37,493 bases of DNA from the IMG/VR virus record IMGVR_UViG_3300033571_005366, positions 1 through 37,493 of that record; one strand, 5' to 3'. The notes below the pieces were generated by a model. The model was not told the DNA's origin. It made no database searches and saw only the letters and a list, made by a program, of their open reading frames with translations. This document shows, piece by piece, positions 1-37,493 of the stretch; position 1 is the first letter of the stretch, and each line of letters starts with the position of its first letter. The DNA comes from a virus. The position numbers and the translations under genes were made by a program.

Positions 1-13
1 AAGCTTAGATCAG

Positions 14-1039
14 TTAAATCAATCTCACAGCAGCATCAATCCTGGCTTTAGCGATTGCAACATACTCAGGATTCATCTCTGCGCCAAGGAACCTAAAGCC
101 TTCAAGAATTGCAGCCTTGCCAGTGCTTCCAGACCCGGTGAAAGGATCAAGAACAACGCCACCTGGGGGAGTCACAAGGCGGCAAAGGTAGCGCATCAGT
201 TCAGTGGGTTTGACGGTGGGGTGCACGTTTTTGCCACCACCAGTTCGACCTGCGCCCGATCGGGGATTATTTAGCCCAGCCGAACCATCAACGCGGTCTG
301 TCATCTCCCCAGGTGTTGCTTCAGCAAACCCCTCTAGCCCTTCATCCCGGTCTTTCTTGCTCGCCTTAGCGCAGTAGAAAAAGCGGGCGGCAGACTTACC
401 CTCTTCACCAGGGAACAGCCCAATCACCTCTTCGCTCCCGTCGTGGATCAGATTGGCAGGCCATCGGCCTAAATCATTGTGCTCACTTGCCGTCAAATTG
501 GTGCCTTTTCCCCCGCCCAGTATTGCGTTCGGTGTTCTTGGTGGCCGAGATCGGCTTCTTCCGTCATCAGTCCACACCCTGCACCCATCCACGTTGATGG
601 CACCCGTTCCATGCTCCAGCAAGTTCGCTGCCACCGTGCCAACCAGCGGCTTGCGTGCCACCGTGATCGGCTCCAAAGCAGGTTTTAGTGCGGTTCCCCA
701 GCCTTGCCAGTCATCCTTTAGATTGAGCGACTTCGGAAACCCGCTTCCATAGACCCAAGCGATCATGTCACGAATCTCAAAGCCTGCATCCTCAATCCTG
801 ACCGCCATCCTGTGCTGGGTTCTAGTGCCAGCAAACGCCAGCAGGTGACCGCCAGGCTTTAGGACTCGTAAACATTCCTTCCAAATCTCGACCTTTGGAA
901 CATCATAATCCCACTTCTTGCCCATAAATGACAAGCCATAAGGAGGATCAGTCACAATTGAATCAACGCTGTTGTCTTGAAGCGTTGCAAGTAGCTCTAG
1001 GCAATCGCCTGAGTGAAGTTGATAATTGTCGTTTTTCAT
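14..1039 (-). CDS. Beta-class DNA methyltransferase (N6-adenine or N4-cytosine)
   Basis: This 341-residue protein probably methylates an exocyclic amino group of adenine or cytosine in phage DNA using S-adenosylmethionine. The catalytic motif TDPPYGL lies near residues 31-37, and the SAM-binding motif DPFTGSGSTGKAA lies near the C-terminus. The order catalytic motif first, SAM motif last is that of beta-class enzymes. The region between them (about residues 115-275) probably holds the target recognition domain. The ATG start follows the preceding gene by 9 bp. No restriction endonuclease is adjacent, so it is probably a solitary phage methyltransferase used to evade restriction. The family is clear; the target base and site cannot be read from the sequence. 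Confidence 0.92.
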   Translation of the reverse strand: MKNDNYQLHSGDCLELLATLQDNSVDSIVTDPPYGLSFMGKKWDYDVPKVEIWKECLRVLKPGGHLLAFAGTRTQHRMAVRIEDAGFEIRDMIAWVYGSGFPKSLNLKDDWQGWGTALKPALEPITVARKPLVGTVAANLLEHGTGAINVDGCRVWTDDGRSRSRPPRTPNAILGGGKGTNLTASEHNDLGRWPANLIHDGSEEVIGLFPGEEGKSAARFFYCAKASKKDRDEGLEGFAEATPGEMTDRVDGSAGLNNPRSGAGRTGGGKNVHPTVKPTELMRYLCRLVTPPGGVVLDPFTGSGSTGKAAILEGFRFLGAEMNPEYVAIAKARIDAAVRLI

Positions 1040-1048
1040 GTTAATTCG

Positions 1049-1327
1049 TTACATACTTAGAGCAGTCAAAGCAAAATCAAGCGCAGCCTTTAGGTGCTGG
1101 TAATTGTCCAGAGGAACCATCAAGCTCCCCTTTATCAATTTGATTTCGTGCGGCTTTAATTGCTTTTCTGACATCATGCGCTGCAATTCGATAAATGCTT
1201 CCGACCGCTGCGAACTGAAGGTCAGCGTGTCCCGCTTCGTTTGGCCTTGACCCTCCTTTGATATGTGACATTCCATAATAATTCTTGGCGTCTCGATCAT
1301 AGGACTTGGCCAAAGCCTCCAAGTCAC
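1049..1327 (-). CDS. Hypothetical protein (one of two overlapping candidate frames)
   Basis: This 92-codon frame opens at a GTG that overlaps the TGA of the gene before it as GTGA, the same arrangement as the adaptor gene starting at 30381. It ends 9 bp before the methyltransferase start, which fits the packing of this genome. The last 60 residues look protein-like and helical. It overlaps almost fully with the frame at 1077-1355, also 92 codons. I do not recognise either product. An internal ATG, near the motif MECHISKEG, could be the true start. Only one of the two frames may be real. Confidence 0.4.
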   Translation of the reverse strand: MTWRLWPSPMIETPRIIMECHISKEGQGQTKRDTLTFSSQRSEAFIELQRMMSEKQLKPHEIKLIKGSLMVPLDNYQHLKAALDFALTALSM

Positions 1328-1355
1328 TGAGCAGACTGCTTAATACGCTGTTCAC
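1077..1355 (-). CDS. Hypothetical protein (alternative overlapping frame)
   Basis: This frame opens at a GTG inside the end of the preceding gene, with a purine-rich AAGAAG just upstream. The product begins with a leucine-rich helix (VLSSLLSDLEALAKSYD) and continues with a mixed, soluble composition rich in alanine and charged residues. It looks as protein-like as the competing frame at 1049-1327 and has the same length. Function unknown. Its stop at 1077 would leave 37 bp before the methyltransferase start. Confidence 0.45.
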   Translation of the reverse strand: MNSVLSSLLSDLEALAKSYDRDAKNYYGMSHIKGGSRPNEAGHADLQFAAVGSIYRIAAHDVRKAIKAARNQIDKGELDGSSGQLPAPKGCA

Positions 1356-1551
1356 GCTTCTTGGCTAGAATCTTTTCGCGGTTCTTCTCATACTGCGCTT
1401 TGCTGTAAGCCTTGCATCCCTCAATATCAGCCTCACGCTTAGCCTTTTGCTTGGCGAGAATCCTTTCCTTGTTTAGTTTCCAGTAGGACTTCATGTAAGC
1501 AATGCGCTCAGGAGTCTTATGGTATGGAGTTTTTTGGGTTTCAGTTGACAT
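1324..1551 (-). CDS. Small Lys/Arg-rich protein with repeated YxxNKEKILAK-like helices
   Basis: This 75-residue, strongly basic protein contains two copies of a helical motif, YWKLNKERILAKQKAKRE and YEKNREKILAKKREQR. Similar repeats often precede the HNH domain of phage endonuclease VII or homing endonucleases. No HNH residues are present here, so it may be a truncated remnant or a free DNA-binding peptide. The ATG start follows a C/A-rich leader without Shine-Dalgarno. The stop overlaps a possible GTG start of the next gene. The function is inferred only from composition. Confidence 0.6.
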   Translation of the reverse strand: MSTETQKTPYHKTPERIAYMKSYWKLNKERILAKQKAKREADIEGCKAYSKAQYEKNREKILAKKREQRIKQSAQ

Positions 1552-1576
1552 TGGTTTTGGGTGTTTATGGTTGATA

Positions 1577-2101
1577 TTACAGGTGGCCTGGTCGTTTAGG
1601 GTGGTACTTTGAAACTAGCTGAACGCCATCCCTGCGGACGGCAATTTTCATAATCGGCTGATAAAAAGCAGAGTCTTTGACCTTGCACAGCTCCTTTTTG
1701 CCCTTGTACTCGACCAAGATGATGTTCTTATTCGGGTAACGAGCGTGCAAAACAACGGCAGTTTCCTCATTTGCCAGCAATTTGTCTAATTCTGTGCGGT
1801 AAACAGGGCTTTGTTCCACAGATTGTTCCTCATTACTAACTTCCTGAGGCTCAACTTGTTCTGGAATCGCTGGAATCGGTGCTTTGTCCATCTTCTCAGG
1901 TGACATAGCCTTATTCCAGTCTTCAAGCTTAAGCTTGGCAATTCCAAGTTCACTGACAAACCACCATGGGCCTTTCTTGAACAAGTATTCTTTTCCTAGT
2001 GGCTTGAGCAAATCAACAGCCTGCTGCGGGTCTAGCTTCATTTCATACGCAACATTGTTAAGGTTGCGTCCTACTGGGTAGCGTCTGGCGTTTTTCTTCA
2101 T
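1577..2101 (-). CDS. Hypothetical protein, 174 aa
   Basis: I do not recognise this protein. The N-terminal 65 residues are basic and may fold as a small helical DNA-binding domain (NNVAYEMKLDPQQAVDLLK). An acidic, Pro/Glu/Gln-rich linker follows at about residues 70-105. The C-terminal 65 residues look like a compact beta-rich domain (NKNIILVEYKGKKELCKV). It lies 5 bp after the small Cys-containing gene at 2107-2301 and is likely co-transcribed with it. Confidence 0.7.
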   Translation of the reverse strand: MKKNARRYPVGRNLNNVAYEMKLDPQQAVDLLKPLGKEYLFKKGPWWFVSELGIAKLKLEDWNKAMSPEKMDKAPIPAIPEQVEPQEVSNEEQSVEQSPVYRTELDKLLANEETAVVLHARYPNKNIILVEYKGKKELCKVKDSAFYQPIMKIAVRRDGVQLVSKYHPKRPGHL

Positions 2102-2106
2102 TACAG

Positions 2107-2301
2107 TTAGTCACTTTGGAGAGGTTTAGTCAGGAAGCAAGGGAGACTTTTAGGTTCTACATACAAAGCAATTGGAGGATCATCATCTCCCCACCATCTA
2201 GCGGCACTATCTTTGACTTCCTGGCTCAAAGCTCGATTGCAGGTCGTGAAGCTTCCGCACTCAACGGCAGTGCAGAAGGTGCGGTCTAGGTAGGTGAGCA
2301 T
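2107..2301 (-). CDS. Small cysteine-containing protein, 64 aa
   Basis: The N-terminal half has spaced cysteines (FCTAVECGSFTTCNRAL), the pattern of a small zinc-binding phage protein. The C-terminal half is acidic and then basic. The ATG lies 2 bp after the stop of the preceding small gene. Metal binding is inferred from cysteine spacing; the function is unknown. Confidence 0.65.
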   Translation of the reverse strand: MLTYLDRTFCTAVECGSFTTCNRALSQEVKDSAARWWGDDDPPIALYVEPKSLPCFLTKPLQSD

Positions 2302-2303
2302 TG

Positions 2304-2492
2304 CTAACGATTGTTCTCAATTAACTTTAACAACTCAACTGCAAGCTGGTCTCTGCCATAAAAACAGTTGTCGCAGCCGCAACCCTTCCTCCTTGGCTTA
2401 GGAGGTTCTTGGCCATCCTTGGTGTTGTACCTGCTAAACGGGTTCTCAGGGTCATAGCAGCAAAGTTTGCGCTTAACTTCTTCGATGTTCAT
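2304..2492 (-). CDS. Small Cys-rich protein, paralogue of the gene at 2489-2674
   Basis: This 62-residue protein carries the cysteine pattern LCCYDPENPF near the N-terminus and GCGCDNCFYG near the middle, ending with a helix (LAVELLKLIE). The adjacent gene at 2489-2674 has the same architecture in the same order, so the pair looks like an ancient tandem duplication. The start overlaps the preceding stop as ATGA. A zinc-binding role is likely but unproven. Confidence 0.7.
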   Translation of the reverse strand: MNIEEVKRKLCCYDPENPFSRYNTKDGQEPPKPRRKGCGCDNCFYGRDQLAVELLKLIENNR

Positions 2493-2674
2493 TGCTCGCT
2501 AAGTAGCTCTAGCGTGAACGCTGCCAATCTTGCTGTCCCAGTCTCACAAGCTTGGCACTGGCAGTCTCTGCCCATCGGTGGGTAATCCTGTTGGTTTGCA
2601 GCAATCTTATTGCTGAACCAAGGCGATCTTGGATCACGGTAACAGAGGCATTCGCAGATTTCGTCTGTAGTCAT
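2489..2674 (-). CDS. Small Cys-rich protein, paralogue of the gene at 2304-2492
   Basis: This 61-residue protein has CECLCYRDPRSPW near the N-terminus, DCQCQACETG in the middle and a C-terminal helix (LAAFTLELLSEQ), matching its neighbour position for position. The ATG is preceded by a C/A-rich leader with no Shine-Dalgarno. It heads a short run of four small genes read toward 1577. Confidence 0.7.
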   Translation of the reverse strand: MTTDEICECLCYRDPRSPWFSNKIAANQQDYPPMGRDCQCQACETGTARLAAFTLELLSEQ

Positions 2675-2717
2675 GTTGGTTTCGTTGTTGGGGGTTTGGG
2701 GGTGTTGGTGTCTGCAT

Positions 2718-2749
2718 TGGTGTCATCCCCAATATGGGTTGTGACACCA
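2718..2749. promoter_or_regulatory. Inverted repeat, possible operator or hairpin
   Basis: TGGTGTCA at 2718-2725 and TGACACCA at 2742-2749 form a perfect 8-bp inverted repeat. The 16-bp spacer contains a smaller CCC-AATAT-GGG dyad. It lies in the leader region before the Cys-rich gene starting at 2674. No T-run follows on either strand, so it is not an obvious terminator. Confidence 0.45.
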
Positions 2750-2756
2750 GTATGGT

Positions 2757-2849
2757 TTAGGGTTGACTTTCCCACTTGTTGAAAACCTTTAAGAACGCCT
2801 CACAGCGTTGGGCGGCGGATAATGCCTGCGGGTCTTATTCAGACTCAAC
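2757..2849 (-). pseudogene. In-frame coding remnant downstream of two TAA codons
   Basis: Directly downstream of the gene at 2850-2981, the same reading frame continues with four codons (VESE), a second TAA, and then 25 codons that look like real protein (ending LKVFNKWESQP). There is no start codon after the second TAA. This suggests that the upstream gene was once about 75 codons long and has been shortened by two stops. Readthrough is possible but not shown by the sequence. Confidence 0.4.
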
Positions 2850-2981
2850 TTATATTGCAGAATCCTTCCATTGACGGAGCTTCTCAATCTCGGCCTCATG
2901 CCAGACCACGATGGCGCGGGCAAGCCGCATCTCGGCGGCGTTGATCTCGCCAAAGTGAAGGCGGATTTGGTCGTTGGTCAT
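2850..2981 (-). CDS. Small hypothetical protein, 43 aa, possibly truncated
   Basis: The ATG overlaps the preceding TGA as ATGA (2978-2981), which strongly supports translation. The product is mostly one amphipathic helix (AAEMRLARAIVVWHEAEIEK). It ends at TAA, after which the frame stays protein-like beyond a second TAA, so the gene may be a shortened version of a longer one. Function unknown. Confidence 0.6.
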   Translation of the reverse strand: MTNDQIRLHFGEINAAEMRLARAIVVWHEAEIEKLRQWKDSAI

Positions 2982-3385
2982 GGTTTCAGGAATGGTTGGA
3001 GTTTGGAGATGGCAAAAGAGTGATAGCACGAAGGCTTGTGTCCTTTAGAGATATGTTGGAAACATTCCTGACAAATCATCCCCTTAGAGCCGCCATTAAA
3101 CTCGCAAACCTGCAACATTTTATGCGCCACCCTGATAGCCTCGCGCATGGCGGCGTTCTCGCGTTCAAATTTACGACAAATATCAGGGGCAATCGTCTCG
3201 CAGCCTTCTCTCGTCGTCATGCACACGTTTGCGTCAGTAATTGGCGTGTCACTCACTTCGTCACCTCCTTTCATACCGAAGCCCTCATAATCCCACGGCC
3301 CAGTCGTTGATTTATCGGCCTCCACAATGTGCTGTTTGAGTGCGGCTTTTAGTTCCGATAGTTCTGATTCTTGTTCTTGTGTCAT
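2978..3385 (-). CDS. Hypothetical protein with a C-terminal Cys/His cluster
   Basis: I place the start at the ATG at 3385 (MTQEQESELSELK). The upstream extension of the frame is G+C-rich and atypical, and a C/A-rich leader directly precedes this ATG. The 135-residue product has an N-terminal helix, a central part shared with many phage proteins of the type DTPITDANV with a helix FERENAAMREAI, and a C-terminal cluster (CEFNGGSKGMICQECF, then HKPSCYH) that could bind zinc. It is translationally coupled to the small gene at 2850-2981. Confidence 0.65.
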   Translation of the reverse strand: MTQEQESELSELKAALKQHIVEADKSTTGPWDYEGFGMKGGDEVSDTPITDANVCMTTREGCETIAPDICRKFERENAAMREAIRVAHKMLQVCEFNGGSKGMICQECFQHISKGHKPSCYHSFAISKLQPFLKP

Positions 3386-3592
3386 GGTGTGTTTGGTGTG
3401 TTGGTGTTGGAGGTTTTGATCCCTGCCGCCGCGAAAGTCCTCCAAAACTTCAGAGGCTAAGTGCTCTTTCGCGCTTCGTCGTCTCGCCTTCGCAGGATTT
3501 CTCCCCGGTCGATCCGGGACGATTCGGCCAGCACAGGCACGGCAGGAAAATTCTGCCACCGATTTAAAGCCTCGGTAGCCAGGGCTTCGTGA
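3386..3592. other. 207-bp G+C-rich non-coding segment
   Basis: I see no convincing gene here. The minus-strand frame is open and joins the gene ending at 2978, but its translation is Arg-rich and unlike the neighbours. The base composition is visibly richer in G+C than the flanks. A small dyad, CCCGG-TCGAT-CCGGG, lies at 3504-3518. The last 30 bp before the ATG at 3385 are C/A-rich. It could be imported sequence or a regulatory spacer. Confidence 0.4.
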
Positions 3593-3682
3593 CTACATCT
3601 TGCCTTTCTTGCCCTTACCCTTGGCAGGCATAGGCTTAACAGCAGGTTTAGCAGTCATCTTGGCAGCGGCTTTCTTTGGCAT
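3593..3682 (-). CDS. Tiny Lys/Ala/Pro-rich basic peptide, 29 aa
   Basis: The ATG at 3682 opens a frame encoding PKKAAAK, KPAVKPMPAK and GKGKKGK, with no acidic residues at all. The composition resembles tails of histone H1-like proteins, which bind DNA non-specifically. It lies at the divergent junction with the plus-strand protease gene. No homologue is claimed; the call rests on composition and an intact frame. Confidence 0.5.
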   Translation of the reverse strand: MPKKAAAKMTAKPAVKPMPAKGKGKKGKM

Positions 3683-3764
3683 AGGTTTGTCTTGGTTTAG
3701 GTTGCTCACTGTTGAGTGAGTAAACATCCATTAGAGTTGAGTCAGGAAGCCGTCAAACGAAAAC
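3683..3764. promoter_or_regulatory. Divergent intergenic region with inverted repeat
   Basis: This 82-bp region separates the minus-strand genes from the only plus-strand gene. It contains a perfect 6-bp inverted repeat, CTCACT-GTTG-AGTGAG, at 3705-3720, a likely operator or hairpin. Promoters for both directions should lie here. I see no good consensus -35/-10 pair. Confidence 0.5.
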
Positions 3765-4208
3765 ATGAAAAAAGTTTATTCATACCAAATTAGTCTGAGA
3801 AGCGACAAGGCTGAACGCTGCATTATCCAAGCTATGGCCTGGTGGACAAAGCAGATCGGAGTTCAGTTTGTCGAAGGTAGAGATCAGCCTGACCTGCTGT
3901 TCTTCTGGAAGGAGCATACCAAGTACCCTGTGAAGATCGCCAGATGTGAGCCTGTTAATAACGGAAGCAGGACAGTCCACTGGTTGACATTTGATCCTAG
4001 AGTCAAATGGGCAACAGGAAGGATTGGCCGTTTCCTTGGCCTAGGAGACGATTTAAGGCTCATTGCGGCTCATGAGGTAGGACACGCACTAGGACTCAGC
4101 CACAACGATTCTAGCGAAAGTCTGATGAATCCTGAGCCAGTTAATCTAAGACTGACCGAAGGGGAAAGAGGGCTTTTGAAGAAAAAATCTGAGGAGAGGA
4201 ATGCATAG
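3765..4208 (+). CDS. Matrixin-like zinc metalloprotease (metzincin)
   Basis: This 147-residue protein has the metzincin zinc-binding motif HEVGHALGLSH at residues 103-113 and a Met-turn candidate, SLMNP, at about 119-123. Its core, with the N-terminal strand/helix (AERCIIQAMAWWTKQIGVQF), matches the size of a minimal matrixin catalytic domain (family M10). No signal peptide or propeptide is visible, so activity would be cytoplasmic or follow lysis. It is the only gene on the plus strand and is flanked by non-coding DNA on both sides, so it has its own transcription unit. No Shine-Dalgarno is seen; the leader reads GTCAAACGAAAAC. The fold is confident; the substrate is unknown. Confidence 0.85.
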   Translation: MKKVYSYQISLRSDKAERCIIQAMAWWTKQIGVQFVEGRDQPDLLFFWKEHTKYPVKIARCEPVNNGSRTVHWLTFDPRVKWATGRIGRFLGLGDDLRLIAAHEVGHALGLSHNDSSESLMNPEPVNLRLTEGERGLLKKKSEERNA

Positions 4209-4453
4209 CAAATTTTCCGCTTCGCTGCTTCTTGACCCCCTCCACCCCTACCTATTCCGCTAAACCGTTGATCCTCAACAAATCCGACTTTGTACTTTGT
4301 ATATAGTATGTAGTTATTGCCTGAGCCGGCTATTCTTACTTCTATTCTTACTCGTAGGCAAATCACCTACGCTGGCAGAGCTAAAGCGTTCTGGTGCAAC
4401 AGGTCAGGCAATCGAGCGGATGGAACTCCTAGTTCTAGCCAGGGTATTTTGAA

Positions 4454-4499
4454 ATAGACACGGAGGCACGATGATGGGTTTCCTCTGTGCTTTGTCTAT
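4454..4499. terminator. Hairpin in convergent region, possible bidirectional terminator
   Basis: ATAGACA at 4454-4460 pairs with TGTCTAT at 4493-4499, and inside it GCAC (4466-4469) pairs with GTGC (4487-4490). Its place between two converging genes suits termination in either direction. The following bases are pyrimidine-rich but not a clean T-run, so a termination role is only inferred. Confidence 0.35.
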
Positions 4500-4537
4500 A
4501 CTTCTGCCTCTCCTTTCTCTCTCAACTACACTGCTGT

Positions 4538-4575
4538 TATGTAGTATGTAGAAGGTAGTATGTAGTATGTAGAAG
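4538..4575. repeat. 17-bp perfect direct repeat, 21-bp period
   Basis: TATGTAGTATGTAGAAG occurs at 4538-4554 and again at 4559-4575. Each unit is itself made of two TATGTAG steps. It lies just beyond the 3' end of the HTH gene. It may be a protein-binding array or slippage-generated DNA. Confidence 0.7.
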
Positions 4576-4584
4576 AATCCCTTC

Positions 4585-5049
4585 TCAACTCTCAGGTTCA
4601 GCTTCCATGAACTCTCCTTCAATCACCAATCCTTCACGCTTTAACAGGTCTGTAACCTGTTCATGGTCAATCTTCAGCCTATGCTCAACCACAGTCTGAG
4701 GCTGGTCATGCAGAGCAGCAATCTTGTCCACGGCAACAGCAATTGCAATTGGCAGACTGGCCAAGGGAATATTATCCACCTCATCAACCAGTCGCTTTGA
4801 TCCCTTACTAACGAAATGGCTAAGAGTGTTCGCAGTAGTTTTTTTCCAGGCAGCAATATTAAACTCACTATCAGCGTCTTCCGCAGAATTTCGCAATGCT
4901 GTTACGGCATGAGTGCTGACACCGTATTTTTCCGAAACAACTCTAACCCCAAGACCTTCTTTTAGGTCTTTTATTACAGCTAGTCTGACTTCTTCAGGCA
5001 ATCCTTTGCCAGTATGCCTGCCTTGCTTAGTCTTGAATCTCTCGTCCAT
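4585..5049 (-). CDS. Helix-turn-helix protein, candidate terminase small subunit
   Basis: Residues 15-55 form a likely HTH (LPEEVRLAVIKDLKEGLGVRVVSEKYGVSTHAVTALR pattern, split as helix, turn, recognition helix). The remainder is helical, with a central stretch (SLPIAIAVAVDKIAALHD) that recalls HTH proteins found in phage packaging modules. The 154-residue length fits a small terminase, and no other candidate lies beside the large subunit. However, it sits far from terminase and could instead be a transcriptional regulator. Its start lies 17 bp after the preceding gene. Confidence 0.6.
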   Translation of the reverse strand: MDERFKTKQGRHTGKGLPEEVRLAVIKDLKEGLGVRVVSEKYGVSTHAVTALRNSAEDADSEFNIAAWKKTTANTLSHFVSKGSKRLVDEVDNIPLASLPIAIAVAVDKIAALHDQPQTVVEHRLKIDHEQVTDLLKREGLVIEGEFMEAEPES

Positions 5050-5066
5050 TTGCGTATAAATGCGTT

Positions 5067-5441
5067 TTAAGCCTTCTTACCCTTCTTTCGCTGTGGTTTA
5101 TCAGCCTTTGGTTTAGAACGCTTCCTAGGCTGCTTTACTGCCCATTTAAGGGCATCCTCGATCATTCGCTCATAAGCTGGGAAGAAAATCTGATCAATGC
5201 ACCTCACGATTTGCTCCTCTGTGCCAGACGAAAGGGCAAAAGAGACTCCTGAGATGCTTAGGGCTGCATGAAGCAGTTCATGCCTAACAGTAGTAAAGAA
5301 CTCCTTATCATTGCCAACCAGATCGGCGTTAATGTGGATCGTGGCTTTGTCGTGCTCATAAAGTCCGAAGTCTTCCATGCCTTCGACAATCCTCAGCTCT
5401 ACAGGTTGTCCAGCTACCATCAAGATTGCTTTATTGTCCAT
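5067..5441 (-). CDS. Metallopeptidase-like protein with HExxH motif
   Basis: The motif VRHELLHAALSI gives HExxH followed by a hydrophobic helix, as in small M78/ImmA-like and related zinc peptidases. A third ligand is likely downstream (EEQIVRCIDQIF region). The N-terminal half is a beta domain, and the last 25 residues are a Lys/Arg-rich tail (KRSKPKADKPQRKKGKKA). I chose the ATG at 5441, 2 bp after the preceding stop, over an upstream in-frame start at 5453. Small phage members of this kind may regulate repressors or be inactive; the role is not known. Confidence 0.6.
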   Translation of the reverse strand: MDNKAILMVAGQPVELRIVEGMEDFGLYEHDKATIHINADLVGNDKEFFTTVRHELLHAALSISGVSFALSSGTEEQIVRCIDQIFFPAYERMIEDALKWAVKQPRKRSKPKADKPQRKKGKKA

Positions 5442-5443
5442 GG

Positions 5444-5758
5444 TTATTTCCACCTGTTAAGTGTGAGCATTGCACCGATTAAGCCGTAATTTGCCAGATC
5501 AAGCCAAGAGTCCAGCAAAGGTTCATTCTTAGCCTCGTTTCCACTCTTTAACAGATTAGCGATCCTGGCAGTCTTGTCATCGCACCTGACCAACACTCCG
5601 ATCTGGCCATGTCTTGAAATGTTCTGTGACCCGTAGTCCTGCTGCTTGCGATCTAAAGTCTGGATGTTCTCAAGCCCAATCCTGAGAGCCTCTAGGCCAA
5701 TCTCAGTCTGTAGGCCAATGGCGTTGGCAATCTCGTTCAGCATTTGGTCAGTCAGCAT
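5444..5758 (-). CDS. Nmad1/DUF1599-type protein
   Basis: This 104-residue protein has the pattern KQQDYG near the middle, then VLVRCDDKTARIANLL and a C-terminal helix LLDSWLDLANYGLIG. That arrangement recalls the DUF1599 (nucleotide modification associated domain 1) family of phages. The family is tied by context to nucleotide or base modification and is related in fold to MazG-like all-alpha pyrophosphatases. Its start overlaps the preceding gene by 11 bp. Family recognition is from memory of motifs; the biochemical role is inference. Confidence 0.65.
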   Translation of the reverse strand: MLTDQMLNEIANAIGLQTEIGLEALRIGLENIQTLDRKQQDYGSQNISRHGQIGVLVRCDDKTARIANLLKSGNEAKNEPLLDSWLDLANYGLIGAMLTLNRWK

Positions 5759-5918
5759 ATGGTGTCTCCTTTTGGTAGTCTAGCCAAGCTTCCAGTGCAG
5801 CGTATTTGGCGTTCTCCTGTGCTGGAGTCATTACAGGGCATTTGCACAGGGCAACGGAAAGCTGCTGTGCAATAGCCTCAGCCTTCTCTAGCCTGTCTTC
5901 TAGCTGCGCCCTGGTCAT
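5748..5918 (-). CDS. Small helical protein, 56 aa
   Basis: I place the start at the ATG at 5918 (MTRAQLEDRLEKAEAI), because the longer frame reaches into the terminator hairpin at 5956-5984. The product is a helical, Glu/Ala-rich peptide with a CKC motif. The 3' end overlaps the Nmad1-like gene by 11 bp. Function unknown. Confidence 0.55.
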   Translation of the reverse strand: MTRAQLEDRLEKAEAIAQQLSVALCKCPVMTPAQENAKYAALEAWLDYQKETPYAD

Positions 5919-5955
5919 ACTGCACTCTAGCGCAGGCTGGCAGTAGTCAAGGCAC

Positions 5956-5984
5956 AAAAAAACCCAGCGGGTTAGGCTGGGTTT
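5956..5984 (-). terminator. Rho-independent terminator, minus strand
   Basis: AAACCCAGC at 5960-5968 and GCTGGGTTT at 5976-5984 form a 9-bp perfect stem with a 7-base loop. On the minus strand the stem is followed by a run of seven T residues (complement of 5956-5962). It ends transcripts that come through the small gene at 6036-6188. Confidence 0.85.
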
Positions 5985-5997
5985 AGTTGAGTGTGGA
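5984..5997. repeat. 14-bp intergenic repeat, copy 1
   Basis: TAGTTGAGTGTGGA occurs here and again, perfectly, at 6233-6246. Both copies lie in non-coding DNA upstream (for minus-strand transcription) of small genes. It abuts the terminator stem. A shared promoter or operator element is the simplest reading. Confidence 0.55.
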
Positions 5998-6035
5998 GTA
6001 AAAACCTCCGATGGGAAGTTGTCCGTGTTTGTGCG

Positions 6036-6188
6036 TTATTCAATATCAATACAGTCAAAAACAACAACTGCGTTTTTTTCTTCGTCTGATAATCCCTTCC
6101 AGATAGACTGTCGGGCATCCTTCTCGCTGGATGCAACGATAGAAGCCTCTTTGTTCAAGCCTTCAATGAAGAAAGTATATTTGTTCAT
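6036..6188 (-). CDS. Small hypothetical protein, 50 aa
   Basis: The start at 6188 gives MNKYTFFIEGLNKEASIV, a beta-hairpin-like opening, followed by a helix (SEKDARQSIWKGLSDEE) and a final strand (VVVFDCIDI). The leader is an extreme C/A repeat (repeated AAC triplets) ending in ACACT, with no Shine-Dalgarno. It is followed by the terminator at 5956-5984. Function unknown. Confidence 0.65.
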   Translation of the reverse strand: MNKYTFFIEGLNKEASIVASSEKDARQSIWKGLSDEEKNAVVVFDCIDIE

Positions 6189-6232
6189 AGTGTTGTTGTG
6201 TTGTTGTTGTTGTTTCGCTGACGACCTCATAG

Positions 6233-6246
6233 TAGTTGAGTGTGGA
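6233..6246. repeat. 14-bp intergenic repeat, copy 2
   Basis: This is the second perfect copy of TAGTTGAGTGTGGA (first copy at 5984-5997). It lies about 45 bp upstream of the small gene starting at 6188 and just after the helicase stop. On the minus strand it reads TCCACACTCAACTA. Confidence 0.55.
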
Positions 6247-6267
6247 AACATTGCAACAACAAAATGA

Positions 6268-7563
6268 TTATTTCTTTTGTTTTCTTGTAGAATGCTCATT
6301 TTCAGCGTTTTCTGACTGCAAAAACTTGTAGGATTTGCCAATGAACCTGAGGGGACATTCCCAAAACCGTTCTCCCGTACGGTTTTTTAGGCAAATTGCA
6401 GTCCTCACAGAATCATCACCTTCTGTCTTCTCAAGCTGAATGATATGGTCAGCATCCTGGCCAATCGCTCTTGACTCTCTCAACTGTCCGTTGTCGTTAA
6501 GTTGGGAAGCGGTGAGAATAGTTTTTCCGCTCCTAACAGCAGTGCGCTTAATCATTCTGCTGATTCCAGCAACGATTTCCTCACGACTTCCCTTTGTTGG
6601 GCCATCAGCTTCCATCAACTGGATATAGTCAACCAAAGCAATGTCGCAGTCACTTTGCTCAACATCAGCGAGAATGTCCTTAGCTGACGCTCCATGCGTA
6701 TCAACAATGGTTGCCTTCATCTTCGCAAGCCTTGCGATGCTAATACCAAAGGCATCGTAGTCACCACGATTCATAAGTCCACGCATCACCACTTGATTGT
6801 CCAGTCCTGCATCACTACACAGGATTCGATAAGCCTGCTCAAGCTGGGTCATTTCAAGCGGGTAAATCCTGACGCTTTTACCCTGTGCCATTGCAGCTTC
6901 GCAGAAGTTCTGGATCAGAGTTGATTTGCCATCACCTGGCTTTCCAGCCACTACCCAAACCCTGCCTGGCTGCATTCCACCAGTCTTAGCGTCAATCATG
7001 TCAAAACCTGTGCTGATGCCTGGAAGTTTGCCACCAGACTCAACTCGCTTCTGGATTTCATCAACCAAGTCAGCGCAAAGAGTTCCTAGCGTTTTGCTTT
7101 CAAGCGGCTTGCCAACTACCTTTCCTGCGCCTTCAATTGCTTTCTCTGCTTCAAGAATTAACTCTGCTGTTGAGTCCACAGGAAGCGTAACTGCCTTGCT
7201 GTAAATCTCAGCGGCAATCTTGTAAGCTTCAGCCTTGCGTTCCATCTCAGAACGCATTCTGAGGCGATTCAAAGCCTCTTTGAAGATGGCAGGACTGGCG
7301 AACAGGGTGAAGACCTCGGTGAGCCTGTAAGCACCTCCAATGTCCTCAAGAATGCCATCTGCTCGGAGCTTAGCCGTGATGCTTATAAGGTCAGGAGGAA
7401 CCTGAGCATCAATGCTGGAAGCGATCTCCCTGAAGATGGGCCGATTCATCGGGCTGAACATCTCAGCCGAAATGCCGTTAAGTTGTGAAGCGTAGCGGTC
7501 TGGATGTTGAGCAAGGATGCTTAGAACCAGGTCTTCGTCTGTTTTGCGTAGGTCGTTTGTCAT
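6268..7563 (-). CDS. dnaB-like: Replicative DNA helicase, DnaB family
   Basis: This 431-residue protein unwinds the phage replication fork. It has the DnaB N-terminal helical domain (about residues 1-100, beginning MTNDLRKTDEDLVLSILAQ) and a RecA-type C-terminal domain. That domain has Walker A GKPGDGKST near residue 207 and Walker B IALVDYIQLM near 310. The ATG at 7563 overlaps the preceding TGA as ATGA, so I prefer it to the longer frame. It follows the DUF1376 initiator-like gene and a methyltransferase. No primase or DNA polymerase is visible, so host enzymes are probably recruited. Confidence 0.93.
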   Translation of the reverse strand: MTNDLRKTDEDLVLSILAQHPDRYASQLNGISAEMFSPMNRPIFREIASSIDAQVPPDLISITAKLRADGILEDIGGAYRLTEVFTLFASPAIFKEALNRLRMRSEMERKAEAYKIAAEIYSKAVTLPVDSTAELILEAEKAIEGAGKVVGKPLESKTLGTLCADLVDEIQKRVESGGKLPGISTGFDMIDAKTGGMQPGRVWVVAGKPGDGKSTLIQNFCEAAMAQGKSVRIYPLEMTQLEQAYRILCSDAGLDNQVVMRGLMNRGDYDAFGISIARLAKMKATIVDTHGASAKDILADVEQSDCDIALVDYIQLMEADGPTKGSREEIVAGISRMIKRTAVRSGKTILTASQLNDNGQLRESRAIGQDADHIIQLEKTEGDDSVRTAICLKNRTGERFWECPLRFIGKSYKFLQSENAENEHSTRKQKK

Positions 7564-8159
7564 AGTGTGAATAGAGTTTGTTGTTGAAAGTGTTTTGTCC
7601 ATTGGTTTGCCATCGCTTCTGCAATTCCAGAGAATGTCTTGGAGCGTTCCTTCCATCGGTCTGGACTTGGAGGCATCAAATGGATTCTATGTTCTCGTCC
7701 TTCCACAATGTTGGTTGGTTGCAGCTTTGGAAGCCCCTTTAACCAGAGGCAAGTTGCCTTTGTCTCACCATGACCAAATTGCCATGGTTGAATCACCTGA
7801 TCTGGTTTTCTCCACAAGGAAGACATGATGCAAACTGGATTCTCAATCGCAATCCTTGGAATTGGAGAACGAGCAAGCTTCATAAAAAAGCTCACTGCAC
7901 TCTGCTGCCTTCCATCTAATCGCTTTTCTTCAAAGTGCCTAGCCCCACTTACGCTCAAATGAGTGCATGGAGGATGGGCAATCATAATGTCCCATGGATA
8001 ATCAATCACATCAAACAGATCGCCTTGATAATGTGGTCCAGGAACATCAGTTGGGAGCAAATCGCAAGACATGGCTTCATGGCCTAATGCAAGAAAAGCA
8101 TCTCTCACAGTTCCGCTATATTCGCAGGCAACCAGCACCTTTAGTTTAGTGTTCGTCAT
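7560..8159 (-). CDS. C5-cytosine methyltransferase-like protein
   Basis: This 199-residue protein starts with a SAM-binding-like segment (KVLVACEYSGTVRDAF), continues with an acidic motif-II-like turn, and has AHPPCTHLSVSG, matching the catalytic Pro-Cys motif IV of Dcm enzymes. IENPV corresponds to motif VI (usually ENV). It is shorter than typical cytosine methyltransferases, a size common among phage members of this family. The start overlaps the preceding gene as ATGA within a CACACTATGA junction. The target is unknown and activity is inferred. Confidence 0.8.
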   Translation of the reverse strand: MTNTKLKVLVACEYSGTVRDAFLALGHEAMSCDLLPTDVPGPHYQGDLFDVIDYPWDIMIAHPPCTHLSVSGARHFEEKRLDGRQQSAVSFFMKLARSPIPRIAIENPVCIMSSLWRKPDQVIQPWQFGHGETKATCLWLKGLPKLQPTNIVEGREHRIHLMPPSPDRWKERSKTFSGIAEAMANQWTKHFQQQTLFTL

Positions 8160-8887
8160 AGTGTGTTTCTCCAATCAATTTTAGGTTTGTCTAGTGCAGC
8201 TTGCTTTTGGCTAGGAAGCCAGCCTTGTCGTTGCCAAGAGCGGAAGGCAGCTTTCCAGCATTTGATCTGCTGGTTTCCTCGCTTCCATCCTCCAGCTTCC
8301 CAATGATCCCACATCACCTGGCCATCAGATCGAGTTGCGCCAACCTCCTTAGCGTAGTCTTCAACTTCTTCCATGGTAGGTTTTATGAACCTGACTTGAG
8401 GCTCATCACCAAAAAGAGATTCCTCTTTACTATGGTTTATGGTTTCTGGTTTATGGTTATCGGTTAATGGTTCTTGGTTGGTTGAACTAGAATCCAACGC
8501 CTGTTGAACGTCCGTTGAACGCCCGTTGACTTCTTGTTGAACGCCAGTTGAACAAGCGTTGCCTTTTCTTTTTGCTGCTGATGCTTTTCCAGCAATTCTA
8601 GCCTTCTCGATTTGGCCTTTATATGTAGCAATCTCAGCGTTACATCTATCGCTTTCCCATCCATTATCAGTAAGAGTAAAGAACTCTTTGAGAACGGTTT
8701 CCGTGGCCTTGCGTTCATCATCAGACCTAGCGCAAATCTTTCGGCATAGGTCTTCAATGCTGGCAGTTAGTGGAGTTTCTGTGTCGTAGTAAACATCCAT
8801 GAGTCTGCGATAAACGCCATGCTCAAGCAGTGTCAGGTGTACTGTGGATTTACAGTAGTCTCCGATGTTGTGTTGGTAATAGAACAT
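8156..8887 (-). CDS. DUF1376 replication protein
   Basis: The N-terminal 95 residues fit the DUF1376 domain (YYQHNIGDYCKSTVHLTLLE, then GVYRRLMDVYYDTETPL), found in phage replication initiator-like proteins. A central low-complexity linker (about residues 108-155) has repeated STxVQQ and NHKPET units. A C-terminal domain (about 165-243) contains WDHWEAGGWKRG and CWKAAFRSWQRQ. The start is the ATG at 8887, just after a terminator. The DNA encoding the linker carries ordered 7-bp and 11-bp repeats. By analogy with lambda O, whose gene contains the origin, this could be the replication origin. The next genes are a methyltransferase and the helicase. Confidence 0.8.
   Translation of the reverse strand: MFYYQHNIGDYCKSTVHLTLLEHGVYRRLMDVYYDTETPLTASIEDLCRKICARSDDERKATETVLKEFFTLTDNGWESDRCNAEIATYKGQIEKARIAGKASAAKRKGNACSTGVQQEVNGRSTDVQQALDSSSTNQEPLTDNHKPETINHSKEESLFGDEPQVRFIKPTMEEVEDYAKEVGATRSDGQVMWDHWEAGGWKRGNQQIKCWKAAFRSWQRQGWLPSQKQAALDKPKIDWRNTL
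8431..8479. repeat. Seven tandem 7-bp TATGGTT-like repeats
   Basis: GGTT recurs exactly every 7 bp (8434, 8441, 8448, 8455, 8462, 8469, 8476), giving seven units close to TATGGTT. The array is inside the DUF1376 gene and encodes an Asn/His/Lys/Pro linker. Similar linker repeats are known in other DUF1376 proteins. A role as origin iterons is inferred. Confidence 0.75.
8481..8554. repeat. GTTGAAC repeats with 11-bp period
   Basis: GTTGAAC occurs at 8481, 8503, 8514, 8536 and 8548, and a degenerate GTTGAC at 8525. Spacings are multiples of 11 bp, with one of 12. One unit per DNA helical turn places all copies on the same face, as expected of iterons bound by an initiator. The array directly adjoins the 7-bp repeats. 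Confidence 0.7.
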
Positions 8888-8894
8888 AAGCAAT

Positions 8895-8949
8895 AAAAAG
8901 CCCCCCTTGTGTCAGACCCCACAGGATTAACCTGTGGCACAAGGGAGGC
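8895..8949 (-). terminator. Rho-independent terminator, minus strand
   Basis: A long imperfect hairpin has an outer stem CCCTTGTG (8904-8911) with CACAAGGG (8938-8945) and an inner perfect stem CCACAGG (8919-8925) with CCTGTGG (8931-8937) around an ATTAA loop. On the minus strand it is followed by five T residues. It ends transcripts from the gene at 9024-9248, and the DUF1376 start lies directly behind it. Confidence 0.85.
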
Positions 8950-9023
8950 AAATTCGTTTAGAGGTTAGGATGCGGTCTGAAGACATCCACCCACAATTTC
9001 AGCCATGAATGCTGCGTGTCAAG
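8950..9023. other. Short non-coding spacer before terminator
   Basis: This spacer lies between the stop at 9024 and the terminator. Only a 13-codon frame is present. I see no other signal. Confidence 0.4.
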
Positions 9024-9248
9024 TCACTGGGCTGGGTCAGGCTTTCTGAACTGGTCGTAAGCTTCCTTGAGCATATCAACGGCATCTTCCTTCTCAAGAC
9101 TGGTCTGAATTAACACTTTAGTCTTTCCAGAAGCTTTTGGAATGCAGCAAACGATGATGGCTCCGCAGTTGTTCTCGGCCATCTCGTCAAGCACATCCAG
9201 GCCAAGTTCGCGCATATCAGCGCACAGTGCGTCAAATTCGGTTCTCAT
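9024..9248 (-). CDS. Hypothetical protein, 74 aa
   Basis: This is a small acidic alpha/beta protein (FDALCADMRELGLDVLDEM, then IIVCCIPKASGKTKVLIQ and a C-terminal helix). The ATG lies inside the end of the preceding gene, in the context AAACACTATG, without Shine-Dalgarno. It is the last gene before a strong terminator. Function unknown. Confidence 0.65.
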   Translation of the reverse strand: MRTEFDALCADMRELGLDVLDEMAENNCGAIIVCCIPKASGKTKVLIQTSLEKEDAVDMLKEAYDQFRKPDPAQ

Positions 9249-9438
9249 AGTGTTTTTGGTGTCTTCGTTTTATCCTTTCTCTCTTAACCTCTGCGTACAG
9301 CGTAGAATCGAATTGGTCAACTGCCAAAAGAGCGTATTCAATCGAGTTTATGACCTTTTCGTTTGCATCTAGGTTTTCCTGTAGCTTCATCCTTATCATG
9401 TGCAGGTGAGCCTTTACCGTCTCTTTGTTTACTCTCAC
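9232..9438 (-). CDS. Hypothetical helical protein, 68 aa
   Basis: A GTG start follows the C/A-rich leader ACACACAACAACAACA. The product is a basic, all-helical peptide (AHLHMIRMKLQENLDANEK ... YAEVKRERIKRRHQK). It overlaps the preceding nuclease gene by about 100 bp in another frame and the next gene by 17 bp. Function unknown. Confidence 0.55.
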   Translation of the reverse strand: MRVNKETVKAHLHMIRMKLQENLDANEKVINSIEYALLAVDQFDSTLYAEVKRERIKRRHQKHYENRI

Positions 9439-9790
9439 TGTTGTTGTTGTGTGTAGAAATTAGTGGCTGATTGGTTTCCCGAATCAACTGGAAGAAGTCA
9501 TTTGCACTGATGACGCAAAGCCAGTCTTCACCGTTACGCTTGTGAGCTACCACAGGCATCTTTGAATCTCCTGCATCTCTCTTGGCTTGCTGCATCCAAT
9601 CGTAAGGGTTTCCACGCTCAACACGCTTCACCTCCCAATGAATGCCTGGCAAAGAGTCACAGATTACATCTGGCGAGTCTGCTCCGCCTGAGAACTGTTG
9701 GCCTCGTCTTGCGTCAAAGCCTTCGTTTCGCAACTGGTCGCGCCATTCTCTTTCGCCTCTTGCTCCTTTCTGTCTGCTATTGATCGGCAT
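9338..9790 (-). CDS. Resolvase-like PD-(D/E)XK nuclease
   Basis: The N-terminal 110 residues match the pattern of phage Hjc/VRR-like nucleases: SRQKGARGEREWRD (catalytic Glu), FSGGADSPDV (catalytic Asp), and HWEVKRVER (E-x-K). It probably cuts branched DNA in replication or packaging. The last 40 residues are polar and low-complexity (HNNNSESKQ), and they overlap the leader and start of the next gene. The real domain therefore ends near residue 105, and the tail may be incidental. The start overlaps the preceding gene. Confidence 0.78.
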   Translation of the reverse strand: MPINSRQKGARGEREWRDQLRNEGFDARRGQQFSGGADSPDVICDSLPGIHWEVKRVERGNPYDWMQQAKRDAGDSKMPVVAHKRNGEDWLCVISANDFFQLIRETNQPLISTHNNNSESKQRDGKGSPAHDKDEATGKPRCKRKGHKLD

Positions 9791-9867
9791 CGGAAGATTT
9801 GGTCGAAGTTGGATTCGTACTTTTCGAGATTAACTGGTCTTGGTTTGTCTCCCTTTCCTGCGCTCAT
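9664..9867 (-). CDS. Small phage protein with GKGDKPRPVN motif, 67 aa
   Basis: The start overlaps the preceding TGA as ATGA. The N-terminus reads SAGKGDKPRPVNLEKYESNF, a motif I recognise from many small phage proteins of unknown function. The C-terminal 40 residues are polar and overlap the nuclease gene by 127 bp in a different frame. Function unknown. Confidence 0.65.
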   Translation of the reverse strand: MSAGKGDKPRPVNLEKYESNFDQIFRCRSIADRKEQEAKENGATSCETKALTQDEANSSQAEQTRQM

Positions 9868-10049
9868 AGGTCTTCGTCGAGGTCGTAAGGTTCGATATGG
9901 TCTGGAACCATTTGGTCAATCTCGCCAAAGGTAAAACCCATGGCAAGCAAGACTGCTCGGAAGGTTTCAACAATGACCTCCCTATCATTGGAGAAAACCT
10001 CGAACGAATAAAGGCGGTCATCTGAACGATCAACGGTGATTTTTAGCAT
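9864..10049 (-). CDS. Hypothetical protein, 61 aa
   Basis: The ATG at 10049 gives MLKITVDRSDDRLYSFEVF, a beta-hairpin-like opening, then a helix and an acidic tail (DHIEPYDLDEDL). The longer upstream frame overlaps the coiled-coil gene and is not needed. It is coupled to the next gene by an ATGA overlap. Function unknown. Confidence 0.65.
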   Translation of the reverse strand: MLKITVDRSDDRLYSFEVFSNDREVIVETFRAVLLAMGFTFGEIDQMVPDHIEPYDLDEDL

Positions 10050-10054
10050 GGTGA

Positions 10055-10225
10055 TTAAGGTTTGAGTGCTTCGTAAATGTGTCTGCTGACTTTTTCCCAT
10101 TTGCTCTTAGGCTCAGACGCTTGACGCTGATGCACCTTGAGCTGTTCTTTGAGGTTAAGGATTTCCTGTTTTAACTGGCGATTCTCTGCTAACAGGTAAG
10201 CTGAGTTAAGGTCTTCGATTTGCAT
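10055..10225 (-). CDS. Small coiled-coil protein, 56 aa
   Basis: The ATG follows CAACACT with no Shine-Dalgarno. Residues 5-36 form heptad-like repeats of a coiled coil (LLAENRQLKQEILNLKEQLK), followed by a basic segment (KSKWEKVSRHIYEALK). It lies 15 bp downstream of the structured element at 10241-10338. It may dimerise and bind DNA; this is inferred. Confidence 0.65.
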   Translation of the reverse strand: MQIEDLNSAYLLAENRQLKQEILNLKEQLKVHQRQASEPKSKWEKVSRHIYEALKP

Positions 10226-10240
10226 AGTGTTGAATTGGTA

Positions 10241-10338
10241 GAGACTGCTGGGCTAGGTTGCTTCTTGGCTAGGCTTGCGGCAACTGGTGACACTATAGGG
10301 ACAACAACGAACCCTTGCCAATACCACCCAGCAGTCTC
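10241..10338. other. 98-bp structured element with 12-bp terminal inverted repeats
   Basis: GAGACTGCTGGG at 10241-10252 and CCCAGCAGTCTC at 10327-10338 are perfect inverted repeats. In the minus-strand RNA the helix can be extended inward by GGU/ACC and UUGGC/GCCAA, leaving an inner part that can form further small hairpins. It lies between the SSB-like gene and the coiled-coil gene. No T-run follows, so it is not a standard terminator. Candidates are a structured leader RNA, a small non-coding RNA, a replication or packaging site, or a tiny mobile element. Confidence 0.6.
10286..10300 (+). promoter_or_regulatory. SP6-type RNA polymerase promoter-like sequence
   Basis: GGTGACACTATAGGG on the plus strand contains the 13-base core GGTGACACTATAG of the SP6 RNA polymerase promoter, including the +1 G. 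The bases upstream of the core do not match. It points against the direction of the surrounding genes and lies inside the structured element. No phage RNA polymerase gene is in the window, so function is doubtful. Confidence 0.35.
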
Positions 10339-10346
10339 AAAAGGGT

Positions 10347-10595
10347 TTAGAACGGAATGCAATCTGAGTCGTCAAGATCAATGTTCTTGTTGACCTTGGT
10401 AACCTTTATTGGTTCACCTTCCTTCGGCTTGAAGCTAAGGCTCATAAACTTGGTTCCAGACTTGGACTCTTTGAGCCAGGCTGCAATCCAGTAATCCACT
10501 CCGTTAATTAGGACGCTTCCGTTGTAATCAGGATGCGTTTCTTTCTCCTTCTTGGTGTTCTTAAAAAGCGCACCGCTGTTATCTCGTTGTTCCAT
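10347..10595 (-). CDS. SSB-like / DUF736-like protein with acidic tip
   Basis: This 82-residue protein has a beta-rich core ([40 protein letters not shown]) resembling small DUF736-like phage proteins. It ends in [10 protein letters not shown], like the acidic C-terminal tip of single-stranded DNA-binding proteins, which recruits partner enzymes. Its position next to a RecE-like nuclease and a Sak4-like ATPase fits a single-strand DNA-binding role in recombination. It overlaps the preceding gene by 17 bp. Confidence 0.65.
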
Positions 10596-10950
10596 ATTTC
10601 TTGTTCTTTGGTTTTGGTTTTCTCTTTGCTATTTCGGCCTTCACCAAATCAATCAAACGAGATGGTTCCAGCCTGATCTTTCCTTCGCTCCACCGAGCGA
10701 TGTAACCGCATAAGTCGCGGCAAGTCTTTGTCTTGATCCACTCTGCACCATGGATCAAATCTAACATATCTGCAATTATTGGTCGCCTCTGCTCAACAGG
10801 TTCCAAAGTATCAGGATCAATCAGGCCCAAATCTGCTGCTTTTACAGCGTCAGCACAGGCGGTTTTGATGATTTCAATATAGACCCATGCCTCCTTGTTA
10901 GCGGCAATGTCTTCGGGAGAACCTTCAGTGAACAGTGGCGAATCAGTCAT
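10579..10950 (-). CDS. Hypothetical protein, 123 aa
   Basis: I do not recognise this mainly helical protein ([38 protein letters not shown]). It has a basic, Pro/Lys-rich C-terminus ([15 protein letters not shown]). It overlaps the nuclease gene before it by 8 bp and the SSB-like gene after it by 17 bp. That places it inside the recombination cluster, perhaps as a DNA-binding accessory. Confidence 0.65.
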
Positions 10951-11761
10951 TCTGCTTCATCCAATTCGGCATTTCCAGCTCAGTCCAGAAGTTGTAACCA
11001 GGCCAACCTCCCCACCTTGCGCACTTAGCATATACCTCAAGGTCTGCTTTATATTCATTCCTGCCAGCCAAGACAAACTCAGGTGGTAGAATGTAGACCG
11101 CGACAAGGTAAGGTGGCTTTTTCTCCTGAGCAATCAGGATGAACTTCTTTGCCTTCTCTCCAATCGTCCGCAGGCCGTCAAGGTAAAACGCCCCTTGGAC
11201 ATGGTAACGGAAGTTGCAAACAGTACGCAGAAAAGCTTTTGGTGAAGCATCATCTGTCGTCTTGTAATCAATGACAGTGCCGTCATGCAAAAGTCCGTCA
11301 AGCCTGCCTCGGCAGTCCATTAATGTATCTTCGTCCTCCCAAAAAACAGACGCCTCAACGCAGCGCAGTTCATCAAAAAGCTTCTTAGCTGAATGACTGT
11401 GTACTGCGTCACGCATGGCGGTTACCTGCTGCCACTCGTCAGGACTGACAATCTGCTTGCCAGCAGCCTGCGTCTGGTGATACTCGTATTCAGCTTTGCC
11501 TTCCTTGGTGCGCCTATCGAGCTTAGGCATAACATAGAAAGCGTCTTCGTTGCCTTCCATGATGACCTTGTGGGCCAAGCTACCAAATGCCATGGCTGGC
11601 GTTGGAGGTTCCTTTGGTGCAGTCCTGCTGTAATGAAACAAGGCTGGACATTTGTGGATCAAGTCGAGGCCATGCTTGCTGACCTCGAAACGGGAATGGT
11701 ATTCATTCTCGTCCAAGTTGAGGACAAGCCCGTTTAACTTTGGTTGAATGAGTTCGTCCAT
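10943..11761 (-). CDS. RecE-like PD-(D/E)XK exonuclease
   Basis: This 272-residue protein resembles the nuclease domain of exodeoxyribonuclease VIII (RecE). The N-terminal SKHGLDLIHKCPALFHYSR, the AFGSLAHKVIME segment, and the catalytic CRGRLDGLLHDGTVIDYKT (Asp, Asp-x-Lys) are all present. QGAFYLDGL near residue 200 completes the active-site helix. It would resect double-strand ends to give single-stranded DNA for annealing. It follows the Sak4-like ATPase by 2 bp, forming a recombination operon with the SSB-like gene. Confidence 0.88.
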   Translation of the reverse strand: MDELIQPKLNGLVLNLDENEYHSRFEVSKHGLDLIHKCPALFHYSRTAPKEPPTPAMAFGSLAHKVIMEGNEDAFYVMPKLDRRTKEGKAEYEYHQTQAAGKQIVSPDEWQQVTAMRDAVHSHSAKKLFDELRCVEASVFWEDEDTLMDCRGRLDGLLHDGTVIDYKTTDDASPKAFLRTVCNFRYHVQGAFYLDGLRTIGEKAKKFILIAQEKKPPYLVAVYILPPEFVLAGRNEYKADLEVYAKCARWGGWPGYNFWTELEMPNWMKQND

Positions 11762-11763
11762 AA

Positions 11764-12630
11764 TTAGAGTTTGTTGAGGTAGTTAAGAATCCTGGCAAGT
11801 TCCTTTTCGTTGCAGTCTGTGACCAGTTCCTTGTTAAGTTTGGAAAGCAAGACTGGGACATGATCACCACCTTGAGGGTGGGCAACAATCTGGTCAATCA
11901 GGTCAGCTTTAGAGTCAAATGGACTGTCAGCAGAAACGGCAACAGGCTCAGGAGCAGCTTCGCCAGTAGAAAGCCATTGAGCGATGGATGATCCAGTTTC
12001 CTCTGTGATCTGGAAGATTTTGTCAGTAAACATTCCAGTTCGATCCTTTGATGCGCTTACCTGATGAGACATATCACAATCAAAAACAGTTGTGAATTCG
12101 TACTCAATACCATCTCGCATGATCGGGGCCATCCCAACCTTCTTAATCGTTGCCCTTCCGTTGCTGTCTTTATCAATGACATGATCCATCTTTGAGCGCA
12201 AACAGCAGATGACATGGATTTTAGATTGTAGAACAGCATCAAGGATTCCCTTGAATTTGTTTCCTGCGTCTGCCCAATTTGTGTAGGAATTTCCTCCACG
12301 GGCATCAAGCTTTGACTTGTACTCAAGAATTCCTTCCCAAATATGGGAGGCAGAATCAATCACAAGAACCTCATAAGAAGCGTCCTCCGCTGCTTTAATT
12401 GCAGAGATAAACTTGTCGTGAGTGAATGGGGGAGACAGGTCGAGCGTGTCAAAGTCAAACCTGTCTGAGTACAGGCTTGCTGACCCATTTTCTGTGTCAA
12501 TTACTGCGACCTTTCCTCCGTTTGCCAATCCCTTAGCTAGACGGAGACTGCTAAACGTTTTCCCAGAACCAGAGGCTCCAGTGACGGCCAATTTGATTTT
12601 GGCTTGTTTGCGTGTTGCTTTCTTAAACAT
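11764..12630 (-). CDS. Sak4-like RecA-fold ATPase
   Basis: This 288-residue AAA/RecA-type protein has Walker A TGASGSGKTFSS at about residues 17-28 and a Walker B-like strand YEVLVIDSASHIWE at about 85-98. It resembles phage Sak4-type annealing or recombination ATPases. The C-terminal 80 residues are a variable linker and a small helical domain (ADLIDQIVAHPQ). The leader is A/C-rich, ending AATACAACACGACT before the ATG. It is first in the cluster with exonuclease and SSB-like protein. Confidence 0.82.
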   Translation of the reverse strand: MFKKATRKQAKIKLAVTGASGSGKTFSSLRLAKGLANGGKVAVIDTENGSASLYSDRFDFDTLDLSPPFTHDKFISAIKAAEDASYEVLVIDSASHIWEGILEYKSKLDARGGNSYTNWADAGNKFKGILDAVLQSKIHVICCLRSKMDHVIDKDSNGRATIKKVGMAPIMRDGIEYEFTTVFDCDMSHQVSASKDRTGMFTDKIFQITEETGSSIAQWLSTGEAAPEPVAVSADSPFDSKADLIDQIVAHPQGGDHVPVLLSKLNKELVTDCNEKELARILNYLNKL

Positions 12631-12643
12631 AGTCGTGTTGTAT

Positions 12644-12883
12644 TTAGTGTTGGCTGTTTAGGTAAGCGGCGATCATGTAGATGGAAACGAGCAGGAATGC
12701 GGCGAAGGCAATAGCCTGCCAGAGATTAGCAAGTGCATAATTAACCTTTTCCGAATGCTCCTTGTAGTACTCAGATGCAGCAGCTTCAGCTTTGTTTTTT
12801 ACATGAGCCTCGTATTCCTCACGCCATTGGGCGCGATAGTCGGTTACTCTGGTCAATGATGACGGATGGTAGTTGTTGTTCAT
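12644..12883 (-). CDS. Small membrane protein, 79 aa
   Basis: A polar N-terminal helix (residues 15-50) is followed by a single transmembrane segment, AIAFAAFLLVSIYMIAAYL, near the C-terminus. This gives a tail-anchored topology with the polar part probably cytoplasmic. It lies in the early region, so it may alter the host membrane or exclude other phages. The leader holds a 7-bp inverted repeat (12890-12914) and no Shine-Dalgarno. Confidence 0.65.
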   Translation of the reverse strand: MNNNYHPSSLTRVTDYRAQWREEYEAHVKNKAEAAASEYYKEHSEKVNYALANLWQAIAFAAFLLVSIYMIAAYLNSQH

Positions 12884-12889
12884 GTTGTG

Positions 12890-12914
12890 TAGTGCCTTGT
12901 GTGTGGCGGCACTA
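12890..12914. promoter_or_regulatory. 7-bp inverted repeat in leader
   Basis: TAGTGCC at 12890-12896 and GGCACTA at 12908-12914 form a perfect dyad 6 bp upstream of the membrane protein start at 12883. It could be an operator, or a hairpin controlling translation. No T-run follows. Confidence 0.45.
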
Positions 12915-12942
12915 GTTCTAAAGAGGTTTCAAACCGCTGCAA

Positions 12943-13281
12943 CTACTTTTTTATACAATAGTACAAAATCGTATAATAACGATTGATCAAAAACACCTTA
13001 AAAGCCTTACGCTCAATCTTTCCTGCCAAATAGAGGTCGAGCAGTTTTTTCTGCGCTCTGGTGTTTGTCACGCCCCAAATCAGGGAGATTTCACGGGCAG
13101 TCTTCCAGCCTGGAGGCACTTCCGTGTCCTCGGCTTTGACGGTTGAAATCATGCTCAACCATTCGCTCTCTTCAGAAGTCTTTGAACCCTGTTGGGAGGT
13201 GGAATTTGCCACCCTCTTTGAGAGCGTGCCAAGCTTGCCACTCTCCTGTTTTCTCGTTGATGTTGCCATAAATCCACCCAT
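12943..13281 (-). CDS. Winged-helix/HTH-like DNA-binding protein
   Basis: The C-terminal half (PPGWKTAREISLIWGVTN, then AQKKLLDLYLAGKIERK) fits a small HTH found in phage regulatory proteins. The N-terminal 40 residues are Ser/Thr/Lys-rich and overlap the phosphoesterase gene by 110 bp. Starts at 13281, 13269 or 13152 are possible. The last leaves no overlap; GGTGGA sits just upstream of 13269. A regulatory role is likely, but the start is uncertain. Confidence 0.6.
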   Translation of the reverse strand: MGGFMATSTRKQESGKLGTLSKRVANSTSQQGSKTSEESEWLSMISTVKAEDTEVPPGWKTAREISLIWGVTNTRAQKKLLDLYLAGKIERKAFKVFLINRYYTILYYCIKK

Positions 13282-13891
13282 TAGAGTGCCTTAGGGTACT
13301 TGTAAAGGCCGAATTATAGTCCATATCAAGTTGGCAAAGCGCACCTGACGACATTGCAATTCGCCTTTCAAGGCCAGGAGAGGTCACCGTGTCAGCAGTG
13401 TGAACATGACCGAAGATGCAACTGCCGTAAATTTGAGCGTGTTGCCTACAGGCGTTCATGCCATGGTGATAGCCATGCAGGAATCTGACCTTCCCTAGCT
13501 GCAAGACTCCGTTGCGCTTATGGTAGCGAAAAGAAGCGATGTTAAGCTTAGAATAAAGCTTTCGCAGTTCCTCTATCCCCTTTGACGCATAATCAGCTTT
13601 GAGTCCGTTATTGCTCTCAGCTAGGTTGTAAAGCCTCTGGTCATGGTTGCCTTCAAGCACATACTTGGGTTTCCAAGCGCGAAGGAACTGGCACCCGTCC
13701 TGCCAGTCAACCATCATGGACTCAGCCTGTTCTTCAGCCGATGCTCCACGCCTGATTGCACGAAGGTCAAACAGATCACCGCCAAAGATGCGTATATGAG
13801 GCTTAAAAGCCTCTGTAAAGTCCAGAAGACTCTTTACGGTCTTAGAGTCCTGCTTGTCTCCATGCAGGTCGGTGGCAAAGATGAAGCGCAT
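13172..13891 (-). CDS. Calcineurin-like metallophosphoesterase
   Basis: This 239-residue protein contains the five-motif signature of two-metal phosphoesterases: TDLHGD near residues 7-12, GGDLFD near 38-43, LEGNHDQR near 79-86, LHGYHHG, and FGHVHTAD. It may act on nucleotides, DNA ends or protein phosphates, and phages use such enzymes in DNA processing. Its start overlaps the preceding stop as TAATG. The C-terminus overlaps the HTH-like gene. Confidence 0.88.
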   Translation of the reverse strand: MRFIFATDLHGDKQDSKTVKSLLDFTEAFKPHIRIFGGDLFDLRAIRRGASAEEQAESMMVDWQDGCQFLRAWKPKYVLEGNHDQRLYNLAESNNGLKADYASKGIEELRKLYSKLNIASFRYHKRNGVLQLGKVRFLHGYHHGMNACRQHAQIYGSCIFGHVHTADTVTSPGLERRIAMSSGALCQLDMDYNSAFTSTLRHSNGWIYGNINEKTGEWQAWHALKEGGKFHLPTGFKDF

Positions 13892-14040
13892 TAGGGCTTG
13901 CGTTTGCCTGCCTTCTTGAGTGCTGCTTTCTGTGTAGCGTAGGCAATGGCAACGGCCTGCTTCTGAGGCTTACCATGCTTCATCTCAAGCGAGACATTCT
14001 TTCCGAAGGTCTTTTGCGAGTATCCTTTTGTGAGTGGCAT
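13891..14040 (-). CDS. DUF6496-like small basic protein, 49 aa
   Basis: The product reads MPLTKGYSQKTFGKNVSLEM, then HGKPQKQAVAIAYATQKAA and a basic tail (KKAGKRKP). This matches a common small phage protein pattern (S-K-N-x-E-M-x-G-K-P-Q-K-Q-A-V-A-I-A) that I know as DUF6496. It joins the phosphoesterase by a TAATG overlap. Function unknown. Confidence 0.75.
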   Translation of the reverse strand: MPLTKGYSQKTFGKNVSLEMKHGKPQKQAVAIAYATQKAALKKAGKRKP

Positions 14041-14071
14041 AATGGTTAGGCTAGGTTAAGGTTGAGAATAG

Positions 14072-17000
14072 TCAAGGCTTTGATGCCAATTTCTCTGCGG
14101 CTTGCTGAGTGTCACGGATGCCAAGCAACGCTCCAGTTCCAGAATAAACGCGGAATTTACCTGAGGTTGACTTGATGATCCTGGCTCCGTTGCTGCCGTT
14201 TAGGATCGAAGGTGAAGAGGCATCTGGTTGGAAGCGAATATCTGGTGACTCGACATTGAAGCGTTGAGAGAGCGGAATGATGTTTCCAGCGTCGTCGTAG
14301 GTGATGGGGTCGGCGGATTTGATTTGGGATGGGTTGAATACAACCACCTCCTCAATCTTTCCGGCGCTGTCCGTGTACACTACGGAGTCGCGGCCAAGCT
14401 TTCTCAATACACTTCTGTCATTCGGCTGAATAATTTGGGGGAACTCTTTGTTAAGCCCGTACTCTTTAGCGTAGACATCAAGAGTTTCTCGATCCCCCAT
14501 CAAAGGGAAAACCAGCTTCACCTTGAGCCTCATCTCGACTTTTTTCCCACCTCTATGACCTGTTTTGCTTTCGCCTTCGACTGGTCTGAGCCAGATGCCG
14601 TGGCCAGACAGAGATTTTTTACCCCAGATGTCCGCCCCAGTAAGAACTTGACCCTCCATCAGTTCTAGTCCGCCAACTTTGAATTCGGTAAAGACTTGAT
14701 TTGTCTCATGCACAAAGGTTGCGGACTCGTATCCAGCAGCCTTATCCGCCTCATCCACCATCCGCTGCAACTCAGCCGCCGACTGCGGATTGCGTTGCAT
14801 CCACTGCTCGATCACGCTTGCACGATCCGCAGCAGGAGCGGCTTTAATGAGCGCACCAAGGTTGTCGGTGCCGCTGTCGCCGGATTGAATAGCAGTCCGA
14901 TAGGTGGCATCTGGCTGGAAGCGAATGCTTGACGGCCCCATGTTCTCAGACCCATTCTCTGACTTGAGGAAGTTGTCCTGAGCCTTCTTGATTGCAGCAT
15001 CTTGGCTGGAAGCCACTCCAATTTCAGCCCCATCTTTGTCGTAAACCTTGTAAAGCTTGCTGCCAGCGTTCTTTAGGATGCGGTATCCGTCTGGATTTGT
15101 CCAAGCTTCACCGTTTGGCAGGGTTTCTGGAGTAAATGAGTCTGGCTGGAAACGCCTAACCAGCTTATCGTAAGCGTTCTCTTGGACTACCTTTAGCCGC
15201 TCATTGGTGGGAGTAATCTCTGTTACTCGTTCAATGCGGAAATCACGAAAGGCAGACTCTCCAATGCGCTTTCCTCTTTTCTCTTTTCCAATAAGGCTCA
15301 GAGGCTCAAACACAGGTTCGTTTTCATAACCTTTACTCTTTAATCTTTCTGGCAAAGTAACATTCAATGCTTCGGCAATCAAATCTCGCTTAACTGCACC
15401 AAGATTTTCATCACCATTGCCAAGCAGTTCGGCAGTTGATTTTGATCCACTAGGGGTATCTGGTTGCTTGCCTTCCGCAGATAGATTTCGCATTGAACGC
15501 TTAAAATCGTCCATAAAGGCATCCAGACTAGGCCAAACGCCTTGGTGCTTAGGATCGCTCATAATCTTCTGAGCGTTCTGCTTCAACCTGCTAAGATCAA
15601 TGTATTTGGCATTAAAGCCACCAGCAGAATTTACATGAATAAACAGGGGATAAATCTCCTGCCTAGTTGGAGGTCTGACGGTTGACTCCATCTGACCAGT
15701 GCGCTTTGAATACTTCCAGACAGGGTTGTTAACAGTGTCAAAGGTTGGCCCTTCTGGTGAAACCATCGAGGCGTAAAGCTGGCGCATTGTAGCCAACTGC
15801 TGATTGCCCATTCCTCGATCCTTGGCGACTTGCAGGAATCGCTCAAAGACAGGTGCAGGAGTTGCAGAGGTAATCTGAATTTGAGAGTCCTTGTCAGTGA
15901 TTGAGACTGGTTCGCCTTTGCGGTTCACCACTCTAACTGTTGCTTGGTCGTCAGGACTCAACTGTTGGAAAGCTTGAACCGCTGCCTCATAATCTGCCTT
16001 GGCAACAGCCTGGTGTTCCTTCTCGGTTAGAAGCCTTGGGTTTCCGTTCTCGTCAGTTCCAAGAATGTCGCGGGTTGCTCCAAAGGTAGCTTGAGCGAAC
16101 TTTGCAACATCCACAGGGTTAGTTGGAATTGGAACCGTCTTTGGCGCAGCTTGCTTAGGAGCAGCATCGCCGCTTTTTGGATACTTGCCAGAGAAAGCTT
16201 TACGCAGAATTACATCAAGCTGCGGAATGCGAACAGAACGACCATTTGCGTCAGTGAAAGCCTTTGAAGGCGTGTTAAGATTGGTCTGTCCAGTGTAAAG
16301 TTCCGTAGCAAGCCTATCCAAAACCCTCTGGTCAATCTGATCAAGCAGGTTGCGATGCCACATTGGAAGGCGATCAGGATTGAAAGCCCCAGGCCGAGAA
16401 CGACCCATAAGCCGTTCAGCGTAGCTTGCAGTTGCCTCATCAAGAACAAAATCCTTAGCGGCTTGAATAGCCTCTGGACTGTAACCAGCAGGGTTTTCAA
16501 GCTTGCCGGCAACATCCAGTGCCATTTGGTAACCCTGTGGGTTGTTCTTGTAGGACTCTGCCAGTTCCTTAGCCTTTGCTGCCCAATCTGCCTCAGTATA
16601 AAGACCAGGCTTGAGGATGTTTCCATCAGCGTCCCTGATGCCATCATAAAGATTACGCAACTCAGGAAGTAGAGAAGCCCTGACTCCAACATTGACTAGT
16701 TGGTGAGTAGTTTCATGGAAAACAGTGCCAGAGTTAAGTCGTGAAGGATTGATCGAAATCGTGTTACCAACAATGTCAAAGGCGTTTGGACTGTTCTTTG
16801 GCCCAACGACAACGGTTGCCCCATGAGCTTCAGCCAGCCTCAAAGCGTCCAGCATATCTGCTGCTCTCTCAGGCCCAGCAACCTTGATTGCCTGATCCAT
16901 GATCTGAGCGTACTCAATGCGACTCCTTTCGTCAGGAATGGCGTTTACGAAGGTTTTAATGTCTCCCAGGGCATTGGCATCGCCTCTAGCTGTTGGAGCC

Positions 17001-18400
17001 TTAGCAAGCGTTTTAACGGCACTTACAGAGGCTTTGATTGGCCCTGTCAAAGCGGAAACGCCAAGGGCAGACCCAACACCAGCGGCAGCACCTTCTTCAC
17101 CTCCTGCCATGTAGCCAAGTCCTGCGCCAATTCCAGCGGCAGGAATGAAGTCCTTGGCAGTCTCCTTGGCAACCTGACCAGCAAACTGGAACGCAGGTTG
17201 AGTAGGAAGCAAAGCCTTGGCAATGTTCCTTGCAGATTGGCTAATTCCAGAATCAACTGCCATCTTTTCAAACAGACCAGAGCGAGAAGCACCAGTTTTA
17301 GCCACCTTTGCGGCTGAACCAATGAAGTCTGCCCCTGCTGAAATGCCTTTAAGGGTAGCGGAAGCGGCTCTCAGGCCAACAGTAGCCCCAAGCGTACCTG
17401 CAACAGCACCTTCAATGTCTCCTTGCCTGTACCCAAGACCAGCACCGACCAAAGCCTGAGCGGTTTCGTTTTTAATAATGTTCCTGGCAAGGTTGATTGG
17501 TGCATTTGCAATTTTGGCTGCTGTTTCAACAGTCTTTGCAGCGGCTTGAACGCCAGTTGCACCAAGATTGCCAGCAGTTTCAGCGGCTTTTGCAGTAAAC
17601 TCAGCGGCTTTGGTTGTAGCAGGAAGACCAGCAGCAGCCTCATAAAAGCCCTTCTTAGCAATCCCTTTGCCAACTCCTTTGGCTAAGCCTTTAGCGAGTC
17701 CAGTAATGGTAAAGGCATCAACAAACCTTGCTCCCTTGGCAACATCCTCAACAGATGCACCTTGGACAAGCTTATCAGCAACATCAACCATTTCCAATGC
17801 TGCCAGCTCCTTCTTGCGTTCAGAATCAACTAGAGTCTTGTAGTCCTCTGGCGTTGCAGCCCTAGAGGTAACGGTGGGAGCAGGCCCGTAAGCGTAACCG
17901 TAGTCAGTCACAGGCTGCTTGGCGAACTCGTCAAATGTTGGGATTCGCTGGGTTGGGTCAATCAGCTTTAGACCAAGCTGAGCAAGGTCAATAGTTCCTG
18001 CGCCAATACCTCTTGCAGCAGAGCTAACAACCTTTGCAGTGGCTAGGTTGTCACCCTTTACTGGAGCTTCAACCATAGTCTTTCCAGCAGCATAAGCACC
18101 TTTAAGAACATCTTTGACAAGAGTTCCAGCAGCATCAAGAACAATGCCACCCATTTCAGCGGTGGTCATCTTCTTGTCGCTGCGGAAGTTGTTCAGCTTG
18201 ATATAATCATCATCTGAAATGTTGGCGATGAAGTCTTTAACATCGCCTCCTTCTTGCTGAAACTTCTGCAAATCAAAGGCAACATCTTGACCTTCTCTTG
18301 GGAAGGCTTCAGATACAGCCTGATTGATTTCCTCCTGAGTCGCATCATCAGGAAAAGTCAGGGTTTGATTGCGAGACTCAACAAGGATTTGTTTGGGCAT
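14072..18400 (-). CDS. Giant internal virion (polyvalent) protein with metalloprotease motif and ART-like domain
   Basis: This 1442-residue protein is probably packaged and injected with the DNA. A short N-terminal domain (residues 1-75) is followed by a long Gly/Ala-rich, partly hydrophobic helical region (about 80-470) that could form a membrane channel. A zinc-protease motif, FHETTHQLVNVG, lies at 561-572 (HExxH at 562-566). The C-terminal part has three RFQP linkers (about 1083, 1160 and 1389). Between the last two lies a domain with FVHETNQVF, HGIWLRP and VVFNPSQIKSADPITYDD, resembling ADP-ribosyltransferase-like domains of polyvalent proteins. Two copies of a small beta motif (YKVYDKDGAEIG; FRVYSGTGALLG) surround that domain. 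The start has AAAGG upstream. Confidence 0.8.
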   Translation of the reverse strand: MPKQILVESRNQTLTFPDDATQEEINQAVSEAFPREGQDVAFDLQKFQQEGGDVKDFIANISDDDYIKLNNFRSDKKMTTAEMGGIVLDAAGTLVKDVLKGAYAAGKTMVEAPVKGDNLATAKVVSSAARGIGAGTIDLAQLGLKLIDPTQRIPTFDEFAKQPVTDYGYAYGPAPTVTSRAATPEDYKTLVDSERKKELAALEMVDVADKLVQGASVEDVAKGARFVDAFTITGLAKGLAKGVGKGIAKKGFYEAAAGLPATTKAAEFTAKAAETAGNLGATGVQAAAKTVETAAKIANAPINLARNIIKNETAQALVGAGLGYRQGDIEGAVAGTLGATVGLRAASATLKGISAGADFIGSAAKVAKTGASRSGLFEKMAVDSGISQSARNIAKALLPTQPAFQFAGQVAKETAKDFIPAAGIGAGLGYMAGGEEGAAAGVGSALGVSALTGPIKASVSAVKTLAKAPTARGDANALGDIKTFVNAIPDERSRIEYAQIMDQAIKVAGPERAADMLDALRLAEAHGATVVVGPKNSPNAFDIVGNTISINPSRLNSGTVFHETTHQLVNVGVRASLLPELRNLYDGIRDADGNILKPGLYTEADWAAKAKELAESYKNNPQGYQMALDVAGKLENPAGYSPEAIQAAKDFVLDEATASYAERLMGRSRPGAFNPDRLPMWHRNLLDQIDQRVLDRLATELYTGQTNLNTPSKAFTDANGRSVRIPQLDVILRKAFSGKYPKSGDAAPKQAAPKTVPIPTNPVDVAKFAQATFGATRDILGTDENGNPRLLTEKEHQAVAKADYEAAVQAFQQLSPDDQATVRVVNRKGEPVSITDKDSQIQITSATPAPVFERFLQVAKDRGMGNQQLATMRQLYASMVSPEGPTFDTVNNPVWKYSKRTGQMESTVRPPTRQEIYPLFIHVNSAGGFNAKYIDLSRLKQNAQKIMSDPKHQGVWPSLDAFMDDFKRSMRNLSAEGKQPDTPSGSKSTAELLGNGDENLGAVKRDLIAEALNVTLPERLKSKGYENEPVFEPLSLIGKEKRGKRIGESAFRDFRIERVTEITPTNERLKVVQENAYDKLVRRFQPDSFTPETLPNGEAWTNPDGYRILKNAGSKLYKVYDKDGAEIGVASSQDAAIKKAQDNFLKSENGSENMGPSSIRFQPDATYRTAIQSGDSGTDNLGALIKAAPAADRASVIEQWMQRNPQSAAELQRMVDEADKAAGYESATFVHETNQVFTEFKVGGLELMEGQVLTGADIWGKKSLSGHGIWLRPVEGESKTGHRGGKKVEMRLKVKLVFPLMGDRETLDVYAKEYGLNKEFPQIIQPNDRSVLRKLGRDSVVYTDSAGKIEEVVVFNPSQIKSADPITYDDAGNIIPLSQRFNVESPDIRFQPDASSPSILNGSNGARIIKSTSGKFRVYSGTGALLGIRDTQQAAEKLASKP

Positions 18401-18401
18401 A

Positions 18402-19559
18402 TTACCTTTGAATAATCAGCTTACCAGTTTGAGGATCACGAACGAATTGAAGCCCGCCTGGGCTTGGGATAGTAACAGGCTTAACAGCTTGACCAGCGGT
18501 AGGAGGCTCAACAGGAATGATTGGCCTTCCGTCATTTGGAATCGGTGGAGAAGGCGGAAAGTCTGGCATCTGCTGCTGTCCTTGAGCCTGTGGAGCAACC
18601 TGTTGTTGATCCTGTGGCATAAATCCTTGCAGACCAGTCGCAGCCCGTCCAGTGAAGTCCATGTAGGTATTCCTAAGCTCAAGCAAAGCCTTCTTGAAGT
18701 CGTCAACTCCCAAGGCAGGATCAAGGCGTTGCATGGACTGCTCTGCTTTTTGCCCTTCAACTTGGGTAATTGCTCCACCACCTTTAAGCTTTTCAAAGGC
18801 TTGTAGGAATACATCTCCCTTAATCTGGTTGATTTTGGTCTTCAACTCCTTGGCCTTTGTCTCTGGAATGATTGACAAGGCACTCTTGAAGCCAACACCT
18901 GACGCAAGGTCTGGATCGGAAAGCAGGCTATCAATCATGCTGATTGCTCTGGCTGAACTAGCCAGAGAGGTTTGAAGCTTCAAAGCACGATCAAGCCCTT
19001 CAGTTTGCGCTTTTTGCTGCGTAAGCTTCAAGTCCTGCTCAGCCTTTTGAAGGTCAAGCTGAGTCTTTTTCAAGCCAAGTTCATCGGATTGCTTTTCAAC
19101 TGGCGTTGGAAGAATGACAGGCGCACGAAGATCACCACCTGCGGCAATCCGTGTTCCGTCAATGTCCATGACTCTGACAGGCTGTTGAGGCTCAGGAACC
19201 TTGCCAAAAACCATCTCAACATCCTGTGCTGCTGCATCTCTGAACTGCTTGAGACGATTCACTCGCATCACATTCTCAATACCACCAAAGCCGTTTACAA
19301 GCTCGTTAAATCGTTGCTCAACCAGTTGATTGTACTGCATCCTCATTGGATCGGCCTGCAATTGTCTAGGTGCAGGTTGCTGAACCATTTGAGGTTGTGC
19401 GTATTGCTGAACCTGGGGCTGAGCAATTTGAGGCTGCTGTGCGGACATTCCACCTCCGAAACGCTGAAGGATTTCTGGCGAGATTGGAGCCTGAGCAAAG
19501 GACTGGTTTAGAATGTCCTGTGCAAATTGATCGAGTCTAGGAGGTGGTAGTTGTGCCAT
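18402..19559 (-). CDS. Internal virion protein, Gln/Pro-rich
   Basis: This 385-residue protein has a Gln-rich N-terminal part (about residues 38-75), a long charged coiled-coil helix (KKTQLDLQKAEQDLKLTQQ, about 165-195), and a compact helical domain (about 205-300). That domain, with GDVFLQAFEKLKGGGAITQ, is shared by many phage DNA-transfer or injection proteins. The C-terminal 80 residues are Pro/Gln-rich and probably flexible. It stands 1 bp before the giant virion protein. A role in genome ejection is inferred from composition and position. Confidence 0.75.
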   Translation of the reverse strand: MAQLPPPRLDQFAQDILNQSFAQAPISPEILQRFGGGMSAQQPQIAQPQVQQYAQPQMVQQPAPRQLQADPMRMQYNQLVEQRFNELVNGFGGIENVMRVNRLKQFRDAAAQDVEMVFGKVPEPQQPVRVMDIDGTRIAAGGDLRAPVILPTPVEKQSDELGLKKTQLDLQKAEQDLKLTQQKAQTEGLDRALKLQTSLASSARAISMIDSLLSDPDLASGVGFKSALSIIPETKAKELKTKINQIKGDVFLQAFEKLKGGGAITQVEGQKAEQSMQRLDPALGVDDFKKALLELRNTYMDFTGRAATGLQGFMPQDQQQVAPQAQGQQQMPDFPPSPPIPNDGRPIIPVEPPTAGQAVKPVTIPSPGGLQFVRDPQTGKLIIQR

Positions 19560-19560
19560 A

Positions 19561-20028
19561 TTATTGACGGAAAGGAATGCCGCGATTCATCAAGAATTGA
19601 TCCGCTGCTTGCTGTTGCAAAGCCTGCTGTTGCATCTGTGCAGCCTTAGCTGCGGCAGCTTGCTGTTGAGCAAACTGCATATAGCTTGCAAGTCCTTGGT
19701 TGAAGCCTTGAAGCTCAGGAGCAGACATTTGGGCAAACCTAGAGGAAGCGTTTGCAAGACTCTCAGGCATTGGAACGCCATACTGTTGAGAATATCGTTG
19801 AGCAATCTCAAGAGAAGGCTGAGTTGCCATTTGCATTCCTGCAAGTTGCTGAGCCTCTTTTGCTTGTGCTACCTGACCTTCCTTCATTCCCATATAGCCT
19901 TGTGCAAGATTTCCAACAAGGCTTTGCGCTCCTTGCATAATGTTCTGCGTTGGCTGGGTAAGCATATTGTAGTAGTTGCTAGGAACCCACTGGTAACCTC
20001 CTGAGTACTGTCCAAAGTATTGTGCCAT
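19561..20028 (-). CDS. Internal virion protein, Gln/Ala-rich, 155 aa
   Basis: The ATG at 20028 has GAAGGA seven bases upstream, one of the clearer Shine-Dalgarno sites here. It gives MAQYFGQYSGGYQWVPSNYY. The rest is helical and extremely rich in Gln, Ala and Met. Composition and place between other virion proteins suggest an ejection or core protein. It precedes the Gln/Pro-rich protein by 1 bp. Confidence 0.7.
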   Translation of the reverse strand: MAQYFGQYSGGYQWVPSNYYNMLTQPTQNIMQGAQSLVGNLAQGYMGMKEGQVAQAKEAQQLAGMQMATQPSLEIAQRYSQQYGVPMPESLANASSRFAQMSAPELQGFNQGLASYMQFAQQQAAAAKAAQMQQQALQQQAADQFLMNRGIPFRQ

Positions 20029-20030
20029 AA

Positions 20031-20834
20031 TTAATCCTTCATGTAGTTGAGTTTTTCCTGTGCTGCCCAAGGCACCAGGCTTGAAATGTTTTCGATTGTC
20101 ATGTTCAGCTTTGGGCAGTGAACAAATTTAGCAGCATTTTGCCTTCGATCAATACAGGCTGTGCAAGCATGGACATAATCAACATTGTGAGCTTTGTCTG
20201 ACTTTTCCTGCCAAACTCCATCAATCTTTTCATACCTTCCTTGGTCGTGTGGAACTTGATTTTCTTCAAGGTATTGCCAAATCTCAGCATGAGTCCAATC
20301 CCTGAGAGGAAAAAGCATGGTAGCCATATTTGGCAGAACCCTAGCCTCAATCCTGGTTCCAGCGTCACCACCTAGAATTGGGTCAGAATCGCACCTCTTA
20401 TGGCCAATCCAAAGACCAGTAAAGTGTGGAACTTGAAGGTTTACTTGCTTTGGTCTATGAAGAATGTCCAGTGAGCAGGCCCAAGGCTTTCCTTCAACTG
20501 GTTCAACAATTCCTGTTGGGCAGGTCAAGGTTGTTGAGTTGATTTGGTAAAGGTTCTGAACCTCAAATTCATCATCAGTCTGTTGAAACGCTGATTCTTG
20601 AGGATGCCAAGAGTAAACCAAGAGGTTCCAATCCCTAATCAGTTGATCGTGGAACTCGTACTTTGAAGGTTGATAAGGCTCTCTAAAGAAGATCAAGGGC
20701 AGATTGATGCCCATACTTCTCATAATGTGAAGCAGTGCCATGCTATCCTTTCCACCTGACCAACAGATCAGGCTTTGAGGATGCAATCTAAGCCCTGATT
20801 CAATCAGGGCCTTAGTCTTGGCAAGTTTAGTCAT
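20031..20834 (-). CDS. PAPS reductase-family PP-loop protein
   Basis: This 267-residue protein has the PP-loop LICWSGGKDSMALLHIM at about residues 22-38, as in phosphoadenosine-phosphosulfate reductase (CysH) and DndC-type enzymes. The arginine-bearing WIGHKRCDSDP and FPLRDWTHAEIWQYL also fit the family. Cysteines occur at HACTACIDRR and FVHCPKL. The enzyme could reduce activated sulfate, or use an adenylylated intermediate in sulfur transfer. It sits between virion genes with a TAATG overlap to the preceding gene. That arrangement makes it an auxiliary gene carried in the late operon; its real substrate is unknown. Confidence 0.85.
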   Translation of the reverse strand: MTKLAKTKALIESGLRLHPQSLICWSGGKDSMALLHIMRSMGINLPLIFFREPYQPSKYEFHDQLIRDWNLLVYSWHPQESAFQQTDDEFEVQNLYQINSTTLTCPTGIVEPVEGKPWACSLDILHRPKQVNLQVPHFTGLWIGHKRCDSDPILGGDAGTRIEARVLPNMATMLFPLRDWTHAEIWQYLEENQVPHDQGRYEKIDGVWQEKSDKAHNVDYVHACTACIDRRQNAAKFVHCPKLNMTIENISSLVPWAAQEKLNYMKD

Positions 20835-21628
20835 TAAATAAGGGCTGCTCCTGCAATAGTTCCAACCATTCCCATTCCTGCGCCAATCATTGCTGTTTTA
20901 TTAGCAGAAGATGCAGCAGCGGCTTGAGTTGCTGCCATTTGGTTTTGGCCGGCAATATCTGCTGCCATTTGGCTCTCAGGCTGGAACTGACGACCTGCCA
21001 TCAAGCCACCAGATTGACCAATTGTTCCACTAAGGGTTTGCAGGGTAGTTGGAGCGTAAACCGTGCTGTAATACTGAGGAACGCCAGAGGCTTCCATTTG
21101 TGCGGCAATGTTCTGAGCCTGCGACAATCGTTGCTGCTCACGCATCTGGCCAAGGTTGTATTGGTTGAGAATTTCTGAACCAATTGCCCTGTTGCTTGTT
21201 CCCATGCCACGGGAAGCGTACGCAGCCCTGGCTTGTTGCTGGGCAATACGCTGTTCCTCTGGGCTGAGTTGACTGCCAAGAGCAAGACCTTGCTCAGCCT
21301 GACGCTGCAAGCCTTGAAGTAAAGCCTGCGATCCTGCTGCTTCACGGAAACCTTGCACAAACCCAGGCATTTGAGCCTGCTGCATGGCAATGTTCTGGTC
21401 TGACAACTGACGCTGAAGATCAATGATAGGCTGGGACTGCTGCCCGTAAATGTCAGTCATTCCCCTGGCGGCTTGGCCCAATTGGGAGATGTTAAGCTCA
21501 GTAAACTGAGGCTGGAACTGCCGTTCTGCTGCCAAAACGCGAGGCATCAGCTTGATCTGAGTCTTTAGAGCATCGCCCATGATACTACCGTATGTTGGGG
21601 CTTTAGGGGTATTAACATTTGTTCCCAT
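20834..21628 (-). CDS. Virion structural/internal protein, 264 aa
   Basis: The N-terminal region (MGTNVNTPKAPTYGSIMGDAL, LPxxxAAERQFQPQFTELN-like) and the Gln/Ala-rich helical body resemble internal virion proteins of short-tailed phages. A Gly/Ala-rich hydrophobic C-terminus (MIGAGMGMVGTIAGAALI) could insert into membranes. It overlaps the PAPS-reductase gene by one base (TAATG). The role in DNA ejection is inferred. Confidence 0.72.
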   Translation of the reverse strand: MGTNVNTPKAPTYGSIMGDALKTQIKLMPRVLAAERQFQPQFTELNISQLGQAARGMTDIYGQQSQPIIDLQRQLSDQNIAMQQAQMPGFVQGFREAAGSQALLQGLQRQAEQGLALGSQLSPEEQRIAQQQARAAYASRGMGTSNRAIGSEILNQYNLGQMREQQRLSQAQNIAAQMEASGVPQYYSTVYAPTTLQTLSGTIGQSGGLMAGRQFQPESQMAADIAGQNQMAATQAAAASSANKTAMIGAGMGMVGTIAGAALI

Positions 21629-21633
21629 GATTT

Positions 21634-21966
21634 TTACTTGTTAAGTTTAGAAAAGAATTGTTTTGAGTCGTAGCACCTAAAGCTATCTTGCCCATGTCTT
21701 TGGAATACTAGCTTATCCATTGGCTCAGGGCAATGCTTAACCATATCGGAAAGATCGCCTGCTGCCAAATGCACAAACCAAGCGTTAGGTTTCTCTGCAA
21801 AGAAGTCTGGAAACTCACCATCCCAAAGACACTTCCTGATGAGGAAAAAGCACTTCTGTGAGCTATAAACAATCCCACAGTTAAGATAGGAACCAATGAG
21901 GCTTTCAATGCTCTCTGAATCAGGGAAGCATTGCAGCCATAAAGATGCCTTTTGCCAGGGAAGCAT
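21634..21966 (-). CDS. Conserved-context hypothetical protein, 110 aa
   Basis: The ATG at 21966 overlaps the fibre gene stop as TAATG. The product, with LIGSYLNCGIVYSSQKCFF, AWFVHLAAGDLSDMV and LVFQRHGQDSFRCYD, looks like a compact alpha/beta domain. Proteins of about this size often precede internal virion genes in short-tailed phages. I do not know its function; a GNAT-like fold is possible but unproven. Confidence 0.65.
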   Translation of the reverse strand: MLPWQKASLWLQCFPDSESIESLIGSYLNCGIVYSSQKCFFLIRKCLWDGEFPDFFAEKPNAWFVHLAAGDLSDMVKHCPEPMDKLVFQRHGQDSFRCYDSKQFFSKLNK

Positions 21967-23270
21967 TACCAAATAGCTTGGAAGTGAAATTCTCCAGTTG
22001 TTGAGGTGTTGTCGCCAGCAGTTGTTCCAGAGTAGAACATGAAATTATTCACAGTCTTCATCAATGAAGCTGACAATGAGCTTCCAATGTTATTGATTTG
22101 AGGCGTGATAAACTGGTTGCCAGAAGTAAACTTTGCCGCAGCAAAAGTCACAATGTAGTCATTTGCTGCTGCTGGTTTATTCGTGAAGTTCACGGCAATG
22201 CACCGCTGGTCGTTTCGACCATAAGCAGAGTAAACATTGTTGCTTCCAAGCAACGAATGCTGATACCAGTTAACGGTTCCGCTGGCAGAAGATGTTGATG
22301 CGGTTACAACCGTGAAGGTTGTTGAGCTTGGAACAGTGGCAACTGCATACCAACCCGCTGAAAATGTTCCAACGGTGCTAAGCCAAACAACATCATTTAC
22401 ACGGAAATTATGCGAAGAACCTGTTGTGATTGTTGCAGTTGTACTGCCAGACCTGCTTAAAGTCCCGCTTACCGTAGTAAATGCAGCGTCAATGTTGCCC
22501 CAAGCCCTAACAATTGCACCAGAAACGCTCCTGAGCTTGTTAGAATCGGAAGAATCCTTAGCCAGAAACTCGTCACCTGAGCCTTGTTCGATGGTCTTGG
22601 TTTGTACTGCAATGTCGCCCTGGATGGTTCCAGCCAAGGTTGATTGAACCGTTGCAGTGCGCTCATACCAGGAGATATTGCCAGATGTTGCCCCACTGTC
22701 CGCAACGGTAATGACAAAGGTGTTCGTTGTTACGCTAGAAACAGCGTAAGAACCACTCAAAGCGGTATTGTTTTCAATGACAAACCAACGGGTGTTGCCA
22801 TTGCTCAGTCCGTGACCATTTGAGGTTACAGTGAGCGTAGTAGTCGTTCTGCTGTATAGTCCAGTGACAGCAGCAGTGCCAATAGTGGAATTGTTGTTAA
22901 AGGCAGCAATTCCTCCAACTGTCATTGCAGCGTTAACGGTTGCGGTATCTGTGGAAGCATCTCCAAGCGTGGTGTTGCCGTTAACCGTTAAATTGGTTCC
23001 GATTGTAGCGGTTCCAGTAGTGGAAAAATCAACTGCCGTTGTTCCGCTAGGAAGACCAGCGGCAAGATTGGTCACGCTCACCTTCTTAACTGATCCAGCA
23101 CTAATGTCATTGATGAGAATCTCATCTTGGCCCTCAATGCCAGTGGTCAGGTTAGACCTTGCTCCGATAAAGTCAGGAAGCGGAGTAGCGTCAACAACAT
23201 GGTTAGTAAGCGCAGATGCTGTAAGAACCTGACCAGTAGTGAAGGATTGAGTAGATTGGAGAGTTGCCAT
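21966..23270 (-). CDS. Tail fibre-like protein with two Ig-like beta modules
   Basis: This 434-residue protein has an N-terminal attachment-type segment (QSFTTGQVLTASALTNHVV), then a Thr/Val-rich beta repeat region (about 80-135). Two beta modules follow (about 139-203 and 271-337), each beginning SR-x-x-x-T and containing an SG-x-Y-x-V core. The C-terminal domain (about 340-434) may bind the receptor. The same module occurs in the protein at 23273-25135. It is probably a short fibre on the tail hub. Confidence 0.72.
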   Translation of the reverse strand: MATLQSTQSFTTGQVLTASALTNHVVDATPLPDFIGARSNLTTGIEGQDEILINDISAGSVKKVSVTNLAAGLPSGTTAVDFSTTGTATIGTNLTVNGNTTLGDASTDTATVNAAMTVGGIAAFNNNSTIGTAAVTGLYSRTTTTLTVTSNGHGLSNGNTRWFVIENNTALSGSYAVSSVTTNTFVITVADSGATSGNISWYERTATVQSTLAGTIQGDIAVQTKTIEQGSGDEFLAKDSSDSNKLRSVSGAIVRAWGNIDAAFTTVSGTLSRSGSTTATITTGSSHNFRVNDVVWLSTVGTFSAGWYAVATVPSSTTFTVVTASTSSASGTVNWYQHSLLGSNNVYSAYGRNDQRCIAVNFTNKPAAANDYIVTFAAAKFTSGNQFITPQINNIGSSLSASLMKTVNNFMFYSGTTAGDNTSTTGEFHFQAIW

Positions 23271-23272
23271 GA

Positions 23273-25135
23273 TTATTCAGAAGATACAAAGTTGCGTCCA
23301 GCGATTACACCGTCAACAGTTAAGCCACGAATTGTTGGCCTTCCAGAGTTAACTTGAAACTTAATGTCAATTGCATAAGCACGATGGGCAATCTTTGCCC
23401 TAATGCTCTTTTCCTCAACGGAATTGCTGTTAACAGTGAGAAGCTTAGTTGACTGGTCTGGATTGTAGCTAAGTGCGGAAATATCAATCGAGGATGATCC
23501 GTCAAGGATTCCATCAACCTGCAAGCCGCTGAACCGTTTTTGGTCTAGTGACTTGAAGGTGTAACGCCTGGTAATCAACTGACCGTCCACATTCGCTGTT
23601 GCTGCTCCTTCGGTAAATGTGCAGGTCACAGGATCGCCAAGCTGACCAGTGCCAAGAATAGGCGTTCCGCTTCCATCATTAACAGAGTCCTTGGCAGCAG
23701 ATTCGCACAGGAAGAAGTGACTAAGGCAAATAGCATACATCTGCCGCTTATTCTCAAAGGTTGCTTGCAGGAACAGTTTCGGGCTAAATGCCGTTGGGTA
23801 AATGTCAATAGACTCCCAAGCCTTATTAAGCAGGGAATATACTAGAACAGCGTTGTTTGTAGTGTCTGAGTCAAGCGGAACCGAGATGTAGTAACGGTTA
23901 TTGAAGAATAAACCGCAGGATGCCGAAACATAATTGGTATTGATCCTCTCGATAATGTCGCTGATTCCATCGGAAAGCGGCATTTGATCACCAACCAGCT
24001 TGAGATCAAGCGCAGTGTTGAGTTGGTAAACGCCACGATCTGACAGGAAAAATACGCTTTGGCCTGCAACTTGAATAGTTCTCCTAGCAGAGCAACCAAA
24101 CTGAGTTGTCAGAGTGTTAATCTCTGAAGAAGTATCAATTCCTCTGTCAATCGTTGTCGTGGTAATCGCAGGAGGTGGAAGGAAAGCATAGTAAATGCTG
24201 TTCCTCTTGAAAATAAGGAAGCTGTTCTCTTGATACGGGGTAAACCCTACGATGTAATCATTGTCCCCTTGGTTAATCTTGAATTGGTCAAGACTCACAT
24301 CAAAGACATTTGATTCATAGTAGTTTGATGCTGCAATCTCGTCCCTGCTTACGCAAAGGACAATGCGACCTTGGAAATACAGCCCAAAGTCTGCCGGCGG
24401 CATACAAACCGAATCTCCGCCTTGGAGGTAAGGGTATTGAGTTGCTGTTGCCTGCTCAACTACGCTAACCGTGCTTCCATCAAACACCAACGGAGCTTTA
24501 GCCTTAACAGCGGTGAAGGTCGTATGGCTTTTGTTTCCAAATCCGCTTGTCGTATAGGTCAGAACCGTTGTACTGGTAACCGTGACCACATAGGAACCAC
24601 TCAAGTCCTGATGGCCAGGGACATAAATAATCATCTCGTCCCCTGTCACATAGCCGTGGGGATTCGTGAAGGTTGCGGTGACTGTGCTTCCCGTTCTACT
24701 AACAGCAGGTGATCCAGTGACGGTTACCTCGGTGTTCCTGCTGTAGCCTCGCAGGATATAAACCTTGTTTTCAGCTTGGAAGCAATCAACTGGATCAGTT
24801 GTCGAGATCGTCCTTCCAGTAGGGAAGTTAATCTTGGAAGAAGTAAGCTTCGTTCCTGTGGTATAGGTGTAAAGCCCGTCAGTTGACACCAGAACGATTT
24901 GCTGCGTTCCGTCAGTCTTGGTGTATTCGCAACCTCCAAGGATTTGAACATTGCCTGTTACTAGGCTTGGAACAGTCAAATCAGTACAACCAGAACGAAC
25001 TTTAGCCTCTCCACGATCAAAGCGGAAGTTTTGAGCATACCTAGCAACACCAGCAGAAAGAATCGTAGGGTTTTCTCGGCTGTTAAAACCGATAAATCCC
25101 TGCTCTCCGTCAATCTGGAATGGTAGGTTTGCCAT
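23273..25135 (-). CDS. Tail tubular protein B-like / tail hub beta-propeller protein
   Basis: This 620-residue protein opens with GEQGFIGFNSRENPTILSAG and LSAGVARYAQNFRFDRGEAK, a pattern I associate with short-tail nozzle or stabilisation proteins. It continues with propeller-like strands (VYILRGYS, FLIFKRNSIYYAF, VFFLSDRGVYQL). A beta module at about residues 145-200 is inserted into the propeller and resembles the modules of the next gene. It would form the distal tube of a podovirus tail. It starts at a TAATG overlap with the endolysin gene. Confidence 0.78.
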   Translation of the reverse strand: MANLPFQIDGEQGFIGFNSRENPTILSAGVARYAQNFRFDRGEAKVRSGCTDLTVPSLVTGNVQILGGCEYTKTDGTQQIVLVSTDGLYTYTTGTKLTSSKINFPTGRTISTTDPVDCFQAENKVYILRGYSRNTEVTVTGSPAVSRTGSTVTATFTNPHGYVTGDEMIIYVPGHQDLSGSYVVTVTSTTVLTYTTSGFGNKSHTTFTAVKAKAPLVFDGSTVSVVEQATATQYPYLQGGDSVCMPPADFGLYFQGRIVLCVSRDEIAASNYYESNVFDVSLDQFKINQGDNDYIVGFTPYQENSFLIFKRNSIYYAFLPPPAITTTTIDRGIDTSSEINTLTTQFGCSARRTIQVAGQSVFFLSDRGVYQLNTALDLKLVGDQMPLSDGISDIIERINTNYVSASCGLFFNNRYYISVPLDSDTTNNAVLVYSLLNKAWESIDIYPTAFSPKLFLQATFENKRQMYAICLSHFFLCESAAKDSVNDGSGTPILGTGQLGDPVTCTFTEGAATANVDGQLITRRYTFKSLDQKRFSGLQVDGILDGSSSIDISALSYNPDQSTKLLTVNSNSVEEKSIRAKIAHRAYAIDIKFQVNSGRPTIRGLTVDGVIAGRNFVSSE

Positions 25136-25614
25136 TAAACTAGTTTATTTACATCAAAGTTAACTGCTTCCATCTTTGCCCGCAACTCAGCCAAGGTCTT
25201 CCCAAAGGTGACTTGGAAGTGTGGGGTATCCTTAAACTTAACCCAAGTTCCACCCCACTCAATACCGTGTTTTGCTGCTATTTTACCAATCTCAGCGTAA
25301 AGCTTGTCTGCTTGAGCTGGGCTTGCCTCATCGAGATACTTGCCAGCCTTGAATAGCCCAAGGTCAATGGCTAGCCCGTAGTTGTGCCAAGAACTTCCTG
25401 GCTTAGCGTTCGTCACGATTGGCCCAGGCTTAGTCCGTCCTTGAGCGTATAACGCTGCCTGAGCCTGCCAAGACCTCAAACCGCTGATTATCTCCACAGA
25501 CACCCCTTGAGTGGCTAGAAACGCTTCTGTGGCGCAAAGAAACGGCTCAAAAGCCTTCTGAGCCTTCTTGTTTAGGCTACCAAGGTTTTCAATGGTTCTT
25601 TTCGTCCTTGGCAT
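25135..25614 (-). CDS. Endolysin, M15-family D-Ala-D-Ala-type peptidase
   Basis: The 159-residue protein has the M15 signature GSSWHNYGLAIDLGLF (zinc His and Asp) and the downstream TPHFQVTFG (zinc His), with GIEWGGTW between them. It would cleave peptide cross-links or stem peptides of peptidoglycan. There is no signal peptide, so it needs a holin. I take the ATG at 25614; a TTG at 25623 is also in frame. It follows three tiny membrane proteins. Confidence 0.88.
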   Translation of the reverse strand: MPRTKRTIENLGSLNKKAQKAFEPFLCATEAFLATQGVSVEIISGLRSWQAQAALYAQGRTKPGPIVTNAKPGSSWHNYGLAIDLGLFKAGKYLDEASPAQADKLYAEIGKIAAKHGIEWGGTWVKFKDTPHFQVTFGKTLAELRAKMEAVNFDVNKLV

Positions 25615-25696
25615 TGGGGTCAATTAAGTGGAAAACGGAGCAAACAAACAACAGCAAACCAAGGAACTCAAAAACGGCAAGCAGAAGTGCTGCCAT
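25589..25696 (-). CDS. Tiny membrane protein, 35 aa (lysis cassette)
   Basis: One transmembrane helix, ALLLAVFEFLGLLLFVCSVF, is followed by a polar tail (DPNAKDEKNH). The ATG at 25696 lies 1 bp after the preceding stop. The end overlaps the endolysin start by 26 bp in another frame. Size and place suggest a holin partner, antiholin or release factor. Confidence 0.55.
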   Translation of the reverse strand: MAALLLAVFEFLGLLLFVCSVFHLIDPNAKDEKNH

Positions 25697-25697
25697 T

Positions 25698-25868
25698 TTA
25701 CTTGTCCTTGGCAGCAATCAGGCCCAAGCCAGCAAGGATTGCGGTAACCTGAGCGACAGGTTCAACGAGTCCAGGAACCCAAAAGGTTGCGACAACGGAA
25801 AGAATGGAGGCAATGCCACCAAGGGTAGTCTTCCAGTTCGATTTAGCGTTAAGTAGGAACTTGCTCAT
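25698..25868 (-). CDS. Holin-like membrane protein, 56 aa
   Basis: The ATG at 25868 overlaps the preceding TGA as ATGA. The sequence NAKSNWKTTLGGIASILSVV and VAQVTAILAGLGLIAAKDK gives two hydrophobic helices, a pattern common in small phage holin-like proteins. It sits directly before the 35-residue membrane protein and the endolysin. A pore-forming role is inferred. Confidence 0.72.
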   Translation of the reverse strand: MSKFLLNAKSNWKTTLGGIASILSVVATFWVPGLVEPVAQVTAILAGLGLIAAKDK

Positions 25869-26032
25869 TTTCGTAAGTTTTTGATTGCAGACAGACAACC
25901 TAGAACACCAGCGAACAGGCCAACTGTCATTGAAGCTAGTTTAAGCCACATTTCAATGTCGGCAAGACTCAAGGCAGCACCAAGAAGGGCGGCAATGGAA
26001 CCAATGAAAGGTTGGTGATCGTGATTGTTCAT
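25865..26032 (-). CDS. Small membrane protein, 55 aa, second holin candidate
   Basis: The start overlaps the fibre gene stop as TAATG. Two hydrophobic segments (FIGSIAALLGAALSL and LASMTVGLFAGVLGCLSAI) are separated by a short polar turn (ADIEMWLK), followed by a basic tail. It is translationally coupled to the next membrane protein. One of the two may be the holin and the other an antiholin. Confidence 0.68.
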   Translation of the reverse strand: MNNHDHQPFIGSIAALLGAALSLADIEMWLKLASMTVGLFAGVLGCLSAIKNLRK

Positions 26033-26922
26033 TACCACCAGTTAATTGGAGTTGTTGGGAAGGTCACATTTGTGCCTGCCGTATGGGAGGAAAGATTAGT
26101 TGCAGAAGTTGCACTGAGGTTACCAGCACCCCCTTGAATTACACCAATGCGGCAAGTTCCGTTGTTGGTTGAAATCGTTCCACTGTTTGCGTAAACACTT
26201 CCAGTTGGCGTGTTTGTGACAATCGTGGCCGTGTTAGTTGAAACGACTGAATCATTGCTTGTCACCGTTCCGAAGTTGCTAATAATCGAGCCAGAGTTAA
26301 TTGTGACTACACCACCGTTATAAGTAAGTGTGAAGCCACTATGAACAGTGGCAATCGTTCCATAATTGTTATCAATGCTGGCGTACAGATTGGTCACAGT
26401 GTAACCTGCTGGAATATCAGCAATTTGGTACTCGTTGACAGTGCTACCACCATTGTAACGAGTTGAAATTGTGCCGTTGTTTGTGACAACATTTCCATAA
26501 TTGTCAACAATTAGTGAACCAGATTGGTTGTCGGTTACAGTTGCACCTGCTTGGTTAGAAGTGATAGTAGCACCGTTTTTATTATTGGTTACAGTTCCAA
26601 AATTAGCTGAAACAAATGCTCCAGACTCATTATCGTGTACTGTTCCTTGGTTGTCGCTAACTGTGCCTGAGTTTGATGTGACAACTCCTGATGGATTGTT
26701 TGTTACTGTCTTTGATGAGACATTGTTAGACAAAACGCCATTAACATAAAGTGTGGAATAGCTGAAATTGCTTGTTGAGCAAGTTTGGCCTGCATCAATA
26801 AAGCAATCATCAAACGAGCTTGGCGTGTAACCATTTGTTCCAGATCCACCAGAATTATCCCACCAGTTGTTGGTGTTGAAAGGGTCTTGGTCTGCTGCGG
26901 AGTCGTAGAAGTAAAGATTCAT
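26032..26922 (-). CDS. Beta-solenoid tail fibre/adhesin, Asn/Thr/Gly-rich
   Basis: After an N-terminal segment (MNLYFYDSAADQDPFNTNNW), about 180 residues consist of short repeats such as GTVTNN, GATITSN and GSIISN, spaced 7-12 residues apart. Such repeats build parallel beta-solenoids of fibres and tailspikes. Nothing suggests an enzyme active site. It is joined to both neighbours by TAATG overlaps. Receptor binding is inferred. Confidence 0.72.
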   Translation of the reverse strand: MNLYFYDSAADQDPFNTNNWWDNSGGSGTNGYTPSSFDDCFIDAGQTCSTSNFSYSTLYVNGVLSNNVSSKTVTNNPSGVVTSNSGTVSDNQGTVHDNESGAFVSANFGTVTNNKNGATITSNQAGATVTDNQSGSLIVDNYGNVVTNNGTISTRYNGGSTVNEYQIADIPAGYTVTNLYASIDNNYGTIATVHSGFTLTYNGGVVTINSGSIISNFGTVTSNDSVVSTNTATIVTNTPTGSVYANSGTISTNNGTCRIGVIQGGAGNLSATSATNLSSHTAGTNVTFPTTPINWW

Positions 26923-27389
26923 TATGCGAACTCAAGGTTAGAGGTGAGCAACCAAGCACTTCCGCTGTAATACAGTTTCAACCTTCTAACGCTGCCAGAG
27001 GCAACGGTTCCAGTGAAAGTCACGCCAGTTGGAACGGTGATGCTGCCCAGAGTAATCGTCCTAGCTCCACCGCTTGCGGTAAGTTGCACAGACATTTCCA
27101 TGCCAGCCACAGGGTTACTAGGAGCAGCAAGAGTAATGTTGCCAGTCATCGCAGCTTTCTGCGTGATGCCGTTGTTAAGGTTCAGCGTGACTGTTCCAGT
27201 GCCAGTGTTTCCGTAGTCATAGACTACATTCAGCAAAGAACGAACCGTTCCAGCGTTATCTGCCTCAATAATAGAAGCACCAGTGGAAGTCAGGGTAAAC
27301 TTCCTATCTGCTCCCGATTGAGTCCCGTAAAACAAGCCACCAGTGGCAGCGGTTGCAGCCGTAAGGCTTGCTAGAGTTGAGTTTGGCAT
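26922..27389 (-). CDS. Fibre-like structural protein, 155 aa
   Basis: This Thr/Gly/Ala-rich beta protein (TLASLTAATAATGGLFYG; GNITLAAPSNPVAGMEM; ITLGSITVPTG) resembles C-terminal fibre domains found in phages. It ends with a strand pair (LKLYYSGSAWLLTSNLEF). It lies within the fibre cluster and overlaps the next gene as TAATG. It is probably a virion surface protein. Confidence 0.68.
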   Translation of the reverse strand: MPNSTLASLTAATAATGGLFYGTQSGADRKFTLTSTGASIIEADNAGTVRSLLNVVYDYGNTGTGTVTLNLNNGITQKAAMTGNITLAAPSNPVAGMEMSVQLTASGGARTITLGSITVPTGVTFTGTVASGSVRRLKLYYSGSAWLLTSNLEFA

Positions 27390-27391
27390 GG

Positions 27392-27541
27392 TTAAGAGAT
27401 GATCAGTTTAGATGTTCCATCAGCAAGCAAGAGGAAGCTAGACCCATCTGCCAACAGCAGAAAGAAGTCAGTAACAGGAGGTGGAGGATTGCTCTTAACA
27501 ATTCCTCCACAATTCAAGGAAATGAAATTTCCAAGAATCAT
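27392..27541 (-). CDS. Small protein with LLLADGTS repeat, 49 aa
   Basis: The start overlaps the preceding TGA as ATGA. The product contains FLLLADGSSFLLLADGTSKL, a short beta repeat I have seen in small phage fibre-associated proteins. A Pro-rich stretch (NPPPPV) precedes it. It sits inside the fibre cluster. Function unknown. Confidence 0.6.
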   Translation of the reverse strand: MILGNFISLNCGGIVKSNPPPPVTDFFLLLADGSSFLLLADGTSKLIIS

Positions 27542-27954
27542 TTCTTTAAGATTTCATCTTTTCTAGCCTCAGTAATGATTCCAGAATTAACTAGGTCTGA
27601 CAGACCTTTTTGAACTCGGTCATCATCGCTCCAAACCTGACCAGGCCAAATTACCAAGGCACGATCCAGAAGCTTGATTTCTGGCAACTGACTGTCGAGG
27701 ATTCCAAGTTGTTCAGATGGCAGAAACTCAGCCCAAAACGCTGCGGATGTATCCCAAACCTTTCGTTGAAGTGCAGCAATCTCGGCAGGAGTCAGATCAC
27801 GAACAACCCATTTTCCGTCAATCCATTCTGGAGCGTGCTGCTTCTCTGGATCATAAGACGGAGGAACGGTTTCTTCCCATCCCTTGCGCTCAAGGTTTTC
27901 AATGATTTGCTCGTCAGATTCGGAGCGCAGCTCTTTGTTGTATGTTAGGAACAT
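27538..27954 (-). CDS. Probable fibre accessory or assembly protein, 138 aa
   Basis: I take the ATG at 27954, which overlaps the end of the lectin-like gene by 10 bp, rather than a longer frame. The product has a polar N-terminal half (KGWEETVPPSYDPEKQHAPE; IDGKWVVRDLTPAEIAALQ) and a helical C-terminal half. Its W-x-V-R-D-L-T-P-x-E motif is common in phage fibre chaperone-like proteins. The role is inferred from context. Confidence 0.6.
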   Translation of the reverse strand: MFLTYNKELRSESDEQIIENLERKGWEETVPPSYDPEKQHAPEWIDGKWVVRDLTPAEIAALQRKVWDTSAAFWAEFLPSEQLGILDSQLPEIKLLDRALVIWPGQVWSDDDRVQKGLSDLVNSGIITEARKDEILKK

Positions 27955-28613
27955 GGGATTTTGAATGAAAATGAAGCAGAGTGTTCTAGTCGTTTCAGAA
28001 CAGAATTTGAAGCAGCAGAATTTACGCAATAGATGGCAGCAATTTCACAGTTTGATGTGGCTAAACTTCTGCCACCTAGCAAGTCAACTGTTGAAGAACC
28101 AGCAAGCGAGTTAAACGATCCAAGGCTTACTGTTACCCCATTCTTTCTTGAAGAAAAGACATTTGATGAATCAAGCTTGGAAGAAAACACAGTCCAGCTA
28201 GTCATTGCCCCACCGCTTGAAAATCTGTAACCAGCAGAGTTTCCAACATAAATGTTTGCATCACTCCAATCAATCAATGGATGCGGCCCAGCAGTTGATG
28301 AAGAATTTCCAACAGGAAGCATAATGGTTCCTGTTTTCTTACATACAATTACAGTGATACTAAGATCAACCGAAACTCCTGTAAATGACAATGTTTTGCC
28401 AGTTGTAAAAACAACAGAAGGCAATCCATTTACCCCTGATGTTTTATAAGTAGGAGCGTTTGCGCTACTGTTTGTAGCGTTATTAGATGAGTCAGAACGA
28501 TTTGTCCAAGATGTAACTGGATCAGTGTTCGAGTATCCAGACAAAAATCTAGCATCAAAGGAAATGTCTGAGCCAAATCCCTTGGTGTTAATATGTCTGA
28601 TTCTCAGCCTCAT
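27945..28613 (-). CDS. Lectin/LamG-like receptor-binding protein, 222 aa
   Basis: The sequence follows a jelly-roll lectin pattern: LSGYSNTDPVTSWTNRSDSS, ATNSSANAPTYKTSGVNGLP, and VVFTTGKTLSFTG. This is typical of concanavalin A-like (LamG) domains. It probably binds a surface sugar of the host. It overlaps the preceding gene as TAATG. Confidence 0.7.
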   Translation of the reverse strand: MRLRIRHINTKGFGSDISFDARFLSGYSNTDPVTSWTNRSDSSNNATNSSANAPTYKTSGVNGLPSVVFTTGKTLSFTGVSVDLSITVIVCKKTGTIMLPVGNSSSTAGPHPLIDWSDANIYVGNSAGYRFSSGGAMTSWTVFSSKLDSSNVFSSRKNGVTVSLGSFNSLAGSSTVDLLGGRSLATSNCEIAAIYCVNSAASNSVLKRLEHSASFSFKIPCS

Positions 28614-29197
28614 TAAGCGGCAGTGTAAGAAATTTGAACACCAAGAAGACGGGCATCAACTGCCAAAGAATCTCCTGCGGCATCAGCATCACGATAAATC
28701 TGAATCTGAACTGGAATATTGGCAGCAGGAGAACCGCCAATTGTAACCGCACTGGTTGCTCCGCTGATGTGCATATCATTTGCAGCCAAAAGCGTGTCAG
28801 TAACAGTCTGAGCAGTACCAAATGCTGTATCAAGTGCGTCATCATCAGCAAACGCCCTTCCTTGAATGCCCCAAATTACATCACCAGAACCACTTGAAGC
28901 AGTCCAATAAAACCTAGCCGTGATTGTGCTATTGTTGTAGTTGCTTGGAAGCACAACTAGGGCCTGGGCAAACTCGTCAGTGGCAGGATCAAACAGCAAT
29001 TGGTCAAAGTTCTGTTTGTTCGTGCTAGTTTCAACTGAATCAACTCCAACTCCAGTTGTTGTGCGAGGAATGAATGCACTAGCAGGAATCCAGAAATTTG
29101 CAGGAGAACTTGTTACTCCAATTGCAGAACGAATGCCAGCGGCATCTGCTGCTTGCATCATCGTATCAACTGCGGATGAAACTGTGAGATTAGGCAT
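28613..29197 (-). CDS. Phage structural protein, fibre-associated, 194 aa
   Basis: The N-terminal VDTMMQAADAAGIRSAIGV is a short helical repeat found in phage fibre N-termini. The remainder (FWIPASAFIPRTTTGV, FAQALVVLPSNYN, GDVIWGIQGRAFADDDALD, LLAANDMHISG) matches a widespread phage family of beta-sandwich virion proteins of unknown role. It joins both neighbours by TAATG overlaps. Confidence 0.75.
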   Translation of the reverse strand: MPNLTVSSAVDTMMQAADAAGIRSAIGVTSSPANFWIPASAFIPRTTTGVGVDSVETSTNKQNFDQLLFDPATDEFAQALVVLPSNYNNSTITARFYWTASSGSGDVIWGIQGRAFADDDALDTAFGTAQTVTDTLLAANDMHISGATSAVTIGGSPAANIPVQIQIYRDADAAGDSLAVDARLLGVQISYTAA

Positions 29198-29340
29198 TAT
29201 GGTCTATTGTAAATAGAGCTTCCGTCTGGACGATTAAAATATGAGGTTCCGTCAGTCCTAAGATAAGTGCTTCCAGCAGGAGGTGCTGCTGCACCAACCT
29301 TTCCATTGAAAACCGTTATTGCTAGGCTGAGAAACTGCAT
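29197..29340 (-). CDS. Small protein with TDGTSYFNRPDG repeat, 47 aa
   Basis: The ATG at 29340 lies 3 bp after the preceding stop, and the TAA overlaps the next ATG as TAATG. The C-terminal half repeats a short Gly-Thr/Ser-x-Tyr-x-Asn/Arg pattern (TYLRTDGTSYFNRPDGSSIY). It sits between two structural genes. Function unknown; a virion peptide is possible. Confidence 0.6.
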   Translation of the reverse strand: MQFLSLAITVFNGKVGAAAPPAGSTYLRTDGTSYFNRPDGSSIYNRP

Positions 29341-29343
29341 TGC

Positions 29344-29607
29344 TTAAGGCAGCTTGTATGCACGAACCTTGCCGCTGGTAAGGGTAAAGGCAGTGATGCC
29401 AAGACCGTTGTAGATAACAGTGCCAGCAGGGATGGCAAAGCCAGTCATCACATCGCCAGTCTTGCCATTTTCCGTGAATGCGCTAAAGGTAGCGTCAGAA
29501 AGGACTTGAATGGCATAGAACTTGCCAGTCACGGCATCCGTTCCAGTTTCAACGACTACTCCGTGACAGGCACCAGCGGCACCAGTGATGTTTACATTGT
29601 TAAGCAT
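29344..29607 (-). CDS. Small beta-rich virion protein, 87 aa
   Basis: The pattern FYAIQVLSDATFSAFTENG, GFAIPAGTVIYNGLGITAF and LTSGKVRAYKL is that of a small beta-sandwich protein common in the head-tail regions of phages. It may be a decoration or head-fibre-type protein. It lies 12 bp after the adaptor gene. Confidence 0.65.
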   Translation of the reverse strand: MLNNVNITGAAGACHGVVVETGTDAVTGKFYAIQVLSDATFSAFTENGKTGDVMTGFAIPAGTVIYNGLGITAFTLTSGKVRAYKLP

Positions 29608-29619
29608 GGTTTTATTTAG

Positions 29620-30381
29620 TTAATAGGTGAAAACTTGCATTCTTCGAACCTGACCTTCACTGCGAAGAACGCGATCAACCTGCATCATTTTTGCAGCTTC
29701 CGCTTCCTGCTCAGCAAGTGCAGCAGAATCAAACTGAGACTCAGAGCGCAGATAGTCAGAAAACACTCCACGGACAAGCCAATCAGCGGTAAAATAGGGA
29801 ATCTCAACCTTACTCCACTTTGCAGCGGCAGTGTTTGGGCTTTCTCCTTGTGAAGTTGCCGCTAGGCAGGTGTAAAAGTTGCCAGTGCTGGCAGAAGTTG
29901 AGGAAGGCAAATAGCTTCCAGAGTTGGTTCCAGTGTCGAAATAAATCTGTGCGCCAACAGAGTAATTTGCGGTTCCGCTAAACGGTTCACCGAACAGATT
30001 GATCACAGGCAAGCGGTACTCAATGAAGACTGGATCAACGGAGTCCATTACAATGACTCTATCATTGGTTCCGTCATTGTCCAAGTACCAGCGGACATTC
30101 GTTGCCCTTGCTGTCACCCTTGGATTGTATCGGTAAACATTCAGAATGTCTCCAAATCCAGCAGGGATGTTCACATACCTAATGTTGTCAACATCGGTCA
30201 AAACCGATTGTTGCGAGATTCGGCAAATGTCTGGCCAAGCCTCTTGTTCCCAAATGTCAGCAATTCGTTGGTTGGAAAAGTCACGAACCATGCGAAAGGT
30301 CGAGTCCTGGATGACAGTGCGATCCATTCCGCACAATGTCACTGCCCGATAAAGAATCTCGCTGAAGTCAGTGGTTTTCAC
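29620..30381 (-). CDS. Head-tail adaptor / tail tubular A-like protein with inserted CBM-like domain
   Basis: The helical N-terminus (FSEILYRAVTLCGMDRTVIQ; ISDIWEQEAWPD-like) and C-terminus (LRSESQFDSAALAEQEAEAA) fit adaptor proteins of short-tailed phages. Residues about 135-195 form an insertion, YSVGAQIYFDTGTNSGSYLP to YTCLAATSQGESPNTAAAKW. The insertion has the Gly-Tyr, Cys-Leu and Pro-x-x-x-x-x-Trp spacing of chitin-binding CBM5/12-type modules. The GTG start overlaps the preceding TGA as GTGA. It links portal and tail hub. Confidence 0.72.
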   Translation of the reverse strand: MKTTDFSEILYRAVTLCGMDRTVIQDSTFRMVRDFSNQRIADIWEQEAWPDICRISQQSVLTDVDNIRYVNIPAGFGDILNVYRYNPRVTARATNVRWYLDNDGTNDRVIVMDSVDPVFIEYRLPVINLFGEPFSGTANYSVGAQIYFDTGTNSGSYLPSSTSASTGNFYTCLAATSQGESPNTAAAKWSKVEIPYFTADWLVRGVFSDYLRSESQFDSAALAEQEAEAAKMMQVDRVLRSEGQVRRMQVFTY

Positions 30382-30743
30382 GCAAACACCTTACGATACT
30401 TAACATTCCGTGTCGAGCTTTCTAGTCCAGAAGTCCAGCCAATCGAAATCTCTTTAGTTCCTCCCGAATTAACTTTGCAGTAAGGATTGGCTTTTGCGTA
30501 GTCCTTTCTAAACTGCTTGTCATTCCAACAATCGTATCCAAGACGCTGACCCCAATAGTGGAAGGAATCAGGGTCAATTCGCATCTCAAGCTGACCAATG
30601 CCGTCAATTGACCTAGCTTTGCGTTGGTTAAGTTGACCAACGGCTTGCGCGTTAGCCTCTGCCATCACCTTTTGAAAGTTCCAACCCGTTCTAAATTCAC
30701 GAATCAACTGATCGTGAAGTTCATCGGGTATTAGGTCAATCAT
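30378..30743 (-). CDS. Hypothetical structural-region protein, 121 aa
   Basis: The protein is soluble and helical at the start (LHDQLIREFRTGWNFQKVMA), then beta-rich (MRIDPDSFHYWGQRLGYD). It lies between the capsid protein and the adaptor, where phages often encode head-completion proteins. I do not recognise a family with certainty. Its stop is coupled to the GTG of the adaptor gene. Confidence 0.65.
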   Translation of the reverse strand: MIDLIPDELHDQLIREFRTGWNFQKVMAEANAQAVGQLNQRKARSIDGIGQLEMRIDPDSFHYWGQRLGYDCWNDKQFRKDYAKANPYCKVNSGGTKEISIGWTSGLESSTRNVKYRKVFA

Positions 30744-30779
30744 AGGATGACGGCAGAGGGGTGTTACGCGATGCTAGTC

Positions 30780-31763
30780 TTACGAGGAGGCAGCAAACTT
30801 GCCAAGGCCAAGAGGATTCTTGACCACAAGGCCAGCCACAGCCTTAATCAGGCGGGCAGGGCCACCACCAGCATCAGGAAGTTCCGTCACTTCGGGCATA
30901 TTGGTATAGCGAAGTTCCAGCAAGTCCATATCCAGCACATAGCCACGGAAGGCGTTAGGCAGGAAGGTGGAAGGATGCAGGCGCAGGCTACCAAAGTCAC
31001 CGTTGAACACATCAACCGAGGCGGAATACACATCGGAAGAAGCGTCACGGCTCAAGGTACGGATGCTCTGGTACTGGTTGGTTCCAGAAGCGGTGGTCGT
31101 GTACAGCAGATTGCTGAAAGCGCGCTTGAGGCTTGTTCCAACCACGGTGTCATAGGTCTTGAACTGACCAGTCTGACCGTAGATGCTGGTCAACACGCCC
31201 TGGGCATCGGTTTCAGCGAAGGAACCAGTGGCAGTGGTGTTGATGCTGGCCGAAGGAGTGCGGAAAGCAGAGGGGACAGGGTTAAGAGCCTGTGCGCCGT
31301 TCTGAATCCAGCTACCAAGACCACGGGTAAGGTAAGGAACCGTACCGTTGTCAGCCTGCATATCGTTGTCGCTGGACACGGTAAGTTCCATGTCACGCTT
31401 CAACAATTTCAGGCTCTTGGCGATCATGCCTGCGAGTTCATCGCGCAGACCTGCAACGATGGAAACATCCACAGCCAAAGGAGACACGCGGATAGCGCGT
31501 TGGAACACTTGGATGTAGTTGTTGATCAGCGCACGACCGCTGTTGAGGTTTTCATAGCTGGAAACATCCACACCGTCAACGCTGCCAGTGCTGACAGGGG
31601 AAGGCATATTATCCGCCTGCCACTGGAGGAGGGTATTTCCTGGCTTTGGGGAGCCTTTGGGAACCATCGAGACGATGGGCGTATCCTTGGCATCAACCAA
31701 GGAGATGTAATCGGCAAGGTCTTCGCGCTTACCGACCTGAGTGCGTTCAAAAAGAGCGGCCAT
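30780..31763 (-). CDS. Major capsid protein, SU10-type
   Basis: This 327-residue protein builds the icosahedral shell. Its N-terminus (FERTQVGKREDLADYISLVD, AKDTPIVSMVPKGSPKPGN) and the following LLQWQADNM match SU10-type (DUF5309) major capsid proteins, which have the HK97 fold. It follows an acidic scaffold-like protein, the expected order. The leader is A/C-rich without Shine-Dalgarno (AAACTCAACTCAATAAAC), notable for a highly expressed gene. Confidence 0.88.
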   Translation of the reverse strand: MAALFERTQVGKREDLADYISLVDAKDTPIVSMVPKGSPKPGNTLLQWQADNMPSPVSTGSVDGVDVSSYENLNSGRALINNYIQVFQRAIRVSPLAVDVSIVAGLRDELAGMIAKSLKLLKRDMELTVSSDNDMQADNGTVPYLTRGLGSWIQNGAQALNPVPSAFRTPSASINTTATGSFAETDAQGVLTSIYGQTGQFKTYDTVVGTSLKRAFSNLLYTTTASGTNQYQSIRTLSRDASSDVYSASVDVFNGDFGSLRLHPSTFLPNAFRGYVLDMDLLELRYTNMPEVTELPDAGGGPARLIKAVAGLVVKNPLGLGKFAASS

Positions 31764-31798
31764 AATAGTTTATTGAGTTGAGTTTTTTGGGGTTTTGA

Positions 31799-32824
31799 TT
31801 ACAGGAACCTTTCTGCAATTAGTGCTTTGAGACTCCTTTCATCGGGTGATTTTCTGAATTGCGCTTCGGCGTTCATAACCTTGGCTTTAGAAGATGTGAC
31901 TTCTACTGGCGTTGCTGCTGTTTTAGGAGCTTTCGGAGCAAACTTGACTGCCTGTTTAGCCTTGCCTTTTAGCTTGCTTTCCCTGAGCTTCCGTCCTTCG
32001 ATCAGGTCTCCAAGGGAGACTTTATAATCTGGGAACTTCTTAATCTCTGGGAACTCACGCAAAAGAGCGTTAGCGTACTGGTACTCTCGACTGCTACGAT
32101 CCTTCCAAAACGGATAAGCCTTGTCTGCTTCAGCATCAAACTGCTTTTTGGCGGCAAGATACTGCAACTGAGCAGGCAAATGTTCTTCAATGGCATCAAC
32201 AGCGTTCATTTTAATCCTCCGCATATCTTCTGCGGAGTATTCAACTTCTTCACCATCCTTGCCTTTGACAACAGCACCGTCTAGGTTTTCCTCTGCCCAT
32301 CTGCGGACTTGTCGGGCGTTTCTGATCTCCTGATGCACTTCAGCCTCGTCTTGGAGATTGAAGTACGGATTCAAATCCTTTCCGACTGGAATAACTTCTT
32401 TCTCAGGCTTTTCAGTCTTTGACTTCAGTTCTTCCGTTTGCTCAGACAGTTCATGAAGTTTTGCTTCCAGTTCCTTCTTCTGCGCTACGAGTTTATCAAT
32501 GCGCTTCTGAACTCCTTTTGGCATCTTCTTGAGGTCATCCTTGGCCTCATCTTCCTTGTCCTCGTCTTCGTCCGCTTCTTCAGCGTCTTCTGTTTCGGTT
32601 TCGGGAGATTCGGGTTCTGATTCCTCCGACTCAGTTTCCTCTGCTTCTTCAGCCTCAGGAGCTTCGTCTTCGGTTTCATCCTGTGTTTCAGCCTCAGGTT
32701 GCTGCTTTTCTTCGTCAGCGAAAAGTGACTGCCTCAGAAGTTGACTCAGGGCGGCTTCGTCCAGAGGCTTCATCGGTTCCGTGATTTTGGAAGGTTCACT
32801 AACCTCGGTTTTGGGTGTTGGCAT
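31799..32824 (-). CDS. Scaffold-like protein, highly acidic
   Basis: The 341-residue protein has an acidic N-terminal third (about residues 40-95, almost all Glu/Asp/Ser/Thr/Pro), a coiled coil (KRIDKLVAQKKELEAKLHEL, about 105-140), and a basic C-terminal part (REFPEIKKFPDYKV; AEAQFRKSPDERSLKALIAE). The basic C-terminus may bind capsid protein. Its place immediately before the capsid gene supports scaffold function. Confidence 0.8.
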   Translation of the reverse strand: MPTPKTEVSEPSKITEPMKPLDEAALSQLLRQSLFADEEKQQPEAETQDETEDEAPEAEEAEETESEESEPESPETETEDAEEADEDEDKEDEAKDDLKKMPKGVQKRIDKLVAQKKELEAKLHELSEQTEELKSKTEKPEKEVIPVGKDLNPYFNLQDEAEVHQEIRNARQVRRWAEENLDGAVVKGKDGEEVEYSAEDMRRIKMNAVDAIEEHLPAQLQYLAAKKQFDAEADKAYPFWKDRSSREYQYANALLREFPEIKKFPDYKVSLGDLIEGRKLRESKLKGKAKQAVKFAPKAPKTAATPVEVTSSKAKVMNAEAQFRKSPDERSLKALIAERFL

Positions 32825-32903
32825 AAGCAGAAGGTTTAATGACCATTCAGAGGTCTAAGAAGGACAGAGTTTGAGATACTCAGAAACTATGTGAAAAAGT
32901 AAG

Positions 32904-33155
32904 TTAGTCTTGAGGTGCGTCAAGACTCAATTCAACAAGAGCTTTTTCGGCGTATGTTTCAATGACTGAACGAAGGTCAATGATAGCAGCAACCTGTCCT
33001 GCGTACCAAGCACGGGTTTCCCCAGTGTTTCCAACATCAACAGCGTTTGCTAAAGCGTGGTTTTGTTCGGTCTGCATAACTGCCCACAAAGCCTCAAAGA
33101 AAGCCTTTGGGCCTTGTTTAAGTGTGAAAGCCTCGATTACTTTATTCTCGTTCAT
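32904..33155 (-). CDS. Hypothetical protein between portal and scaffold, 83 aa
   Basis: The start overlaps the portal TGA as ATGA. The product is a small helical protein (VIEAFTLKQGPKAFFEALWA; WYAGQVAAIIDLRSVIETYA). Small proteins at this site in other phages may assist head assembly. The role is unknown. Confidence 0.65.
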   Translation of the reverse strand: MNENKVIEAFTLKQGPKAFFEALWAVMQTEQNHALANAVDVGNTGETRAWYAGQVAAIIDLRSVIETYAEKALVELSLDAPQD

Positions 33156-35284
33156 GCTGTTGGTTGTCCTGGTTGCTGCTGTCCAAACTCAACTGGCGAG
33201 ACTCCAAGCCTGCCAATTTGAGCGTTCTGCTGCTGCATCATGGACATTTGTAGGTTCTTGACATAGTTCTGCATCAGGGCTTGGAACACTGGGTCTTGCT
33301 GGGCGGCAGCCTGGGCCTTTGGATTCTTCGCCATAATGTCTTGGGCGTACTGCAAGCGAACCTGAGCAGAAGGATCGTTTTCCTTATACAGAGGCTCATT
33401 GCCAAGCATCATCTGCCCAATGTCAGACTGAACCTCTCTGAACATTTGCTGGCTTGCGTCTGCTTGGTTCATGATCAGATCACGGGCAGACTCAGGCGCA
33501 ATGGCTTCAATGATCATTTTGATCATAGCATTGCGGTTGAGAACACCGCCAGAATCAAGGGGAACAACGAACTGTGCGATTGCCTGCAACTTCTTGGCAA
33601 CCAAGTCATTATCAAGACTTTGGATATTAAAGCGAAGCATGAAATCAAACCCGCTTCCGATCTCGCTCATGCTGCTAGGAAGCTGAACTCCGCAAATGCG
33701 GAAGACTTCTTCTGGCGGCATATACTGTAAGCAAAGGGCAAACATCTGGTTATAAATCTTCGCCCAAGCGGTTAGCCAGCGGTTCACCAACTGCTGCTGC
33801 ATCAGTTGCGACTTAATCTGCGGAACTGTAACCCTGTTAAGTCCGAAATAGTTGGCGTGGTTGTTCTCAACTCGCTCAATCAGGTTGAAAGCAGTGGTTG
33901 GCGCACGACTAGGAGCCTCAAGCCAAGTGTAATCGTTGGCGTTTGTGACTGGAAGTTGCACCCCTGGGCCAATCTTGTTGATCTGTCCGATGCGCTTAAC
34001 CACCTTCATTGGCGGCAGCGTTTCAAAGGCGGTACGATCTCTGATCGAGTCGTGCTGGGCCTTGATTTCATCCTGATCCGTCATTGAAATCTCAGGGATT
34101 CCACGACTTTCAGTGATTGGTCGGCGCAGAACCTCACGCTTGAACTCAATAAACGGATACTCGCCATGGGCATAATCCAGCAGTTCATGCTTAGCGTACA
34201 ATTCCTGACCAACCAGAGGTGAAAAGACAGTGCAGTAGATGGCAGGAACGCCATTTTCGTCTAGCTGGCGAGTGTAGGCGTACACAATCTCAATCAGGTT
34301 GTCCTGCCTGATCACTGGACTAGCTGTTAGGCTAGTGATCGTATCCATTGGGTTAGTGTACCAAGACTGCTTACCAGCAGTGGTTGCTGCTTCCTCAACA
34401 AAGTCCTTATCCCAACCATCCTCATTGATGTTTGACCGAAGCTCAACCTCGGTCATGTAAATGCGGCGGAAGATGACGCGAGCTTTTTGCAGGTCAATCG
34501 TCTCAGGAGGAAAAGCAACCTCATCAAAAGGTTTCAAAGCAGTTACGCTAGGAAGATTGCGGCTCACATAGCTTTCCTCAATCTCTCCTTCGCCAGTTTC
34601 GCGTAGGTCTTTGACGAACTTCTTAATGTCCTTGATCTTGAAGTCTGGCAATACCATTGAAATCAACTGCACTGCCTGATCCTGAGCCTCTGGATTCGCA
34701 ATTAACTCAGGAAGTTGCAATAGAGTCTCGCTTCCAGACTGTTGAGCAAGACCAGCAATTTCTTCCATGCTGATCTTTTGCATACGCTTGCTTATCTGCT
34801 GATCCCAGCCAACATTAAACACTGTCCAGCCGTACTGGTTGGCGTACTGCGCTCCAAGCTCAGCCTCACGAAGCAAATCATTGCGAAGCTTTTGCTGGGT
34901 GACCCAATTCATCAGGGTATTAGCACCAGAAGCGGTTGCCATATCGTTCATCTCTGTTGCAGAGACAGTCAACTGACTACGCTCAAAGCTGGTCGTCATC
35001 AGACAAGCCAACTCATTAATCGTTGAATCAACAAGGCGATTGCGAACATCTGATGCTCCCTCAAAAGGAAATGCCTGACGGTTATTTGGCAGATTCTCAG
35101 AGTGTTTCTTGCCATCGTCAGACTGTCCAGCCCAACGGCAAAAACGAATGTCATCAGCAGAGTTAAGAGCTTCAAGCTCACTGGTTGTATAAAGGCTGCG
35201 GGTCAGTTCCTTTGACAATTCTCCCACATCTGGCTTTGGCGAGTAAAACGCAAGCTTGTCTCCGTTGATATACTTTTTTTCCAT
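33152..35284 (-). CDS. Portal protein, 710 aa
   Basis: The portal ring forms the DNA channel at the capsid vertex. The motif AFPFEGASDVRNRLVDSTIN near residues 70-90 is typical of large portals (WEGASD-like). The length of about 710 residues resembles P22-size portals. The Gln-rich C-terminus (MMQQQNAQIG ... GQQQPGQPTA) probably forms the barrel or clip tail. It follows the terminase by 2 bp; the leader GGGAGC is a modest Shine-Dalgarno. Confidence 0.88.
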   Translation of the reverse strand: MEKKYINGDKLAFYSPKPDVGELSKELTRSLYTTSELEALNSADDIRFCRWAGQSDDGKKHSENLPNNRQAFPFEGASDVRNRLVDSTINELACLMTTSFERSQLTVSATEMNDMATASGANTLMNWVTQQKLRNDLLREAELGAQYANQYGWTVFNVGWDQQISKRMQKISMEEIAGLAQQSGSETLLQLPELIANPEAQDQAVQLISMVLPDFKIKDIKKFVKDLRETGEGEIEESYVSRNLPSVTALKPFDEVAFPPETIDLQKARVIFRRIYMTEVELRSNINEDGWDKDFVEEAATTAGKQSWYTNPMDTITSLTASPVIRQDNLIEIVYAYTRQLDENGVPAIYCTVFSPLVGQELYAKHELLDYAHGEYPFIEFKREVLRRPITESRGIPEISMTDQDEIKAQHDSIRDRTAFETLPPMKVVKRIGQINKIGPGVQLPVTNANDYTWLEAPSRAPTTAFNLIERVENNHANYFGLNRVTVPQIKSQLMQQQLVNRWLTAWAKIYNQMFALCLQYMPPEEVFRICGVQLPSSMSEIGSGFDFMLRFNIQSLDNDLVAKKLQAIAQFVVPLDSGGVLNRNAMIKMIIEAIAPESARDLIMNQADASQQMFREVQSDIGQMMLGNEPLYKENDPSAQVRLQYAQDIMAKNPKAQAAAQQDPVFQALMQNYVKNLQMSMMQQQNAQIGRLGVSPVEFGQQQPGQPTA

Positions 35285-35286
35285 GT

Positions 35287-36936
35287 TTAATAGCTCCCGA
35301 TTTGTCCTTGAGGTTGGTAAGTAAGGTTGTTGGCGTGGGTCGGATTCATTACAGCAAGATAACGCAGAACATCTACAGGGTCTTTAGTAGCACCCTTGTC
35401 TCCGTCTGCTCCTGTCCACTCTCGCAAAGAGTAGATAATGTTCTTGCATTCTTCACTGACATACAGCTTAGGCTCATTCTCAATAGCAAGCAAGGGTTGG
35501 TCTTTGTCCCATGCAAGCCAATCGTTGATGATGCTAACTCCATCTTCCACTCTTAGCCCCGCAGCAGGAGTAAACCACATCGGCTCAGGGTCTTCTTGCA
35601 ACAGGTCAATGAGGCTTGTTCCTCCTTCTTTGCCAATGGCTTGAGTGCCACCTGCTCTTGGGTCAATGAATCGGTCTGATATGTCTTCGTCTCCTTCTAG
35701 TTCACGAATTAACGCTTTGTAATCGTTGATTCCTCGGCCTGCTCCGTTTCGTTGAGCCGTTCCAGGCTTTCCGTCCGTCTTATCGCCTGGAATTGCCCAT
35801 TCTCCTAAGTCAATCCCTGGCCATTCACGGTAAATGAACTTCCTGCCGTGTTCGTCCACTCTTAACCAGAGCATGAACCAGTTTCTAGCCCCTGCTGGGT
35901 CAACTGCCATGTAATTTGTTCCCTTCTCAGGGATTTGGCTTGCTGGTATGACATTCCACTCTCCAAACTTAGGAAACTGTGACCCTGCCAAGCTCTCAGC
36001 ATATCCGTAAGCACGAATCTTGACCTCGTAGTTGGTTCTGCCGTGCAAGGCTCTCTTGATTTCATCAAACGGACTGTACTTGTTAAGCTCGGAATGGAAC
36101 CAAATCACCCTGCTTGACGGATTTCTGCACTTAGCGATGTGCGGCATCTCTCCTTTCGGCAACCCTGGGACATTGATCGTGTCCTTGAGCATCGAGGCTG
36201 GCAGAGACTTGGTAATCATCATGCCAGACACAAACTCCTTAACCACCGATGTATAGCCTGAGATTGGCGTGAAGGTCAGGATGATTTTCCCTCGCCTTGT
36301 GGCAGTACGATAGCGCAGAGTTCTAAGCCAATCTGCGTTGATTTCTTCGTCAATCCAGATCAAGTCAACTTCGCCACCTTCGATGACCTTAATGTCCTGC
36401 GATTGGTTCAAAAACCAGCACTGAGAACGGTTCGGAAGGACAAAAGTGTTGTCTGTAAAGCCGTTTTTCTGCGTGAAACCAATGTTGGTGATCTTTGACT
36501 TCTTAGCGTTCTTGAACTCAGCAGGTAGGTACTTGTAAACAATGGGCTGCTGCATCTGAACGCTGCTCATGTTGGTGGTATGAACGCACCAAGCTCGTTT
36601 CCCAGGGTTACGGCTCAAGAACTGAGCAACTCTTTTCGCTGCGTATTCAGTCTTTGAGGCTCGGTTACCTCCAAAGATCATCAGATCGGAAACAGCAGGG
36701 TCTTCAATCAGTTCATCTGCCGTCTTCCAGTGCGGAGGCTCGTAGCCGTGCCGAAACGGGTCCATGTGTTCCGCAAGGATTTTATCCTCACGCAACTGCA
36801 AAAGCTCACAGGCTCGTTCAATTCCCTTGTTTTTGACGATTGCAGCGATTTGCTCTGCCGTAGGCGCAACCATAATAGGATGCGGCGTGGGCTGATAACC
36901 CTTTAGGGTTTCCTTGGTGACCTCTTTGAAGAACAT
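35287..36936 (-). CDS. terL: Terminase large subunit
   Basis: This 549-residue ATPase/nuclease packages DNA into the head. Walker A (FGGNRASKTEYAA, residues 88-100) and Walker B with catalytic Glu (EVDLIWIDEEI, about 189-199) are intact. The C-terminal RNase H-like nuclease has NYMAVDPAGARNWFMLW, with the first metal-binding Asp, and a further acidic region, SDRFIDPRAGG. A small terminase is not adjacent, though the HTH protein at 4585-5049 is a candidate. It begins the head operon. Confidence 0.93.
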   Translation of the reverse strand: MFFKEVTKETLKGYQPTPHPIMVAPTAEQIAAIVKNKGIERACELLQLREDKILAEHMDPFRHGYEPPHWKTADELIEDPAVSDLMIFGGNRASKTEYAAKRVAQFLSRNPGKRAWCVHTTNMSSVQMQQPIVYKYLPAEFKNAKKSKITNIGFTQKNGFTDNTFVLPNRSQCWFLNQSQDIKVIEGGEVDLIWIDEEINADWLRTLRYRTATRRGKIILTFTPISGYTSVVKEFVSGMMITKSLPASMLKDTINVPGLPKGEMPHIAKCRNPSSRVIWFHSELNKYSPFDEIKRALHGRTNYEVKIRAYGYAESLAGSQFPKFGEWNVIPASQIPEKGTNYMAVDPAGARNWFMLWLRVDEHGRKFIYREWPGIDLGEWAIPGDKTDGKPGTAQRNGAGRGINDYKALIRELEGDEDISDRFIDPRAGGTQAIGKEGGTSLIDLLQEDPEPMWFTPAAGLRVEDGVSIINDWLAWDKDQPLLAIENEPKLYVSEECKNIIYSLREWTGADGDKGATKDPVDVLRYLAVMNPTHANNLTYQPQGQIGSY

Positions 36937-36983
36937 CTAAGCCACTCTAGCGCAAGATTCAGGCCGTCAAGACCTGCTCTGCG

Positions 36984-37151
36984 TCACCACTTAATTTTGT
37001 TTGACCAATATGCTGCGCTCATCTTGCCTTTGGCGATGTTCTCAGCATGACGGGCTTGGAAAGATTCACGCCTGTTTCGGCTACTCTCACTCTCGCCCTT
37101 CCTGTAAGGACTTCCAGACACTCCCTGTTGGCCAAAGCGTCCTTTGGTCAT
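36984..37151 (-). CDS. Small basic protein upstream of terminase, 55 aa
   Basis: I take the ATG at 37151 (MTKGRFGQQGVSGSPYRKGE); an in-frame TTG at 37178 would add nine residues. The protein is basic and polar (ESSRNRRESFQARHAENIAK). Its place before the terminase might suit a small packaging protein, but no HTH is visible. Function unknown. Confidence 0.6.
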   Translation of the reverse strand: MTKGRFGQQGVSGSPYRKGESESSRNRRESFQARHAENIAKGKMSAAYWSNKIKW

Positions 37152-37153
37152 GG

Positions 37154-37348
37154 TCAAAATTGTTTTACTAGAACCCAAAGAGAGTTTTTAATCTTAATTC
37201 CCTGCCTCTCAAATTTTTCTCTGCAATCTTTTGCATTGTGAATGAACACATTTTCTGATTCAGAGTCTTCTACTGGAAAACACCAACATGATTCATGAGC
37301 AAAATGAGGTGGTTCATTATCTCCTACTGGTATAGAATGGATATTCAT
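37154..37348 (-). CDS. Small protein with HESCWC motif, 64 aa
   Basis: The ATG at 37348 overlaps the preceding TGA as ATGA (37345-37348). The product reads DNEPPHFAHESCWCFPVE, then VFIHNAKDCREKFERQGIK. This is a small phage protein pattern with Cys and His residues that could bind zinc. It precedes the small basic gene by 2 bp. Function unknown. Confidence 0.65.
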   Translation of the reverse strand: MNIHSIPVGDNEPPHFAHESCWCFPVEDSESENVFIHNAKDCREKFERQGIKIKNSLWVLVKQF

Positions 37349-37488
37349 GCTGGGAGAGTGAAGGCGAGAGCGAATAGCACCGTGAAGTACAGTGTGAACA
37401 AGATGCACCAAGCGATGATCCTTGCTTCGATCTCTAGGAACCTTTCTTCCACTTCTTGCTCGGTGATGCCGTCTTGCTCGGACTCCAT
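37345..37488 (-). CDS. Small membrane protein, 47 aa
   Basis: An acidic N-terminal helix (DGITEQEVEERFLEIEAR) is followed by one transmembrane segment (IIAWCILFTLYFTVLFALAF) and a short end. The ATG lies five bases inside the window edge. Joined to position 1, it would follow the methyltransferase stop by 18 bp. It is coupled to the next gene by ATGA. Function unknown. Confidence 0.6.
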   Translation of the reverse strand: MESEQDGITEQEVEERFLEIEARIIAWCILFTLYFTVLFALAFTLPA

Positions 37489-37493
37489 TTTAC

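Follow-up and report, generated by a model that had tools for sequence, protein, structure and literature searches.

A covarying element directly downstream of ssb in a phage clade, with a supported three-way-junction fold and a candidate cis-acting role

What is the nature of a perfect inverted repeat lodged between two early genes of a phage genome? The question is raised by a 37,493-nucleotide viral record (IMGVR_UViG_3300033571_005366, here called the window), in which an earlier note, made from the sequence alone, had drawn attention to perfect 12-bp arms enclosing 74 bp, with neither a T-run nor a gene inside. Arms, coordinates and spacing are all as that note described, as are the two absences. 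On the minus strand the element reads GAGACUGCUGGG ... 74 nt ... CCCAGCAGUCUC and occupies most of a 121-bp intergenic gap (10226-10346), the stop codon of ssb lying 8 nt ahead of it. Both ssb and the 56-aa ORF that follows the element, like the surrounding genes, are encoded on the minus strand, and genes for replication and recombination proteins (SSB, a RecE-like exonuclease, a Sak4-like protein and a DnaB-like helicase) are its neighbours. Coordinates are collected in Table 1.

Table 1. Positions in the window of the element, its predicted parts and the genes referred to in the text. Letters are given for the minus strand.
Feature	Position	Strand	Remarks
Whole element, 98 nt	10241..10338	-	read 5' to 3' on the minus strand; homologues in 7 other phage contigs and covariance model
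ssb, single-strand DNA-binding protein, 82 aa	10347..10595	-	upstream gene; phrog_18154, E 1.6e-14
56-aa ORF	10055..10225	-	downstream; ATG 15 nt past the element in the window
Sak4-like protein	11764..12630		
P1 5' arm GAGACUGCUGGG	10327..10338	-	perfectly complementary to 10241-10252 in 7/7 distinct sequences, letters changed
P1 3' arm CCCAGCAGUCUC	10241..10252	-	pairs with 10327-10338 in 7/7 distinct sequences
P2 5' strand UGGU (relatives AGGU, GAGU)	10323..10326	-	compensatory with 10285-10288
P2 3' strand ACCA (relatives ACCU, ACUC)	10285..10288	-	compensatory with 10323-10326
P2b hairpin 5' strand AGGG (relatives AAGG, UAGG, UGGG)	10312..10315	-	compensatory with 10297-10300
P2b hairpin 3' strand CCCU	10297..10300	-	compensatory with 10312-10315
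P3 5' strand GUUGC (relatives ACUGC, GCUGC)	10280..10284	-	compensatory with 10257-10261
P3 3' strand GCAAC (relatives GCAGU, GCAGC)	10257..10261	-	compensatory with 10280-10284
Conserved P3 loop segment UAGCCAAGAA	10262..10271	-	UAGCCA and final AA invariant; alignments
Linker CUAG, P3 to P1 3' arm (relatives CUAG, CCAG, CUUG, CCUAG)	10253..10256	-	hand alignment
Pseudoknot 5' strand GGC (relatives UCC), P2 internal loop	10317..10319	-	column-pair scan
Pseudoknot 3' strand GCC (relatives GGA), P3 loop	10272..10274	-	column-pair scan

The earlier note had considered so long a perfect stem unlikely by chance, which is an overstatement where the whole window is searched. Simulating the window as a first-order Markov sequence leads one to expect ~0.5 perfect 12-bp inverted repeats with arms no more than 100 bp apart per 37.5 kb, and stem length alone is therefore weak evidence. 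Exactly one such repeat is present in the window, placed precisely within the intergenic gap. Measured against dinucleotide shuffles, the 98-nt minus-strand element has a folding z of -3.1; a comparison of folding energies gives the minus strand no advantage over the plus.

More can be learned from relatives, which were found through a search with the Sak4-like protein that returned one close relative, whose copy of that protein is 98% identical, together with five contigs at ~80%, a further contig, L106, being added by a pattern search. Homologues of the element occur in the close relative and in six more distant phage contigs which, with the window, make eight contigs of a single phage clade; the comparative set derived from them comprises seven distinct sequences in two sub-lineages. 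In all eight contigs the element comes directly after ssb, 8-14 nt past the stop codon and 14-16 nt ahead of the next ATG. The latter spacing holds steady despite a difference in the first downstream ORF: the window lineage has the 56-aa ORF there, six relatives a p78-like gene. Lengths of the element range from 96 to 99 nt, implying that there is no reading frame to protect, and the interval contains no conserved one. With the exception of L106, each contig has a single copy. The two copies in L106 accompany contig ends (1-736 and 6226-6961) that form a perfect 736-bp inverted repeat, probably an assembly fold-back.

Outside the clade the element was not encountered: blastn gave no match in phage or plasmid records, and a covariance model no significant match in 97 other loci, among them ssb-bearing phages. 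Five pattern matches in a genome collection are attributable to chance, having no arms and no match to the model, while a palindrome in L016 has a different sequence and overlaps a terminator-like hairpin. The last patterns applied to viral contigs and to genome contigs allowed a gap of 2-7 where the distant relatives need 8, and so were able to detect the window lineage alone; the distant type of element had been recovered by an earlier pattern, run on viral contigs only.

The structure and conservation of the element are demonstrated by covariation. The covariance model was built from five distant relatives only, leaving out the window lineage, and it matches the window at 10242-10337 on the minus strand (46.6 bits, E 2e-8) as well as the close relative (E 4e-7). 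In the model alignment, 98.8% of 167 pair cells are paired and double changes are seen in 13 of 24 pairs. None of the shuffles comes up to the real alignment in percentage paired, in double-change counts or in covariation score, and when partners were slid by 1-3 columns only 1-2 double-changed pairs remained. The model alignment is fitted to the structure; a segment-by-segment hand alignment agrees with it, with Watson-Crick pairing in 166 of 169 pair cells. The arms vary yet stay perfectly complementary, for example GAGUUGCUUGG/CCAAGCAACUC, GAGUUGUCUGG/CCAGACAACUC and GAGUUGUUCGG/CCGAACAACUC. Compensatory changes of the arms, which the earlier note had proposed to seek in relatives, are thus present, their letters differing and their complementarity kept, and such covariation speaks against chance. 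An inverted repeat without function, in whose favour the simulated expectation may be cited, is scarcely tenable when 13 pairs have changed on both sides in separate contigs, compared to 1-2 in the slid controls.

The fold supported by these alignments is a predicted three-way junction (P1, P2/P2b and P3) with a loop-loop pseudoknot. The closing stem P1 has 11-12 bp, the P2 arm contains an internal loop followed by the hairpin P2b, and the P3 arm bears a large conserved loop, CGC...UAGCCA..AA. A helix scan of the hand alignment, in which three consecutive column pairs had to be paired in all seven sequences and to include two or more double changes, returned only P1, P3 and the pseudoknot, the last as GGC/GCC in the window lineage or UCC/GGA in the others. 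P1 and P3 are better secured than the pseudoknot, since the latter depends on one difference between two lineages. The inner helix that the earlier note had drawn (UUGGC/GCCAA, and GGU with ACC near the 3' arm) appears in the single-sequence minimum-energy fold but is not kept in the relatives, which support another inner structure. Pairing of a conserved upstream AACCCUU with a P2b strand, spotted by eye, proved inconsistent across relatives.

Judged by database comparison, the element belongs to no catalogued RNA family. No Rfam 15 family reached its gathering threshold in the window and six locus records, for the window and L010 nothing of note emerged near the element up to E 10, and ARAGORN found no tRNA or tmRNA. 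A retron msr-msd was rejected, six contigs of the group (three shorter fragments and three of ~37.45 kb) having no RVT_1 where controls were detected. So too was an intrinsic terminator: no terminator-like site lies at the element, whose 3' flank, TACCAATTC, is without a T-run. On the plus strand, positions 10286-10300 read GGTGACACTATAGGG, which resembles an SP6/T7 promoter core. The resemblance is a coincidence, the close relative having ACTATTGGGG, distant relatives nothing of the kind and the window no second copy; a phage RNA polymerase was not found, a weak result in that the search controls gave no match either.

The reading we favour, to which we assign a probability of about one half, is that of a cis-acting structured RNA within an early polycistronic mRNA, tuning ssb against the genes downstream. 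The element would be transcribed along with the operon, the minus strand being preferred because operon transcription must cross it, and would act post-transcriptionally on the balance between ssb and its downstream genes. An intercistronic or leader role in cis is favoured because the element follows the ssb stop closely and leaves only 14-16 nt to the next start codon; its identical placement in eight contigs, the compensatory changes and the constant ATG spacing support it, although that spacing could reflect genome compaction only. Thus, where the earlier note had offered a structured leader or a small RNA, the compensatory changes sustain a structured RNA and the position points to the intercistronic or leader form; its suggestion of a packaging site is without support. 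The element may govern how readily ribosomes reach the following start codon, perhaps by way of a phage or host protein bound to it. Leaders of the window phage have weak Shine-Dalgarno matches in 11 of 50 cases and most have none, and therefore initiation must use other cues. Alternatively or additionally, the element might be a stable 3' block shielding ssb mRNA from 3'-5' decay.

A trans-acting small RNA, whether transcribed independently from a dedicated promoter or released by cleavage of the operon mRNA, and serving, for instance, as a decoy for an RNA-binding or defence protein of the host, would suit the compact autonomous fold, conserved loops and sharp boundaries. We regard it as improbable, given that the element is not flanked by promoter- or terminator-like signals above chance and that its constant short distance from the next ATG points to a cis-acting role.

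One property sits less comfortably with a cis-acting RNA: not one of the 169 counted pair cells contains G-U. Over an estimated ~40 independent pair states this is mildly unexpected for RNA, and gives a slight hint of single-stranded DNA or of both strands. Primosome assembly sites and lagging-strand start sites are structured and strand-specific, and a structured ssDNA site of such a kind, for replication or recombination, would be in keeping with the neighbouring genes. Against it, neither iterons nor an AT-rich stretch were found nearby, GC skew does not clearly turn at 10.3 kb, and the missing G-U pairs rest on few independent changes; we consider a DNA site unlikely.

The predicted fold resembles the build of small ribozymes in its three-way junction, its contact between loops and its conserved unpaired segments. 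A self-cleaving ribozyme, or else a host RNase processing site, splitting ssb mRNA from the downstream mRNA is nonetheless highly unlikely, no ribozyme family in Rfam having matched either at its gathering threshold or when E values up to 10 were admitted.

Among known systems, the T4 gene 32 operator invites comparison with the cis-acting RNA that we favour. It consists of an ssb-linked pseudoknot of ~28 nt, on which gp32 acts, situated upstream of gene 32 itself and followed by a less structured leader of >40 nt to the start codon (PMC535899). As in the T4/RB69 operator, a phage pseudoknot is linked here to the gene of a ssDNA-binding protein, with a less structured stretch before a start codon, and the pseudoknot pairing, GGC/GCC versus UCC/GGA, is present in 7/7 sequences. 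The topology differs, however: the present element is a three-way junction of ~98 nt, with only 14-16 nt to the next ATG, and lies downstream of ssb (8-14 nt past its stop) rather than upstream of the ssb start. The T4 operator is best seen as a precedent for the parts and not as the same family, because it precedes its own gene and because Ssb binding is only putative here. Were the element indeed cis-acting, it would constitute a second, structurally different RNA control linked to ssb after that of T4 gene 32.

The put RNAs of HK022 are structured phage RNAs of ~70 nt which need no dedicated protein (PMC9378689), and, like the present element, are short and belong to an early phage operon, action in cis being predicted in our case. 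A nascent-RNA element acting on RNA polymerase, such as a put-type antiterminator, might be considered given the placement within a long early operon. It is very improbable, as put comprises two stem-loops downstream of early promoters (PMC9378689) whereas a three-way junction of 96-99 nt inside an operon is found here, and downstream terminators were not demonstrated in the window. The compensatory changes and the origin in uncultured sequences recall the structured RNA motifs described from metagenomes (Genome Biol 2010 R31, PMC2864571), from which the element is set apart by its lack of an Rfam 15 match and not by comparison motif by motif. Its interest is that a conserved structure with strong covariation, assignable to no catalogued family, recurs at one constant position next to a gene of phage replication.

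In other phage lineages with related ssb genes, sequences that look structured but differ from this element are frequent in the slot separating the ssb stop from the following gene, and no Rfam match was obtained for them in the 20 loci scanned. On a brief look, these make a role tied to ssb or to operon position more plausible and render the idea broadly testable. One could envisage a new class of RNA or ssDNA, folded as a pseudoknotted three-way junction to which phage SSB or some other replication protein would bind, as one of several unrelated elements that different phage lineages have placed after ssb and that couple SSB level to expression of the genes that follow; we put this forward as a tentative and rather unlikely possibility.

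Elsewhere in the window, a 344-aa open frame (30747-31781, plus strand) lies antisense to the gene for the major capsid protein (30780-31763, minus strand, SU10_MCP); it has no family match and is probably spurious.

Two kinds of sequence in the post-ssb slot of other phages may be described briefly. A family of 165-193 nt (L032, L034, L041, L058, L059, L064, L093 and L103) has the form CATCTTGTATATGTG ... GACAGTCGGAGAGACGAC, followed by a Shine-Dalgarno site, and gave no Rfam match among the loci scanned. The other, whose apical part varies greatly, has the form GGGG-AAAGC ... GCGAGUA-CCCC and occurs in L027, L036, L043, L046-L048, L051, L057, L066, L077, L088, L090, L094, L095, L099 and others. 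A simple pattern for it fits 29 of 74 loci, three of which (L078, L082 and L100) look unrelated. In L036 and L099 the apical part of this GGGG...GAGUACCCC element holds a tRNA-like stretch, GGTTCGATTCC, and ARAGORN calls no tRNA in the gap after ssb in either. Its outer stem shows compensatory variation (GGGG/CCCC, GAGG/CCUC, GGGC/GCCC), and its GAA/AGUA strands resemble a loop E motif.
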